A stretch of 64,000 bases of DNA from Ruminococcus callidus ATCC 27760 (GTDB lineage: Bacteria; Bacillota; Clostridia; Oscillospirales; Ruminococcaceae), in NCBI RefSeq assembly GCF_000468015.1, contig NZ_KI260408.1:28857-92856 (forward strand), read 5' to 3'. This document shows, piece after piece, positions 1 through 64,000 of this stretch. Every line of letters starts with the position of its first letter. Position 1 is the stretch's first letter. The position numbers and the translations under genes were made by a program. Below the pieces are notes generated by a model, which saw only the letters and a list, made by a program, of their open reading frames with translations, had not been told where the DNA came from and did not search any database.

Positions 1-47
1 GCCAGACGCTCTTTGTGCGGTATTGCCTTATGTGCTGTGGTTCATGA

Positions 48-1970
48 TTATAGAATGACAACTGCCTGATAGCCCATTTGTGCATATCGTGCTTCCACCA
101 CGCTGCGTTTATAGGCAACCAGTCCCTTGCTCTGGTACGGATCATTCATGTAGTAATATTCCGCATCATAGCCTACCAGCACCAGACAATGCTCATGCCG
201 TTTCCAAGTGAACAATTGACCCGTTTCCGGAATGACCCACTGTCTGCCGTTGTCCACATTTACCATGTTAATTGAAGCCCAAACCGCCACTGGAATACCA
301 TTGTCAATATAATCCGTCAGCAGGGACGTGAAAGCAGTACCAGTCAGATTCTTTGCAGTCTTGCCGTTTCCAAGAATCTTGTTCATGGCTTTTGTAAGCA
401 CCGGAGCATAGCAGCCAAACCCGCTGGAAGAACGCGGATCTCCCACAAACTTGCTGTTGGGGTCTGGTCCGTACTGTATACCGTTTTTCCATGTAAAGCC
501 GCCCTTATCCAGATACTTATCCACAAAATCGGCAACGCTGACGTTGTAGCCGGCGTTTTGCAACAGCATGACAGCACTGGCACTTTCACAGCCGGTAGGG
601 AATCCACTCTGGCTGATATATTTTACTGACAACTGCCGCTTTGTGATAACGCCGTTGCTATCAGTGGTAATACCATTTACTGTTTTACTGCATTGCAGAA
701 TGCCGGTATCGTCCGCAAAAAGGTAAGACTTTCCGTCAATCACCGTGACACCATGAGCCGGAATGCCATCTTTCTGAAAATAATATCTGTTCTTATCAAT
801 GTCCAGCCAGCCGATTGCCATGGAACCGTCTGCCTGAAAATAATAGCTGAAACCATTGGCAGCTTTTTGCCAGCCGATGACCGCAGAACCGTCTGTCCGG
901 AAACAATATCGTTTGCCGTCAATTGTCTGCCAGCCAGTGCAAAGCTGGGCATCTGCTCCGAAATAGTACAGCTTGCCATTTTCTTTCAGCCAGCCAGTCT
1001 TTGCAGCACCGTCTTCCTGAAAATAATAGGTGGCACCACTAATGCTTTGCCAACCAGTGACCATAGAACCATTTTTTTCGTCAAAATAATATGTCTGGTT
1101 GTTCTGATAGAACCAGCCTCTGTGGAATGCACCGTTATTGTAATAATAGCGAGTCGTGCCATCCGGCATCTTCTGCATGCCCTCTTGAATAGCACCGTTT
1201 TCTTCCGAGAACGGATAATATTCTCCGTCTACCTGCTCCAGACCAGTATATTTTCCCTTTTCTTCGGAAATATAATAATTCCGGTTGTTCCAGTTGATCC
1301 AGCCGAACGTGATCGCACCGGTTTCCGGATCGTAAAAATACCGCTTACCGTCAACTGTCTGCCAGCCAGTGTGCAACGCTCCGTCTTCATAGAACCAGTA
1401 GGGAGCACCGTCGATCTCATGGATCCCGCCTTTCAGCACTGCACCATCTGCTTCGGCGTAGTAGATCGGGCTGCCTTCTTCCGCACGAAAGAAACCGGTC
1501 TGCAAAACACCGTCTGCATTGAAGAAATACCGGCGGGAAATGTTGTTATTCTCCAAAACCAGCCAACCGGTTTGTTTACCAGTGTCTTCTTGAATGTAGT
1601 ACCGGCTGCCGTTCCAGTCCAGCCAGCCGAACTGTGATTCCCCAGTTTCTTTGTCATAGTAGTATCGATTCCCATTGACAGTCTGCCAGCCGGTAAGCAG
1701 TACACCACTTTCCGAAAACACGTAATATTTTCCGTCAATTTCCTGTGTGCCAGTCAGCTTATTGCCATCGGTATCATAGTAAATAATAGAACCGTCCGCC
1801 TGATGCACCCAGCCTGTAGTCAACTGCTCCGACTGTGTTGTTGCGGTGGCAACCGGCGGGATCGTTTCTATTGTTTCATCTGCATACGCAGGAGTTGTCA
1901 GAAGCGACAATCCCAGAATCGCCGCGGCAACAGTTCCTGTCCCAATCCATATTTTTTGCATGTGATGCAT
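48..1970 (-). CDS. Secreted cell-wall-binding repeat protein with C39-like peptidase domain
   Basis: A 640-residue exported protein. The start is the ATG at 1970, because AAAGGA lies 7 bases upstream; the frame is open further upstream but has no better start. Residues 1-31 form a signal peptide ending TTPAYA. Residues about 40-445 are some 18 short aromatic repeats of the GWxxxxGxxYYF type known from choline- or glucan-binding proteins. The last 194 residues match the papain-like peptidase C39_2 fold: Cys near 461 in TGCESAS, His near 594 in HEHCLVLVGYD and Asn-Asp near 609 in NDPY. Such proteins sit on the wall and cleave peptides, but the substrate cannot be read from sequence. It has its own promoter and is divergent from panB. 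Confidence 0.88.
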   Translation of the reverse strand: MHHMQKIWIGTGTVAAAILGLSLLTTPAYADETIETIPPVATATTQSEQLTTGWVHQADGSIIYYDTDGNKLTGTQEIDGKYYVFSESGVLLTGWQTVNGNRYYYDKETGESQFGWLDWNGSRYYIQEDTGKQTGWLVLENNNISRRYFFNADGVLQTGFFRAEEGSPIYYAEADGAVLKGGIHEIDGAPYWFYEDGALHTGWQTVDGKRYFYDPETGAITFGWINWNNRNYYISEEKGKYTGLEQVDGEYYPFSEENGAIQEGMQKMPDGTTRYYYNNGAFHRGWFYQNNQTYYFDEKNGSMVTGWQSISGATYYFQEDGAAKTGWLKENGKLYYFGADAQLCTGWQTIDGKRYCFRTDGSAVIGWQKAANGFSYYFQADGSMAIGWLDIDKNRYYFQKDGIPAHGVTVIDGKSYLFADDTGILQCSKTVNGITTDSNGVITKRQLSVKYISQSGFPTGCESASAVMLLQNAGYNVSVADFVDKYLDKGGFTWKNGIQYGPDPNSKFVGDPRSSSGFGCYAPVLTKAMNKILGNGKTAKNLTGTAFTSLLTDYIDNGIPVAVWASINMVNVDNGRQWVIPETGQLFTWKRHEHCLVLVGYDAEYYYMNDPYQSKGLVAYKRSVVEARYAQMGYQAVVIL

Positions 1971-2019
1971 GAGTGTATCCTTTCGCTGTCCATGTTGCAT
2001 GTAAATGTTTCTAACTACT

Positions 2020-2048
2020 ATTATACGAGAACAAAATTGCGTTGTCAA
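2020..2048 (-). promoter_or_regulatory. Sigma-A-type promoter of the cell-wall-binding protein
   Basis: On the minus strand TTGACA (2043-2048) and TATAAT (2020-2025) are separated by exactly 17 bases, a perfect consensus. It would give a leader of about 40 bases before the ATG at 1970. Confidence 0.85.
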
Positions 2049-2152
2049 TGCTTTGCGAATTTTCAGCATATTTCTCAAAAATGAGTAGGGTTTTCACCAG
2101 AAAAGCTGTCACTTTTTCAGGAATCCAGAATCGGAAAATCGTTCTTTCCGCC

Positions 2153-2181
2153 TTGACATTTTCACATCTTTCTGCTATGAT
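2153..2181 (+). promoter_or_regulatory. Sigma-A-type promoter of panBCD-coaBC
   Basis: TTGACA (2153-2158), a 17-base spacer and TATGAT (2176-2181) lie about 60 bases upstream of panB. No riboswitch or other leader structure is evident between the promoter and the GGAGG at 2229-2233. Confidence 0.85.
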
Positions 2182-2242
2182 AGATACTGGACAGTATTCC
2201 CCATGGGAAATTGTACTATTCTCTGTTTGGAGGAATTGATTT

Positions 2243-3085
2243 ATGAAACAAACGGTACAGACGCTTCAGGCGATGAAAGAACGGGGAGAAAAAATTGCGA
2301 TGCTCACCTGTTATGACTACACCACCGCGAAGCTGATGGACGAAGCCGGCATGGATATGCTGTTAGTCGGCGACTCGCTGGGGAATGTAATCCTCGGCTA
2401 TTCCGACACCATTTCTGTGACTATGGAAGACATGATCCACCATACCGCTGCGGTTTCCAGAGGTGTACAGAATGCTATGGTTGTAGCAGACATGCCGTTT
2501 TTGTCCTATCAGACCTCTGTTTATGACGCAGTTGTCAACGCTGGCAGGCTGATGAAAGAGGGCAGAGCCGGTGCTGTGAAGCTGGAGGGCGGCAAGCTGG
2601 TATGTGAACAGATTCGTGCCATTGTCAACGCTTCCATTCCGGTAGTAGCACATCTGGGGATGACGCCACAGTCTGTCAACACGCTGGGCGGATTCAAAGT
2701 ACAGGGCAAAACTGCTGATGCAGCAAGGCAGCTGCTGGAAGATGCCAAAGCGGTAGAGGAAGCCGGAGCCTTTGCATTAGTCATGGAGTGTGTGCCGGCA
2801 AAGCTGGCTGCATTGGTCACCAAGACACTGCATATTCCCACAATTGGCATTGGTGCCGGAGCAGGCTGCGACGGACAGGTACTGGTATATCAGGACATGC
2901 TGGGCATGTTCTCGGACTACCGTCCGAAGTTTGTCCGGAAATTTGCCGAAGTCGGAAAAGTGATGCAGGAAGCATTCGCGTCGTACCGCAGTGAAATACA
3001 AGAGGGGAATTTTCCCACAGAAGAACATTCGTTTGCCATTTCTAACGAAGTAATGGCACAGCTGGAACAGGAGGCACAAGCATGA
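2243..3085 (+). CDS. panB: 3-methyl-2-oxobutanoate hydroxymethyltransferase
   Basis: 280 residues, the usual length. PanB transfers a hydroxymethyl group from 5,10-methylene-tetrahydrofolate to alpha-ketoisovalerate, giving ketopantoate, the first committed step of pantothenate synthesis. The family signatures are visible: MLTCYDYTTAKLMDEAG near the N-terminus, the metal-binding LLVGDSLGNVILGY and EDMIHHTAAVSRG, and GIGAGAGCDGQVLVYQDMLG. GGAGG lies 9 bases before the ATG. It is the first gene of a tight operon and its stop overlaps the panC start by four bases (ATGA), indicating translational coupling. Confidence 0.97.
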   Translation: MKQTVQTLQAMKERGEKIAMLTCYDYTTAKLMDEAGMDMLLVGDSLGNVILGYSDTISVTMEDMIHHTAAVSRGVQNAMVVADMPFLSYQTSVYDAVVNAGRLMKEGRAGAVKLEGGKLVCEQIRAIVNASIPVVAHLGMTPQSVNTLGGFKVQGKTADAARQLLEDAKAVEEAGAFALVMECVPAKLAALVTKTLHIPTIGIGAGAGCDGQVLVYQDMLGMFSDYRPKFVRKFAEVGKVMQEAFASYRSEIQEGNFPTEEHSFAISNEVMAQLEQEAQA

Positions 3086-3942
3086 AAATCGTAGAAACAG
3101 TTGCAGAAGTACGGGAACAAGTCAAGGCTTGGCGAAAAGAGGGACTGACCGTCGGATTGGTTCCTACCATGGGTTACCTGCACGAAGGGCATCAGAGCCT
3201 GATTGCGAAAGCCTGTGCACAGAATGACCGTGTTGTGGTCAGCATCTTTGTCAATCCGACCCAGTTCGGACCCAACGAAGATCTGGAAAGCTATCCGCGG
3301 GATCTGGAACACGATGCTGCACTCTGCGAGAGTACTGGTGCCGCACTGATCTTCCACCCTACACCGGAAGAAATGTATCCCAAGGGATTTTGCAGCTTTG
3401 TGGATATGAACGTTCTCACCAAAGAGCTCTGTGGCTTGAGCCGTCCGGTACACTTCCGCGGTGTCTGCACCGTTGTGTCCAAGCTGCTGCATATCGTCCA
3501 GCCGGACAAAGCCTATTTCGGCGAAAAAGATGCCCAGCAGTTGGCGGTTATCCGCCGTATGGTGCTGGATTTGAATATGAACGTAGAAATCGTCGGCTGC
3601 CCTATTGTGCGGGAAAGTGATGGCCTGGCAAAGAGTTCCAGAAACACTTACCTTAGTCCTGCGGAACGCAAAGCCGCACTGGTGTTAAGCAAGAGCATTT
3701 TTGCCGGAAAGCAGCTGGCAGAAGCCGGAGAAACTGATGCAGCAAAGCTGGTACAGGCAATGACCAAGATCATCGAAGCCGAGCCGCTGGCAAAAATCGA
3801 TTATGTAAAAGTTGTTGACCTGATGACTATGCAGCAGATTCCGAAGCTGGACAGACCGTTTCTGGCAGCAATTGCGGTTTATATCGGAAAGACACGTCTG
3901 ATCGACAACTTCATGATGCAGGCAGGAGGTACCGCTGAATGA
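3082..3942 (+). CDS. panC: Pantoate--beta-alanine ligase
   Basis: 286 residues. PanC condenses pantoate with beta-alanine using ATP to make pantothenate. The nucleotidyltransferase motifs are present: [14 protein letters not shown] (the HIGH-like motif) near residue 28, [29 protein letters not shown], and [10 protein letters not shown] (the KMSKS-like loop). It overlaps panB and panD by four bases at each end. Ketopantoate reductase (panE) is not in this window and must be encoded elsewhere or be replaced by IlvC. Confidence 0.97.
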
Positions 3943-4322
3943 ATATCACCATGCTGAAAGGCAAGATTCACCGTGCTACTGTAACACAGGCAGAACTGAA
4001 TTATGTGGGCAGCATCACTGTGGATGCAGATTTACTGGACGCTGCCGGCATTCTGGAATATGAAGCGGTACAGGTGGTCAACATCGCAAATGGCAACCGC
4101 TTTTTGACATATACCATTGCCGGTGAACGGGGCAGCGGTGTGATCTGCCTGAACGGTGCTGCTGCACGGCAGGCACAGACCGGCGATAAGGTGATTTTGA
4201 TGTCCTATGCTCAGGTAACACCGGAAGAAGCCAAAACCATGCAGCCGAAAGTTGTTCTGGTGGACGAGCACAACGCCGTGGCAAAAATCTCCCACTATGA
4301 AAAACACGGCGAACTGGCATAA
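3939..4322 (+). CDS. panD: Aspartate 1-decarboxylase
   Basis: 127 residues. PanD supplies beta-alanine from aspartate through a pyruvoyl cofactor made by self-cleavage. The cleavage site Gly24-Ser25 is present in [10 protein letters not shown], and the family sequences [12 protein letters not shown] and [15 protein letters not shown] follow. The start overlaps the panC stop (ATGA). With panB and panC this completes the beta-alanine and ligation branch of pantothenate synthesis in one operon. Confidence 0.97.
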
Positions 4323-4334
4323 GGCGGTGAGAAC

Positions 4335-5528
4335 ATGCTGCAGGGAAAAACAGTCGTTCTCGGCGTAACCGGAAGCATTGCGGCTTATAAGATCGCTTCT
4401 CTTGCCAGCAAACTGGTAAAGCTGCATGCTGATGTGCATGTGCTGATGACACAGAACGCAACAAATTTTATTACGCCGATCACTTTTGAAACACTGACCG
4501 GAAACAAATGTCTGATCGATACCTTTGACCGAAACTTTCAGTTTGATGTGGCACATGTCAGTTTGGCAAAAAAAGCAGATGTCATGCTGATTGCACCGGC
4601 TTCCGCCAACGTGATCGGAAAAATCGCCAACGGAATCGCTGATGACATGTTGACCACAACTGTTATGGCAAGCACCGCACCGGTGTTGATTTCGCCTGCC
4701 ATGAATACTCACATGTACGAGAATCCCATTGTGCAGGACAACCTGCAAAAGCTGGAACGATTCGGTTACAAAATCATTGCACCGGCTGTGGGAATGCTGG
4801 CGTGCCATGACGTGGGAGCGGGAAAAATGCCGGAACCGGAAATGCTTCTGGATTGGATTCTGCGGGAAATCGCCTGCAAAAAAGACTTGCAGGGCAAAAA
4901 GATACTGGTCACTGCGGGGCCAACACAAGAAGCTGTAGATCCGGTGCGTTACCTGACAAACCATTCCACCGGTAAAATGGGATATGCACTGGCACGATGT
5001 GCCATGCTCCGCGGAGCAGATGTGACACTGGTAACTGGTCCTACGGCAATCACACCGCCGCCTTTTGTACAAACTGTTGCTGTGACCTCTGCAGAGGAAA
5101 TGTATCAGGAAGTGACCAAACGGGCTGCGGAACAGAATGCCATTATTATGGCGGCTGCTGTGGCAGACTACCGTCCGGCAACAGTTTCTGCGGAAAAACA
5201 GAAAAAACAGGCAGGAGATGCAGTCTTACCGCTTTCCCGTACCAAGGACATTCTGGCATATCTGGGCGAACATAAGCCAGCAGGACAGTTTCTCTGCGGC
5301 TTCTCTATGGAAACCCAGCACATGCTGGAAAATTCCAGAGCCAAACTGAAGCAAAAACACTTGGATATGATCTGTGCCAACAATCTAAAAGTTGCTGGTG
5401 CCGGCTTTGGAACCGATACCAACGTAGTAACACTGATACAGGCTCAAAAAGAACAAGAATTGCCGCTGCAATCCAAGGAAGCTGTGGGACACGCAATTTT
5501 AGATGTCATTGCAAAGACGTTATCATAA
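4335..5528 (+). CDS. coaBC: Bifunctional phosphopantothenoylcysteine decarboxylase/synthase
   Basis: 397 residues, the typical length of the fused enzyme. Residues 1 to about 175 are the FMN-dependent decarboxylase CoaC: VTGSIAAYK at the N-terminus, active-site His in VAHVSLAKKAD, PAMNTHMYENP, and the Cys of GMLACHDVGAGKMPEP. Residues about 185-397 are the synthase CoaB, with KKILVTAGPTQEAVDPVRY and SRTKDILAYLG. It converts 4'-phosphopantothenate and cysteine to 4'-phosphopantetheine. It lies 12 bases after panD, so the operon runs from ketoisovalerate towards CoA, lacking only the pantothenate kinase step and the last two CoA steps. Confidence 0.97.
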   Translation: MLQGKTVVLGVTGSIAAYKIASLASKLVKLHADVHVLMTQNATNFITPITFETLTGNKCLIDTFDRNFQFDVAHVSLAKKADVMLIAPASANVIGKIANGIADDMLTTTVMASTAPVLISPAMNTHMYENPIVQDNLQKLERFGYKIIAPAVGMLACHDVGAGKMPEPEMLLDWILREIACKKDLQGKKILVTAGPTQEAVDPVRYLTNHSTGKMGYALARCAMLRGADVTLVTGPTAITPPPFVQTVAVTSAEEMYQEVTKRAAEQNAIIMAAAVADYRPATVSAEKQKKQAGDAVLPLSRTKDILAYLGEHKPAGQFLCGFSMETQHMLENSRAKLKQKHLDMICANNLKVAGAGFGTDTNVVTLIQAQKEQELPLQSKEAVGHAILDVIAKTLS

Positions 5529-5530
5529 GG

Positions 5531-5645
5531 AAGCACTGCATAAAGCCCGCCTGACGGCTTTGCACGCAATCTGCGTGCAGAATTTCTGTACAATCCGCCG
5601 AAAAATCTGACTACACATCTTACGCACAAGCTTTATGCAGTGTTT
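5531..5645. repeat. Palindromic intergenic element, copy A
   Basis: A 115-base element bounded by AAGCACTGCATAAAGC (5531-5546) and GCTTTATGCAGTGTTT (5630-5645), which pair over 16 positions with one G-U. It contains an inner perfect hairpin GCACGCA-ATC-TGCGTGC (5562-5578). No run of T follows, so it is not a simple terminator. Related elements are at 42944-43000 and 58034-58086. A small non-autonomous mobile or REP-like repeat is the likeliest reading. Confidence 0.65.
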
Positions 5646-5661
5646 CTATAACAAAAAAGTC

Positions 5662-5690
5662 TTGCAATTCCAAAGAAAACATGCTATAAT
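5662..5690 (+). promoter_or_regulatory. Promoter of the peptidyl-prolyl isomerase gene
   Basis: TTGCAA (5662-5667), 17 bases, TATAAT (5685-5690). It gives a leader of about 140 bases containing two small hairpins (around 5755-5780 and CGGCAA-A-TTGCCG near 5805). The stretch 5529-5834 therefore holds repeat copy A, this promoter and this leader, and no gene. Confidence 0.75.
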
Positions 5691-5834
5691 ATCATTTATC
5701 CGTAGGAGTTTATTTTACCTTCCAGTTCGCTCTGAAAGATACAAGGCAAACTCTGCTGGCACTCCGAAAAGGGAATGCCGAAAAAATCAGCAGAATCGGC
5801 AAATTGCCGAGTTCTCACAGAAAGGCAATGCAAT

Positions 5835-6467
5835 ATGAAAAAACGTAGTTTAAAATTTCTGGCACTGGGCATCAGTGCTGTTATGATGATGGGAACCCTC
5901 GGAGCCTGCGGTTCGTCCAAGTCGGATTCTTCTACAGCAGACGGCAGTTCTTTTGTCATCACACTGTATCCGGACGAAGCACCGATCACTTGTGAAAACT
6001 TTGAAAAGCTGGTCAAGGACGGCTTTTATGACGGTCTGAAGTTCCACCGTGTAGTAGATGGTTTTATGGCACAGGGCGGCGATCCGAGCGGTGACGGTAC
6101 CGGCGGCAGCTCTGAAACGATCAAGGGCGAATTCTCTCAAAACGGCGTAGAAAACAATCTTTCTCATACCCGTGGTGTAGTTTCCATGGCAAGATCCAAC
6201 GATCCGGACAGTGCTTCCAGCCAGTTCTTCATCTGCTATTCTGATGATGACACATTTCTGGACGGACAATATGCTGCATTCGGAAAAGTTACCGAAGGTA
6301 TGGACGTAGTAGATTCTTTCCTGAAGGTAGAGCGTTCTCTGGGTTCAGACGGTGCACAGTCCTCACCGAATCAGGACATTGTTATGGAAAAGGTAAAAAT
6401 GATTGACGACGATTCTGACGGCAATCCCCGCGTAGAAATCACCATGAATGATTTTCTGAACGAATAA
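5835..6467 (+). CDS. Lipoprotein cyclophilin-type peptidyl-prolyl isomerase
   Basis: 210 residues from the ATG at 5835, chosen because it begins a classic lipoprotein signal ([15 protein letters not shown]...) with lipobox LGAC; the frame opens 20 codons earlier without a signal. The mature part is a single cyclophilin domain with [39 protein letters not shown] and [22 protein letters not shown], so the catalytic Arg, Phe and Gln positions are kept. It should act outside the membrane as a folding catalyst for exported proteins. It is transcribed alone, between its own promoter and the hairpin at 6498-6531. Confidence 0.93.
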
Positions 6468-6497
6468 GTCATTTTTATTGTTCAAAAGAATGATTTG

Positions 6498-6531
6498 CAG
6501 CAGGCACGTATCCATTTGATCGTGCCTGCTG
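6498..6531 (+). terminator. Hairpin after the isomerase gene, probable terminator
   Basis: CAGCAGGCACG (6498-6508) and CGTGCCTGCTG (6521-6531) form 11 perfect pairs around a 12-base loop. The tail TTCTGTC is only weakly T-rich, so termination may be partial and murD may receive read-through. Confidence 0.6.
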
Positions 6532-6560
6532 TTCTGTCACAAGCTAGGAGGAAAGCAATT

Positions 6561-7952
6561 ATGCATAACGTTGCACGTTTTTTTGAAACCATGCAGAACA
6601 GCCGCGTGGCATTTATCGGAACCGGTGTTACAAATGGAGATATTATCCGCCTGTTTCGCAAAAAGGGCATTGATGTTACTCTGCTGGACCGCAAGAATCC
6701 GGAACAGCTGGGAAAAGTCTACACAGAATTTGAATCTCTCGGAGTCAAATTCTGTCTGGGGGACAGCTATCTGGATTCCCTGACTGATTATGATGTAGTT
6801 TTCCGTTCACCAGGCATGTACTATCACAACGAAAAATTGCAGGAAGCACGCAAAAAGGGCGTTGTTATCACCTCCGAAATGGAAGTATTCTTCTCTCTCT
6901 GTCCGTGCAAGATCTATGCCGTGACCGGTTCAGACGGCAAGACTACAACCACCACACTGATCTCAGAGTTCCTGTCCCATGCTGGCTTTCGTGTACACAA
7001 GGGAGGCAATATTGGTCGTGCTCTGCTGCCGATTATTGAAGAAATCCGCGAAGATGATGTGGCTGTCGTAGAACTTTCCAGCTTTCAGCTGCTGTCCATG
7101 CGGCAGTCGCCGGATGTTGCAGTCATTACCAATATCGCTCCGAATCATCTGGACGTACACGGTACGATGGAAGAATATATCTATGCCAAAACCAATCTGA
7201 TTGCACATCAGGATGCATTCTCTAGAACCATTCTGAATCTGGACAACGAACCCACTATGCATCTGGCATCAATGGTTCGCGGCACGCTGACTACGTTTTC
7301 CCGCAGAACCAAACCGGAATTCGGCACCTATCTGCGGGAAGATGGTATGCTGTGCTTTACCAAAGACGGCAAGGACACACCGGTTGTCCACATGAATGAC
7401 ATTCGGATTCCGGGCATGCACAATGTAGAAAACTACCTGGCTGCAATCAATGCCGTATGGGGCACAGTTTCTGTCGAAGATATACAGTATGTGGCAAAGA
7501 ATTTCGGCGGTGTAGAACATCGTATCGAATTCGTCCGCGAACTGGACGGTGTCAAGTGGTACAATGACAGCATTGCCACCAGTCCGACACGTGTACTGGC
7601 TGGACTGCGTTCTTTCCAACAGAAACTGATTGTCATTATGGGCGGATATGATAAGAAGATTCCTTTTGAACCAATGGCAGATACCGTCTGCAAACAGGTG
7701 AAGCTGGTATTGCTCATGGGCGTAACCGCAGATAAAATCGAAGCAGCGATCCGCGGCAGCCAGTTCTATCAGGAAGGTGCTCCGGAGTTGGTACATGTTG
7801 GCTCCATGGAAGAAGCAGTACAGGAGGCAAGAAAGCGTGCCAAGACGGGGGATATTGTTACACTGTCGCCGGCTTGTGCAAGCTTCGACCTCTATCCGAA
7901 CTTTGAAGCAAGAGGAATCCACTATAAAAATCTGGTAAAGGAGCTGCACTGA
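6561..7952 (+). CDS. murD: UDP-N-acetylmuramoylalanine--D-glutamate ligase
   Basis: 463 residues from the ATG at 6561, preceded by AGGAGG. MurD adds D-glutamate to UDP-MurNAc-L-alanine in cytoplasmic peptidoglycan precursor synthesis. Visible are the N-terminal UDP-binding Rossmann part (VAFIGTGVTNGDIIRLF), the ATP loop VTGSDGKTTTTTLISE, KGGNIGRALLP, the NIAPNHLDVHGTMEEY metal and carbamylated-Lys region, and the C-terminal LSPACASFDLYPNFEARG. It sits away from other mur genes; the next gene starts after one base, so it is cotranscribed with the peptidases. Confidence 0.95.
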   Translation: MHNVARFFETMQNSRVAFIGTGVTNGDIIRLFRKKGIDVTLLDRKNPEQLGKVYTEFESLGVKFCLGDSYLDSLTDYDVVFRSPGMYYHNEKLQEARKKGVVITSEMEVFFSLCPCKIYAVTGSDGKTTTTTLISEFLSHAGFRVHKGGNIGRALLPIIEEIREDDVAVVELSSFQLLSMRQSPDVAVITNIAPNHLDVHGTMEEYIYAKTNLIAHQDAFSRTILNLDNEPTMHLASMVRGTLTTFSRRTKPEFGTYLREDGMLCFTKDGKDTPVVHMNDIRIPGMHNVENYLAAINAVWGTVSVEDIQYVAKNFGGVEHRIEFVRELDGVKWYNDSIATSPTRVLAGLRSFQQKLIVIMGGYDKKIPFEPMADTVCKQVKLVLLMGVTADKIEAAIRGSQFYQEGAPELVHVGSMEEAVQEARKRAKTGDIVTLSPACASFDLYPNFEARGIHYKNLVKELH

Positions 7953-7953
7953 C

Positions 7954-8973
7954 ATGGATTTGTTGAATTTGCTGGAACAGCTGACAGCAGCTTCCGGCGT
8001 GTCCGGCAGTGAAAACAGCATTGCTGCAGTGGCTCAGGAACTGCTAACACCGTACTGTGACACTGTTGAACAGCGACAGGGAAATGTCATCGGCATACTG
8101 GGCGAACGCCAAAGCGGCAAGCCACATGTGCTGTTAGATGCCCATATGGATCAGGTGGGCTTTCTGGTCACTGCGATTACAGAGGACGGTTTTGTCCGTG
8201 TTGGAAATGCCGGCGGGTTGGACTGTCGGTTCATGCCAGCACAGCGTGTCGTAATTCATGGAAAACAGGACATTGCCGGTGTGATTTGCTGTATGCCGCC
8301 GCACTTGCAGAACGGCGAAGAACATGTGCTCTCTGTCACAGAACTTGCAATTGATACCGGATATACCAAAGAAGAACTGGAGCAACTGGTAGAAGCAGGA
8401 GATACTGTTTCTTTCGATATGCCGCTTGTACCGCTGCAATCCGATTTTGTATGCAGCCGTTCTCTGGACGACCGCTGCGGCATGGCTTCTATTCTCTATG
8501 CTCTGTTTCTGATACAGGGAGAAGAACTGCCATGCAGCTGCTCCATTCTGTTTTCCACACAGGAAGAAACCAGCGAACGCGGTGCCACGATCGGTGCCTA
8601 TGACATTGAGCCGGATATTGCCCTCGCTGTAGATGTGACATTTGCACTGGAACACAACGGTGATGCCACAAAATGCGGCAGCATGGGAAAAGGTCCGATG
8701 ATCGGCATTTCTCCTTCTCTTTCCCGTAAAGTTACTGATGATTTAATTGCAGCAGCAGATGCAGAAAAAATCGCATGGCAACCGGAAGTGATGTCCGGCA
8801 GAACTGGTACCAATGCAGACTGCTTTTCTGTCACAAAGGGCGGCGTTTGTGCCGGAACGGTATCCATACCGCTGCGGTATATGCACACACCGGCAGAAGT
8901 AATTCAGATCTCTGATGTGAAAAAAAACGGTGAACTGCTGGCTGCTTACCTTAGGAGGTGCGGAACATGCTGA
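7954..8973 (+). CDS. M42-family (glutamyl) aminopeptidase, copy 1
   Basis: 339 residues. M42 peptidases are cytoplasmic, di-metal, self-assembling cage aminopeptidases. Metal and catalytic residues are seen in LDAHMDQVGF, SRSLDDRCGMASIL, FSTQEETSERGA, AVDVT and RYMHTPAEV. AAAGGAG lies within the end of murD. The gene overlaps the next M42 gene by seven bases (ATGCTGA), so the pair is translated together. The substrate preference (Glu, Leu, Lys) cannot be told from sequence. Confidence 0.92.
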   Translation: MDLLNLLEQLTAASGVSGSENSIAAVAQELLTPYCDTVEQRQGNVIGILGERQSGKPHVLLDAHMDQVGFLVTAITEDGFVRVGNAGGLDCRFMPAQRVVIHGKQDIAGVICCMPPHLQNGEEHVLSVTELAIDTGYTKEELEQLVEAGDTVSFDMPLVPLQSDFVCSRSLDDRCGMASILYALFLIQGEELPCSCSILFSTQEETSERGATIGAYDIEPDIALAVDVTFALEHNGDATKCGSMGKGPMIGISPSLSRKVTDDLIAAADAEKIAWQPEVMSGRTGTNADCFSVTKGGVCAGTVSIPLRYMHTPAEVIQISDVKKNGELLAAYLRRCGTC

Positions 8974-10004
8974 ACCATTTTGAAACCCTGTGTAATCTCT
9001 GTGCATCGTCCGGTGACGAATCAGAAGTTCGCAATTATATTCTCTCTGTCCTGCGGGAACGAAAAGATGTTACGTGGGAAATCGACCCGCTGGGCAGTTT
9101 GCTGGTACAAAAACAGGGAAAAAAACGTGCTCCGCACAAGCTGATGATCAGTGCCCATATGGATGAAGTCGGCATGATCGTCACTCACGTCAACTCCGAC
9201 AGCACATACTGTCTGGAAGCAGTCGGCGGCGTAGATGCATCAGTTGCACTGGGACGGCAAGTGCTGGTCGGTGAAGAGCATCTGCATGGTGTAATCGGTA
9301 CAAAGCCGGTGCACCTGTTGTCTGCGGACGAAAAGAAAAAATTGCCCAAGTGGGACGAACTTGTTCTGGATATGGGTATTCTGCCGGAAGCAGAACGGCG
9401 GACAGCAGCCCGCGAGGGAACTTATGTCTATTTCGCTCCAAACTTTACCCGCATGGGAAAAAGCCGTGTTTGCAGCAAGGCAATTGATGACCGTGCAGGT
9501 TGTGCTATGCTGCTGCACCTGCTGGAGCAGGAAGCCCCCTACGATTTTACCGCTGCTTTTCTGGTGCAGGAAGAAATCGGACTGCGTGGGGCAAAAGCGG
9601 CAGCCTATACAGTCAATCCGGAATTTGCTCTGGTTCTGGAAGCCACCACTGCCGCAGACATTGCCGGTGCAGAGGGTGATGCAAAAGTGTGCAGTCTGGG
9701 CGAAGGTCCGGTAATATCCTTTATGGATCGCGGTGCAATTTATGATAAGGAATTATACCGTCTGGCATTTTCCATCTGCGAAAAAAACAAGATTCCGTGC
9801 CAAACCAAATCCCGCATTGCCGGCGGAAATGACAGCGGTGCAATTCATGCCAGCCGCGGTGGTGTACGGACACTGGCAATATCTTTGCCTTGCCGTTATC
9901 TGCATTCGCCGTCTTGTCTGGCGGATTTGAAAGACCTTGATGCTTGCACGGCTTTGCTGCCGCTGCTGATAAAATCCATAATGGAAGAAGTTTCATCGAT
10001 ATGA
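8967..10004 (+). CDS. M42-family aminopeptidase, copy 2
   Basis: 345 residues from the ATG at 8967, with AGGAGGTG six bases upstream. It is a diverged paralogue of the preceding gene: ISAHMDEVGMIVTHVN, SKAIDDRAGCAMLL, LVQEEIGLRGAKAAA, RIAGGNDSGAIH and RYLHSPSCL carry the metal and catalytic residues. The two proteins differ along their whole length, so this is an old duplication. The overlapping arrangement suggests matched production, possibly as a mixed complex (inference). Its stop overlaps the next start by four bases. Confidence 0.92.
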   Translation: MLNHFETLCNLCASSGDESEVRNYILSVLRERKDVTWEIDPLGSLLVQKQGKKRAPHKLMISAHMDEVGMIVTHVNSDSTYCLEAVGGVDASVALGRQVLVGEEHLHGVIGTKPVHLLSADEKKKLPKWDELVLDMGILPEAERRTAAREGTYVYFAPNFTRMGKSRVCSKAIDDRAGCAMLLHLLEQEAPYDFTAAFLVQEEIGLRGAKAAAYTVNPEFALVLEATTAADIAGAEGDAKVCSLGEGPVISFMDRGAIYDKELYRLAFSICEKNKIPCQTKSRIAGGNDSGAIHASRGGVRTLAISLPCRYLHSPSCLADLKDLDACTALLPLLIKSIMEEVSSI

Positions 10005-10786
10005 TACAACAAATCACTGCATTTTCAGCAGCGGAAACCGCAATTCTAGAACAAAGCTGGCGTGGCAGACAAATGCTTGCCTATCAGAAAGCATACGGCG
10101 GCAGCTACGATTTCTGCCGCTTCTTTCGGGTGACAGGCTGTGGCGGCACTGGCTGGCTGTTTTTGTTTAATGCAACCCTGCTGATCTGCACCGAAGGAGA
10201 TGTGCCGGAAGAAGAAATCTGCACATTCACTGCTATGCATCTGCCGTTTCGGGTGGAGTGTCCGGCATCGTTGCTGCCGATCCTATCGCAGATTCCAAAC
10301 TATCAAAAACTCCACCGTTCCACATTTCAGCTAACGCCTTCAGAGCCCTCACCGGTATTCTGTCCAGAGGACATTAATGACACGCCCAAGCTGCAAGATG
10401 TTTATCAGATCTTGCAGGAAGGATTTCCCAATTTGTTGGAATATTCGCTCTGGCTGACAGACGTTTCGCATCGCTGCCGTCACCATATGAGTCAGGTGCT
10501 GACCTATAAGAATAGTTCTACGCTGACACTGGTGTACGACTGGAAAGGACATGTGCTGGTGGGACAAGTTGCCACAAAACTTGCACAGCGTGGAAGCGGT
10601 TATGCACGGGATTTCCTGCGGTGGATCGCTGGAGAACTGGCACGAGAGGGCAAACAGGCTGCTCTGTTTGCATTGGATGTGCGAATCAGCTTTTATCGGG
10701 AAATCGGATTTCAGGAAATTGAATCGGAATATGTATTGGAACGACAGGATATTCCCAAAGAACAGCAAGAAAAAGGAGCACTGTAA
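10001..10786 (+). CDS. GNAT-family N-acetyltransferase
   Basis: 261 residues from the ATG at 10001, which overlaps the upstream stop (ATGA). The N-terminal 130 residues match nothing I recognise. The C-terminal half is a GNAT fold: LTLVYDWKGHVLVGQVATKLAQRGSG includes the acetyl-CoA pyrophosphate loop QRGSGYAR, followed by FYREIGFQEIESEYVL, the usual last strand. The acceptor substrate is unknown. Translational coupling to the aminopeptidases hints at amino acid or peptide metabolism, but that is inference. Confidence 0.8.
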   Translation: MIQQITAFSAAETAILEQSWRGRQMLAYQKAYGGSYDFCRFFRVTGCGGTGWLFLFNATLLICTEGDVPEEEICTFTAMHLPFRVECPASLLPILSQIPNYQKLHRSTFQLTPSEPSPVFCPEDINDTPKLQDVYQILQEGFPNLLEYSLWLTDVSHRCRHHMSQVLTYKNSSTLTLVYDWKGHVLVGQVATKLAQRGSGYARDFLRWIAGELAREGKQAALFALDVRISFYREIGFQEIESEYVLERQDIPKEQQEKGAL

Positions 10787-10789
10787 GCT

Positions 10790-12064
10790 ATGCAGATTCA
10801 AAAATTTTTTCCCATTGACGACAGGCTTGCTGCGGCAGCAGAAGCCGCAGAGAAAAGCTGTGCAGCCGACTTTGCCAGAATCGAGGATAACGCTGCCTAT
10901 AATGGTGCCAAAGTCTTGGCTGCTTTCCAGAAAAGCCGTGTCAGTGAACCTTGTTTCTATGGCACAACTGGTTATGGCTATGGCGATCAGGGCAGAGAGG
11001 TTCTGGATAAAGTCGTAGCAACTGCATTTGGCACAGAAGATGCACTGGTACGGCATAATTTTGTTTCCGGTACGCACGCTCTGACAGTGGCACTGTTTGG
11101 TATTCTCCGGACAGGAGATACGATGGTTTCTCTGACTGGCAGACCTTACGACACATTAGAGGGCGTAATCGGATTGAACGACGATACCCAGAGTGGCTCT
11201 CTGAAAAATTTCGGCGTGACCTATCGGGAAGTGCCGCTTTTGAAAGACGGTACACCGGATTATGAGGCAGTTCCTGATGCCGTTCGCGGAGCAAAAGTTG
11301 CCTATATTCAGCGTTCCCGTGGGTACTCTCTACGACCGGCACTGACCGTAGCACAAATCCAACGGCTGGCAGAACTGGTTCGCAGCACAAATCCAGACGC
11401 AGTCATTATGGTGGATAACTGCTACGGCGAATTCGTAGAAACCAGCGAGCCGGTAGAAGTTGGCTGTGATCTGATGATCGGTTCCATGATTAAAAATGTT
11501 GGCGGCGGTATTGCCCGCACCGGCGGCTATATTGCCGGAAAGGAAGCCCTTGTGCAGCAGTGTGCAGAGCGTCTGACCTGCATCGGTATGGGCAAGGAAG
11601 TAGGCTGTTCACTGGACATGAATCGGGAATTGTATCTCGGCTTCTTCCATGCACCGGATACCACGGCAAATGCATTAAAAACCGCAGACTTTGCAGCTGC
11701 TCTGTTCGGCAGCTTTGGCTTCTCCTGCCACCCACCAGTAGGTACAACACGTGGGGACATTGTAGAAGCGATCTGTCTGGGGGATGAAGCACATCTGACT
11801 GCATTTTGTCAGGGAATCCAGCAGGGTTCTCCCGTGGATTCCTTTGTAGTACCAGAGGCGTGGGATATGCCAGGCTATACCAGTAAAGTCATCATGGCAG
11901 CTGGTGCGTTTACCATGGGAGCCTCCATTGAATTGTCTGCTGATGCTCCGATTCGGGAGCCATTTGCAGTCTGGATGCAGGGTGGCATGACCTATACTTC
12001 CGGAAAGATCGGCGTGCTTCTGGCAGCACAAAAGATGCTGGATCAAGGATTGATTTCGCTCTGA
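10790..12064 (+). CDS. PLP enzyme of the methionine gamma-lyase-like (aluminium resistance) family
   Basis: 424 residues. The protein matches the fold-type I family often annotated as aluminium resistance protein or methionine gamma-lyase family (YnbB-like). Visible are EPCFYGTTGYGYGDQGRE, HNFVSGTHALTVALFGIL, MVDNCYGEFVE, the PLP lysine region GSMIKNVGGGIARTGGYIAG and PPVGTTRGDIVEAI. The true substrate of the family is poorly established. It starts three bases after the acetyltransferase and is probably the last gene of the unit starting at murD. Confidence 0.87.
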   Translation: MQIQKFFPIDDRLAAAAEAAEKSCAADFARIEDNAAYNGAKVLAAFQKSRVSEPCFYGTTGYGYGDQGREVLDKVVATAFGTEDALVRHNFVSGTHALTVALFGILRTGDTMVSLTGRPYDTLEGVIGLNDDTQSGSLKNFGVTYREVPLLKDGTPDYEAVPDAVRGAKVAYIQRSRGYSLRPALTVAQIQRLAELVRSTNPDAVIMVDNCYGEFVETSEPVEVGCDLMIGSMIKNVGGGIARTGGYIAGKEALVQQCAERLTCIGMGKEVGCSLDMNRELYLGFFHAPDTTANALKTADFAAALFGSFGFSCHPPVGTTRGDIVEAICLGDEAHLTAFCQGIQQGSPVDSFVVPEAWDMPGYTSKVIMAAGAFTMGASIELSADAPIREPFAVWMQGGMTYTSGKIGVLLAAQKMLDQGLISL

Positions 12065-12140
12065 TACCGAAAAACAGTATCAAATCTATTACAAATGGAT
12101 ACAATTTGAACAGGATCAAATGAAATTTCAGGGAAAACAG

Positions 12141-12169
12141 TTGACATCGCTTAGAGTTGCTGGTAAAAT
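12141..12169 (+). promoter_or_regulatory. Promoter of the pseudokinase gene
   Basis: TTGACA (12141-12146), 17 bases, TAAAAT (12164-12169). The -10 box has one mismatch to consensus. The leader is about 85 bases long with no clear structure. Confidence 0.75.
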
Positions 12170-12260
12170 ATAATTTGCAGAATTTGAATTCCTAACAGAT
12201 TTCCAAATCCAGGAATTTTAATAATAAAACCTGCCGAACCAAAAAACAGGAGGTATCGCT

Positions 12261-14186
12261 TTGGGAGAACGGAAATTATGCTATGGCTGCATGGAACGCA
12301 CAGAATTTTCTGGCGGAGTCTGCCCCAATTGTGGATATTACGACAACGCTCCGAGTGACCCGTCTTTTATCATTCCGGGAACAAAACTCAATAATCGTTA
12401 TATTGTCGGTGTGACACTGTCTGTCAACGGAGAAGGTATCACTTATCTTGCGTATGACCAATCCATTGGCTGTAAAGTATATCTGCGGGAATATATGCCA
12501 CCAAATCTGTGCAATCGTGTCAGCGGTTCACCTGTGATCAGCGTGATTCCGGCACGGCTCGCACAATATAAGGCACTGATGGCAGAATTCACCGAACTGC
12601 ATAAATCACTGGCACGGCTTCGCGGACAAGTGCATGTCAATACAGTGGTAGACCTGTTTGCAGAAAACAATACTACTTATGTGGTAGATGAATATATCCA
12701 GAGTGTCCGCTTTGTAGACTACCTGAAAGATAATGCCGGGGAATTGACATGGGGACAGCTTTCACATATGCTACCGCCGCTGCTGACAACACTGAGTCTG
12801 CTACACAATTCCGGCGTAGTGCACCGTGCAATTTCACCAGATACTATTTATGTAACAGATAAGGGCGAATTACTGCTGACAGCATTTTCTATTGCCGCAG
12901 TCCGCACTGCCAATACGGAACTGGAATGCGAAATTTACAATGGATACGCTGCACCGGAACAGTACTCTGCCAACGGACAGCAGGGCACATGGACAGATGT
13001 CTATGCTGTATGTGCGGTCATTTACAGAGTTCTGACCGGCTCTATGCCGCCCTCTGCAATCAGCCGTATGGAAAATGACAATCTGGTTGCACCGGCAGTT
13101 CTGAACCCCAACATTCCTCGTCATGTTTCCAATGTAATCATGCAGGGACTGAACCTGAACGGAACAGAACGTACCAAAACGGTAACCGAATTGGTAACTC
13201 GTTTGTTTGACGAACATGCAGAGGAAGAAGATGCCATTTATGGCGGTTTCGACAATGGTGGCTACGGACAGCAACCATATGCAAACCAGCAGCCTTATGC
13301 AGATGAACCGTATTCGGAATATCCGGAACAGCCTTATGATGACCAGAACTATCCGAATTATGATACTGGCTATTCTGATGATTACGCCTATGATGATTAT
13401 CAGGAAGAAGATAATTATCGCCAGCCGCAAAAGGCAGGAGCAGTAGATCGTCTGCGTGTTCCGATCATTGTGGGAATTGTCTTGCTGTTGATTTTGCTGA
13501 TTGTGGTATTCGTGGTAGCTGGTGACCTGTTCAAAGGAGATTCTTCCGAATCCAGTAAAACTACAACAGCAATTTCTGAAACTACTGCTGTTTCTGAAAC
13601 ACAGGAAGTGACTACAACGGCAGCAGTGGGTGACAGCGTGATGCCGCAGCTTCTGGGAAAGAACTTTGAGAATGCTAAAACGCAATACGCTTCGTGGATC
13701 ACATTTGATGCAGAGGAAGTATTCAGTGACCAGTATGCTGCCGGACAGATCTGCTGGCAGGAATATGAAGTAGGCGATACTTTTGATTCATCTAAAAAAG
13801 TAAAAGTACAAGTCAGCAAGGGCTCCGCAACAGTTGAGATTCCGTCTTACTCCGGAAGCGGACACAACTCTTACGGAGAAAAACTGGACGAACTCAACAT
13901 TCCTTATACTGAATCTGCAGAGAGCAGTTCCGGCTATAGCAACGGCAGTGTCATCCGTATTGTTGTAACGAAAAACGGACAGGAAACTGATCTGGGGGCA
14001 GGAGATTCGATCAATCTGAACGACAAGTATCAGGTCATCGTATATTATGCCTATAATCCGGAACCGGAAACGACTGCACCACCGGAAACAGAACCTGTAG
14101 AAGAAACCACAGCTGCTCCTGCAGAAACTGTACCGGAACAGCCGCCTGCTACAGAACCAGCTCAAACCGCAGCACCAGCACAGTAA
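12261..14186 (+). CDS. Zinc-ribbon pseudokinase with membrane anchor and PASTA-like repeats
   Basis: 641 residues with a TTG start at 12261 set by AGGAGG eight bases upstream. Order: Cys4 zinc ribbon (C7, C10, C21, C24); a Ser/Thr protein kinase fold at about 45-315; a Tyr/Asp/Gln-rich linker; one membrane helix at about 400-420; then two PASTA-like repeats and a Pro/Thr/Glu-rich tail. Key kinase residues are replaced: the VAIK lysine by Arg76 (VYLREYMP), the HRD aspartate by Ala190 (HRAISPDTI), and DFG by AFS (208-210). It is therefore probably a pseudokinase that senses or scaffolds at the cell wall. No phosphatase gene is adjacent. Both flanks have their own promoter or terminator. Confidence 0.88.
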   Translation: MGERKLCYGCMERTEFSGGVCPNCGYYDNAPSDPSFIIPGTKLNNRYIVGVTLSVNGEGITYLAYDQSIGCKVYLREYMPPNLCNRVSGSPVISVIPARLAQYKALMAEFTELHKSLARLRGQVHVNTVVDLFAENNTTYVVDEYIQSVRFVDYLKDNAGELTWGQLSHMLPPLLTTLSLLHNSGVVHRAISPDTIYVTDKGELLLTAFSIAAVRTANTELECEIYNGYAAPEQYSANGQQGTWTDVYAVCAVIYRVLTGSMPPSAISRMENDNLVAPAVLNPNIPRHVSNVIMQGLNLNGTERTKTVTELVTRLFDEHAEEEDAIYGGFDNGGYGQQPYANQQPYADEPYSEYPEQPYDDQNYPNYDTGYSDDYAYDDYQEEDNYRQPQKAGAVDRLRVPIIVGIVLLLILLIVVFVVAGDLFKGDSSESSKTTTAISETTAVSETQEVTTTAAVGDSVMPQLLGKNFENAKTQYASWITFDAEEVFSDQYAAGQICWQEYEVGDTFDSSKKVKVQVSKGSATVEIPSYSGSGHNSYGEKLDELNIPYTESAESSSGYSNGSVIRIVVTKNGQETDLGAGDSINLNDKYQVIVYYAYNPEPETTAPPETEPVEETTAAPAETVPEQPPATEPAQTAAPAQ

Positions 14187-14209
14187 TTCGGTTTTGAAAA
14201 TTCAATAAA

Positions 14210-14251
14210 TTAAAAAGGCGGAGCAAGTTTTCCCTTGCTCCGCCTTTTTAA
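14210..14251 (+). terminator. Strong intrinsic terminator
   Basis: TTAAAAAGGCGGAGCAAG (14210-14227) and its exact complement at 14234-14251 enclose a six-base loop; 18 pairs with T5 at the 3' side. It ends the pseudokinase transcript and is symmetric enough to work both ways. Confidence 0.95.
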
Positions 14252-14504
14252 TTTGCGTATATCTAAGGAAATACGCTCATTTCTATCCACGTATCCGTGT
14301 GTTTCATTTTAAATATAATTTTTAAATCAAAGCAGCATAGAAACAGTATGCGTTTATGCAAATAAGTTATCCTTTAAAAAATTATATAAGGTGACAGTTT
14401 ATTTTGAAATATTATATCATGCAAAAGAATAAAAAGCAAATGCCCTGATTTCTTTTTCATTATTCAAAACAAACAAAATCGAATAGAATTTCTGGAAAAA
14501 TATA
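14252..14504. other. AT-rich gene-free stretch
   Basis: About 250 bases rich in A and T between the pseudokinase terminator and the promoter of the large RNA. I see no open frame with a ribosome site and no strong hairpin. It may hold upstream promoter elements for the RNA. Confidence 0.5.
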
Positions 14505-14533
14505 TTGACATTGCACTTGAAGTGTGGTATGAT
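14505..14533 (+). promoter_or_regulatory. Consensus promoter of the large non-coding RNA
   Basis: TTGACA (14505-14510), 17 bases, TATGAT (14528-14533). The -35 box is perfect, the -10 has one mismatch, and the upstream DNA is AT-rich, so this should be a strong constitutive-type promoter. The predicted start of transcription is near 14540. Confidence 0.88.
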
Positions 14534-14673
14534 ATAAACAACGAAAGGGAACAGCGACAAGGAGCTGGCGAAAAGATCTAAGTTGAATGATTCCCGAGCG
14601 ATAAGTTTCCCAAGGTTTAAGGTTCATTCCTTTTGCGGAAACGATTTTACATCAAAAGGGAGGGCGAGATCCG

Positions 14674-14742
14674 ATGGCAAGTGAAGAATCACAGTTGGAT
14701 ATGCTGTCAATATCGGGTGAATCGCCGGTGATGCAGGATTAA
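14674..14742 (+). CDS. Possible 22-residue peptide inside the large RNA
   Basis: An ATG at 14674 with GGGAGGG about nine bases upstream opens a 22-codon frame ending TAA at 14742; the peptide is acidic (MASEESQLDMLS...). The same bases can form the GATAT/ATATC hairpin (14698-14714), so the frame may be chance. No similarity is known to me. Reported because the ribosome site is good. Confidence 0.25.
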   Translation: MASEESQLDMLSISGESPVMQD

Positions 14743-14963
14743 GAACGTAGCGAGAAGTCAACTTCGATTGGCTGTGGGCACGTAAGAAATGATAAAAAAA
14801 TCTGTAAGCTGGTTGCACCTGATGCATGACATTCGCAACTGTCTGCATGAAAAATCTGTTATTTGAATTGGCAGCATATATTTAATTTCGTGCGATGACG
14901 GCATGAAATCTCCGGCACATAGTTGCCTTTACATAGTATGCTGATCTCCCAAGTAACAATCTC

Positions 14964-15079
14964 AGGTGATTCCCATGAAGTAAAATGTTTTGATTTATCA
15001 GTCACTTCGAATGAAAAAGGTGATTCCCATGGAAAGAAAAGCTTTTCTTTGAAATATAACAGAAAAGGTGAGTCCCATG
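14964..15079 (+). repeat. Three copies of a Shine-Dalgarno-like AGGTGAKTCCCATG motif
   Basis: Copies at 14964-14977 and 15018-15031 are identical over 14 bases; the copy at 15066-15079 differs by one (T to G). A weaker fourth match lies at 15189-15200. AGGTGAT can pair with the 3' end of 16S rRNA, and each copy ends in ATG followed by a tiny frame: two codons (14975-14983), seven codons (15029-15052) and two codons (15077-15085). Copy spacing is 54 and 48 bases. Confidence 0.8.
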
Positions 15080-15255
15080 GCTTGATATTGTACTTGCAAA
15101 GATCATAGGAAACGTGTTCTATCGGAAAGGACGTGTTTAATGTGTGGCTTTTAAAAAGACGATTTGTATGGTACGAAACAACGTGAGGAGTGAGTCCAAT
15201 CGAAACTGATGCGAAAGAATGAAAGTTCTTTCATAAAATGAACCGAATAAAAATG

Positions 15256-15288
15256 TCCGGAATGGAGGTCTACCGTTCCGGATTTTTT
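15256..15288 (+). terminator. Intrinsic terminator of the large RNA
   Basis: TCCGGAA (15256-15262) pairs with TTCCGGA (15276-15282), followed directly by T6 (15283-15288). Confidence 0.93.
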
Positions 15289-15296
15289 GTACCCGC

Positions 15297-15332
15297 AAAA
15301 AGCCGGACGAAGATGCACATTCGTCCGGCTTT
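15297..15332 (-). terminator. Terminator of the radical SAM gene
   Basis: AAAGCCGGACGAA (15299-15311) and TTCGTCCGGCTTT (15320-15332) form 13 pairs; read on the minus strand a run of five T follows. It begins immediately after the stop codon at 15333-15335 and faces the terminator of the large RNA. Confidence 0.92.
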
Positions 15333-16238
15333 CTATGTTTGATAGTATTTTCCCTGCCAGTTATCTGTCTGCTTCAGATGACGAGCAATCGCGTTTCGCA
15401 CTGCAAGTTTATCCCTGCTCCATAGCGGAGCCATCAATCTGTCAGAAGCACCGTCACCAGTTAGCCGTTCCACTACAGTTTCCGGCGGCAGCAGGCTTAA
15501 CTGTGCCGCAGTAATCTGCACGTATTCCTGCATGGAAAGTGGCTGTAATTTTCCAGCTTTCCACAGTTGCTCCAAAGGTGTATCCCGAAGAATATGCAGC
15601 AAATGGATTTTAACAGCATCAGGGCGTAATCTGCCAATCCCACGGGCTGTTTCCAACATATCTGCATCTATTTCTAACGGCAGCCCGTTGATTAAATGCA
15701 CACAAATTCGAATCTTTCTCTCCCGCAGTGCGGCAAACGCCTTTTGAAAAACCGCAAAAGAATACCCTCTGTGAAAAAAACGTGCCGTTTTTTCGTGAAT
15801 AGTCTGCAATCCCAATTCAACAGTCAGATGCGTTTTGTCAGAAATATTTTCCAAAACAGAAAGGATCTCCTCAGATAGACAGTCCGGACGGGTACCAATT
15901 GCAATTCCGACTACATCAGGCTGCTGCAATGCCTCTAAATAACAGCTTTCCAAGTAATGCAGATCCCCATATGTATTGGTGTGTGCCTGAAAATAAGCAA
16001 TGATGCCTGCTTCAGAAATATGCTGCTGGATTCGCTGTCGTTCTTGTGCAAGTTGCTGTGTAACGGTGCCGCTATGGGTAAAATGCCCGCTGCCGCCGTC
16101 ACAAAAGATACAGCCGCCGGTTCCGATAGTTCCGTCAATATTAGGGCAAGTGCAGCCAATGTCCAATACTGCTTTCTGTACTGGTCTGCCAAATGTCTGC
16201 TGATAATACGCCGATGCAGAAAAGTATCGTTCTGCCAT
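15333..16238 (-). CDS. Radical SAM protein of the YhcC type (TIGR01212-like)
   Basis: 301 residues from the ATG at 16238, preceded on the minus strand by GGAGG eight bases away; the frame opens five codons earlier without a site. The N-terminal cysteines lie in DIGCTCPNIDGTIGTGGCIFC, the spaced cluster typical of this family, followed by YFQAHTNTYG, GIAIGTRPDCL, ELGLQTIHEKTARFFHRGY and VKIHLLHILRDTPL. The family is widespread in Firmicutes and its reaction is not settled. It is transcribed alone. A 12-pair hairpin lies just upstream of its ribosome site. Confidence 0.9.
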   Translation of the reverse strand: MAERYFSASAYYQQTFGRPVQKAVLDIGCTCPNIDGTIGTGGCIFCDGGSGHFTHSGTVTQQLAQERQRIQQHISEAGIIAYFQAHTNTYGDLHYLESCYLEALQQPDVVGIAIGTRPDCLSEEILSVLENISDKTHLTVELGLQTIHEKTARFFHRGYSFAVFQKAFAALRERKIRICVHLINGLPLEIDADMLETARGIGRLRPDAVKIHLLHILRDTPLEQLWKAGKLQPLSMQEYVQITAAQLSLLPPETVVERLTGDGASDRLMAPLWSRDKLAVRNAIARHLKQTDNWQGKYYQT

Positions 16239-16259
16239 AAAATATACCTCCAAACAGAA

Positions 16260-16298
16260 GAAACCGGCAGGGAAAAGGAGAGGAGACCTGCCGGTTTC
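16260..16298. promoter_or_regulatory. Perfect 12-pair hairpin upstream of the radical SAM gene
   Basis: GAAACCGGCAGG (16260-16271) and CCTGCCGGTTTC (16287-16298) flank a 15-base purine loop. On the minus strand the stem is followed by the moderately T-rich TTCTGTTT and then the GGAGG of the radical SAM gene, the layout of a leader attenuator. On the plus strand there is no T run. Confidence 0.6.
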
Positions 16299-16702
16299 AG
16301 TTCAATTTATAGGAACGTACAGGAACAAAAATTTGTTTTGCAGGTGTATGCGTGCATCCGCTGCAAAACCAAACTTTGAAAATGAAGATGATGAAAAAGA
16401 GGTTACCCGTTTGAAACGGTGGAAAGGAGTGATAGATTCCTGTACGAGTATGGTTGGTCCGCTTCTTGCAAGAAACGGTAAGAATATCAGCGGCACTCTT
16501 GCACCGTACTTATGCACATGTGAAACAATTGCTTCAAATGACGATGGTAACAGTATATCAGTGGTTTGTGATTGCCTTGTGAAAAGTGGCTGGAAATTAT
16601 CTGAAAATCCCCTTCTGCGATTTTCCTGAAATTTCGGAATGGAATTCCGAAGGGCAAATTCAGAAAAAGCCTTGCTTTTTGCAGAAAATTCGAAAAAAAT
16701 TC
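16299..16702. other. Hairpin-rich gene-free region between radical SAM gene and miaB
   Basis: CGTACAGGAA (16316-16325) pairs with TTCCTGTACG (16437-16446) over ten perfect pairs. Enclosed are a 15-pair interrupted helix, 16329-16343 with 16361-16377 (core TTTTGCAG/CTGCAAAA), and CCGTT/AACGG (16407-16419). Further hairpins are CCGCTTCT/AGAAACGG (16459-16478) and TTCGGAAT/ATTCCGAA (16633-16651). A weak frame (16333-16629, TTG start) shows no recognisable protein. The pairs are all Watson-Crick, so strand cannot be told. Either a structured leader of the minus-strand gene or a separate RNA. Confidence 0.5.
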
Positions 16703-16731
16703 TTGCAAAGAAAAGTGAGTTATGCTATAAT
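16703..16731 (+). promoter_or_regulatory. Promoter of miaB-ylbF-mutS-mutL-miaA
   Basis: TTGCAA (16703-16708), 17 bases, TATAAT (16726-16731), about 50 bases before the miaB start. Confidence 0.82.
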
Positions 16732-16781
16732 AAAGTGTAATGACCTTTTTCAATGGAATACAGAAACGGAGATAGAGAATT

Positions 16782-18194
16782 ATGGAATGTCGGAACAATC
16801 AGACAATGACAGCAGTGACAGAAGCCATGCGGCATCAGTTACAACCCTATCTATTTCAAGATCGGGACGTTGTGCGTGCACATGTGCATAGTTTTGGCTG
16901 TCAGCTGAATGTTTCAGACGGCGAACGAATTCGCGGCATGCTGATCGAACTGGGCTATACAATGACCGATTCCTATGAAGATGCAGATCTGATTCTGTTC
17001 AATACTTGTGCCGTGCGGGAGAGTGCGGAAGATCGGGTATACGGCATTCTCGGCAATGTAAAAAAGTACAAAAAGGCAAACCCGAATCTAATTCTGGTGC
17101 TTTGCGGCTGTATGGCATCGGAAGAACATACAGCAGAATTTGTCCGGACACATTATCCCTTTGTGGATATTGTTTTCGGTACTGCTTCTCTCAGCCGTTT
17201 TCCACAGTTGCTTCTGGAACATTTTCAGGGAAAAAAGTTTGCCTGTGATACCGGCGAATACGACGCCATGTATGAGGGAATCGTACCGTCACGGGAGCAC
17301 CCGTTCAAAGCTTCTGTCCCCATTATGTTCGGCTGCAATAATTTTTGCACATACTGTATTGTACCGTATGTTCGCGGACGGGAACGCAGCCGTGATCCGG
17401 AACAGATTTTAAATGAAGTCAAACAACTGGTAGCAGACGGCTATAAAGAAATCATGCTGTTGGGACAGAATGTAAACTCCTACGGAAAAGATTTGGAGCA
17501 GCCGCTGACCTTTGCACAGCTACTTCGAAAAGTCAATGCAATTCCGGGAGAATTTGTAGTTCGGTTTATGTCGTCACACCCGAAAGATGCTACGCCGGAA
17601 CTGCTGGACACAATTCTGGAATGTCCGAAGATCGGGCACCATTTGCATTTGCCGGTACAAAGCGGCAGCGATGATGTGCTCCGCCGCATGAATCGCCGCT
17701 ACACCGTAGAAAAATATATGGAGAGTGTCAACTATCTTCGGCAAAGAGATCCGGATTTTTCCTTGACAACCGATTTGATCGTTGGATTTCCGGATGAATC
17801 CGAAGCAGACTTTCAAGGCACACTGGATTTGATCCGAAGTGTGCAGTATGATAACATCTATACATTTATTTATTCCAAACGCCGCGGCACCAAGGCTGCG
17901 GAAATGGAAGATCACACCACAGATGCTGAAAAGAAAAATCGTATGGAGCGTTTGCTTGCCTTGCAGCGGGACATCGCTTCTGAACACAACAAACGCTTCA
18001 TTGGCAGAACACTGCGAGTACTGGTAGACGGGGAGAGCAAGCGGAAAGGCAGACTGGTCGGAAAGGACAGTGCATTCATTATTGTGGAATTTTCCGGTGA
18101 CCCCTCCCTGATCGGCACATTTCAGAATGTCAGAATTACAGAAGCCAGAAACTGGGCAGTACTTGGCGAACTGGTAGAGGAGGAACAGGCATGA
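16782..18194 (+). CDS. miaB: tRNA-2-methylthio-N6-dimethylallyladenosine synthase
   Basis: 470 residues. MiaB methylthiolates i6A37 of tRNAs reading codons that start with U. The N-terminal UPF0004 domain holds three cluster cysteines (FGCQLNVSDGERIRG, FNTCAVRESAEDRVYG, LCGCMASEEH). The radical SAM cluster is GCNNFCTYCIVPYVRGRERS, and a C-terminal TRAM domain (TLRVLVDGESKRKGRLVGK) closes the protein. Its substrate i6A is made by MiaA, encoded downstream at 23369. The stop overlaps the ylbF start by four bases. The gene order miaB-ylbF/ymcA-mutS-mutL matches Bacillus subtilis apart from cotE. Confidence 0.97.
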   Translation: MECRNNQTMTAVTEAMRHQLQPYLFQDRDVVRAHVHSFGCQLNVSDGERIRGMLIELGYTMTDSYEDADLILFNTCAVRESAEDRVYGILGNVKKYKKANPNLILVLCGCMASEEHTAEFVRTHYPFVDIVFGTASLSRFPQLLLEHFQGKKFACDTGEYDAMYEGIVPSREHPFKASVPIMFGCNNFCTYCIVPYVRGRERSRDPEQILNEVKQLVADGYKEIMLLGQNVNSYGKDLEQPLTFAQLLRKVNAIPGEFVVRFMSSHPKDATPELLDTILECPKIGHHLHLPVQSGSDDVLRRMNRRYTVEKYMESVNYLRQRDPDFSLTTDLIVGFPDESEADFQGTLDLIRSVQYDNIYTFIYSKRRGTKAAEMEDHTTDAEKKNRMERLLALQRDIASEHNKRFIGRTLRVLVDGESKRKGRLVGKDSAFIIVEFSGDPSLIGTFQNVRITEARNWAVLGELVEEEQA

Positions 18195-18607
18195 CAGAAG
18201 TAGAAGCTGCGGTAAGACAATTGGGCAAAGCAATTCAGGCAGACCCGCGTTATCAGGCGTATTGGAAAGCCAAAACCGATAATGATGCAGATACAGAACT
18301 GCAGGAAAATATACAGGCATTTAATCTGAAAAAAATGTCCTATCAGCATGAAACTAAAAAGCTGGAGGAAAACCGGAATCCGGAAAAATTGGAAAAACTG
18401 GAACAGGAGATACAGGCACTTTATTTGCAGATCATGGAAAACCCGAACATGCAGGCTTTTGATACTGCCAAGCAGGCAATGAATATGATGATGCAGGAAG
18501 TGGACACCATTTTGTCCCTGTGTGCAAACGGAGAAGATCCGGATCGGTGTCACCCGGATCTGACCAACTGCACTGGCAACTGTTCTTCCTGCGGCGGCTG
18601 TCACTGA
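18191..18607 (+). CDS. YlbF/YmcA-family protein (RicA/RicF-like)
   Basis: 138 residues, mostly helical and charged, matching the YlbF/YmcA family that in Bacillus forms the RicA-RicF-RicT complex, which carries iron-sulfur clusters and assists RNase Y. The C-terminus is unusually rich in cysteine (DRCHPDLTNCTGNCSSCGG...), fitting cluster binding. Its place directly after miaB is the same as ymcA (ricA) in B. subtilis, which favours RicA over RicF. Assignment to one of the two is inference. Confidence 0.85.
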   Translation: MTEVEAAVRQLGKAIQADPRYQAYWKAKTDNDADTELQENIQAFNLKKMSYQHETKKLEENRNPEKLEKLEQEIQALYLQIMENPNMQAFDTAKQAMNMMMQEVDTILSLCANGEDPDRCHPDLTNCTGNCSSCGGCH

Positions 18608-18655
18608 ACACCTGTCGCGAAACAAGTTCTGAAGTGATTATCGGAGGTGAATCCC

Positions 18656-21280
18656 ATGAACTTAGCAGATGTCCCCAGAGAAAAACTTTCTCCTATGATG
18701 CAGCAGTATGCAGCGACCAAAGAAAAATACAGTGACTGTATCGTGTTTTTCCGATTGGGCGACTTTTATGAAATGTTTTTCGAAGATGCTATTCTGGTTT
18801 CCAGAGAGTTGGAACTGACACTGACCGGAAAAGAGTGCGGTCTGGAAGAACGGGCTCCCATGTGCGGCGTACCGTATCACAGTGTAGAACTCTATTTGAA
18901 ACGTCTGGTGGATAAGGGATACAAGATCGCAATTTGCGAGCAGATGACAGATCCAGCATTGAGCAAAGGCTTGGTAGAACGTGATGTCATTCGTATTGTT
19001 ACGCCGGGTACGCTGATCGAGAGCAGCATGCTGGAAGATGATTCCAATAACTATATCTGTACCCTGTATTACGGAAATGACGGTTCCTGTGCACTTTGCT
19101 TCGCAGACCTTTCCACCGGAGAAATGTCCCTGACAGTACCACAGGAAGCATCTGACCTTTCTGTCCGCATTATGGACGTGCTGTCCCGCTACATGCCGGC
19201 AGAACTGGTAATGAACAGTCAGGCACTCTCTTTGAAGTCCGTTATGGATTTTATCAAAGTTCGGCTGCAGTGTGCAGTTTCTCTGCGAGATGACATCTGC
19301 TTCGATCCGGTACAAAATCGGGAATTGGTATGCCAGCAATTCGGTGTTCCTTCCTTGGATTTGTTGGGCATGACAGAAGACGGTGCTGATGTCAGTGCTG
19401 TCTGTGGTATGCTGGATTATATTCGGGAAACTCAGAAGCGAAACATCGCACGTTTTGTTTCCATTGAAGTTGCAGACAGTGCTTCAGCAATGGGGCTGGA
19501 CTTGAACGCCCGCCGCAATCTGGAGCTGACAGAAACCATTCGCAACAAGGAGCGAAAAGGTTCGCTGTTATGGCTGTTGGACGATGCCAGAACCGCTATG
19601 GGCAAACGGCTGTTGAAAACATGGTTGGAACAGCCGCTGGTGCAGCCCGTCAAGATCATGGCAAGACTGGACGCAGTAGATGCATTTGTCAAGAAAAGCC
19701 TTGTGCTAATGGAAGTCCGAGATCTGCTGAACAACGTCTATGATCTGGAACGTCTGATGACAAGAGTCATTTACCAGAAAGCCACTCCACGGGATTTGAA
19801 GTCACTCTCCATGACTGCCCAGCAGCTGCCGGAACTGAAAGCACAGCTACGACAGCTGGCAGGGGATTCCCGCTTGCTGGCAACGCTGGAGCAACAAATT
19901 TCGCCGCTGGAACGAGTGTGTACATTAGTAGAAAATGCAATCGTAGATGATCCGCCAATCACTTTGAAAGACGGCGGCGTGATTCGGGACGGCTTCCATG
20001 AAGAACTGGATCGGCAACGCCACATTATGAACGGCGGCACACAGATTATCGATGAAATTCTTCAGCGGGAAAAAGAACGTACAGGCATCAAGGGTTTGAA
20101 AATTGGCTATAACCGTGTCTTTGGCTATTATCTGGAAGTTACTCGTTCTTATTATGATTTGATTCCCTCGGACTATATCCGAAAGCAAACACTGGCAAAC
20201 AGCGAACGTTTCATCACAGAAGAACTGAAAAATGTAGAGAATGAAATTCTCGGAGCCAAAGACCGCGTACTGCGTCTGGAAGAAGGCATTTTCTCCGAAG
20301 TGCGGGATTGCCTGGCTGCCATGCTGAAAAAAGTTCAGGAAACAGCAGCGGCAGTTGCACAAGTTGACGTGCTGGCTTCATTTGCCAATGTGGCAATTGA
20401 GAACGACTACACAAAACCGGAAATCGCAGTAGACGGCAGCATTCAGATTACCGGCGGCAGACACCCTGTTGTGGAACGCATGCTGACAGAGGAAATGTTT
20501 GTGCCGAATGACACCTATCTGGATACCAAAGCACAGCGTATGCTGATGATCACCGGACCAAATATGGCAGGTAAATCTACATACATGCGTCAGGTGGCGT
20601 TGATTACGCTAATGGCTCAAATCGGTTCTTTCGTGCCGGCAGAGTATGCCAAAATTTCTGTCGTGGATAAGATCTTCACACGTATCGGAGCATCAGATGA
20701 TCTGACAGCCGGACAGAGTACCTTTATGGTGGAAATGAAAGAGGTTTCAGACATTTTGAATTATGCCACCAAGAACAGTCTGGTAATTCTGGACGAAGTA
20801 GGCAGAGGCACTTCCACGTTGGACGGTGTTAGCATCGCACGTGCTGTAGCAGAGTACATCAGCAGCCGGAAAATCGGCTGTAAAACTTTGTTCGCCACCC
20901 ATTACCATGAACTACTGGATTTAGAACAAGAAATCGACGGGGTAAAAAATTACAGCGTTGCTGTCAAGAAGCACGGCGATACCATTCGGTTTCTGCGAAA
21001 AATCGTTCCTGGCGGCGTTGATGACAGCTACGGCATTGCTGTTGCAAAACTCGCAGGGCTGCCGGATCAGGTCGTCAAACGTGCCAAGGAACTGCTGGCA
21101 GAAATGGAAGCACAGACAGCAGTATCCGCCCCGAAGCAAACCGCACAGACTGGACAGATCAGTTTTGCAGCAATGCAGCAGGAACGGGCAATTGCCACCT
21201 TGCAAAAAACACATCTGGCAGAATTAAGTGATGCAGAATGCAGGGAACTACTGGCTGATCTCACATCGATGCTGTCCTAG
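18656..21280 (+). CDS. mutS: DNA mismatch repair protein MutS
   Basis: 874 residues from the ATG at 18656, with GGAGGTGA nine bases upstream; a GTG three codons earlier overlaps that site and is unlikely. MutS recognises mismatches. The N-terminal mismatch-binding motif is FFRLGDFYEMFFEDA, Walker A is GPNMAGKSTYMRQVALITLM, Walker B/signature is VILDEVGRGTSTLDGVSIA, and the ATPase His is in LFATHYHEL. Length is normal. It is separated from mutL by 72 bases holding only a small hairpin (GCGGTA/TACCGC, 21318-21332), so the two are probably cotranscribed. Confidence 0.97.
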   Translation: MNLADVPREKLSPMMQQYAATKEKYSDCIVFFRLGDFYEMFFEDAILVSRELELTLTGKECGLEERAPMCGVPYHSVELYLKRLVDKGYKIAICEQMTDPALSKGLVERDVIRIVTPGTLIESSMLEDDSNNYICTLYYGNDGSCALCFADLSTGEMSLTVPQEASDLSVRIMDVLSRYMPAELVMNSQALSLKSVMDFIKVRLQCAVSLRDDICFDPVQNRELVCQQFGVPSLDLLGMTEDGADVSAVCGMLDYIRETQKRNIARFVSIEVADSASAMGLDLNARRNLELTETIRNKERKGSLLWLLDDARTAMGKRLLKTWLEQPLVQPVKIMARLDAVDAFVKKSLVLMEVRDLLNNVYDLERLMTRVIYQKATPRDLKSLSMTAQQLPELKAQLRQLAGDSRLLATLEQQISPLERVCTLVENAIVDDPPITLKDGGVIRDGFHEELDRQRHIMNGGTQIIDEILQREKERTGIKGLKIGYNRVFGYYLEVTRSYYDLIPSDYIRKQTLANSERFITEELKNVENEILGAKDRVLRLEEGIFSEVRDCLAAMLKKVQETAAAVAQVDVLASFANVAIENDYTKPEIAVDGSIQITGGRHPVVERMLTEEMFVPNDTYLDTKAQRMLMITGPNMAGKSTYMRQVALITLMAQIGSFVPAEYAKISVVDKIFTRIGASDDLTAGQSTFMVEMKEVSDILNYATKNSLVILDEVGRGTSTLDGVSIARAVAEYISSRKIGCKTLFATHYHELLDLEQEIDGVKNYSVAVKKHGDTIRFLRKIVPGGVDDSYGIAVAKLAGLPDQVVKRAKELLAEMEAQTAVSAPKQTAQTGQISFAAMQQERAIATLQKTHLAELSDAECRELLADLTSMLS

Positions 21281-21352
21281 TATGTAAACACGCTTTAATA
21301 AAAGTGTTCACATGTCCGCGGTAAAATACCGCTTAGAAAGAAGGTGTTTGTC

Positions 21353-23365
21353 ATGCCGCATATTACAGTTTTGCGGAAAGAAATTTCTGAATTGATTGCC
21401 GCCGGAGAAGTCATTGAGCGTCCGTCTTCTGTTATCAAAGAAGTGGTGGAAAATGCAATCGATGCCGGAGCAAAACACATCACAGTGGAAATTCAGCATG
21501 GCGGTACCACTTACATGCGAATCGTAGATGACGGCTGCGGCATGGCACCGGAGGAAGTACCTACTGCTTTTCTCCGTCACGCCACCAGTAAAATTGCAGA
21601 AAAAACCGATCTGGATCACATTTTCACATTAGGCTTTCGCGGTGAGGCTCTGGCTTCCATTGCAGCAGTGGCAAAAGTCACAGTATTGACGAAGCGAAAA
21701 GAGGATGATTTCGGCACCAGCTACAGCATTTCCGGCAGTACAGCAGGAGAATTGGAACAGACCGGTTGTCCGGACGGGACAACACTTTTGATCCGCGACC
21801 TGTTTTACAATGTTCCGGTTCGGAAAAAATTCATGAAACGAGATGTGACCGAAGCAAACGCCGTCAGCCAGATCGTTCAGAAAATCGCATTGTCACACCC
21901 AGAAATCGCATTTCGCATGATACGGGATAACCGAACGGAATTCCGTACCGACGGCAGCGGTGACTTGTACACTGCAATTTATGCCATTCTGGGAAAAGAG
22001 TTCGCTCATGACTTGATACCGGTTTCTTATGAGGACGGCATGAATCAGGTGACTGGTTTTGTGGGAAAGCCTTTGTACTCCCGTTCCAACCGAACGTTTC
22101 AGAATTTCTTTATCAATGGCAGATATGTTCGATCCAGACAGTGCAGCGTAGCTTTGGAAAACGCCTATCAGAATTTGATCATGGTCGGAAAGTTTCCCAC
22201 CTGCGTGTTGATGCTGCAAGTTCCGCCGGAACAGGTAGATGTAAACATTCACCCTGCAAAAGCAGAAGTTCGTTTTTCCAATGAAAAAGCAGTCATGGAC
22301 AGTTTATTCTTCGCAGTGAAAAATGCCCTGATGAAAAACGGCTTGATTTATGAGTTTCAAATGGATCATGTTCCACAGCGGGATTGGACTGCACAGCCAG
22401 AACCTCAACAGGAATTTGTGCAACCAGCATTGCCGCAGATCTCAGAGCCAGAACCAGAAGTGCTCCTTCCGCCGACAGAAAAGCCAGCAGCAGAACCGGC
22501 ACCGAAAGAAACGACAAGGGAAACTGTTGCCCCACTGGTCAGCACCGCTTCGGCAACCATTGCAGTTCCGCCAATCGTTCTTCCGGAAACAAAATTTCAT
22601 GATGAAGAACTGGAAGAAACAGCATATACAGAACAAACCGAAAGATCTCGACCTGTGGAGCCGGTTTCCATTCCAGAGTTGTCTGAAGGAAAGTATGAGT
22701 TTCTCAACAGTCGTTCCTTTGCAGAAAATCCTGTATCAGCAGCAAAAGAAACACTCCCAGCAGTGCCAGAACCCAAGGCTCAAGAGCATGTACAGATTCA
22801 CGTGCTGGGAGAAATTTTTGAGAATTATATCATTGCAGAAGCTGCAGAAGAAGACAAACTGCTGATTTTTGATAAACATGCCGCACATGAGCGAGTGCTC
22901 TTTGAACAGCTTCGCTCCGGAGCATCAAAGCTGACCAGCCAGATGTTGCTTCGCCCCAGCGAAACTTTGCTTTCCATGGAAGAGTTTTCAGCGGTACAGG
23001 AAAATCTTCCAAAGTTAGCAGAAATGGGATTTGCCTTTGATTGCAGTAGTCCGCCGCAATTGCGGGCAACTGCCGTGCCGTCTTTCGTACTGCCACTGAA
23101 TATTGATGAGGTTGTCACAGAGATCGCACATAACCTAGTACTAGGAAAACGCGATCCGCAGGTACACACTTTCAACGATACTCTGCACACCATTGCCTGC
23201 AAATCTGCCATTCGTTCCGGCGATCATTCCACCATACAAGAATTGCAGAAGCTGGCACAGCAAGTATGGGACGATGAAAATGTCCGACACTGTCCGCACG
23301 GCAGACCGGTAATGTTTGTGATTCGAAAATACGATCTGGAAAAACAATTCCGGCGGAGGGTATAG
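21353..23365 (+). CDS. mutL: DNA mismatch repair endonuclease MutL
   Basis: 670 residues from the ATG at 21353. The GHKL ATPase is clear: ELIAAGEVIERPSSVIKEVV, DAGAKHITVEI, DDGCGM, TLGFRGEALASIAAVAKV. A long Pro/Glu-rich linker (about 345-480) leads to the C-terminal domain. The endonuclease motif, usually DQHAxxExxxxE, reads DKHAAHERVLFE near residue 505: the metal-binding Asp, His and Glu residues are kept while the Gln is Lys. CPHGRPV near the end is the second site. It is thus the nicking type of MutL expected where MutH is absent. Confidence 0.96.
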   Translation: MPHITVLRKEISELIAAGEVIERPSSVIKEVVENAIDAGAKHITVEIQHGGTTYMRIVDDGCGMAPEEVPTAFLRHATSKIAEKTDLDHIFTLGFRGEALASIAAVAKVTVLTKRKEDDFGTSYSISGSTAGELEQTGCPDGTTLLIRDLFYNVPVRKKFMKRDVTEANAVSQIVQKIALSHPEIAFRMIRDNRTEFRTDGSGDLYTAIYAILGKEFAHDLIPVSYEDGMNQVTGFVGKPLYSRSNRTFQNFFINGRYVRSRQCSVALENAYQNLIMVGKFPTCVLMLQVPPEQVDVNIHPAKAEVRFSNEKAVMDSLFFAVKNALMKNGLIYEFQMDHVPQRDWTAQPEPQQEFVQPALPQISEPEPEVLLPPTEKPAAEPAPKETTRETVAPLVSTASATIAVPPIVLPETKFHDEELEETAYTEQTERSRPVEPVSIPELSEGKYEFLNSRSFAENPVSAAKETLPAVPEPKAQEHVQIHVLGEIFENYIIAEAAEEDKLLIFDKHAAHERVLFEQLRSGASKLTSQMLLRPSETLLSMEEFSAVQENLPKLAEMGFAFDCSSPPQLRATAVPSFVLPLNIDEVVTEIAHNLVLGKRDPQVHTFNDTLHTIACKSAIRSGDHSTIQELQKLAQQVWDDENVRHCPHGRPVMFVIRKYDLEKQFRRRV

Positions 23366-23368
23366 GTC

Positions 23369-24331
23369 ATGACAGATTCAGAAAAAATACCAGTACTTGC
23401 AGTGGTTGGCCCCACGGCATCCGGAAAAACTTCACTTGGCGTGATGCTGGCAAAAGCATATCATGGAGAAGTTGTTTCCGCAGATTCCATGCAGATCTAT
23501 CAGGGACTGAATATTGCAACGGCAAAGCCCACACCGGAAGAGCAAGAGGGTGTGCCGCATCATCTGATCGGCTGTGTCCCTGTGAATGCCACATTCAGCG
23601 TTGCAGACTATCTGGCGTTAGCAAAACCGACAATTGCAGAAATCTATCACCGAAAGCACCTGCCCGTCCTTGTCGGCGGAACTGGCCTTTACGTTTCATC
23701 ATTGCTTTCCAACGTGCAGCTGGCTCCAACTACGCAGGACGCTGCACTACGGCAAAAATTTCTGGAATACGCCAAAGAGCACGGCAACATTGCACTGCAT
23801 GACCAGCTAAAAGCATTGGATCCAGAAGCCGCAGCGGAAATCCACCCTAATAATCTGGTGCGTGTGATACGTGCACTGGAGGTTTGTACGCTGACAGGAA
23901 AAACATTCACCGCATGCAAAGCCGAAAGTCACCAGATCCCAAGTCCTTATCAATCCCTGATCATCGGCCTGACTTATGAACGGTCGGTGCTTTACGAACG
24001 AATCAATACACGGGTGGATCAAATGATAGAACAAGGCATGATCGAAGAAGCTTATCATGTGTATCAAAACGAAGCACTTCGGACTGCTTATCACGCAATT
24101 GGCTATAAGGAACTGATTCCATATTTTGAAAAAAAGATGCCATTGCAGGCGTGTATCGACAAAATTAAACAGGAAACCCGCAGATATGCCAAAAGACAGT
24201 TGACATGGTTCCGCAAAAATGATCGAATTCAGTGGATTATTTTAGACAAATCTGACAAGAAACCAGAAATTATGGAAAAGTGTCAAAAAATTATAGCCAA
24301 GTCCGGAGAAATGTGCTATAATATAAATTGA
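23369..24331 (+). CDS. miaA: tRNA dimethylallyltransferase
   Basis: 320 residues, three bases after mutL. MiaA prenylates A37 of tRNA, providing the substrate of MiaB. The P-loop VVGPTASGKTSLGVMLAK, SADSMQIYQGLNIATAKPT, VGGTGLYVSSLL and the C-terminal YAKRQLTWFRKN are all present. Both enzymes of the ms2i6A pathway thus bracket mutS and mutL in one operon. Confidence 0.96.
   Translation: MTDSEKIPVLAVVGPTASGKTSLGVMLAKAYHGEVVSADSMQIYQGLNIATAKPTPEEQEGVPHHLIGCVPVNATFSVADYLALAKPTIAEIYHRKHLPVLVGGTGLYVSSLLSNVQLAPTTQDAALRQKFLEYAKEHGNIALHDQLKALDPEAAAEIHPNNLVRVIRALEVCTLTGKTFTACKAESHQIPSPYQSLIIGLTYERSVLYERINTRVDQMIEQGMIEEAYHVYQNEALRTAYHAIGYKELIPYFEKKMPLQACIDKIKQETRRYAKRQLTWFRKNDRIQWIILDKSDKKPEIMEKCQKIIAKSGEMCYNIN
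24294..24322 (+). promoter_or_regulatory. Possible promoter for hfq
   Basis: A consensus TATAAT (24317-24322) with a weak -35 (TAGCCA, 24294-24299) at 17 bases lies inside the 3' end of miaA. It would allow hfq to be made apart from the upstream operon. Confidence 0.45.
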
Positions 24332-24354
24332 GCATTTATATACAAAGAGAAAAT

Positions 24355-24380
24355 GAATGCAAAGCGCATTCGGTATTTTT
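24355..24380 (+). terminator. Hairpin with T tail between miaA and hfq
   Basis: GAATGC (24355-24360) pairs with GCATTC (24366-24371), followed by GGTATTTTT. The stem is short, so termination is probably partial. Confidence 0.5.
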
Positions 24381-24404
24381 CGCTCAAAGAAAAGGAGTCT
24401 AACA

Positions 24405-24644
24405 ATGAACAACAAAAACATGAACCTTCAGGACGTATTCCTGAATCAAGCCCGAAAGGATCACATCGGCGTTACAATTTTTCTGACAAACGGTTTTCAA
24501 TTTAAGGGCATTGTAAAAGGGTTTGACAGCTATATTGTCATTCTGGAATGTGACGGAAAACAAAACTTGGTATACAAACACGCCATTTCCACCATTATTC
24601 CCATACGTCCTGTTTCCATTTTAGAAAGTGATTCTGTAGAATGA
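24405..24644 (+). CDS. hfq: RNA chaperone Hfq
   Basis: 79 residues from the ATG at 24405, with AAAGGAG nine bases upstream. Both Sm motifs are clear: [20 protein letters not shown] and [16 protein letters not shown], then the RNA-binding [10 protein letters not shown]. Hfq rings bind U-rich and A-rich RNA and help small RNAs act on mRNA. The position after miaA is the common bacterial arrangement. Confidence 0.96.
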
Positions 24645-24690
24645 TGCAAAAGCATCTGGAAATCCGTTGGTTTTGTGAGGTGATCTGCAT

Positions 24691-25968
24691 ATGAATTCCA
24701 GCAATAAAATGAATAATGTGCTGTTAGTGCTTCTGTCGGCTTCTGTCATTGCTACATTTGGCACGATCATCTTTCACCTTGTGGACACTAGCTATGAAAC
24801 AGAAACAGCCATGCGTGCCAAAGCAGATGAATCCAAATTCTTCGAGGGCGTCTATGTACGGGACGAAACAGTACTGACTTACAGCGACACTGGTGCAATC
24901 AGTTATCAAGTACCGGACGGAGGAAAAATTGCAGTCAATGATGTGATTGCCGAAATTTATCCGGACGAGAGCACCATTGAAAAAAAACAACAGGCAGAGG
25001 CATTACAGGAAAAGCTGAATGTTTTGGAACGTATCTCCAATCCCGGAACGCTGGAACAAGCACAGCCTGCGGATTTATCCCGCCAGATTTCTCAGTACTA
25101 CGAAGAGATGATTCAGAATCGAAACGCTGGAAATCTCTCCGGCATGGCAGCCGCAGAACAACAGTTTATGGAATCCTGCAGCACATATCAGATCGTTGTC
25201 AGCAAGGGAACCGTTTCTTTTGCACAGCAAATTTCTGATTTGACTGCACAGATACAGACTTTGCAAAGCGAGGAAGCAACACCCATAGACACTATTACAT
25301 CAGATAGTTCTGCCTATTTTGTCAGCCATGTGGATGGGCTGGAGTCTGTACTGACTGCGGAAAATCTGGCAAATATCACGCCAGAACAGATTCAGGATAT
25401 TACTAAAAAAAGTAGCGAAAATAATCTCCAAACGAATCAAGATCAAAACACAGTGGGAAAATCCATTGCACAGTACGGCTGGTACATGCTTGGAATTATT
25501 GATAATCAGGATCAGAAATATCAGGTCGGTGATTCTGTCAAGATTCGTCTGATGACGTCTTCCGCAACAGCAGATGCCACCATTCAGGAACTCCGAAATA
25601 CCGGAGAAGACGGCAAGGTCATGGTGGTTTTATACAGCGATATGCTAACATCGGACTTTGTACAGAATCGAACTGAAAATGTCGAAATGATTCTTGGAGA
25701 ATATGAGGGCATCAAGGTGCCGCGGAGTGCGATCCGTTTCAAAGACGTAGAAGAAACCGTCACTGATGAAGAAACCGGCGAAGAAAAAACACAGACCGTG
25801 AACAGCCGGGGCGTTTATGTGCAGGACGGTGAAAAAGTGGAATTCCGACGTCTGGATGTAGTTTACGAAGGCAAAGACTATGTGCTTTCTAAACTGAATG
25901 CAGGCGATGGTTATTTAATGCTTTATGATTCCATAATTGTAGAAGGGATTGATGCAAATGGAAACTAA
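24691..25968 (+). CDS. HlyD-like membrane-anchored protein of unknown role
   Basis: 425 residues. A short cytoplasmic start is followed by one membrane helix (about 9-30), then a lipoyl/HlyD-like half (FEGVYVRDETVLTYSDTGAI, VPDGGKIAVNDVIAEIYPDE), a coiled coil (about 95-200), and the second half with GKSIAQYGWYMLGIIDNQ and VPRSAIRF. This fits a periplasmic-adaptor-type protein, but no ABC or RND transporter gene is near. Homologues beside sepF are known in related Clostridia, which suggests a link to the division cluster (inference). It overlaps yggS by 11 bases. Confidence 0.75.
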   Translation: MNSSNKMNNVLLVLLSASVIATFGTIIFHLVDTSYETETAMRAKADESKFFEGVYVRDETVLTYSDTGAISYQVPDGGKIAVNDVIAEIYPDESTIEKKQQAEALQEKLNVLERISNPGTLEQAQPADLSRQISQYYEEMIQNRNAGNLSGMAAAEQQFMESCSTYQIVVSKGTVSFAQQISDLTAQIQTLQSEEATPIDTITSDSSAYFVSHVDGLESVLTAENLANITPEQIQDITKKSSENNLQTNQDQNTVGKSIAQYGWYMLGIIDNQDQKYQVGDSVKIRLMTSSATADATIQELRNTGEDGKVMVVLYSDMLTSDFVQNRTENVEMILGEYEGIKVPRSAIRFKDVEETVTDEETGEEKTQTVNSRGVYVQDGEKVEFRRLDVVYEGKDYVLSKLNAGDGYLMLYDSIIVEGIDANGN

Positions 25969-26656
25969 TTTTGCTTATATCGACGAAAACTACAAACGAA
26001 TCGTCGATGCGATGGAGGAAGCAAAGGCAAAGTACCGTAAGCCGACAGACGAAATTACATTGATGGCGGTCACCAAAACGGTTGCCCCGGAAGCGGTAAA
26101 TCATGCGATCAGCTGTGGTATCCACACCTTGGGTGAAAACCGCGTGCAGGAATATCTTTCTAAAAAAGATTTTTATGCAAAAGATGCAAAAGTTCATTTT
26201 ATTGGACATTTACAAACCAATAAGGTAAAGTATATCATTGAGGACATGGAACTGATTCATTCGGTAGACAGCATCAAGCTGGCATCTGAAATTGACCGGC
26301 ATGCAGCACGTGTCAATAAAGTGCAGGACATCTTGATTGAAGTTAATGTCGGCGGGGAGGAATCCAAAAGCGGCATTGCACCGGATCAATTAGAAGAATT
26401 GTTGTGGCAGGCAGGACAACTGTCCCACGTACATGTACGCGGGCTGATGACAATCCCGCCAGTAGAGGGTGATGAGAAATTTCTTTACAAAATGCAACAA
26501 CTTTATCTTGACATTTCCTCCAAAAAAATGGATAATATAGATATGGAGATTTTGTCGATGGGAATGTCGGGGGATTTTGCCACCGCAATTCGCTATGGTT
26601 CGACACTTGTCCGGATCGGGACAGCCTTGTTCGGTGCAAGAAATTATCAGAAATAA
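25958..26656 (+). CDS. Pyridoxal-phosphate homeostasis protein (YggS/YlmE)
   Basis: 232 residues from the ATG at 25958; AGAAGGGA lies nine bases before it and the two earlier in-frame starts are too close. The fold-type III PLP protein binds PLP through the lysine of LMAVTKTVAPEAV; HTLGENRVQEYLSK, HFIGHLQTNK and the glycine-rich LSMGMSGDFATAI are typical. Members balance vitamin B6 and amino acid pools. In Gram-positives it is the ylmE gene beside sepF, as here. Confidence 0.94.
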   Translation: METNFAYIDENYKRIVDAMEEAKAKYRKPTDEITLMAVTKTVAPEAVNHAISCGIHTLGENRVQEYLSKKDFYAKDAKVHFIGHLQTNKVKYIIEDMELIHSVDSIKLASEIDRHAARVNKVQDILIEVNVGGEESKSGIAPDQLEELLWQAGQLSHVHVRGLMTIPPVEGDEKFLYKMQQLYLDISSKKMDNIDMEILSMGMSGDFATAIRYGSTLVRIGTALFGARNYQK

Positions 26657-26691
26657 AATGAAATCCGCTGATGCGGAGAATGGAGAGTATC

Positions 26692-27189
26692 ATGAATTTT
26701 ATAGACAATCTGAAAGACTTCTTTATGCCGGCTGATGATAATGAGCCGGAAACCCCGAGCATGACTCCGCCGGAACCAGAACAGGCTCCGCCGCAGAGCC
26801 ACGCTGCACAGACCTCTGGTTACAGCAATTCTAGTTACAGCAGAGGTGCGTCTTCTTATGAAGAACGAAAGGGCGGCAATGAACGCTATGCAACGATCAA
26901 GGCAACTGCACAGTTTCAGGTAGTGCTGGTACAGGCAACTTCCTATACTTCAGACTCCAAGAAAGTTGCAGATTATTTGATGCAGAATAAGACTGTTGTT
27001 CTGAATCTGGAAAAGATTGACGATGATGAAAAGCGTCGGATCATTGACTTTGTAGTTGGTGCGGCATATGCAACCCATGGTCGGATCAAGCCGGTAGCCA
27101 ACCAGACTTTCCTGATTATTCCGCAGAATGTCGGTTTTGACGGCGACAGCCTCGTTGGCGAACTGCAGAGCAACGGTCTGGTAGGTTAA
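26692..27189 (+). CDS. sepF: Cell division protein SepF
   Basis: 165 residues from the ATG at 26692 (GGAGAG upstream). SepF tethers FtsZ to the membrane and shapes the septum. The amphipathic N-terminal anchor (MNFIDNLKDFFM) is followed by a Pro/Gln/Ser-rich linker and the SepF domain (YATIKATAQFQVVLVQATSY ... PVANQTFLIIPQNV). It sits between yggS and ylmH as in Bacillus. Confidence 0.95.
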   Translation: MNFIDNLKDFFMPADDNEPETPSMTPPEPEQAPPQSHAAQTSGYSNSSYSRGASSYEERKGGNERYATIKATAQFQVVLVQATSYTSDSKKVADYLMQNKTVVLNLEKIDDDEKRRIIDFVVGAAYATHGRIKPVANQTFLIIPQNVGFDGDSLVGELQSNGLVG

Positions 27190-27198
27190 CAAACAAAA

Positions 27199-27969
27199 AT
27201 GGCAAGCCGAAACATGAAAATGGCAGATGCGGTGCAGCAACTAAAAGCACATTGGAACGATCTGGCGAACCGATGCGTGCGGGACAACCGTCCGTACTTT
27301 ACGGATTTTTTACCGGCAGAAGATACCGCAATGGCAGAAGCGATTGCAAATACAGCAGGAGCAGTCTGTACAGCTTGGGGCGGAACAGAAAACACCACTC
27401 GTGTAATACTTTGTTTTGCTCCGGATTTCATTCCGGTTACACCGGAACAGTTTCCAATCCAGTGTCTGACGTTTTCTTATCGTGTTCCTAAGCCGCCAAC
27501 ACATCGGGATTTTCTCGGAGCATGTATGGCATGCAATCTGGAACGAGATACGATCGGCGACATTTTGATCGATACGAAGATGGCACAAATGTTCGTCTGT
27601 GCCCATGTGGCTCCTGTGCTTTTACAGGAAGTTCATCAGATTGGACGAGTTGGTGTCAGCGTGACGGGAGATGATCCGGTCTGCCTGTCGGTGCAAACGG
27701 ATTTCCTGCTGATACAAGGCACGATTGCATCTCTGCGGGCAGACGCAGTTGCCGCACTGGCAACGCGTCTGAGTCGGGAAAAGGCAGTGCAGTTGATTCG
27801 GCAAGGCCGGCTGACCTATCGTCATGCAGCGATCGATACGCCTTCTGCTGTAATGCAGGTGGGTGATGTGTTTTCAATTCGTGGCTACGGAAAATTTCGT
27901 ATTGCCGCGGTCGATGGCATCAGCCGAAAAGGAAGATACCATATCACAATTCAAAAATATCAGGGCTAA
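27199..27969 (+). CDS. YlmH-type RNA-binding protein with S4 domain
   Basis: 256 residues. The C-terminal 70 residues are an S4 domain (SREKAVQLIRQGRLTYRHAA ... QVGDVFSIRGYGKFRI). The N-terminal part matches YlmH: RPYFTDFLPAEDTAMAEAI and RDFLGACMACNLERDTIGDI. In Bacillus YlmH binds stalled 50S subunits in ribosome quality control. The ribosome site before the ATG at 27199 is weak, so the exact start is uncertain. Confidence 0.88.
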   Translation: MASRNMKMADAVQQLKAHWNDLANRCVRDNRPYFTDFLPAEDTAMAEAIANTAGAVCTAWGGTENTTRVILCFAPDFIPVTPEQFPIQCLTFSYRVPKPPTHRDFLGACMACNLERDTIGDILIDTKMAQMFVCAHVAPVLLQEVHQIGRVGVSVTGDDPVCLSVQTDFLLIQGTIASLRADAVAALATRLSREKAVQLIRQGRLTYRHAAIDTPSAVMQVGDVFSIRGYGKFRIAAVDGISRKGRYHITIQKYQG

Positions 27970-28012
27970 TGTAGGATAGGCTGCATAGGCTCTTATGAGA
28001 GGAGATACCATA

Positions 28013-28663
28013 ATGATTAGTGCAAGCGAAATCCATGAATTACGGTTTGAAAAAGCTGCTTTCGGCTATAAACAGGAAGACATTGATGAATTCCTGAATA
28101 AGCTGGAAGAAGAAGCTGCAATCGCCCAGCGAGAACTGGATGACAGCAACAACAAAATTCAGGTTCTGGCAGACAAGGTACGGGAATACATGCGTGATGA
28201 AGATGCATTGAAGGACGCACTCCTCGGTGCACAAAAGGAGGGTCACCGCATCATTTCCGAAGCCAACGCCAAGGCAGAAGAGATCATTGCACAGGCAAAA
28301 GAAAAAGCAGATGCAATGATGGACGAGGTAACTGTACAGCACGATGCCCTCATTGAAAAGAATGAGGCAGAGATCGAGGAGGAGCACAAGAAACTGGCAG
28401 CTGCAAAAAAGCAGGTCGCTGATTTCAAAAAAGCTCTCTTTGACATGTACAAGGAGCATCTGAACATGCTCTCTGCTATGCCGGAAGAAGATGACACTAC
28501 CTTTGGTATGACAGAAGAAAATGCGACAGAACCGGCACAGCCGAAGCCAGCAGTAGCCGCTGCACCAGCTGCAAGCGATCCGTTTGATGCGGAACCGTTT
28601 TCTGCAAAAGCAATTCAGGGAGCATATGACTCCAGATTCGGCGACTTGCAGGATAAAGACTAA
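28013..28663 (+). CDS. divIVA: DivIVA-domain division protein
   Basis: 216 residues from the ATG at 28013, after GAGAGGAG. The N-terminal membrane-curvature motif ISASEIHELRFEKAAFGYKQ and DIDEFLNKLEEE are typical of DivIVA; a long coiled coil (about 35-155) and an Ala/Pro-rich tail follow. It recruits partners to septa and poles. It closes the yggS-sepF-ylmH-divIVA division set and is 21 bases from ileS. Confidence 0.94.
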   Translation: MISASEIHELRFEKAAFGYKQEDIDEFLNKLEEEAAIAQRELDDSNNKIQVLADKVREYMRDEDALKDALLGAQKEGHRIISEANAKAEEIIAQAKEKADAMMDEVTVQHDALIEKNEAEIEEEHKKLAAAKKQVADFKKALFDMYKEHLNMLSAMPEEDDTTFGMTEENATEPAQPKPAVAAAPAASDPFDAEPFSAKAIQGAYDSRFGDLQDKD

Positions 28664-28684
28664 TTTCAGGGAAAGGAGCGGCTT

Positions 28685-31510
28685 TTGCCACAGCGATACG
28701 CTGAAAAGGAGAAAAAGCCGGATCAAGCTATGTCACAGGATTACAATAAGACCTTAAATTTGCCTAAAACAGATTTTCCGATGCGTGGAAACCTGCCGAA
28801 GCGGGAACCTGACACTTTACAAAAGTGGGAAGACGAGGATCTGTATGAACAGATGATCGCCAAAAATGAAGGGAAGCCGAAGTACATTCTTCACGACGGC
28901 CCTCCGTATGCCAATGGTGAAATTCATCTGGGTACTGCTTTGAATAAGACACTGAAAGATTTCATTGTCAAGTATAAAAATATGAGTGGCTTCTGTGCAC
29001 CGTATGTGCCGGGCTGGGATACACATGGTTTGCCGATCGAACTGAAAGCAATGAAGTCTATCGGCGTAGAAAATGGTGCCATTCCGCCGGTAGAACTGCG
29101 AAAGCACTGCAAAGACTTCGCCATGATGCATGTCAAGAATCAGATGGCACAGTTCAAGCGTCTGGGCAGTCTGGGACATTACTGTGATCCGTACCTGACA
29201 CTGAAGCCGGAATATGAAGCACGTCAGGTCGAAGTATTCGGTGAAATGGCAAAACGCGGTTACATGTACAAGGGATTGAAGCCGGTTTACTGGTGCCCTG
29301 ACTGCAACACTGCACTGGCAGAAGCTGAAATCGAATACGAAAACGATCCTTGTTATTCTATCTATGTGAAATTTCAGGTGACTGACGACAAGGGTCTGTT
29401 TACAAAGCTGGGAATTGCCAAGGAACAGGTTTACTTTGTTATCTGGACAACCACAACATGGACCATTCCGGGCAACCTTGCAATTTGTGTGGGACCGTCT
29501 TATGACTACACACTGGTCAAGGTTGGCGAGGAATACTACTGCATGGCTGCGGAACTGGTTTCTGCAACAATGAAAGCAGCTGGTATTACCGAATACGAAA
29601 TGGTCGGCAGCTTCACTGGTGCAGAACTGGAACATGTCAAAACTAAGCACCCGTTGTATGACCGTCTTTCTCCGGTAATTGTCGGTGATCATGTAACATT
29701 GGAAAGCGGTACTGGCTGCGTTCATACTGCACCGGGCTATGGTGTAGAAGACTTTGAAGTCTGCAAGAACTATGACGACATTGGCATTCTGGTCTGCGTA
29801 GACGACAAGGGTCGCCAGACCAAGGAAGCCGGCGAGTTTGAAGGCATGGACACCGATGCGGCAAACCGTGCAATTGCTGCGAAGCTGACAGAAGTTGGTG
29901 CAATGCTGGCAACAGAAAAAATTGTCCACCAGTATCCGCACTGCTGGAGATGCCACAAACCGATCATTTACCGTGCAACAGAACAGTGGTTCTGCTCTGT
30001 TAACGGCTTTAAGGACGAAGCAATCAAAGCAATTGAAAATGTCAAGTGGATTCCTGCATGGGGAGAAGAACGCATCAAAGGCATGGTTCGTGACCGCAGC
30101 GACTGGTGTATTTCTCGTCAGCGTACTTGGGGCGTGCCGATTCCGATCATCTATTGCAAGGACTGCAAAAAGCCGATTGTCAATGATACCACTATTCGCG
30201 ACATTGCAGAATTGTTCCGCAAAGAGGGAGCAGATGCATGGTGGACAAAGGATCTTTCAGAGTTTCTTTCTCCGGAAGTACAGTGCGAATGCGGCTGTAA
30301 GGAATTCACCAAGGAATATGACATCATGGATGTATGGTTCGACAGTGGTGTTTCTCACAGTGCTGTCATGGAACAGTATGACTGCTTGCAGTGGCCGGCT
30401 GATCTGTATCTGGAAGGTGCAGACCAGTATCGTGGTTGGTTCCAGTCTTCTCTGCTGACTTCTGTCGTTTATAAGGGCAGTGCACCGTATAAGGCTGTCT
30501 GCACACACGGCTGGGTCGTTGACGGCGAAGGCAGAAAGATGTCGAAATCTTTGGGCAACGGCATTATGCCGGAAGAAATTGTCAAGAAATACGGTGCAGA
30601 CATTCTTCGTCTGTGGGTAGCTTCTTCCGATTATCACTCTGACATTCGTATTTCAGAGGGTATTTTGGGACAGTTGTCCGATGCCTATAAGAAGATCCGG
30701 AACACTGCCCGTTACATTCTGGGTAACTTGGGCAATGGTGACGGATTCCATCCGGATCGCGACAGCGTATCCGACGATCAGTTGCTGGAACTGGATCGCT
30801 GGGCACTGATGCGTCTGGATAACGTAATCCAAAAGGCACATGAGGGCTATGAAGCATTTGACTTCCACATCGTATTCCACGCAATCCATAACTACTGCAC
30901 CACTGATTTGTCCAATTTCTATCTGGACATCATCAAGGATCGTCTGTACTGCGAACCGGAAAATTCCGTGGCTCGTCGTGCAGCACAGACCACGATTTAT
31001 CGGATTTTGAGTGCACTGACTCGTCTGATCGCACCGATCCTCTCCTTTACCGCAGAAGAAATCTGGTCTTATCTGCCGCATGCTGCAAGCGATGATGCCA
31101 AGAGTGTATTCCTGAACGAAATGCCCAAGGCAAGCGGATTGACAGAAGATGCAGACTTTATGGCAAAGTGGGATCTGATCTATCAGACTCGTATGGAAGC
31201 TAATAAGGTTCTGGAAGAAAAGAGAAATGAAAAGCTGATCGGTAAATCACTGGAAGCCAAGGTGACAATCGCTGTTGCAGATGATGCTCAGTATACAGTA
31301 TTGTCAGAAGCTGCTGACATTCTGGCAAAGGTGCTGATCGTATCTGTTGTTTCTGTTGTAAAGGCAGAATCCGGAGAAACTACCTATACAGTAGAACGTG
31401 CCGCTGGTGAAAAGTGCGAACGCTGCTGGATGTATCTGGACAGTGTTGGCAAGAATGCTGCACACCCAACACTCTGTGCACGTTGTGCTTCTGTTGTAGA
31501 TCAGCTGTAA
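28685..31510 (+). CDS. ileS: Isoleucyl-tRNA synthetase
   Basis: 941 residues if translation starts at the TTG at 28685, which has AAAGGAG six bases upstream. An ATG at 28730 gives MSQDYNKTLNLPKTDFPMRG, the usual N-terminus of the family, but its nearest ribosome site is 18 bases away; either may be used. Motifs: GPPYANGEIHLGTALNK (HIGH-like), the editing domain, GRKMSKSLGNG (KMSKS), and a C-terminal zinc finger CERCWMY...CARC. No T-box leader precedes it; the gene follows divIVA directly. Confidence 0.96.
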   Translation: MPQRYAEKEKKPDQAMSQDYNKTLNLPKTDFPMRGNLPKREPDTLQKWEDEDLYEQMIAKNEGKPKYILHDGPPYANGEIHLGTALNKTLKDFIVKYKNMSGFCAPYVPGWDTHGLPIELKAMKSIGVENGAIPPVELRKHCKDFAMMHVKNQMAQFKRLGSLGHYCDPYLTLKPEYEARQVEVFGEMAKRGYMYKGLKPVYWCPDCNTALAEAEIEYENDPCYSIYVKFQVTDDKGLFTKLGIAKEQVYFVIWTTTTWTIPGNLAICVGPSYDYTLVKVGEEYYCMAAELVSATMKAAGITEYEMVGSFTGAELEHVKTKHPLYDRLSPVIVGDHVTLESGTGCVHTAPGYGVEDFEVCKNYDDIGILVCVDDKGRQTKEAGEFEGMDTDAANRAIAAKLTEVGAMLATEKIVHQYPHCWRCHKPIIYRATEQWFCSVNGFKDEAIKAIENVKWIPAWGEERIKGMVRDRSDWCISRQRTWGVPIPIIYCKDCKKPIVNDTTIRDIAELFRKEGADAWWTKDLSEFLSPEVQCECGCKEFTKEYDIMDVWFDSGVSHSAVMEQYDCLQWPADLYLEGADQYRGWFQSSLLTSVVYKGSAPYKAVCTHGWVVDGEGRKMSKSLGNGIMPEEIVKKYGADILRLWVASSDYHSDIRISEGILGQLSDAYKKIRNTARYILGNLGNGDGFHPDRDSVSDDQLLELDRWALMRLDNVIQKAHEGYEAFDFHIVFHAIHNYCTTDLSNFYLDIIKDRLYCEPENSVARRAAQTTIYRILSALTRLIAPILSFTAEEIWSYLPHAASDDAKSVFLNEMPKASGLTEDADFMAKWDLIYQTRMEANKVLEEKRNEKLIGKSLEAKVTIAVADDAQYTVLSEAADILAKVLIVSVVSVVKAESGETTYTVERAAGEKCERCWMYLDSVGKNAAHPTLCARCASVVDQL

Positions 31511-31528
31511 TCGGGAAAGGATGTATTT

Positions 31529-32041
31529 GTGCTGATTGCAGCCTTAATCGGAATTATCTTGCTGACCGCAGCAGATCAACTGATCAAATACTGGGTCGTT
31601 CAGGATTTGAAACCAGTCGGAAGTGTACCGTTTCTGCACATTGGCGATCATAAAATTCTGGATTTGACTTATCTGGAAAATAACGGAGCTGTTTTCAGTA
31701 GTTTTGCCGGCATGCGTTGGCTGCTAGTGGGAACAACGGTGATTCTGATGGCGTTTTGTGCTTACTGGCTGGTACGTCATGGAAAAAAATCCAAGCTGCT
31801 GACAGTCAGCTTGACCTTGATTCTAAGCGGCGGTCTGGGCAATTTAATTGACCGACTGTTTCGCGGTGGTCTGGTGGTAGACTATCTGGAAGTGAAGCTG
31901 TTTCACTTTGCCGTGTTTAATTTTGCAGATTGTTGCGTGGTAATTGGCGTTGTTTTGTTTGCAATTTACTTTTTGTTTGTGGAACCAAAACTCAATTCCA
32001 AAGCCAAGGCAACAGCTGAGGGAGAACAGAAAAATGCCTGA
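31529..32041 (+). CDS. lspA: Lipoprotein signal peptidase
   Basis: 170 residues, GTG start at 31529 with AAAGGA eight bases upstream. Four membrane helices. The aspartyl protease motifs are LENNGAVFSSF, GGLGNLIDRLFRGGLVVDY and FNFADCCVVIG, with the two catalytic aspartates. It cleaves prolipoproteins such as the isomerase encoded at 5835. It overlaps the next gene by eight bases. Confidence 0.95.
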   Translation: MLIAALIGIILLTAADQLIKYWVVQDLKPVGSVPFLHIGDHKILDLTYLENNGAVFSSFAGMRWLLVGTTVILMAFCAYWLVRHGKKSKLLTVSLTLILSGGLGNLIDRLFRGGLVVDYLEVKLFHFAVFNFADCCVVIGVVLFAIYFLFVEPKLNSKAKATAEGEQKNA

Positions 32042-32948
32042 AACTTTGTCTTTTTGTGTGCCTGCGGAAGCGGACGGAGAACGTCTGGACAAATGGCTTT
32101 CCGGACAGGAGAGTCTTGCGATGACGCGTTCCGCCCTGCAAGTTCGTATGGAACACGGTGATGTGACAGTAAATGGCAAAAAAGTTCCGAAAAATTATCG
32201 GCAAAAAGCAGGGGATCAAGTTTTGGTGCAGCTGCCGGAACCAGAGCCGCTGGAATTGCAGCCGGAAAATATCCCGCTGGATATTGTCTATGAAGATGAT
32301 GACTTACTTGTGGTGAACAAACCCAAGGGCATGGTTGTACATCCGGCTCCCGGACACGCGACAGGAACGCTGGTACATGCACTATTGTATCATTGCGGAG
32401 ATCGGCTTTCCAGCATCAATGGCATAATTCGCCCCGGAATCGTGCACCGTATCGATCGTTTTACAAGCGGCTTGCTAATGGTGGCAAAAAATGATATGGC
32501 ACATCAGTCGTTATCGGCACAAATTGCCGCCCATTCATTTACAAGAGAATATCAGGCGGTGGCAATGGGACATTTTCGCGAAGCAGAAGGGACGATTTCT
32601 GCTCCGATCGGACGACATCCGGTAGACCGCAAAAAAATGTGTGTCACAGAAAAAAATTCCAAACCTGCTACAACGCACTATACTGTGATTGCAGAATATC
32701 CCCGTGCCACGCATTTACGGCTGCGATTGGAAACCGGACGCACACACCAGATTCGAGTACATTTAGCGTATTTGGGTCACCCGATTCTGGGTGATGATGT
32801 CTATGGAAAAGCATTTCCCGGAATCGAAGGGCAGTGTCTTCATGCTGCCAAAATCGGATTTATTCATCCGTCTACAGGGCAGTATCTGGAGTTTGAAAGT
32901 CCTTTGCCGGAATATTTTGAAAAGGTACTTCGAAAACTGAAATCCTGA
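32034..32948 (+). CDS. RluD-family 23S rRNA pseudouridine synthase
   Basis: 304 residues from the ATG at 32034. An N-terminal S4 domain (RLDKWLSGQESLAMTRSALQ) precedes the synthase domain with the catalytic aspartate in IVHRIDRFTSGLLMVAKN and the RLETGRTHQIRVHLAYLGHP motif. The lspA-rluD arrangement is the standard one in Firmicutes. The exact rRNA site is not deducible; RluD-type enzymes usually act on helix 69. Confidence 0.93.
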   Translation: MPETLSFCVPAEADGERLDKWLSGQESLAMTRSALQVRMEHGDVTVNGKKVPKNYRQKAGDQVLVQLPEPEPLELQPENIPLDIVYEDDDLLVVNKPKGMVVHPAPGHATGTLVHALLYHCGDRLSSINGIIRPGIVHRIDRFTSGLLMVAKNDMAHQSLSAQIAAHSFTREYQAVAMGHFREAEGTISAPIGRHPVDRKKMCVTEKNSKPATTHYTVIAEYPRATHLRLRLETGRTHQIRVHLAYLGHPILGDDVYGKAFPGIEGQCLHAAKIGFIHPSTGQYLEFESPLPEYFEKVLRKLKS

Positions 32949-32961
32949 AAGGGTGATTTTG

Positions 32962-34620
32962 ATGCAGTCTTTGGAAAATACCATGCTTATTACGGACCTG
33001 GACGGTACATTGCTGCCAGCCAGCAAAGAGATTTCTGTGGCAGATGCAGCAGCAATTTCCCAGTTCCGTGCAAAAGGTGGCAAATTCGCAATTGCAACTG
33101 GAAGAACGTTGCAGGCGGCTCAGCGATATTTGAAAAAGCTGCAGCCCAATATTCCTGTGATATTGTTCAACGGAGCAGCTATTTATGATCCGGTAGCAGA
33201 AAAGTGGCTTTACACAGAAGAATTGCCGCCAGAAGCCGTATCGATTACCCGACAAGTGTTAGAAGCATTTCCGGACGTTTCGGCGGAGATTCTCCGCACA
33301 GACGGCACCTATGTTTCCAGAATGACACCTTATGAAAAGGAGCATCTGGAGATCTGTCAGGTGGAACCCATTCTGGCAATGCCGGAGGAAATTCCGCATG
33401 GTTGGCTGAAAGTGCTGTTTGCAATTGCACCCGAACGAATGCCTGATTTGATTGCCTATTTTCAAGAACAAAACTGGACGTGTGCAGATTTTGTACAGTC
33501 TGAAGCACGTTTTTATGAAATGCTGCCGAAAGGCGTTACTAAAGGGAGTGCCCTTCGGCGGTATCGCACCATATGCGGTGCGGAAAGCTGGCATATTGTG
33601 GCGGCAGGAGATTTTGACAACGATCTGGATATGCTTCGCGTAGCAGACACCAGTGCCTGTCCGTCTAATGCACAGCCCTGCATTAAAGAAATTGCCAATA
33701 TACAGTTGATGCATTCCTGTGAAGAAAACGCGATTGCAGAATTGATTTATCGTCTTTCGAAATCATTGGAGGTTCATAACATGGATGAAATGACCAAGAA
33801 AAAATTGCAGGCAACTGCCTGCCGTATTCGTATGGGTGTTATTGAAGGCACCTATCACGCAAAGTCCGGTCACCCGGGCGGCTCTCTCTCGATTTGTGAT
33901 ACACTGACTTATCTGTATTTTGCAAAGATGCACGTTGACCCGAAGAATCCGGAAATGGCAGACCGTGATCGTCTGGTGCTTTCCAAAGGACACTGTGCAC
34001 CGGCTCTGTATTCCACACTGGCAGAACGTGGATTTTTCCCGAAAGAAGAACTGCAATCTCTGCGTCATATCGGCGCACTTTTGCAGGGGCACCCGTGTAT
34101 TCATATTCCGGGCGTAGATATGTCCAGCGGTTCTCTGGGACAGGGCATTTCCGCAGCCTGCGGCATGGCACTGGCAGGAAAAATGGACAATGCTGCTTAT
34201 AAGGTTTACACCATTCTGGGTGATGGCGAAATCGAAGAAGGACAGGTTTGGGAAGCTGCAATGTTCGCAAACCAGTATCATCTGGACAATCTGGTAGCAA
34301 TTGTAGACAACAACGGTTTGCAGATCGACGGCAAGCTTTCCGAAGTTTGCTCGCCGGAGCCGATTCCGGAAAAGTTTGAAGCGTTCGGCTGGCATGTCAT
34401 TCGTATGGACGCACACGATTTCGATGCAATTGATGCTGCAATGCAGGAAGCTGAAACAATCGTAGGCAAGCCGGTTGCGATCATTCAGAAAAGTGTCAAG
34501 GGCAAGGGTGTGTCCTTTATGGAAAATCAGGTCGGCTGGCACGGCAAAGCACCGAATCAGGCAGAGTATGAACAGGCAATGGCTGAACTGACAGCCCAGC
34601 TGAAGGAACTGGAGGGTTAA
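32962..34620 (+). CDS. HAD phosphatase fused in frame to transketolase N-terminal half
   Basis: 552 residues from the ATG at 32962 (AAAGGG eight bases upstream). Residues 1 to about 270 are a Cof-type HAD hydrolase: TDLDGTLLP (nucleophile Asp12), ATGRT, LPKGVTKGSALRR, and AAGDFDNDLDML. Residues 274-552 are the N-half of a split transketolase. No stop separates them: the junction reads RLSKSLEVHN then the transketolase methionine. The codon TCA at 33763-33765 would become a stop with one base change, and an internal GGAGG lies just after it. A stop-loss fusion plus separate internal initiation is the likeliest reading; a sequencing error cannot be excluded. Confidence 0.8.
   Translation: MQSLENTMLITDLDGTLLPASKEISVADAAAISQFRAKGGKFAIATGRTLQAAQRYLKKLQPNIPVILFNGAAIYDPVAEKWLYTEELPPEAVSITRQVLEAFPDVSAEILRTDGTYVSRMTPYEKEHLEICQVEPILAMPEEIPHGWLKVLFAIAPERMPDLIAYFQEQNWTCADFVQSEARFYEMLPKGVTKGSALRRYRTICGAESWHIVAAGDFDNDLDMLRVADTSACPSNAQPCIKEIANIQLMHSCEENAIAELIYRLSKSLEVHNMDEMTKKKLQATACRIRMGVIEGTYHAKSGHPGGSLSICDTLTYLYFAKMHVDPKNPEMADRDRLVLSKGHCAPALYSTLAERGFFPKEELQSLRHIGALLQGHPCIHIPGVDMSSGSLGQGISAACGMALAGKMDNAAYKVYTILGDGEIEEGQVWEAAMFANQYHLDNLVAIVDNNGLQIDGKLSEVCSPEPIPEKFEAFGWHVIRMDAHDFDAIDAAMQEAETIVGKPVAIIQKSVKGKGVSFMENQVGWHGKAPNQAEYEQAMAELTAQLKELEG
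33781..34620 (+). CDS. Transketolase, N-terminal subunit (internal start)
   Basis: 279 residues from the ATG at 33781, served by GGAGG (33768-33772) eight bases upstream and within the frame of the HAD fusion. The start MDEMTKKKLQATACRIRMGV is that of stand-alone split transketolases. The thiamine diphosphate site GDGEIEEGQVWEAAM...NN and HAKSGHPGGSLS are present. It pairs with the C-half three bases downstream. Together they move two-carbon units between sugar phosphates in the non-oxidative pentose phosphate pathway. Confidence 0.9.
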   Translation: MDEMTKKKLQATACRIRMGVIEGTYHAKSGHPGGSLSICDTLTYLYFAKMHVDPKNPEMADRDRLVLSKGHCAPALYSTLAERGFFPKEELQSLRHIGALLQGHPCIHIPGVDMSSGSLGQGISAACGMALAGKMDNAAYKVYTILGDGEIEEGQVWEAAMFANQYHLDNLVAIVDNNGLQIDGKLSEVCSPEPIPEKFEAFGWHVIRMDAHDFDAIDAAMQEAETIVGKPVAIIQKSVKGKGVSFMENQVGWHGKAPNQAEYEQAMAELTAQLKELEG

Positions 34621-34623
34621 ACG

Positions 34624-35574
34624 ATGGCAGAATTGCAGAAAAAAGCAACAAGAGAAAGCTATGGTGAGGCACTTCGTGATCTCGCTGACAAATATCCGGA
34701 ACTGGTCGTACTGGATGCCGATCTGGCTGCTGCCACAAAAACAGGCATTTTTAAGAAAGCTTATCCGGAGCGTTTCTTCGACTGCGGTATTGCAGAAGCA
34801 AACATGATGGGCGTTGCTGCCGGACTTTCCACGGCAGGAAAGATCCCGTTTGCCAGCACATTTGCCATGTTTGCTGCCGGCAGAGCATTCGAAATCGTGC
34901 GGAACTCTATCGGTTATCCGCACCTGAATGTAAAAATCGGTGCAACTCATGCTGGTATTTCCGTTGGTGAAGACGGTGCCACACATCAGTGCAACGAAGA
35001 TATTGCACTGATGCGAACCATTCCGGGTATGACAATTTTGAATCCGGCAGACGATGTAGAAGCAAAGGCTGCTGTAGAAGCTGCCATTCAGTATGAGGGA
35101 CCGGTTTACTTGCGATTTGGCAGACTGGCAACTCCGATCTTCAACGATGCTGCAACTTATAAATTCAAAATTGGTAAAGGCATTACACTGCGGGAAGGCA
35201 CAGATGTAACTTTGGTTGCTACTGGTCTGATGGTATGGGAATCCATGAAGGCAGCAGAACTGCTGGAAGCCGAAGGAATCCACGCTCGTGTACTGAATAT
35301 TCACACCATTAAGCCGCTGGACACTGAACTGATCTGTAAGGCTGCTTCAGAAACTGGTCTGCTGGTAACTGTAGAGGAACACAGTATTATCGGTGGTCTG
35401 GGCGGTGCTGTTGCAGAAGCAGTTACTGCATGCTGTCCGGTTCCGGTTGTTCGCATTGGCGTGAACGATGAGTTCGGTCATTCTGGTCCGGCTGTAGAGC
35501 TGCTGAAGGAATTTGGTCTGTGTGCAGAAAACATTGCCGCAGTTGCCAAAAAGGCAGTTACCGAAAAGAAGTAA
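34624..35574 (+). CDS. Transketolase, C-terminal subunit
   Basis: 316 residues. Pyrimidine-binding domain with DADLAAATKT, FDCGIAEANMMGVAAGLS, the glutamate and phenylalanine of the TPP site, GATHAGISVGEDGATHQ, and the C-terminal domain with VEEHSIIGGLGGAVAEAV. It is the partner of the preceding N-half; split transketolases are frequent in Clostridia. The transcript ends at 35597-35644. Confidence 0.93.
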   Translation: MAELQKKATRESYGEALRDLADKYPELVVLDADLAAATKTGIFKKAYPERFFDCGIAEANMMGVAAGLSTAGKIPFASTFAMFAAGRAFEIVRNSIGYPHLNVKIGATHAGISVGEDGATHQCNEDIALMRTIPGMTILNPADDVEAKAAVEAAIQYEGPVYLRFGRLATPIFNDAATYKFKIGKGITLREGTDVTLVATGLMVWESMKAAELLEAEGIHARVLNIHTIKPLDTELICKAASETGLLVTVEEHSIIGGLGGAVAEAVTACCPVPVVRIGVNDEFGHSGPAVELLKEFGLCAENIAAVAKKAVTEKK

Positions 35575-35596
35575 TTTTTTCATAAGTACACATAGG

Positions 35597-35644
35597 ATAC
35601 AAAAGCAGGCGTTTCTATTTTTGTGAGAACACCTGCTTTTGTAT
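35597..35644 (+). terminator. Terminator after the transketolase genes
   Basis: ATACAAAAGCAGG (35597-35609) and CCTGCTTTTGTAT (35632-35644) form 13 perfect pairs; the T-rich part is within the stem (A-T base), a bidirectional-looking hairpin. Confidence 0.75.
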
Positions 35645-35675
35645 TAGACAGATGATGATTGGAGGGAGGACAGAA

Positions 35676-36233
35676 ATGCAAAATAAACTGCAAACAATTG
35701 AAAAATTGTTCCTCTATTTTCTCATGGCAGCAATTATTGGCTGGTGCTATGAAGTGTTTTTAGAAGTTGTTGTCTATCGTTGGGGGTTTCAAAACCGAGG
35801 CGTACTGTTTGGCCCGTATTGTCCGGTATATGGAGTCGGCATGCTGGCATTTTTGCTCTGCTTTGGAAAATTTGCAAAAATGCAACTATCATGGCGTGTA
35901 CGTTGGGCAAGACCGATTCTGATTTTTCTGGGTTGTGGGGCAGTTGCCACATTGATCGAATTGGCGGTCAGCTATCTGTTGGAATGGACAACTGGAAGCT
36001 GGCCATGGCAAACCTATGCAGACTATGCAATCAATTTTCAGGCAAGAGTTGCTCTTTCCCCGTCTGTTCGTTTTGGCATCGGCGGCGTTCTGTTTTTGTA
36101 TCTGCTTCGCCCGCTGTTTGCCAAAATTACCGGACTGATGTCGGAAAAGGTATTGCACGTAGTGAGCATCACAGCAGCAGTTATAATGGGACTGGATTTG
36201 ATTTGTACCGTCCTTTTCAAATTGTTTTTGTGA
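35676..36233 (+). CDS. Multi-spanning membrane protein, putative ABC-transporter type IV family
   Basis: 185 residues from the ATG at 35676 with GGAGGGAGG upstream. Five or so membrane helices. The N-terminal FYFLMAAIIGWCYEVFLE-like region and GVLFGPYCPVYGVGML match the family called putative ABC-transporter type IV, although no ATPase is adjacent and real transport is unproven. Monocistronic or paired with the next gene 46 bases on. Confidence 0.75.
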   Translation: MQNKLQTIEKLFLYFLMAAIIGWCYEVFLEVVVYRWGFQNRGVLFGPYCPVYGVGMLAFLLCFGKFAKMQLSWRVRWARPILIFLGCGAVATLIELAVSYLLEWTTGSWPWQTYADYAINFQARVALSPSVRFGIGGVLFLYLLRPLFAKITGLMSEKVLHVVSITAAVIMGLDLICTVLFKLFL

Positions 36234-36279
36234 AAGAATTCGCAGAATCTTGCATATCCTGTTGCAGAGGTGATGCACT

Positions 36280-36576
36280 GTGGTGTGTACGCTGGAAGAA
36301 CTGCGTTGCAAAGATGTCATTAATATTGTAAATGGTGAAAACCTTGGCCGTGTCGATGATCTCCAAATGGACGCAAATTCTGCAACTGTCACAGCATTGA
36401 TTTTGTATGGCAGACCACGCTTTTTCGGAATTCTGGGGCCGCGTGACAATTGCATCATCGGTTTTCGGCAAATCCGATTGGTTGGAAAAGATGCTATTTT
36501 GGTGGAGTTAGGGAATCCCAGCAATTGTACAACTTGTACAAATGCGAGCTTAAATCAACAAAAATATTCTACATAG
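36280..36576 (+). CDS. YlmC/YmxH-family PRC-barrel protein
   Basis: 98 residues with a GTG start at 36280 after AGAGGTGATG. The small PRC-barrel (TLEELRCKDVINIVNGENLG ... GFRQIRLVGKDAILVEL) is that of the YlmC/YmxH family found in spore-forming Firmicutes; the function is not established. The tail (NCTTCTNASLNQQKYST) is extra to the family core. Confidence 0.82.
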   Translation: MVCTLEELRCKDVINIVNGENLGRVDDLQMDANSATVTALILYGRPRFFGILGPRDNCIIGFRQIRLVGKDAILVELGNPSNCTTCTNASLNQQKYST

Positions 36577-36582
36577 AAATAC

Positions 36583-36612
36583 TTGACCAATTGGCTCGGT
36601 TTTTGGTATAAT
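36583..36612 (+). promoter_or_regulatory. Promoter of rpsB
   Basis: TTGACC (36583-36588), 18 bases, TATAAT (36607-36612). Confidence 0.78.
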
Positions 36613-36730
36613 AATAAGGCAGTTCACACGTCTGCTTTGGTTTTCACGGGTGCTTTGCAGAAATGCAGAGTTGTGCAGCCGAAAAAGCAGGCGGAGGAAG
36701 CAAAACCATTTTATTTAGGAGGACTACACA
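36613..36730 (+). promoter_or_regulatory. rpsB 5' leader, possible S2 autoregulatory site
   Basis: A leader of about 110 bases precedes the AGGAGG of rpsB. It contains CTTTGCA-GAAA-TGCAGAG (36653-36670), a seven-pair stem closed by a GNRA loop. Leaders of rpsB bind S2 in other bacteria; whether this one does is inference. Confidence 0.45.
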
Positions 36731-37471
36731 ATGGGCGTAGTATCTATGAAGCAGCTCTTGGAAGCTGGCGTACACTTTGGTCATCAGACCAGAAGATGGA
36801 ACCCGAAAATGGCTCCGTACATTTTCACTGAACGTAACGGCATCTACATCATCGATTTGCAGAAGACCGTAAGAAAGCTGGATGAAGCTTACATGTTCAT
36901 CCGCGATCTGTCCGCACAGGGCGAGTCTGTACTGTTCGTTGGTACCAAGAAGCAGGCCGGCGATTCCATTAAGGAAGAAGCTACCCGTGCTGGTGCTTAC
37001 TATGTAAATGCACGTTGGCTGGGCGGTATGATGACAAACTTCTCTACCATTCAGAGAAGAATCAAGCGTCTGGAACAGCTTCACGAAATGGAAACAGACG
37101 GTACATTCGATCTGTTGCCGAAGAAGGAAGTTGGTAAGCTGCAGCTGGAAATTGAAAAGCTGGAGAAATTCCTGGGCGGTATCAAGGAAATGAAGAAGCT
37201 GCCGGGTGCACTGTTTATCGTTGACCCGCGTAAGGAACGCATTGCAGTTGCAGAAGCTAAGAAGCTGAACATTCCGATCGTAGCTATCGTTGATACCAAC
37301 TGTGATCCGGACGAAATCGATTATGTTATCCCGGGTAACGACGATGCAATCCGTGCTGTAAAGCTGATTGCCGGCGTTATGGCTGATGCAATTATCGAAG
37401 GTCGTCAGGGTGCTGATGCTGCCGCTGCGGAAGCTGCAGAAGCAAAGGCTGCTGAAGAAGACGCTGAATAA
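36731..37471 (+). CDS. rpsB: 30S ribosomal protein S2
   Basis: 246 residues. Starts [20 protein letters not shown] and contains [36 protein letters not shown] and [20 protein letters not shown], all diagnostic. The last 20 residues are an Ala/Glu tail. First gene of the rpsB-tsf-pyrH-frr-uppS-cdsA-dxr-rseP-ispG-polC block. Confidence 0.98.
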
Positions 37472-37502
37472 GCAGAAGCGAAACTGAAATATCTGTTAGA
37501 TC

Positions 37503-37547
37503 AAAAACCCGAATATGCTTGACATGAGCAGTCTATTCGGGTTTTTT
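37503..37547 (+). terminator. Terminator between rpsB and tsf
   Basis: AAAAACCCGAATA (37503-37515) and TATTCGGGTTTTT (37534-37546) form 13 pairs ending in T6. As in other bacteria it probably reduces rather than blocks tsf transcription. Confidence 0.9.
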
Positions 37548-37586
37548 GAGGAAATCGTTTGAAATAAGAATTAGGAGGAAGATCCA

Positions 37587-38510
37587 ATGGCTAATTTTAC
37601 TGCAAAAGATGTCAACGAACTGCGGAAGTCTACCGGTGTTGGTATGATGGACTGCAAGAAGGCTTTGACAGAAGCTGACGGTGATGTAGAAAAGGCAATT
37701 GAACTGCTGCGTGAAAAGGGACTGGCTACACAGGCAAAGAAGGCTGGTCGTGTTGCCGCAGAAGGTATGGTAGTTGCAAAGGTAAATGCAGACAATTCTG
37801 TAGGCTGTGTTGTTGAAGTAAACTCTGAAACTGACTTTGTTGCAAATACCGATGAATTCAAGGCATTTGTAAATCAGGTTGCTGATACCATTATTGAAAA
37901 GAATCCGGCTGACGTAGAAGCTCTGAAGGCAACTACTGTTTCCGGCGGCACAATGACTGTTGACGAAGCACTTCAGGAATTGTTCCTGAAGATTCGTGAA
38001 AATCTGCAGATTCGCCGCTTCGTTCGCATGGAAGGTATTCTGGTACCGTATATCCACGGCGGCGGCAAGATCGGCGTTATGGTTCGTGCAGAATCTCCGG
38101 CTGGTGCAATTCCGGAAATTCTGGCAGCTGCAAAGGACTGTGCACTGCAGGTTGCAGCAATGAATCCGCCGTATCTGAAGCGTGAAGATGTTCCGGCAGC
38201 TGTTCTGGACGAAGAAAAGAAGATCATTCTGGCTCAGATGGCAGAAGATCCGAAGATGGCAAATAAGCCGGAACAGGTAAAGGAAAAGATTGCAGCTGGT
38301 AAGGTTGGCAAGTACTACGGTGAAAACTGCCTGCTGGAACAGGCTTTCGTAAAGGAAAACAAGGAAACTGTTCAGAGCTATGTAGATGGCGTTGCAAAGG
38401 CTGCAGGCACTACAATCGCAATCACCGCTTTCGTTCGTTTTGAACGCGGCGAGGGCATCGAAAAGAAGGCTGACAACTTTGCAGAAGAAATTGCCAGCAT
38501 GATCAAGTAA
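37587..38510 (+). CDS. tsf: Elongation factor Ts
   Basis: 307 residues, with AGGAGG upstream. EF-Ts exchanges GDP for GTP on EF-Tu. The UBA domain (DVNELRKSTGVGMMDCKKAL), the core TDFVANTDEFK and MVRAESPAGAIPEI are clear. Codon choice is strongly biased (many GCA, GTT, AAG), fitting high expression. Confidence 0.98.
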   Translation: MANFTAKDVNELRKSTGVGMMDCKKALTEADGDVEKAIELLREKGLATQAKKAGRVAAEGMVVAKVNADNSVGCVVEVNSETDFVANTDEFKAFVNQVADTIIEKNPADVEALKATTVSGGTMTVDEALQELFLKIRENLQIRRFVRMEGILVPYIHGGGKIGVMVRAESPAGAIPEILAAAKDCALQVAAMNPPYLKREDVPAAVLDEEKKIILAQMAEDPKMANKPEQVKEKIAAGKVGKYYGENCLLEQAFVKENKETVQSYVDGVAKAAGTTIAITAFVRFERGEGIEKKADNFAEEIASMIK

Positions 38511-38547
38511 GAATATTTTTTCACAAGGCGATTATGCCGAAAAAAGG

Positions 38548-38577
38548 GAGCATGGCAATTGTCATGCTCTTTTTTTA
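38548..38577 (+). terminator. Terminator after tsf
   Basis: GAGCATG (38548-38554) pairs with CATGCTC (38563-38569) and is followed by a T-rich run. Confidence 0.9.
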
Positions 38578-38595
38578 TTTTTTTGCAGAAATCAC

Positions 38596-38624
38596 TTTAC
38601 TTTTCCCGAAAAATAGTGTAAAAT
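38596..38624 (+). promoter_or_regulatory. Promoter of pyrH-frr and downstream genes
   Basis: TTTACT (38596-38601), 17 bases, TAAAAT (38619-38624), directly after the tsf terminator; each box has mismatches. Confidence 0.6.
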
Positions 38625-38717
38625 AAACATATAGATTGTCCTCCAGAATGGAAGGCATTTTGTCGGATTCCAAATAAGGTCTGAAAATCGAGAAACAAAC
38701 GAAAGGAATTTAGAAAC

Positions 38718-39449
38718 ATGGAACCTAAGTATCATCGAGTTCTTCTGAAATTAAGCGGTGAAGCTCTTGCTGGTCCGAAAAAAACCGGATTGGACACTGC
38801 AACGATGCTCCCAATTTGTAAGAGCATTCAAAAGTGCGTGAATGCTGGCGTGCAAATGGGGATCGTAGTCGGCGGCGGCAACTTCTGGCGTGGACGTTCC
38901 AGTGAAAATATGGATCGTACCAGAGCAGACCACATTGGTATGCTGGCAACTACTATGAATGCATTGGCAGTTGCAGATATGCTGGAATCGCTGGGATTGG
39001 AAGTTCGCGTGCAGACTGCAATCAGCATGCAGCAGATCGCAGAACCATATATTCGCAATCGTGCTATTTCGCACCTGAAAAAGGGCAGAGTTGTAATTTT
39101 CGGCTGCGGTACCGGAAGCCCGTTCTTCTCCACAGATACTGCTGCAACTCTGCGTGCGGTGGAAATTGAAGCAGATATTCTGCTGAAAGCAACAATGGTA
39201 GACGGCGTTTATGACAAGGATCCGCACAAGTACGATGATGCGGTACGCTACTCCCGTCTGACATTCAGCGATGTCCTTGGCAGTGCACTGCAGGTTATGG
39301 ACAGCACCGCTGCATCTATGTGCCGTGATAACAAAATGCCGATGCTGGTATTTGATCTGAATCGACCGGAAAATATCTACGATGCAGTGATGGGCGAAGA
39401 TATAGGTACCGTTGTGTCCGAAGTAGACCCGATTGCCACAGAAGTATAA
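38718..39449 (+). CDS. pyrH: UMP kinase
   Basis: 243 residues. PyrH phosphorylates UMP to [45 protein letters not shown] and [16 protein letters not shown] are diagnostic of the bacterial hexameric enzyme. GAAAGGAA precedes the start. Confidence 0.97.
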
Positions 39450-39480
39450 AAACAATTTTGTTTGCATAAAATGAATTGAA

Positions 39481-39507
39481 AGGAGCCCCGTTAATCGGGG
39501 AAGTACT
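39481..39507 (+). promoter_or_regulatory. Shine-Dalgarno separated from the frr start by a hairpin
   Basis: AGGAG (39481-39485) is directly followed by CCCCG-TTAAT-CGGGG (39486-39500) and seven bases later by the frr ATG (39508). The linear spacing of 22 bases is too long for normal initiation, but folding the 15-base hairpin leaves about seven. The hairpin therefore probably decides the rate of frr translation. GGGGAAG nearer the ATG is a weaker alternative site. Confidence 0.6.
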
Positions 39508-40062
39508 ATGAAAGAATTGATGAAAGAAACCGAAGAAAAAATGAAAAAGTCTAATGCCAGACTGGCACATGAATTTACAACCATTCGTGCTGGTCGTGCA
39601 AATCCGGCTGTTCTGGATAAGGTACAGGTAGACTATTATGGTGTGCCGACTCCGATTCAGCAAATGGCTGCCGTATCTGTTTCCGAGGCCCGAATTCTGG
39701 TAATTCAGCCGTGGGATGTTACTTCTCTGAAGGCAATTGAAAAGGCTATTCTGTCTTCTGATGTAGGAATCACACCGACCAACGACGGCAAAGTCCTGCG
39801 TCTGGTATTTCCGCAGCTGACAGAAGACCGCCGTAAGGAACTGTGCAAAGACATTAAGAAATTGGGCGAAGAAACCAAGGTTGCTGTCCGGAATGTTCGT
39901 CGTGAAGCAATTGAAAAGCTGAAAGCAAAGAAAAAGGCTTCTGAACTGACAGAGGACGAGGTCAAGGACGGCGAAAAGCAGGTTCAGGATCTGACAGATA
40001 AGTATGTTGCAGAAATCGATAAAATGGTAACTGCAAAGGATCAGGAGATCATGAGCATCTGA
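39508..40062 (+). CDS. frr: Ribosome recycling factor
   Basis: 184 residues. Frr splits the post-termination ribosome with EF-G. MKKSNARLAHEFTTIRAGRA, YGVPTPIQQMAAVSV and VRNVRREAIEKLKAKKK are typical. Its ribosome site is unusual (see the entry at 39481-39507). The partner gene pyrH is 58 bases upstream. Confidence 0.97.
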   Translation: MKELMKETEEKMKKSNARLAHEFTTIRAGRANPAVLDKVQVDYYGVPTPIQQMAAVSVSEARILVIQPWDVTSLKAIEKAILSSDVGITPTNDGKVLRLVFPQLTEDRRKELCKDIKKLGEETKVAVRNVRREAIEKLKAKKKASELTEDEVKDGEKQVQDLTDKYVAEIDKMVTAKDQEIMSI

Positions 40063-40106
40063 TTGCATTGACTCGAAAACCTGCAGCAGAATAGGAGATG
40101 AACGAT

Positions 40107-40868
40107 ATGGCTCTGCCATTTTTCAACAAAAAAAATGTACCAAAAGATGAAACAGGAACAATTGTTCTTCCGGAACAGCTGCCGCAGCATGTCGGCTTCA
40201 TCATGGACGGAAACGGACGGTGGGCAACCAAACGTGGTATGCCACGAAAGTTTGGACATCGGGAAGGAGCAAAAAATTTCAAAGACCTGTCCCTGTATTG
40301 TCGGGATATTGGTCTGCGAAATGCATCTTTTTATGTTTTCTCAACAGAAAACTGGAAACGTCCACAAGATGAAGTAAATGCAATTATGGATTTGTTCTGG
40401 GATTATCTCTGTGAAGCAGATCAGTATCTGGAAAGACGCGTTCGTATGATTTTTGTCGGTGACCGAAGCCGTTTGCAGGATCGATTGCAAAAGCGTATGG
40501 AAGAACTGGAACATGATTCCAGAGATTTCGAAAAGATGAATCTGATTCTTGCAATCAATTACGGCGGACGAGATGAAATCAAACATGCTGCACAGGAGAT
40601 TGCCAAAGAAGTACAGGCAGGAAAACTTGCACCGGAAGCAATCACAGAACAAACCATTTCTGAGCATCTGTATACCGCGGGGCTTCCGGATGTGGATCTG
40701 TTGATTCGCCCCAGCGGAGAACTGCGGCTGTCCAACTATCTCATCTGGCAATGTGCATATGCAGAATATTACTTTACAAATGTTTTGTGGCCGGACTTCA
40801 ACCGCAACGAATTGAATAAGGCTTTGGCAGACTATGCACAGCGTGGCAGACGATTTGGAGGAATTTGA
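40107..40868 (+). CDS. uppS: Undecaprenyl diphosphate synthase
   Basis: 253 residues from the ATG at 40107, nine bases after AGGAG; the ATG at 40098 touches that site and is unlikely. The cis-prenyltransferase motifs are HVGFIMDGNGRWATKRG (catalytic Asp), YVFSTENWKRP and LIRPSGELRLSNYLIWQ. The product is the lipid carrier for cell wall precursors. It is two bases from cdsA. Confidence 0.97.
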   Translation: MALPFFNKKNVPKDETGTIVLPEQLPQHVGFIMDGNGRWATKRGMPRKFGHREGAKNFKDLSLYCRDIGLRNASFYVFSTENWKRPQDEVNAIMDLFWDYLCEADQYLERRVRMIFVGDRSRLQDRLQKRMEELEHDSRDFEKMNLILAINYGGRDEIKHAAQEIAKEVQAGKLAPEAITEQTISEHLYTAGLPDVDLLIRPSGELRLSNYLIWQCAYAEYYFTNVLWPDFNRNELNKALADYAQRGRRFGGI

Positions 40869-40870
40869 CG

Positions 40871-41686
40871 ATGAAAGTTCGGATTATCTCTGGCGTAGTT
40901 GGCGGCATTCTGGCAATCCTGATTTTGATTCTGCATAAGACCTTCGTATTTCCATTGGCAATTGCGGCTTTGATTTGCATTGCACTATTTGAACTGTTTC
41001 GTGCAGGGAAGTGCCTGCATTGCCGGATTTCTATCGGTGCCGGGTTTCTGTATGGTGCTGCACTGCCGTTCTTACAGTATTACGGAAACACTTCTGCGAC
41101 AATCGCATTGACATTCCTTTGTATCGTTGCGATGTTTGCAGAAATGGTTTTGCTGCATAAGCATATCACATATCAGAATACCCTGTTTATTGCCGCAATT
41201 ACACTTTTGGTTTCCCATTCTTTGAGCATGCTGAATACTTTGCTGCATATCAGCCAATTTGGTCTGGCAAGCGTTATTCTAGCACTGTCTTCTGCATGGA
41301 TTGCCGATACTGGTGCCTATTTTGCCGGAACATTTTTGGGAAAGCATAAGCTTTGTCCGGAAATCAGCCCGAAGAAAACTGTAGAAGGCTTTTTCGGCGG
41401 GATTGTGACGGATGTCGTGGTAATGGTGATTTTTGCCTTGATTTACAGCTTGATCGCACACGCACATGTACACTATCTCTGGCTGATTTTTATTGGCATT
41501 GTTTGTGCTGTAATCAGCGTACTGGGAGATTTGAGTGCATCTGTACTGAAGCGTCAGCAGGGAATCAAAGACTTCGGAAATATCATGCCCGGACACGGCG
41601 GTGTCATGGATCGTTTTGACAGCGTTTTGTTTACAGTTCCGGCATTTTATGCACTGGAAATGATGTATCCGGTGTTCTTTGGATAA
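40871..41686 (+). CDS. cdsA: Phosphatidate cytidylyltransferase
   Basis: 271 residues from the ATG at 40871, nine bases after GGAGG. Makes CDP-diacylglycerol from phosphatidate and CTP. Multiple membrane helices, then SPKKTVEGFFGG and the CdsA signature with KRQQGIKDFGNIMPGHGGVM and DRFDS. Confidence 0.95.
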   Translation: MKVRIISGVVGGILAILILILHKTFVFPLAIAALICIALFELFRAGKCLHCRISIGAGFLYGAALPFLQYYGNTSATIALTFLCIVAMFAEMVLLHKHITYQNTLFIAAITLLVSHSLSMLNTLLHISQFGLASVILALSSAWIADTGAYFAGTFLGKHKLCPEISPKKTVEGFFGGIVTDVVVMVIFALIYSLIAHAHVHYLWLIFIGIVCAVISVLGDLSASVLKRQQGIKDFGNIMPGHGGVMDRFDSVLFTVPAFYALEMMYPVFFG

Positions 41687-41687
41687 T

Positions 41688-41742
41688 TGCATGGGTTCAT
41701 GCACAAACCACACGATGTGAGGCCCTTTGCTTTGCATCGTGT
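41688..41742. other. Two hairpins between cdsA and dxr
   Basis: TGCATG-GGTT-CATGCA (41688-41703) is followed by ACACGATG (41710-41717) pairing with CATCGTGT (41735-41742). Neither is followed by a run of T. They may regulate read-through into dxr. Confidence 0.4.
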
Positions 41743-41782
41743 TGTGTTTATGGGCACATGGATCAAAAAGGAGAATGATAAA

Positions 41783-42928
41783 ATGAAAAAGGCAATCTCG
41801 ATTCTCGGATCGACAGGTTCTATCGGAACACAGTCTTTGGAAGTTGCCAGATCCCACGAAATGCAGATTTACGCATTGGCTGCCAATCGAAATGTTGATG
41901 CATTGGAACAGCAAGCACGGGAGTTTCTCCCGAAAAAGGTCTGCATCTTCGAAACTGAAAAATACGCAGAACTAAAACAGCGTCTGGCAGATTTGCCAGT
42001 ACAGGTGCTCTGCGGTATGGAGGGACTATGTGACATTGCATCAGATAAAAATGCAGATATTCTCATCAATTCTGTGGTAGGCATGGTCGGGCTGCTGCCA
42101 ACACTGACCGCGATTTCTGCCGGTTTGGACATTGCATTGGCAAATAAGGAAACGCTGGTTGCCGGCGGTTCTCTGGTTATGGAACAGGCAGCAAAAAAAG
42201 GCGTTCGAATTTATCCGGTAGACAGCGAACATTCTGCCATTTTCCAATGTTTACAGGGCAATCGGCGGGAACAGCTGCACAAAATCATTCTGACGGCTTC
42301 CGGCGGACCGTTCTTCGGAAAAACTCGTCAGGAACTGGAGCATGTCACTGTAGCAGATGCCTTAAATCACCCGAACTGGAGCATGGGCAATAAAATTACC
42401 ATTGACTCTGCAACACTGATGAATAAGGGACTAGAATTCATTGAAGCTAAGTGGCTCTTTGACCTGACACCGGAACAGATTGAAATTGTTGTACACCGGC
42501 AGAGTGTGGTGCATTCCGCAGTCGAATATCAGGATTGTTCAGTCATTGCACAAATGGGCGTGCCGGATATGAAAATTCCAATTCAGTATGCACTATTGTA
42601 TCCGGAACGGCTGCCTTGTCCAACAAAACATCTGTCACTGACTGATTACGGAACATTGACTTTTGAAAAACCGGATATGGAAACATTCTCCTGTCTGAAA
42701 ACGGCAATTGCAGCAATTACAACCGGTGGCACAGCACCTTGTATTGTAAACGGGGCAAATGAGGTAGCAGTTGCTGCATTCCTGTCCGGAAAAATTCGTT
42801 TTCTGGACATCGGTGCATTGGCACAAAAGGCAATGGAAATGATTCCGGCAACCAAGATAGAAACCTATGAGGATGTTATGCGGGCTGACACAAAGGCTCG
42901 GGAATTTGTACGAAATACTATCGCATAA
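41783..42928 (+). CDS. dxr: 1-deoxy-D-xylulose 5-phosphate reductoisomerase
   Basis: 381 residues from the ATG at 41783 (AAGGAG upstream). Second step of the methylerythritol phosphate pathway. NADPH loop SILGSTGSIGTQSLEVA, ALANKETLVAGG, PVDSEHSAIFQCLQG, LTASGGPFFG and HPNWSMGNKITIDSATLMNK. ispG, two genes downstream, encodes a later step of the same pathway. Confidence 0.97.
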   Translation: MKKAISILGSTGSIGTQSLEVARSHEMQIYALAANRNVDALEQQAREFLPKKVCIFETEKYAELKQRLADLPVQVLCGMEGLCDIASDKNADILINSVVGMVGLLPTLTAISAGLDIALANKETLVAGGSLVMEQAAKKGVRIYPVDSEHSAIFQCLQGNRREQLHKIILTASGGPFFGKTRQELEHVTVADALNHPNWSMGNKITIDSATLMNKGLEFIEAKWLFDLTPEQIEIVVHRQSVVHSAVEYQDCSVIAQMGVPDMKIPIQYALLYPERLPCPTKHLSLTDYGTLTFEKPDMETFSCLKTAIAAITTGGTAPCIVNGANEVAVAAFLSGKIRFLDIGALAQKAMEMIPATKIETYEDVMRADTKAREFVRNTIA

Positions 42929-42943
42929 CGATTTACAATTATA

Positions 42944-43000
42944 GAACCGCTGCATAAAATTCAACTGTCGATTTTACACAAAATCTGTTTGCAGTGGTTC
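42944..43000. repeat. Palindromic intergenic element, copy B
   Basis: GAACCGCTGC (42944-42953) pairs with GCAGTGGTTC (42991-43000) with one G-U. It shares CTGCATAAA and, further in, TTTxCACxxAATCTGxxTGCAGTG with copy A at 5531; differences are mostly transitions. The element ends 18 bases before the rseP start. Confidence 0.5.
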
Positions 43001-43018
43001 CTTAGAAAGGACCTGCAT

Positions 43019-44086
43019 ATGCAGCATATTATCACGATCCTCATTGCAATTCTCATTTTCGGTTTAATCATCGGCATTCACGAATTTGGACATTTTATCG
43101 TTGCAAAGCTGAACCACATTCAAGTCAATCAATTTGCAATTGGCATGGGACCCAAACTGATTCATTTTCAAAAAGGCGAAACAGAATATTCTCTCCGGTT
43201 GTTTCCAATCGGTGGATTCTGTGCCATGGAAGGCGAGGATCAGTCCAGTGACAATCCTAACGCTTTTGAAAAAAAAGCAGTCTGGCGTAGAATGACGGTA
43301 GTACTTGCCGGTGCATTTATGAATCTGGTTCTGGGATTTCTGCTGATTGCAATTCTGCTGTGCACAGCACAGAAAGTGCCGTCTTTGACAATCGCAAAAT
43401 TTGCGGAAACGACCAATTCTGCCGGAAATACTGTAACTGCATCGGAAAGTGAACGATCCGGCCTGCAAATCGGCGATAAAATTGTTGCAATCGACGGCAG
43501 CCATATTTTTTCCACAACTGATCTGATTTACAAACTGCAAACAACAGATACAGACACCTATGACATTACTGTAAAGCGTGACGGTTCCCGTGTTACCATT
43601 GAAAATGTAACGTTCCATAATGATAACACAGGTGGTCTGCTGGATTTTTCTGTGGAGGGAAAATCTAAAAATCCGGTAAACGTCATCACCTATGCCGCCA
43701 AAGACACAGTGGCAACTGCCAAGCTGATTTGGATGTCATTGATTGAACTGGTCAGCGGAAAATATAGTCTGCAAGACCTTTCTGGTCCTGTCGGAACTGT
43801 CAGTGTCATTGAACAGGCAGCATCTACCGGAGAAAATCTGCTGGAACGGGTGCAGTCTGTCATGAATTTGACAATTTTCATTACAGTAAATGTAGGTGTA
43901 TTCAACCTTTTGCCGATTCCGGGACTGGATGGCAGTCGGTTTGTGTTTCTGTTGATTGAAGCGATTCGACGAAAACCAATTTCAAAAAATCGGGAAGCTA
44001 TGGTTCATTTTATTGGTATGGCAGCACTGTTTCTGCTGATGATTCTGGTAACAGTACAGGATATAGGGCGATTCTTCAAAAATTAG
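43019..44086 (+). CDS. rseP: Site-2 protease RseP/RasP
   Basis: 355 residues from the ATG at 43019 (AAAGGA upstream). Intramembrane zinc protease: zinc site IGIHEFGHFIVAKL, a PDZ domain at about 120-205, and LLPIPGLDGSRFVFLLIEAI with the third ligand in the LDG motif. In Firmicutes it cleaves anti-sigma factors and signal-peptide remnants. The dxr-rseP-ispG order is conserved. Confidence 0.95.
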   Translation: MQHIITILIAILIFGLIIGIHEFGHFIVAKLNHIQVNQFAIGMGPKLIHFQKGETEYSLRLFPIGGFCAMEGEDQSSDNPNAFEKKAVWRRMTVVLAGAFMNLVLGFLLIAILLCTAQKVPSLTIAKFAETTNSAGNTVTASESERSGLQIGDKIVAIDGSHIFSTTDLIYKLQTTDTDTYDITVKRDGSRVTIENVTFHNDNTGGLLDFSVEGKSKNPVNVITYAAKDTVATAKLIWMSLIELVSGKYSLQDLSGPVGTVSVIEQAASTGENLLERVQSVMNLTIFITVNVGVFNLLPIPGLDGSRFVFLLIEAIRRKPISKNREAMVHFIGMAALFLLMILVTVQDIGRFFKN

Positions 44087-44098
44087 GGAGTGACAATC

Positions 44099-45136
44099 AT
44101 GAGAGAAATAAAGCCGGTAAAAGTCGGCAATTGTATACTGGACGGAAAACACATCTACATTCAGTCCATGCTGAACACTCGTTCCGATGATATTGCAGGC
44201 AGTGTTGCACAGGCAGTGGCATTGGAACAGGCAGGCTGTGAAATTGTACGGGCAGCGATTCCAAATCATGAAGCCATTGCATTGATTCCGGCAATCAAGG
44301 AAAAAATCTCGATTCCGTTGGTGGCGGATATTCATTTCGATTACCGACTGGCATTGGAAGCTGCTGAAGCAGGAATCGACAAGATTCGCATCAACCCCGG
44401 CAATATTGGCGGCATGAGCCGTGTTCAGGAAGTCGTCCACGCCTGTCAGGAACGACAGATCCCTATTCGCATTGGTGTAAACTCTGGCTCATTGGAAAAA
44501 GAAATCCTTGCAAAGTACGGTGCTCCGACAGCGGAAGCGTTGGTAGAAAGTGCAATGGGGCATGTACATATGCTGGAAGAATGTGGGTTTGATGATATTG
44601 TCATTTCCATGAAATCTTCCGATGTTAATACCATGATCGATGCTTATCGTCTATGTGCACAGCAGTGCAATTACCCGCTGCATCTGGGCGTTACAGAAGC
44701 TGGAACAGAGCGTATGGGCATGCTGAAATCTGCAATTGGCATTGGCTCGTTGATTCACGACGGCATTGGCGAAACCATTCGGGTATCCCTGACAGAAGAC
44801 CCTGTCAAGGAAATTCGTGCGGCAAGAGATATTTTGAAATGTATTGGGAAGCGTGGCGGACCGCAAATCGTATCCTGTCCTACCTGTGGCCGGACACGAA
44901 TTGATCTGGTAAAAACAGCAAAAGAAGTAGAAGCAGCTCTGGAACATGTAGAGAAAGACATTAAAGTAGCTGTCATGGGCTGCGTTGTAAATGGTCCCGG
45001 AGAAGCCAAAGAAGCAGACATCGGAATTGCCGGTGGTGACGGCTGTGCAATGCTGTTCCGCAAGGGAACAGTTTTACGAAAGGTCGCGGAACAGGACATT
45101 GTTCCGGAACTGATGGCTGAAATTGAGAAACTGTAG
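44099..45136 (+). CDS. ispG: 4-hydroxy-3-methylbut-2-enyl-diphosphate synthase
   Basis: 345 residues from the ATG at 44099; a GTG three codons earlier abuts the AGGGAG and is unlikely. Iron-sulfur enzyme of the methylerythritol phosphate pathway. The cluster cysteines are in IVSCPTCGRTRIDL and MGCVVNGPGEAKEADIGIAG; DIHFDYRLALEAAEAGIDKI binds substrate. Confidence 0.97.
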   Translation: MREIKPVKVGNCILDGKHIYIQSMLNTRSDDIAGSVAQAVALEQAGCEIVRAAIPNHEAIALIPAIKEKISIPLVADIHFDYRLALEAAEAGIDKIRINPGNIGGMSRVQEVVHACQERQIPIRIGVNSGSLEKEILAKYGAPTAEALVESAMGHVHMLEECGFDDIVISMKSSDVNTMIDAYRLCAQQCNYPLHLGVTEAGTERMGMLKSAIGIGSLIHDGIGETIRVSLTEDPVKEIRAARDILKCIGKRGGPQIVSCPTCGRTRIDLVKTAKEVEAALEHVEKDIKVAVMGCVVNGPGEAKEADIGIAGGDGCAMLFRKGTVLRKVAEQDIVPELMAEIEKL

Positions 45137-45147
45137 GAGTGGAACAT

Positions 45148-48100
45148 ATGGATTTGAATTTCGCAGAGTTTCTGGAAGAATATGTCCCGATTATGCCAGA
45201 ATCCATCAAAGACGGTATTTTGAATCGGCTGACATATTCCGAAAACCTGACGAAAATTTCGTTTTATATCACATTTCCCCATCTGGTACCGGCACAGGAT
45301 CTGGTCGCACTGGAACACGAACTGGAAATTCGGCTGGAAATTCATGCTGTTCGTCTGCATCCACGGTATGCCCCAGAATTGTTTTCTATGGCATATTTTC
45401 CGGATCTGGTCATGTTTCTGAAACGGGAAATGACCGTTGTCAACGGTTTTGTTGACGGAGCAGACATTACACGGGAAGATAATACCATTCGAATCCAACT
45501 GCACAACGGCGGCTATGATATTTTGAAAAAGTATCACGTAGCAGATTTCTTTTCCGGTTTGCTGGAAAAAATGTTCTCTACGCCGTTTCATGTGGTATTT
45601 GAAGGGGAAACCAGTGTCAGTGAAGCTGCTTTCCATGAAATGATCTCCAAGGCAGAACAGGAATTACCCAAACATGAAGCTCAACTGCAAACTTCTACAG
45701 CACCTGCTCCGGCAGTAACTCACAGCGATAAGGAAAAGCCAATTGCACAAAGCGTTACTATGAACGAGGATATTCCGGGCATCGTTCCTGGAAGTGCTAT
45801 CCTGATCAAAGGCAGACCGATTCGGGATATTCCTATGCCGATTCGGGAAGCTGTAGAAGTACAGAATCAACGTGTGGTAATCATGGGTGATGTCTTTGCA
45901 ATGGATTCCCGCGAAGTACGGGGAGAGCGAACCATTTTGACCTATCAGATCACAGACGGCACTTACTCGGTATTGGTCAAGATTTTCGATTCCACAGAAA
46001 AAATTGAGAAGCTGCCGTTTCATGAAATCAAAAAGGGAAGTACATTATTGATGATCGGACGGATCGGCTATGATGAATTTGCAAGAGAAGATGTCATGAA
46101 ACCGGAATCTATTGTTGTGGTAAAACGACAGCGGAAAATGGACAATGCCCCCAAGAAACGTGTAGAATTGCATTGCCATACCAACATGTCCCAAATGGAT
46201 GCAGTTACGCCCTGTGGCAAACTGGTAGAACGTGCCCATGAATGGGGACATCCTGCAATTGCAATCACAGACCATGGTATTGCACAGGCATTTCCGGATG
46301 CCATGAATGCGTGGCGTGGCTTTAAGGACAAGAATTTCAAAGTGATTTTCGGCTGCGAAGCCTATGTAGTCAATGACTTGAATCGTCTACTGGTAGTTGA
46401 TAATCCAGAAGACCGAACACTGCAGGACGAAATCATTGTTTTTGATGTGGAAACAACCGGCTTGAGTCCAGCCAATGACCGCCTGACAGAAATTGGTGCA
46501 GTTCGTATGCGTGGCATGCAGGTGGTGGAAACATTCAACACCATGGTAAATCCGGAACGACCGATTCCGGCAAAGATCGTGGAACTGACAGGTATTACGG
46601 ATTCCATGGTAGAAGATGCTCCCAAAGAAGTAGAAGCAATGCGGAAGTTTATTGAATTCTGCGGTGAAAATCCGGTTTTGGCAGCACACAACGCCAATTT
46701 CGATACTTCTTTTGTCCGCAATGTCTGCAAGAGAAATCATATCACATTTGAGTTCGCAACACTGGATACACTGGTACTCTGCAAGAGCATGCTGCCTACT
46801 ATGGCACGCCACAAGCTGGATGGTGTTGCAAAGGCTCTGAAATTGGGAAAGTTCGATCATCATCGGGCATCAGACGATGCACAGATTCTGGCAAAAATTT
46901 ACAAAGAATTGGTCAGCCGTCTGATGCAGACAAAGGGTGCCACAATGCTTTCTGATCTGAACACCAAAACACAGGAAATCGATGTAAAAAAACTGAAATC
47001 GTTTCACCAGATCATTCTGGTACGAAATAATATCGGCTTAAAAAATTTGTACAAGTTGATTTCCTATGGGCATATCGAATGTTTTTACCGAAAGCCATTG
47101 ATCCCCAAATCAGTGTTGATGCAGTATCGGGAGGGCTTGATTTTCGGCAGTGCCTGCGAAGCCGGCGAACTCTTCCGAGCATTCGTGGAAGAGAAACCGC
47201 ATGAGGAAATTGTGAAACTGGCAAAGTTCTATGACTATCTGGAAATCCAGCCGGCAGGGAATAATGCTTTCATGATTCGAAACGGTACTGCTGCCAATAT
47301 GGAACAATTGCAGGAATACAACCGCAAAATTGTTGCACTGGGTGATGAACTGGGAATTCCGGTTTGTGCAACCTGTGACGTGCACTTCATGGACAAGGAA
47401 GATGCCATTTACCGCGAGATCCTGCAAGCCGGACAAGGCTATGACGATGCAAAATTTCAGCCGCCGCTGTATCTGCGTACCACGGAAGAAATGCTGGAAG
47501 AATTCTCCTATCTTGGTGAAGAAAAGGCATACGAAATTGTTGTTACCAACACCAATGCCATTGCAGATCAAATTGAACACATTCAGCCGTTCCCGAACGG
47601 TACCTTTACGCCGACCATTGACGGTGCCGAGGAAGATTTGGTGCGAATCACCAATACTAAGGCAAAGGAAATCTATGGTGACCCATTGCCGGAACTGGTA
47701 GAAAAGCGACTGAACCGCGAACTCTCCTCTATCATCAAACATGGTTTTTCTGTGCTGTATATCATTGCACAGAAATTGGTTTGGGATAGCGTAGACCATG
47801 GGTATCAAGTTGGTTCCCGTGGTTCTGTTGGCTCCTCTTTTGTGGCATCTATGGCAGGAATTTCCGAAGTCAACCCGTTGGCACCACACTACGTCTGCCC
47901 CAAGTGTAAACATAGCGAGTTTATCACAGACGGCAGCATTGGTTCCGGCTTTGACCTTCCTCCAAAAAACTGTCCGGAATGCGGTACGGAAATGAATCGG
48001 GACGGACATGATATTCCTTTCGAAACATTCTTGGGATTCGACGGCGACAAGGCTCCGGATATTGACTTGAACTTCTCCAGTGAATACCAATCATCCGCTC

Positions 48101-49485
48101 ACCGTTACACGGAAGAACTTTTCGGACGAGATAACGTGTTCAAAGCAGGAACCATTTCCGCTGTCGCCGACAAAACAGCCTATGGTTACGTGAAAAAATA
48201 TCTGGAAGAAAAGGGATTGCAGTATAGTCCTACTGAGATCAACCGACTGTCGATCGGCTGTACGGGTATCAAACGAACAACTGGTCAGCACCCCGGCGGC
48301 ATGGTTGTTGTCCCCAGCGATTATGATGTATATGACTTCACGCCGGTACAGCACCCTGCGGACGATGCCGAATCTGAAATTCTGACAACACACTTCGACT
48401 TCCATTCGCTCCACGATACCATTTTGAAACTGGACGAACTGGGGCATGTCGTACCGACCATGTATAAGCACTTGGAAGATGCCACTGGTATCTTGATTCA
48501 CAATGTTCCCACAACAGATCCCAAGGTCATTCAAATGTGTACCGATGCTTCTGTTCTGGGCGTTACACCAGAAGAAATCTACTGCCAGACGGGAAGCCTT
48601 GGCATTCCGGAAATGGGAACCGGCTTCACCATTCAGATGCTGCTGGACTCCAAACCGAAAAAATTCAGCGACTTCCTGCAAGTCAGCGGACTTTCCCACG
48701 GTACTGACGTATGGCTTGGAAATGCCAAAGACTTGATCGATAACGGCACCTGTACCATTTCTGACGTAATCGGTACCCGTGACAGCATTATGACCTATCT
48801 GCTGCACAAAGGCGTTGAGCCGAAACAGGCATTCCAGATCATGGAGGACACCCGAAAGGGAAAAGCCCCCAAGACTTTTACACCGGAACGTGTACAAATG
48901 CTGAAAGATCACAATGTGCCGCAATGGTATATTGACAGCTGTCTGAAAATTAAGTACATGTTCCCGAAAGCCCATGCAGCAGCGTATGTTACTGCTGCCA
49001 TTAAACTGGGTTGGTTCAAGCTGTATCACCCATTGGCGTATTATGCGGTGTATTTCAGTACTCGCGGTGATGATTTCGATGCAATTCTGGCGTTGCAGGG
49101 CAAGGAAGCTGTTCGGGCAAAAATCGAAGAACTCAAGGAAAAGGGGAATGACCGTTCCAAAAAAGAATCTGATTTGCTGGATACGCTGCTGATTGTCAAT
49201 GAGATGCTTAGCCGCGGCTGCGAATTCCTGCCTATTGATCTCTACAAGTCTCATGCTACAAAGTATCTGGTAGAAGATCATAAAATCCGGATTCCGTTCA
49301 GTGCGATTCCGGGCATTGGTATTTCAGCTGCACAGAACTTGTATGAAACAGCACAAAAGCGGGATTTCATTTCTATTGAAGAGTTTCAGACACAAAGTGG
49401 TGCATCAAAAACAATAATTGAAACGTTGGAACGGTTGAATGCTATGGGCGATTTACCGAAATCCAGTCAGATGTCACTGTTTTAA
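45148..49485 (+). CDS. polC: DNA polymerase III alpha subunit, PolC type
   Basis: 1445 residues from the ATG at 45148, eight bases after AGGAG. The Gram-positive replicative polymerase. After an N-terminal domain and an OB fold, a PHP domain starts near residue 337 (RVELHCHTNMSQMDAVTPCG) and is split by a DEDDh proofreading exonuclease from about 430 (VFDVETTGLSPANDRLTEIG). The polymerase core has GSRGSVGSSFVASMAG, a Cys4 zinc site (CPKCKHSEF, CPECGTEM, about 915-950), and the catalytic DIDLNFSSEYQ near 971. Length and order are normal. Confidence 0.98.
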   Translation: MDLNFAEFLEEYVPIMPESIKDGILNRLTYSENLTKISFYITFPHLVPAQDLVALEHELEIRLEIHAVRLHPRYAPELFSMAYFPDLVMFLKREMTVVNGFVDGADITREDNTIRIQLHNGGYDILKKYHVADFFSGLLEKMFSTPFHVVFEGETSVSEAAFHEMISKAEQELPKHEAQLQTSTAPAPAVTHSDKEKPIAQSVTMNEDIPGIVPGSAILIKGRPIRDIPMPIREAVEVQNQRVVIMGDVFAMDSREVRGERTILTYQITDGTYSVLVKIFDSTEKIEKLPFHEIKKGSTLLMIGRIGYDEFAREDVMKPESIVVVKRQRKMDNAPKKRVELHCHTNMSQMDAVTPCGKLVERAHEWGHPAIAITDHGIAQAFPDAMNAWRGFKDKNFKVIFGCEAYVVNDLNRLLVVDNPEDRTLQDEIIVFDVETTGLSPANDRLTEIGAVRMRGMQVVETFNTMVNPERPIPAKIVELTGITDSMVEDAPKEVEAMRKFIEFCGENPVLAAHNANFDTSFVRNVCKRNHITFEFATLDTLVLCKSMLPTMARHKLDGVAKALKLGKFDHHRASDDAQILAKIYKELVSRLMQTKGATMLSDLNTKTQEIDVKKLKSFHQIILVRNNIGLKNLYKLISYGHIECFYRKPLIPKSVLMQYREGLIFGSACEAGELFRAFVEEKPHEEIVKLAKFYDYLEIQPAGNNAFMIRNGTAANMEQLQEYNRKIVALGDELGIPVCATCDVHFMDKEDAIYREILQAGQGYDDAKFQPPLYLRTTEEMLEEFSYLGEEKAYEIVVTNTNAIADQIEHIQPFPNGTFTPTIDGAEEDLVRITNTKAKEIYGDPLPELVEKRLNRELSSIIKHGFSVLYIIAQKLVWDSVDHGYQVGSRGSVGSSFVASMAGISEVNPLAPHYVCPKCKHSEFITDGSIGSGFDLPPKNCPECGTEMNRDGHDIPFETFLGFDGDKAPDIDLNFSSEYQSSAHRYTEELFGRDNVFKAGTISAVADKTAYGYVKKYLEEKGLQYSPTEINRLSIGCTGIKRTTGQHPGGMVVVPSDYDVYDFTPVQHPADDAESEILTTHFDFHSLHDTILKLDELGHVVPTMYKHLEDATGILIHNVPTTDPKVIQMCTDASVLGVTPEEIYCQTGSLGIPEMGTGFTIQMLLDSKPKKFSDFLQVSGLSHGTDVWLGNAKDLIDNGTCTISDVIGTRDSIMTYLLHKGVEPKQAFQIMEDTRKGKAPKTFTPERVQMLKDHNVPQWYIDSCLKIKYMFPKAHAAAYVTAAIKLGWFKLYHPLAYYAVYFSTRGDDFDAILALQGKEAVRAKIEELKEKGNDRSKKESDLLDTLLIVNEMLSRGCEFLPIDLYKSHATKYLVEDHKIRIPFSAIPGIGISAAQNLYETAQKRDFISIEEFQTQSGASKTIIETLERLNAMGDLPKSSQMSLF

Positions 49486-49495
49486 GAAATTTGTC

Positions 49496-49524
49496 TTGAC
49501 TTTATTCGTTTTATGTGATATTAT
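49496..49524 (+). promoter_or_regulatory. Promoter of the his operon
   Basis: TTGACT (49496-49501), 17 bases, TATTAT (49519-49524), about 40 bases before hisZ. There is no room for a T-box or other long leader. Confidence 0.72.
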
Positions 49525-49562
49525 GCTATTATAGTAGCATACTAAAGCATTAGGAGAGCTGT

Positions 49563-50759
49563 ATGAGAAAATATGATTTGATTACCCCTGAGGGGACAAA
49601 AGATTTTTTATTTGAAGAATGTTATGTGCGTCGTGAAATCGAGCAGAATCTACATGACTTGTTTCACAGCAAAGGCTATTCGGAACTTACTACACCGGGA
49701 TTGGAATTTTTCGATGTGTTCCAGTCAGAATCCGGTCACTATCCGCAGGAACGACTGTATAAGCTGACCGACAGCAAGGGACGCTTGCTGGTACTCCGTC
49801 CGGAATCTACCATGCCGATTGCACGCGTCACAGCAACCCGTCTGCGAGATGCATCATTACCGCTGCGACTGTGCTATACTCAGTCAGTGTATCGCTTTGA
49901 ACCTGCACTCAAAGGCAGAAGCGATGAAATCACACAGGCAGGTATTGAACTACTGGGTTCATCTTCCTATCTGGCAGATGTGGAAATGATTACCACAGCC
50001 ATTGAGGCACTGGATTCGTTCGGCAGTGACCATGTGAGCTTCTCTTTGGAACTGGGTGATGCCGGTGTATTTAAGGAACTGATGCGGGAACTGCATGCCA
50101 CACCGGAAGAACGGGAAAATATCCGTTATTTGATTGAAACAAAAAACTATCCGGCATTGAACGACGTGCTGGACACCATGGATGATGTGAAAGTTGCTGC
50201 TGCACTGAAGAAACTGCCGGCACTGTTTGGCGGTGAAGAAGTGTTTGAAAAGGCTTCACAGCTTTATTCCAATCAGCGAATCGATGAAATCCTTATGGAT
50301 CTGAAGAAACTGTATAATGACATTTCCACCGTAATCGGAAAAGGTCGTCTGACTGTCGATCTGGGTATGGTCAATAATGCTGACTACTATACCGGTGTCA
50401 TCATCAAGGGCTATCTGGAAGGCTACGGAGAAGAAGTACTCTCCGGCGGACGGTACAATAAACTGCTGTCTGATTTTGGTTATGACATTCCGGCAACCGG
50501 CTTTGCAGTCAATGTCGATGCTGTGGCAAATGTCCGCATGAAGGATCGCCCTGTTGTCCTGAAGCCGGCAGATGCTGTCATTTTTGCAGCAACTGGCTAT
50601 GAAATGAAAGCCGCAAAGGTTTCACAGGAATTACGCAGCCGCGGACAGGTTGTTGAATTTGCATTCTTCGACAGTCTGGAACTGGTGCGGGAATATGCAC
50701 GGGAAAATAAAATCGGAAAAGTCGTTGTTGTAGATGAAGAAATTACGGAGGTAGAATAA
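49563..50759 (+). CDS. hisZ: ATP phosphoribosyltransferase regulatory subunit
   Basis: 398 residues. HisZ is a histidyl-tRNA synthetase paralogue that activates short HisG. YDLITPEGTKDFLFEE, LLVLRPESTMPIARV and the class II fold resemble HisS, but the anticodon-binding domain is reduced and hisG follows immediately, so HisZ rather than a synthetase. The stop abuts the hisG ATG. Confidence 0.92.
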   Translation: MRKYDLITPEGTKDFLFEECYVRREIEQNLHDLFHSKGYSELTTPGLEFFDVFQSESGHYPQERLYKLTDSKGRLLVLRPESTMPIARVTATRLRDASLPLRLCYTQSVYRFEPALKGRSDEITQAGIELLGSSSYLADVEMITTAIEALDSFGSDHVSFSLELGDAGVFKELMRELHATPEERENIRYLIETKNYPALNDVLDTMDDVKVAAALKKLPALFGGEEVFEKASQLYSNQRIDEILMDLKKLYNDISTVIGKGRLTVDLGMVNNADYYTGVIIKGYLEGYGEEVLSGGRYNKLLSDFGYDIPATGFAVNVDAVANVRMKDRPVVLKPADAVIFAATGYEMKAAKVSQELRSRGQVVEFAFFDSLELVREYARENKIGKVVVVDEEITEVE

Positions 50760-51395
50760 ATGGCAAAGCCGCTTAGAATTGCATTGACAAAAGGCAGACT
50801 GGAAAAAGATACTGTCGGACTGCTGGAACGGTTGGGCTATGATTGTACCGCTGTACGAGAAAAAGGTCGCCGCCTGATCCTGCCGATTCCGGACGGCAAC
50901 ATGGAAGTCGTTCTGGCAAAGGCAAATGACGTCATCACCTATGTAGAACATGGCGTTTGTGATATGGGCGTTGTGGGAAAAGACACCATTATTGAAATGC
51001 AGGGCAAATTTTTCGAACTGGTTGATTTGGGATTTGGCAGATGTAAATTTGCTCTGGCATGCAAAAAAGGAACAGATTTTTACAGCGGCTTCGGCGTAAA
51101 GTGCATTGCGACCAAGTATCCAAATGTTGCACGCCGCTTTTTTGAAAGCAAAGGCATGGACGTTGATATTGTAAAAATTGAAGGTTCCGTGGAACTGGCA
51201 CCGCTGCTGGGACTGGCAGACGGCATTGTAGACATTGTAGAAACCGGCGTTACCCTTCGAGAAAACGGCTTGGAAGTGGTAGAAGATGTCGTTCCGATCT
51301 CTGCACGTCTGATTGCCAATACCGTTAGTCTAAAGCTGCGGCAGACAGAAATTGAAGCTTTGATTCAGAAAATTGAGGAGGCTTTATCAAAATGA
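50760..51395 (+). CDS. hisG: ATP phosphoribosyltransferase, short form
   Basis: 211 residues, the short HisG that needs HisZ. First step of histidine synthesis. LRIALTKGRLEKDTVGLLER, GVCDMGVVGKDTI and the PRPP loop VDIVETGVTLRENGLEVVED. GGAGG lies in the end of hisZ. The stop overlaps hisD (ATGA). Confidence 0.96.
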   Translation: MAKPLRIALTKGRLEKDTVGLLERLGYDCTAVREKGRRLILPIPDGNMEVVLAKANDVITYVEHGVCDMGVVGKDTIIEMQGKFFELVDLGFGRCKFALACKKGTDFYSGFGVKCIATKYPNVARRFFESKGMDVDIVKIEGSVELAPLLGLADGIVDIVETGVTLRENGLEVVEDVVPISARLIANTVSLKLRQTEIEALIQKIEEALSK

Positions 51396-52699
51396 TTACC
51401 ATGAAAACCATTAACGCCAGCGATCTGGCACAGCGTGATGCATTTTTCACCAGCTTGGACAAGCGTACCGGTGAAACCAACCAGCGTGTTACGGAAACTG
51501 TCAGCGAAATTATCCGCACAGTCAAAGAGGGCGGCGATCAGGCAGTCAAAAATTACACCTTGAAATTCGACGGCAGTTTGCCGGAATATTACGAAGTGCC
51601 CCGCGATGTCATCAATGACGCAATGACAGAAGCTGATCCGGCATTTGTAGATGCCATGCTGAACGCTATTGAAAATGTTCGCGATTTCCACCAGCGTCAG
51701 GTACAGGAAGGCTTTATCCACGCACTGCCGAATGGTGTGATTCTGGGACAGCGTGTCCGCGGTCTGGAACGTGTTGGTCTGTATGTGCCGGGCGGTACGG
51801 CTGCTTATCCCTCCAGCGTTATCATGAACGCAGTGCCGGCAAAAATTGCTGGCGTTAAGGAAATTATCATGGTAACACCGCCCTGCAAGGACGGCACACC
51901 GAATCCGGATATTCTGGTAGCAGCCGGACTTTGTGGGGTAGACCGTGTATTCCTCTCCGGCGGTGCACAGGCAATTGCAGCACTGGCTTATGGTACAGAA
52001 GAAATCCCGAAGGTGGATAAAATTGTCGGACCAGGCAACATCTTTGTGGCAACTGCCAAGAAGCTGCTGTACGGTGTTGTAGATATTGATATGATCGCAG
52101 GTCCCAGTGAAGTTCTGGTTATGGCAGATGAAACCGCTGACCCGAAATTTGTTGCCGCAGATCTGATGTCACAGGCAGAGCACGACGTACTGGCTTCTGC
52201 AATTCTGGTAACTACCAGTGCAGAACTGGCAGAAAAGGTACAAGCAGAAATCAATCGTCAGGTGCAGTATCTTTCCCGCAAGGAAATCATTGAGAAATCG
52301 ATGAATGAATATGGTGCAGTTCTGCTGTGCAATACCCGTGAAGAAGCCACTGTTCTGGCAAATATGGTTGCACCGGAACACTTGGAAGTACTTATGGAAA
52401 GCCCCATGGAACTGCTGGGAGCACTGGACAATGCCGGTTCGGTATTTCTGGGAGCATATGCATCGGAACCGCTGGGCGATTACTACGCTGGTCCGAACCA
52501 CGTTCTGCCCACCAGCGGAACGGCACGGTTCTTCTCTCCACTGGGCGTACAGAGCTTTACCAAACGTTCCAGCTACACCTACTATACCAAGGACGCTCTG
52601 CATGCAGCTAAGGACGATATTGTGCTGATTGCAAACAAGGAAGGCCTGACCGCACACGCCAATGCAATTACGGTGCGGTTTGAGAAGGAAGAAAAGTAA
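51392..52699 (+). CDS. hisD: Histidinol dehydrogenase
   Basis: 435 residues. Oxidises histidinol to histidine, the last two steps. GLYVPGGTAAYPSSVIMNAV, DMIAGPSEVLV, the zinc ligands in DLMSQAEHDVLASAIL, and GPNHVLPTSGTARFFSPL. The stop shares one base with the start of the mrr gene. Confidence 0.97.
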   Translation: MITMKTINASDLAQRDAFFTSLDKRTGETNQRVTETVSEIIRTVKEGGDQAVKNYTLKFDGSLPEYYEVPRDVINDAMTEADPAFVDAMLNAIENVRDFHQRQVQEGFIHALPNGVILGQRVRGLERVGLYVPGGTAAYPSSVIMNAVPAKIAGVKEIIMVTPPCKDGTPNPDILVAAGLCGVDRVFLSGGAQAIAALAYGTEEIPKVDKIVGPGNIFVATAKKLLYGVVDIDMIAGPSEVLVMADETADPKFVAADLMSQAEHDVLASAILVTTSAELAEKVQAEINRQVQYLSRKEIIEKSMNEYGAVLLCNTREEATVLANMVAPEHLEVLMESPMELLGALDNAGSVFLGAYASEPLGDYYAGPNHVLPTSGTARFFSPLGVQSFTKRSSYTYYTKDALHAAKDDIVLIANKEGLTAHANAITVRFEKEEK

Positions 52700-53628
52700 T
52701 GGCAATTCCAAAATATTTTGAATTTTTTGCTCCTGTTATGGAATGCCTATTAGACGAAAAAGAACATTCTACAAAAGATATTCGTAATTATTGTGTGAGT
52801 TATTATTCCATAACAGAAGAAGAACTACAAGAAAGATTAACTAGTGGACAATACAAATACAGCAATAGAATTGCATGGGCAGAGATATACCTAAAGAATG
52901 CAGGTCTTATTGAAAGTCCAAGCCGATCAAAATATATAATCACAACATTAGGGAAACAAGCTGCAAAAAATGGAGTACAAAATATAACTCTCGAATATCT
53001 TACACAATTTGAATCTTTTCGCCAATTCAAAGGAGAAAAAGAGCAAAAATCAATAGCTAATTCTATGGACAACTCCACTTGCAATGATAGCGAATCTCCT
53101 GAATTAAGTTTGCAAGATCCTCAAGAACAGTTAGATACTATTAGTCGCCAACTTAATGAAAGTCTTGCTATTAACTTGATGCAAAAAGTTTTAAAAATGT
53201 CTCCTTATGATTTTGAAAAATTAGTTGTTCAGTTGTTGGAGAAGATGGGATATGGAGAACCTAGTGTTACAAAAAAATCGGGCGATGCTGGCATTGACGG
53301 TTCAATAAAAGCAGATAAATTTGGGTTTGATACAATTTATGTGCAAGCCAAACAATGGAAGCTAGATTCTACAGTCAGCAGACCAGAAATCCAAAAGTTT
53401 TTAGGTGCATTAGTTGGAAAAGGTGCTTCTAAAGGTTTGTTTATTACGACAGCGAAATACTCAAATGAAGCAATTCAACTTGCTAATCAAAAAATGCCAC
53501 AAAAAATTGTTTTAGTAGATGGCGATATGCTAATACATTTAATGATTGAATATAATCTCGGTGTTCATATTGAAACAATATATGAGTTCAAACAGATTGA
53601 TGATGCTTTCTTTGACGATGATGACTAA
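52699..53628 (+). CDS. Mrr-type restriction endonuclease inserted in the his operon
   Basis: 309 residues. The N-terminal 85 residues are a winged-helix Mrr_N domain; a low-complexity linker follows; residues about 165-285 are the Mrr catalytic domain with KKSGDAGIDGSIKADKFGFD and IYVQAKQWK, the Asp and Gln-x-Lys of the variant PD-(D/E)xK site. Such enzymes cut modified DNA (type IV restriction). The start overlaps the hisD stop in TAATG. Base composition differs sharply: two 60-base samples I counted (52741 and 53161) are 30% and 25% GC, against 50% in hisB at 53761. No methylase is adjacent. Likely a horizontally acquired solitary gene. Confidence 0.9.
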   Translation: MAIPKYFEFFAPVMECLLDEKEHSTKDIRNYCVSYYSITEEELQERLTSGQYKYSNRIAWAEIYLKNAGLIESPSRSKYIITTLGKQAAKNGVQNITLEYLTQFESFRQFKGEKEQKSIANSMDNSTCNDSESPELSLQDPQEQLDTISRQLNESLAINLMQKVLKMSPYDFEKLVVQLLEKMGYGEPSVTKKSGDAGIDGSIKADKFGFDTIYVQAKQWKLDSTVSRPEIQKFLGALVGKGASKGLFITTAKYSNEAIQLANQKMPQKIVLVDGDMLIHLMIEYNLGVHIETIYEFKQIDDAFFDDDD

Positions 53629-53649
53629 AAAGTATAGGGAGGAATCCAT

Positions 53650-54231
53650 ATGCGGCAAGCACAACTTGCACGAAAGACCAAAGAAACAGACATACAGGTA
53701 GCCGTAAAACTAGACAACATAGGAACTGCCAACATCGATACCGGCATCGGCTTTTTTGACCATATGCTAACAGCACTGTCTGTTCACAGCGGCATCAGCA
53801 TGGACATTGCCGTAAAGGGTGACCTCTATGTAGACGGACACCATACTGTAGAGGACACCGGTATTGTTCTGGGAAAAGCACTGGGCGAGGCACTGGGCGA
53901 TAAGTCTGGTATTACTCGTTACGGCAGTGCATTTATTCCCATGGACGAAGCTCTGGCATTTTGCAGTCTGGACATCAGCAACCGTCCGTTTTTGGTATTT
54001 CAGGGGACGTTCACCAATGCCATGATCGGACAGTATGATGCCTGCCTGACGGAAGAATTTTTCCGTGCCTTTGCATTCAACGCCGGCATTACGCTTCATG
54101 TGAATATGATGTATGGCTCTAACGATCACCACAAGTGTGAGGCAGCATTCAAAGCCGTTGCCCATGCCTTAAAAACCGCGGTAACCCCGCTGGAAGCAGG
54201 AAAAACCTTGTCCACGAAAGGAGTGCTGTAA
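53650..54231 (+). CDS. hisB: Imidazoleglycerol-phosphate dehydratase
   Basis: 193 residues, the monofunctional form. Both manganese-binding repeats are present: DGHHTVEDTGIVLGKAL and SNDHHKCEAAFKAVAHAL, plus FFDHMLTALSVHSG. AAGGAGG precedes the start, 21 bases after the mrr gene; this gene must have its own efficient ribosome site because hisD is now far upstream. Confidence 0.97.
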   Translation: MRQAQLARKTKETDIQVAVKLDNIGTANIDTGIGFFDHMLTALSVHSGISMDIAVKGDLYVDGHHTVEDTGIVLGKALGEALGDKSGITRYGSAFIPMDEALAFCSLDISNRPFLVFQGTFTNAMIGQYDACLTEEFFRAFAFNAGITLHVNMMYGSNDHHKCEAAFKAVAHALKTAVTPLEAGKTLSTKGVL

Positions 54232-54233
54232 AC

Positions 54234-54842
54234 ATGATTGCCATTATCGACTACGGTGCCGGCAATATTTTCAGTGTAAAAAATGCACTGGACTATCTGG
54301 GATTAGCTGGCGAACTGACTTCTGATCCGGAAGCAATTCGCAAAGCAGATGCATTGATTTTGCCCGGCGTAGGGGCATTCCCCAGTGCCATGCAGATGCT
54401 GCACGACAGCGGATTGACCAACATCATTCAGGAAGAAGCTCACAAGAAACCTTTTCTGGGAATTTGTCTGGGTATGCAGCTGATTTTTGAAAAAGGATAC
54501 GAATTTGAAGAATGCAACGGTTTGGGGCTGATCCCCGGCAAAGTAGAAAAAATCGTTGCTCCGGATATGGTGATCCCACATATGGGCTGGAACAAGCTGG
54601 AAATGCAGCATGACTGTCCGATTCTCCGAAATATGCCGGAAGAATCCTATGTGTACTTTGTTCACTCCTATCAGGCGGTAGTGCCAGACGAATATCTGGC
54701 AGCCTATGTGGAATACGGACCAGCAAAAATTCCGGCAATGGTCTATGACGGAAAAACGGTTTACGGAGCCCAGTTCCATCCGGAAAAAAGCGGAGAGATC
54801 GGGCTGCAAATTCTGCGGAACTTTGGAGGGCTGATTCAATGA
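54234..54842 (+). CDS. hisH: Imidazole glycerol phosphate synthase, glutaminase subunit
   Basis: 202 residues. Class I glutaminase that feeds ammonia to HisF: IIDYGAGNIFSVKNALDYLG, nucleophile Cys in FLGICLGMQLIFEKG, and His-x-Glu in AQFHPEKSGEIGLQ. The stop overlaps hisA by four bases. Confidence 0.97.
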   Translation: MIAIIDYGAGNIFSVKNALDYLGLAGELTSDPEAIRKADALILPGVGAFPSAMQMLHDSGLTNIIQEEAHKKPFLGICLGMQLIFEKGYEFEECNGLGLIPGKVEKIVAPDMVIPHMGWNKLEMQHDCPILRNMPEESYVYFVHSYQAVVPDEYLAAYVEYGPAKIPAMVYDGKTVYGAQFHPEKSGEIGLQILRNFGGLIQ

Positions 54843-55567
54843 TTATTTTACCAGCAATCGATATTAAAGACGGCAATTGTGTTCGCCTGTTCAAAGGTGA
54901 TTTTTCCACAGTAGAAAAAGTAGCAGCGGATCACATGGAAACTGCCAAAGGATTTGAAGCGGCAGGAGCATCATGGATTCACATGGTAGATCTGGACGGT
55001 GCCAAAGAGGGCAGACCGGTAAACCAGCATATTTATGAAGATGTTGCAGCAAAGACCGGATTGAAAGTAGAAGTCGGCGGCGGTATCCGAAATCTGGAAA
55101 CCATTGACACTTATCTGAAAAGCGGTGTAGAACGTGTCATTCTGGGCTCCGCAGCATTGAAAAATCCACAACTGGTAAAAGATGCAGTACAAAAATTTGG
55201 CAGCCAGCATATTGCAGTGGGAATCGATGCCAAGAATGGCATGGTTGCCACAGAGGGCTGGCTGGAAGAATCTGACACAGATTATATTACGCTGGCGAAA
55301 GAAATGATTGCAGTAGGCGTACAATATTTTATCGTAACCGATATTGCGAAAGACGGCACGCTTTCCGGTGTCAATCTGAAACAGCTGAAAGACTTGCGAG
55401 ATGCAACCAACAGCAATTGCAACATCATTGCCAGCGGCGGTGTGCATACAATTAAAGACATTCGCGGTTGTAAGGAACTTGGACTGTATGGCACGATCTG
55501 CGGCAAGTCGATCTATAAAGGCACACTGGATCTGAAAGAAGCCATTGCTTTGGCGGAAGGGGTGTAA
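54839..55567 (+). CDS. hisA: ProFAR isomerase
   Basis: 242 residues. Beta-alpha barrel isomerase acting between HisI/E and HisF. ILPAIDIKDGNCVRLFKGDF carries catalytic Asp8; VGGGIRNLETIDTYLKSGVE and TDIAKDGTLSGVNL bind the phosphates and hold the second acid. Confidence 0.96.
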   Translation: MIILPAIDIKDGNCVRLFKGDFSTVEKVAADHMETAKGFEAAGASWIHMVDLDGAKEGRPVNQHIYEDVAAKTGLKVEVGGGIRNLETIDTYLKSGVERVILGSAALKNPQLVKDAVQKFGSQHIAVGIDAKNGMVATEGWLEESDTDYITLAKEMIAVGVQYFIVTDIAKDGTLSGVNLKQLKDLRDATNSNCNIIASGGVHTIKDIRGCKELGLYGTICGKSIYKGTLDLKEAIALAEGV

Positions 55568-55570
55568 CAT

Positions 55571-56326
55571 ATGCTGGCAAAACGAATTATTCCTTGTCTG
55601 GACGTGCGAAACGGAAAAGTGGTCAAAGGTGTAAACTTTGAGGGAATCAAAGATGTTGGCGATCCGGTAGAATGTGCCTACGCCTATAACCAACAGGGTG
55701 CAGATGAAATTGTCTTTTACGATATTACTGCGTCTTACGAGGGCAGAGGCGTGATGCTGGACGTGGTACGGGAAACAGCAAAAAAAGTTTTCGTTCCGCT
55801 GACCGTTGGCGGCGGCATTAAAACCGTCGATGACATTCGTGAAACACTCCGTGCCGGTGCAGATAAAGTTTCTGTCAATTCACAGGCAGTGCAAAATCCT
55901 CAGCTTATCAAAGACGGGGCAGACATTTTCGGCTGCCAGTGCATTTGCGTGGGAATTGATGCCAAGAAAGTCGGCGAAAATCAATGGACAGTTTTCATTA
56001 ACGGTGGCCGTGTAGACATGCACTTGGATTTGATCGACTGGGTAAAACAGTGCGAACAGCTGGGTGCCGGAGAAATCTGCCTGAACTCCATTGACACAGA
56101 CGGTGTTCGCGGCGGATTTGATTTACCAATGCTGAAGGCGGTTTGTGATGCTGTACAAATTCCGGTTATTGCCAGCGGCGGTGCCGGAAAGTTGTCCGAC
56201 TTTGCAGAAGCATTTCTGAAAACTGGTTGTTCCGCAGCACTGGCAGCATCGTTGTTCCATTTCCGCGAACTGACTGTACAGGAAGTCAAGGCAGACTGCC
56301 GTGCAAAGGGAATTCCTATGCGATAA
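55571..56326 (+). CDS. hisF: Imidazole glycerol phosphate synthase, cyclase subunit
   Basis: 251 residues. Barrel enzyme closing the imidazole ring with His[21 protein letters not shown] (Asp11), [37 protein letters not shown] and [17 protein letters not shown]. Confidence 0.97.
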
Positions 56327-56349
56327 CGATTTGAGGAGAACATTGCACT

Positions 56350-56715
56350 ATGATTTTTCTCATTTTCTGCGTACTTTGTATTCCTATTATTCAACTGATA
56401 GGTGGCTGGTGCATGCGATACCACACACCAAAGAAAATCAATAGCTGGATTGGCTATCGCACCACAAATGCAACGAAAAATGCAGATACATGGAAACTTG
56501 CCAATCAGTATTGCGGCAAGCTTTGGCTGATGATCGGAACAGTTTCGCTGATTCTTTCTGCGATTATTAGTTTTAGCTGTCTGTTCTTTTCCAAAAAAAT
56601 TGCCGCCATTTTGATACCGGGAATGATTAGCGTACAGACACTTGTACTTCTGCTGACAATTCCTTTTGTAGAAGCCAAATTAAAAAGGGAGAACACTTCA
56701 CATGATAAAAATTGA
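56350..56715 (+). CDS. Small SdpI-family membrane protein
   Basis: 121 residues with three predicted membrane helices. The segment [20 protein letters not shown] is the hallmark of the SdpI/YhfL family, whose founding member gives immunity to the Sdp killing peptide in Bacillus; most members have unknown roles. It is embedded in the his operon and overlaps hisI by 14 bases, so it is translated with it. A toxin partner is not seen nearby. Confidence 0.8.
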
Positions 56716-57049
56716 CATCAACGATCTGGACAAATATTTCCAGAAAGGTGAACTGATTCCGGCAATCGCATTTGATGTGGATACTAAAACCGTACTGATG
56801 CTGGCATACATGAATCGGGAAAGCTTACGGAAAACACTGGAAACCGGATACACATGGTACTGGAGCCGTTCCAGACAGGAACTTTGGAACAAGGGTGCCA
56901 CCAGCGGGCACTTACAGAAAGTCATTTCTATTTACAGCGACTGCGACAATGATACGCTTTTGCTGAATGTCAAGCAGACCGGTGTGGCATGCCATACCGG
57001 CTCATACAGCTGCTTTTTCAATGAAATGTACCAAAGCGAAGAAGACTGA
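56702..57049 (+). CDS. hisI: Phosphoribosyl-AMP cyclohydrolase
   Basis: 115 residues, the stand-alone form. Metal-binding sequences [20 protein letters not shown] and [20 protein letters not shown] are diagnostic. GGGAG lies inside the SdpI-like gene. HisE (pyrophosphohydrolase), HisC (aminotransferase) and histidinol phosphatase are not in the window and must lie elsewhere. Confidence 0.96.
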
Positions 57050-57140
57050 CATTTTAGAAAACGCTACATATAGCTGCATATATAAGATATGCATACAAAT
57101 CTGTCAGAACAGGCTCTTTCTTAATCCAAGTCGAAAAATG

Positions 57141-57173
57141 CCGTGCAGGACAAATCCTGTGCGGTTATTTTTT
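57141..57173 (+). terminator. Terminator of the his operon
   Basis: CCGTGCAGGA (57141-57150) pairs with TCCTGTGCGG (57155-57164) over ten positions, two of them G-U, followed by TTATTTTTT. Confidence 0.9.
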
Positions 57174-57260
57174 GGACGGATAGTCACAAATGGGAGAACT
57201 CCTGAATACACTGTAGAGAAGCATTTATCATGCTTGACAGTGATAAAAGGAGGTTTCGCT

Positions 57261-58028
57261 ATGAACCAGCATCATTCTTTGCCGGAATCGTGTGCAAATA
57301 CAGTTCCGATCAAAGTCAACCGCGTGTTTGACAGCTGCAGCGACAGAGATTGTTTCTCAAATATCCAGATTCTCATGGACGGAGGAGCACTGCCGGAGAA
57401 TATTACAATGGTCAAAAGCCGGTGCGTTCGTGTGTCCGACATCTGCATGAATATTGAACCAGTACCGTTCAACCGCGGGTTCTATTCTATTGACTTGACC
57501 TATACGTTTCGGATAGAATTCATGGCATATGAACGGGCATGCAGCAGTCCTGTGCTCCTGACCGGAACAGCCTATGCCAGCAAAAATGCGATTCTCTACG
57601 GCGGTGAAAGCAACACTCAGACATTTTTCAGCAGCGAAGAACAGCTGGGAGATACCAATGCCTGCTGTGAAACTGTAAATCTGCCCACAGCAGCTGTACA
57701 GGTCGTTGCTCCTATCGCATTGGAAGCCAGAATTGGTTCTGTTTGCGGCTCTGACGGCACAACACCAGTTCGCACAGTTATTATGACGCTGGGACTTTTC
57801 TCGGTTGTAGAAGTTTTTCGTCCCGTAACCATTCTGGTGCCCACGTATGAGTACACCATTCCCGCAAAGGAATGTCATACCGACACCGAATCTCCCTGTG
57901 CTGTTTTTGACAAGATTCGGTTTCCGGCAGAAGAATTTTCACCGTCGGCACTGGACACCATTCCCAAAGAGAAGTGCTGCGGCTGCAATGAACTAACAGA
58001 AAACGACGAAAATTCTACATTGGAATAA
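57261..58028 (+). CDS. Cysteine-rich protein of unknown function
   Basis: 255 residues from the ATG at 57261, with AAAGGAGG eight bases upstream; the frame is open back into hisI without a site. No signal peptide and no membrane helix. The N-terminal part (VPIKVNRVFDSCSDRDCF, VKSRCVRVSDICMNIEPVPF) is strongly patterned and looks conserved; later comes a beta-rich part (TVIMTLGLFSVVEVFRPVTI) and a C-terminal CCGC. I recall similar hypothetical proteins in Clostridia but no assigned function. Its neighbour yunB is a sporulation gene, so a spore-layer role is possible; this is inference. Confidence 0.7.
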   Translation: MNQHHSLPESCANTVPIKVNRVFDSCSDRDCFSNIQILMDGGALPENITMVKSRCVRVSDICMNIEPVPFNRGFYSIDLTYTFRIEFMAYERACSSPVLLTGTAYASKNAILYGGESNTQTFFSSEEQLGDTNACCETVNLPTAAVQVVAPIALEARIGSVCGSDGTTPVRTVIMTLGLFSVVEVFRPVTILVPTYEYTIPAKECHTDTESPCAVFDKIRFPAEEFSPSALDTIPKEKCCGCNELTENDENSTLE

Positions 58029-58033
58029 ACAGA

Positions 58034-58086
58034 CAACACCGCCCAGAGCTCGCCTAAGGGCTTTGCACAATTTTTATGTGGTGTTG
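58034..58086. repeat. Palindromic intergenic element, copy C
   Basis: CAACACCGC (58034-58042) pairs with the segment ending GGTGTTG (58080-58086). The inner part, GCTCGCCTAAGGGCTTTGCAC, aligns with copy A (5543-5565) at most positions. It follows the stop of the Cys-rich protein. Confidence 0.45.
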
Positions 58087-58115
58087 CCTTTGATCTTATC
58101 CAACGCGTACAGGCA

Positions 58116-58141
58116 AACGGGCGGCAGTTTTGTCGCCCGTT
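58116..58141 (+). terminator. Hairpin before yunB, possible terminator
   Basis: AACGGGCG (58116-58123) pairs with CGCCCGTT (58134-58141); the tail CCTTATTTC is weakly T-rich. It lies 25 bases before the yunB start and could end the upstream transcript. Confidence 0.5.
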
Positions 58142-58165
58142 CCTTATTTCAAAGGGGTTTCTCAC

Positions 58166-60969
<2,804 letters not shown>

Positions 60970-61002
60970 ATTCTTGCGTGCTCTGTGAAAGGAACGATAA
61001 CC

Positions 61003-61272
61003 ATGAAAATTGATATTGCACATATTGCAAAACTTTCCCGACTGCATATCGAGCCGGAGAAAATGGACAAGTTTGAAAAAGATATGGCTGCCATTGTAGA
61101 TATGGTAGACCGTCTGCCGGACGTGGAAGACGAACTGACACTGGACGCAGAACACCCCATGAAATTGCGGGAAGATGTTGCGGTGGAACATAAATTCCGC
61201 CGTGAAGAAATGCTGGCAAATGCACCAGTGGTACAGTCTGGCTGTCTGGTTGTTCCGAAAACGGTAGAATAA
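61003..61272 (+). CDS. gatC: Asp-tRNA(Asn)/Glu-tRNA(Gln) amidotransferase subunit C
   Basis: 89 residues from the ATG at 61003 (AAAGGAA upstream). [20 protein letters not shown] and [20 protein letters not shown] are typical of GatC, which holds GatA and GatB together. It opens the gatC-gatA-gatB operon. Confidence 0.95.
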
Positions 61273-61285
61273 GGAGGAGATACAC

Positions 61286-62746
61286 ATGAAGCTGTATGAG
61301 AAAAATGCCGCAGAACTGTCTGCAATGCTGCAAAAAAAAGAATGCAGTGCAGTTGAACTGACGCAGGACGTTCTGGAACGTATCGAAGAAAAAGAATCTG
61401 CTGTCGGTGCCTATGTAACACGTTGCGAAGATTGTCTGGATCGGGCAAAGGCAGTAGACGATGCACGTGCTGCCGGAAAAGAACTGCACCCGCTGGCTGG
61501 TATTCCAATTGGCATCAAAGACAACATTTCCACTAAAGGAATTCGTACTACCTGTTCTTCCAAAATGCTTGGAAACTATGTGCCGCCTTTTGATGCAACA
61601 GTAATGCAGCCGGTTCGTGAAGCTGGAATGGTGATCACCGGTAAGATGAACATGGACGAGTTCGCCATGGGTTCTTCCACGGAAACTTCCTATTTCCACA
61701 CTACACATAATCCGCACAATCTGGAGTGCGTACCAGGCGGTTCGTCTGGCGGCAGTGCCGCAGCAGTAGCTGCCGGTGAAGCAATCCTCACACTGGGTTC
61801 AGATACCGGCGGATCGATTCGTCAGCCTGCTTCCCTCTGCGGTGTTGTAGGACTGAAGCCGACCTACGGCAGCGTTTCTCGTTATGGTCTGGTGGCATTT
61901 GCTTCCTCTCTGGATCAGATCGGTCCGTTCGGAAAGTCGGTCAAAGATGTTGCCCTGCTGCAAAGCCTGATTCAGGGACATGACAACATGGACGCCACTT
62001 CTGCATATCGGACATACACTAATCTGTATGACAATCTGAACGGCAACGTACAGGGTCTGCGTATCGGTGTTCCGAAAGAATATTTCGGTGAGGGTATCGA
62101 TGCAGAAGTCAAGACTGCTGTGCATGCTGCGATCCAGCTGCTGGAGCAGAACGGTGCTACTGTAAAGGAAATTTCTCTCCCCAGCACAGAATATGCGATC
62201 AATACTTACTACATCATTGCTTCTGCTGAAGCTTCTTCCAATCTGGCAAGATTTGACGGTGTAAAGTATGGCTTCCGTGCAGAAAATTATGATGGTCTGA
62301 CAGACATGTATGAAAAGACCAGAAGTGAAGGTTTTGGCGATGAAGTAAAGCGTCGGATTATGCTGGGCACATTCGTGTTAAGTTCCGGTTTCTATGATGC
62401 GTACTATAAAAAAGCAAAACTGGTACAGCGTCGCATCGGTCAGGAATTTGCAGCAGCATTTCAGGATTGTGATGTAATTCTGACACCAACTGCACCTTCT
62501 GCCGCATTCAAGATCGGTGAAAATATTGGTGATCCGTTGAAAATGTACTACAGCGATGTCTGCACAGTCACTGTCAACATTGCAGGTCTGCCGGCTGTCA
62601 GTGTTCCCTGCGGAAAGTCTGCTTCCGGTCTGCCGCTGGGTATGCAGCTGATCGGTAACAAGTTTGCAGAACAGACCATTCTGAACGCAGCATATGGTTA
62701 TGAACAGCTGGTCGGCGGATTTCACGCCATTGCAGAAACCCTTTGA
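61286..62746 (+). CDS. gatA: Asp-tRNA(Asn)/Glu-tRNA(Gln) amidotransferase subunit A
   Basis: 486 residues, AAGGAGG upstream. Amidase-signature enzyme releasing ammonia from glutamine. The Lys-Ser-Ser triad is in [27 protein letters not shown] and [14 protein letters not shown]. Implies that Gln-tRNA, and perhaps Asn-tRNA, are made by transamidation in this organism. Confidence 0.97.
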
Positions 62747-62763
62747 GCAGGAGGAAGAAATCA

Positions 62764-64000
62764 ATGAAAGATTATGAAATTGTCGTTGGACTGGAAGTCC
62801 ACGCAGAACTGAATACCAAATCTAAAATTTACTGCAACTGCCGTAACGCATTTGGTCTGGAAGTCAACACACAGGTTTGCCCTGTCTGCATGGGCATGCC
62901 GGGTACATTGCCGACACTGAATGAAAAAGTGGTAGAATATGCAATCAAAATGGGACATGCTATGCACTGCCAGATCAACGGTGTTTGCAAACAGGACAGA
63001 AAGAATTACTTCTATCCGGATCTGCCGAAGGCATACCAGATTTCTCAAGCAGAAGTACCGCTTTGCGGAAAGGGTTATCTGGACGTTATGGTAGACGGAC
63101 AGATGAAGAGAATTGGCGTAACCCGTATCCATATCGAAGAAGATGCCGGAAAGCTGCTGCATGACGAGTCTTTCTCTGGTTCCCTGGTCGACCTGAACCG
63201 CTGCGGCGTGCCGCTGATCGAAATCGTATCCGAACCGGATATTCGCAGCAGTGCCGAAGCCAAGGCATATCTGGAAACCATCAAATCAATTTTGCAGTAT
63301 CTGAACATTTCAGACTGCAAGATGCAGGAGGGTTCCATTCGCTGCGATGTCAATGTTTCTGTTCGTGAAAAAGGTGCAACCGAATTTGGTACCCGCTGTG
63401 AAATGAAAAATGTCAACAGTTTCAGTGCAGCTGTTCGCGGCATCGAATATGAGGCAAAACGCCAGATAGAAATTCTGGAAGCCGGCGGTACCATTGCACA
63501 GGAAACCCGTCGTTGGGACGATGTCAAGGGTATGAGCATTGTTATGCGTTCAAAGGAAGATGCTCAGGATTACCGGTATTTCCCGGAGCCGGATCTGCTG
63601 ACCATTGTAGTGCCGGAAGAAAAGATTCAGGCACTGAAGGAAAGTATTCCGGAATTGCCGAATGTAAAGCTGCAGCGGTATGTTTTCGACTTCGGTCTTT
63701 CCCAGACAGATGCCACACTGATTGCAGAAGACATTTCTCGTTCTAAGATGTTCGATGCCTGCGTTGCACTGGGCACCTGCAAGCCCAAGAGCATCAGCAA
63801 CTGGATTCTGGCAGATATTGCAAAGTATACCAACGAAACCGGAAAGTCTATTGAAGAAACAGCTCTGACACCAGAACATCTGACTTCTTTGATTGAGCAG
63901 GTGGAAAAAGGCGTTATCTCCAACGCTTCTGCAAAGAAAGTGTTTGCTGTAATTGTAAAAGAAGATAAGGATCCGCTTGCCATTATCGAAGAAAAGGGCA
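62764..64000 (+). CDS. gatB: Asp-tRNA(Asn)/Glu-tRNA(Gln) amidotransferase subunit B, cut by the window end
   Basis: The first 412 codons, open to the last base of the window; the full protein is normally about 475-480 residues. EIVVGLEVHAELNTKSKIYC, CPVCMGMPGTLPTLN, DRKNYFYPDLPKAYQISQ, RIHIEEDAGKLLH and RSKEDAQDYRYFPEPDLL are diagnostic. It activates the mischarged tRNA. The visible C-terminal part begins the YqeY-like tail domain. AGGAGG precedes the ATG. Confidence 0.97.
   Translation, partial: MKDYEIVVGLEVHAELNTKSKIYCNCRNAFGLEVNTQVCPVCMGMPGTLPTLNEKVVEYAIKMGHAMHCQINGVCKQDRKNYFYPDLPKAYQISQAEVPLCGKGYLDVMVDGQMKRIGVTRIHIEEDAGKLLHDESFSGSLVDLNRCGVPLIEIVSEPDIRSSAEAKAYLETIKSILQYLNISDCKMQEGSIRCDVNVSVREKGATEFGTRCEMKNVNSFSAAVRGIEYEAKRQIEILEAGGTIAQETRRWDDVKGMSIVMRSKEDAQDYRYFPEPDLLTIVVPEEKIQALKESIPELPNVKLQRYVFDFGLSQTDATLIAEDISRSKMFDACVALGTCKPKSISNWILADIAKYTNETGKSIEETALTPEHLTSLIEQVEKGVISNASAKKVFAVIVKEDKDPLAIIEEKG

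Follow-up and report, generated by a model that had tools for sequence, protein, structure and literature searches.

One open reading frame joins a HAD phosphatase domain to a split transketolase subunit in Ruminococcus callidus, probably after a one-base deletion at the gene junction

The window, the whole 64,000-nucleotide stretch of Ruminococcus callidus ATCC 27760 DNA that was analysed, contains at 32962–34620 on the plus strand a single stop-free frame of 552 codons which ends in one terminal stop on translation. In this frame a complete HAD phosphatase domain (residues 8–262) is followed by a complete transketolase N-half (residues 274–552). The reading we favor, at a probability of about 0.68, is that the loss of one base within the final codons of the HAD gene fused two members of a conserved gene row, and that the HAD-TktN chain is a tolerated by-product while free TktN is still made. 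Within this reading, the direction of change, the manufacture of both products and neutrality are what we infer. An earlier note on this DNA had reported the lack of a stop between the two complete units, which the 552-codon frame and the Pfam and TIGR00099 matches bear out.

The frame lies in a row of plus-strand genes. Its upstream neighbor is an RluA-family pseudouridine synthase (rluD-like; TIGR00005, 323 bits) listed at 31944–32948, the real start of which may be further downstream; an rluD-like gene is present in the corresponding regions of all 10 relatives compared. The Cof-type HAD-IIB phosphatase domain, identified by Hydrolase_3, TIGR00099 and invariant residues, occupies 32962–33759 (fused residues 1–266), and a GTG at 32953 is a mechanically possible upstream opening that would give a product of 555 amino acids. 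The seam (33750–33780), delimited by the junction alignment, the comparison of 15 genomes and the translation of 33759–33779, includes the tktN ribosome-binding site GGAGG (33768–33772), 8 nucleotides upstream of ATG 33781. The thiamine diphosphate binding N-terminal subunit of transketolase, tktN, extends from this ATG to 34620 and encodes 279 amino acids. The C-terminal subunit, tktC, is a separate gene at 34624–35574 with the Pfam domains Transket_pyr and Transketolase_C. The retention of GGAGG and the in-frame ATG and the presence of an adjoining C-half are thus as the earlier note described them. Because each half is genuine coding sequence, chance does not account for the long frame; the unexplained part is only the seam of about eight codons (residues 266–273). 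By our own rough estimate a random seam of about eight codons would join two genes in one frame without a stop in roughly a quarter of cases, which makes comparison with relatives the better test.

The HAD domain matches the full Pfam Hydrolase_3 profile (fused residues 9–262, 146.4 bits) and the NCBIfam Cof-subfamily model TIGR00099 (139.1 bits against a cut-off of 137; residues 8–262 over model positions 1–256 of 256). Cof-type HAD-IIB phosphatases are characterized by a DxDGT motif, a conserved Lys and a GDxxND motif. All three are found in the domain, where D12, D14, T16, K194, G216, D217, N220 and D221 are invariant in an alignment of 32 rows. In a four-protein tree the R. callidus branch (0.10) is not long, so the HAD domain is without sign of decay. 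A search of viral contigs with the HAD protein pattern matched two stretches, neither coding for a relative.

The transketolase half matches Pfam Transketolase_N over fused residues 286–541 (187.3 bits, profile positions 6–273 of 334), and its best solved relative is 6yak_AAA, the N-terminal component of a split-chain transketolase (TktN residues 6–272, E 1e-89). The N- and C-halves are separate in all 114 distinct loci of the wider set described below, and in the class sample the majority of tktN matches occupy open frames of about 280–300 amino acids; a half-transketolase gene is therefore, as judged from these sequences, the normal state here. With its thiamine diphosphate binding domain and the separate C-half adjoining, TktN has the features of a split N-subunit. 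It also has a predicted start of its own: GGAGG and the ATG that it precedes are present in all 15 genus genomes with the pair. This conserved ribosome site suggests that free TktN should still be produced, and the HAD-TktN chain is probably made as well. TktN has no second copy in the R. callidus assembly, where the sole further transketolase-like match has 30% identity, so activity must be provided by free TktN or by a working fused TktN.

Sixteen genomes of the genus were searched, including that of R. callidus ATCC 27760 (G000). The latter is an assembly of 3.10 Mb in 226 contigs, with 97.8% completeness and 1.7% contamination, and is larger than the 15 other genus genomes (about 1.0–2.6 Mb). 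Matches were obtained in 15 of the 16, G000 included; the genome without a match, G004, is 56% complete. Each of the 14 matching relatives carries HAD immediately ahead of tktN in the same orientation, which makes the order HAD-tktN-tktC the norm of the genus (14 of the 15 other genomes have the HAD-tktN pair), and in all 14 the HAD gene has its own stop. The two genes overlap by 1–10 nucleotides in five relatives (G013, G015, G010, G011 and G001), and HAD stops 13–54 nucleotides upstream of tktN in the remaining nine. In G014, G005 and G002 HAD and tktN share one frame, with two, one and one in-frame stops between them, respectively. The fusion is thus present in one of the 15 genus genomes that hold the pair. 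The spacing of the two genes within the genus, from a 10-nucleotide overlap to a 54-nucleotide gap, offers a natural series for studies of translational coupling.

The species with junctions most like that of the window are G015 and G013. In both, the HAD frame crosses the tktN ribosome site and ends at a TGA, 8 nucleotides inside tktN and in a different frame. The sequence GAAATCAT(T/G)GGAGGTTCA is common to the window, G015 and G013, and the text up to the ATG is closely similar apart from one base fewer in the window just upstream of this sequence. The alignment places the missing base near 33755–33760, just before AAATC, its exact place being ambiguous. Loss of one base here would have moved HAD into the tktN frame. 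The former HAD frame of the window can still be read at 33759–33779 as EIIGGS followed by TAA (33777–33779), and the HAD tails of the similar species start in the same way (EIIGGS in G015, EIMGGS in G013). The overlap in another frame and the one missing base make a deletion appear a simpler cause than a stop loss at 33763–33765. The four-protein tree groups G000 with G015, G013, G012, G014 and G005 (100/99), but neither this tree nor a three-protein tree without HAD settles its position inside this clade; in the HAD+TktN tree its partners are G012, G014 and G005 (80/86) instead of G015 and G013. We therefore infer the direction of change from the junction text alone.

No other signal stands out at the seam: the folding z-score of the RNA is -1.25, nothing special, and viral contigs contain no exact match to a 25-base seam pattern. 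A promoter and terminator scan of 31500–35700 gave none on the plus strand and fewer of each than in shuffled sequences. Two overlapping terminator-like matches at 33807–33823 on the minus strand, near the tktN start, are probably due to chance, as the scan found fewer than its shuffles.

These observations would fit the following course of events. In the conserved row of rluD-like gene, HAD phosphatase, tktN and tktC, an ancestor resembling G015 and G013 would have had a HAD gene crossing the tktN ribosome site and ending 8 nucleotides inside tktN in the other frame. A one-base deletion in the last HAD codons would slide HAD into the tktN frame and remove its stop. Ribosomes starting at HAD would then make the 552-residue HAD-TktN chain, and those loading at the retained GGAGG and ATG 33781 would make the normal 279-residue TktN, which would pair with TktC as a split transketolase. 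Both domains would fold in the fused chain, a tolerated by-product rather than a new bifunctional enzyme, though one that may impede pairing with TktC.

The search was extended to 120 loci (80 from named genomes, 25 from the family and 15 from the genus), of which 114 remained after removal of six duplicates; the set is biased, since similarity to the fused query decided the ranking of loci. HAD is found upstream on the same strand in 89 of the 114: one is fused (the window), six overlap, and the gap is 0–60 nucleotides in 55, 61–200 in eight and more than 200 in 19. In the other 25 no HAD was found in the upstream DNA examined, which together with the 19 wide gaps shows that the HAD-tktN pairing is not strict. 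Close pairs, overlapping or no more than 60 nucleotides apart, number 62 distinct cases in this set, and the fusion is one of them. Samples of 297 family genomes, of which 294 gave matches at E 0.001, and of 148 class genomes, of which 113 did so at E 1e-60, both of which count G000 and share some members, were also searched. Up to four candidates per genome were scored in the family and weak matches were dropped from the listing, in which a fused frame would be expected high up. Among the matches listed, no other stop-free match over residues 1–552 was found in the 297 family genomes, and none was found among those listed for the 148 class genomes. Long tktN open frames in G042, G152, G221, G099, G200 and G306 were inspected as candidate fusions, and none is one; HAD was found in five of the six, and each time its ORF terminates before tktN. 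The fusion is therefore not conserved across lineages and is confined to G000 among the matches listed for 16 genus, 297 family and 148 class genomes, in agreement with the recent origin that the earlier note had proposed. Since the relatives examined lack it, the fusion is probably a neutral accident of this one species, or else a sequencing error, and not a new enzyme. Among the titles listed in literature searches on HAD, transketolase and fusion and on transketolase subunits in Ruminococcus, to which this statement is limited, none names a HAD-transketolase fusion.

A sequencing or assembly indel is the strongest of the alternatives, though we consider it doubtful. The real genome would then be one base longer near 33755–33760, HAD would end at the TAA of 33777–33779, a single nucleotide upstream of the ATG of tktN, and the fusion would not exist. 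A single base accounts for the whole difference, and the alternative-frame tail, EIIGGS and a stop right before ATG 33781, is a normal operon layout whose residues begin like the tails of G015 and G013. The fusion is also unique in every set searched and is seen in one assembly of the species, a draft of 226 contigs. Against an indel, the longest run at the seam is merely three T, and a frameshift check of about 292 kb of G000 stretches against about 379 kb from five relatives points to an assembly with few such errors. Among 788 ORFs of the relatives of at least 100 amino acids, 176 found an ortholog-like counterpart in G000, with a frame change flagged in one; the flagged case is a minus-strand antisense read opposite intact plus-strand DivIVA and YlmH-like genes, and no gene is broken there. 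With coverage of at least 60% in one frame, the matches made up 83 distinct intervals (72 on the window's contig, the remaining 11 on one other contig; some may be shadow ORFs), and no genuine frameshift was found in their 66,921 bases, which suggests that frameshift errors are rare in the G000 assembly outside the last codons of genes, where the check is blind. In the reverse direction 67 of 702 G000 ORFs were matched in relatives, and two (106 and 139 amino acids) showed frame changes in the relatives. The earlier note had held that relatives with a clear stop and identical flanks would indicate an assembly error. The relatives agree with this in part, through clear stops in 14 of 14 and closely similar junction text in G015 and G013. 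This leaves some weight on an error, and the frameshift check makes it less likely.

A real deletion could also have created a newborn two-product gene, the merged overlap supplying both tethered and free TktN and thus a mixed transketolase with zero to two phosphatase domains in this one species. This is unlikely. AlphaFold, supplied with alignment rows from 31 relatives that were read through their stops, models the fused chain as two folded domains (mean pLDDT 87.9) whose relative placement is not confident (pTM 0.53). Helices 257–270 and 276–300 flank a short linker with pLDDT below 50 at 270–272; values below 50 also occur within TktN at 369–372 and 374–376. In the study of the C. hydrogenoformans transketolase the His tag was reportedly at the N-terminus. 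An active alpha2-beta2 tetramer of that split enzyme was reconstituted from two His-tagged purified chains (PMC7661550), and the purification of its halves in tagged form hints by analogy that an extension on TktN may be tolerable.

Loss of a stop by substitution at or beside 33763–33765, the cause proposed in the earlier note, is highly improbable. The codon there, TCA, is indeed one base from TGA or TAA, and in G014, G005 and G002 only in-frame stops part HAD from tktN, that of HAD in G014 and G002 lying one codon upstream of 33763–33765 in an ungapped count from the ATG. In none of five near relatives, however, does the aligned codon read as a stop, the most similar junctions (G015 and G013) are in another frame, and an ancestor like G014, which has an additional second in-frame TAG between the genes, would need two stop losses. 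Just as improbable is a bifunctional protein kept by selection, with the phosphatase anchored to transketolase and able, for instance, to clear stray sugar phosphate on the spot: HAD and TktN retain the positions invariant in relatives, both fold in the AlphaFold model, and the place of HAD directly before tktN throughout the genus makes a pathway link conceivable, but the fusion occurs in one species only, the pairing is loose in the wider set, and no result points to a shared reaction. The suggestion that the link could be functional thus found no evidence, and in all relatives that carry the pair the HAD gene ends in its own stop.

The deletion remains the preferred reading, and under it the locus is a minor evolutionary oddity in an otherwise ordinary operon. 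If real, it would be a snapshot of overlapping operon genes becoming a fused protein through one base lost in the overlap, with the old internal start retained as a safety net during fusion. The case illustrates that an in-frame fusion can arise by an indel in an overlap and not only by stop loss; enzymology gains little from it unless the two domains prove to act together.

Overlapping, translationally coupled gene pairs are a known class (PMC10666635), and the 1–10-nucleotide overlaps of HAD and tktN in five of 14 genus relatives resemble them. The frames here, unlike those of coupled pairs, are merged, and an internal in-frame start would replace termination and reinitiation. Compared with Cof-type HAD-IIB hydrolases (TIGR00099; solved examples 1rkq, YidA, and 1nf2), the HAD domain is complete, scores above the cut-off and retains the invariant positions; it differs in that its C-terminus continues into TktN, and its phosphatase role is predicted. 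A candidate split transketolase has been described in Faecalicatena, a sulfoquinovose degrader (PMC11659671). The split transketolase of C. hydrogenoformans likewise has separate N- and C-halves, which there form an active alpha2-beta2 enzyme (PMC7661550); in contrast to that enzyme, TktN here can also bear a whole HAD domain at its N-terminus.
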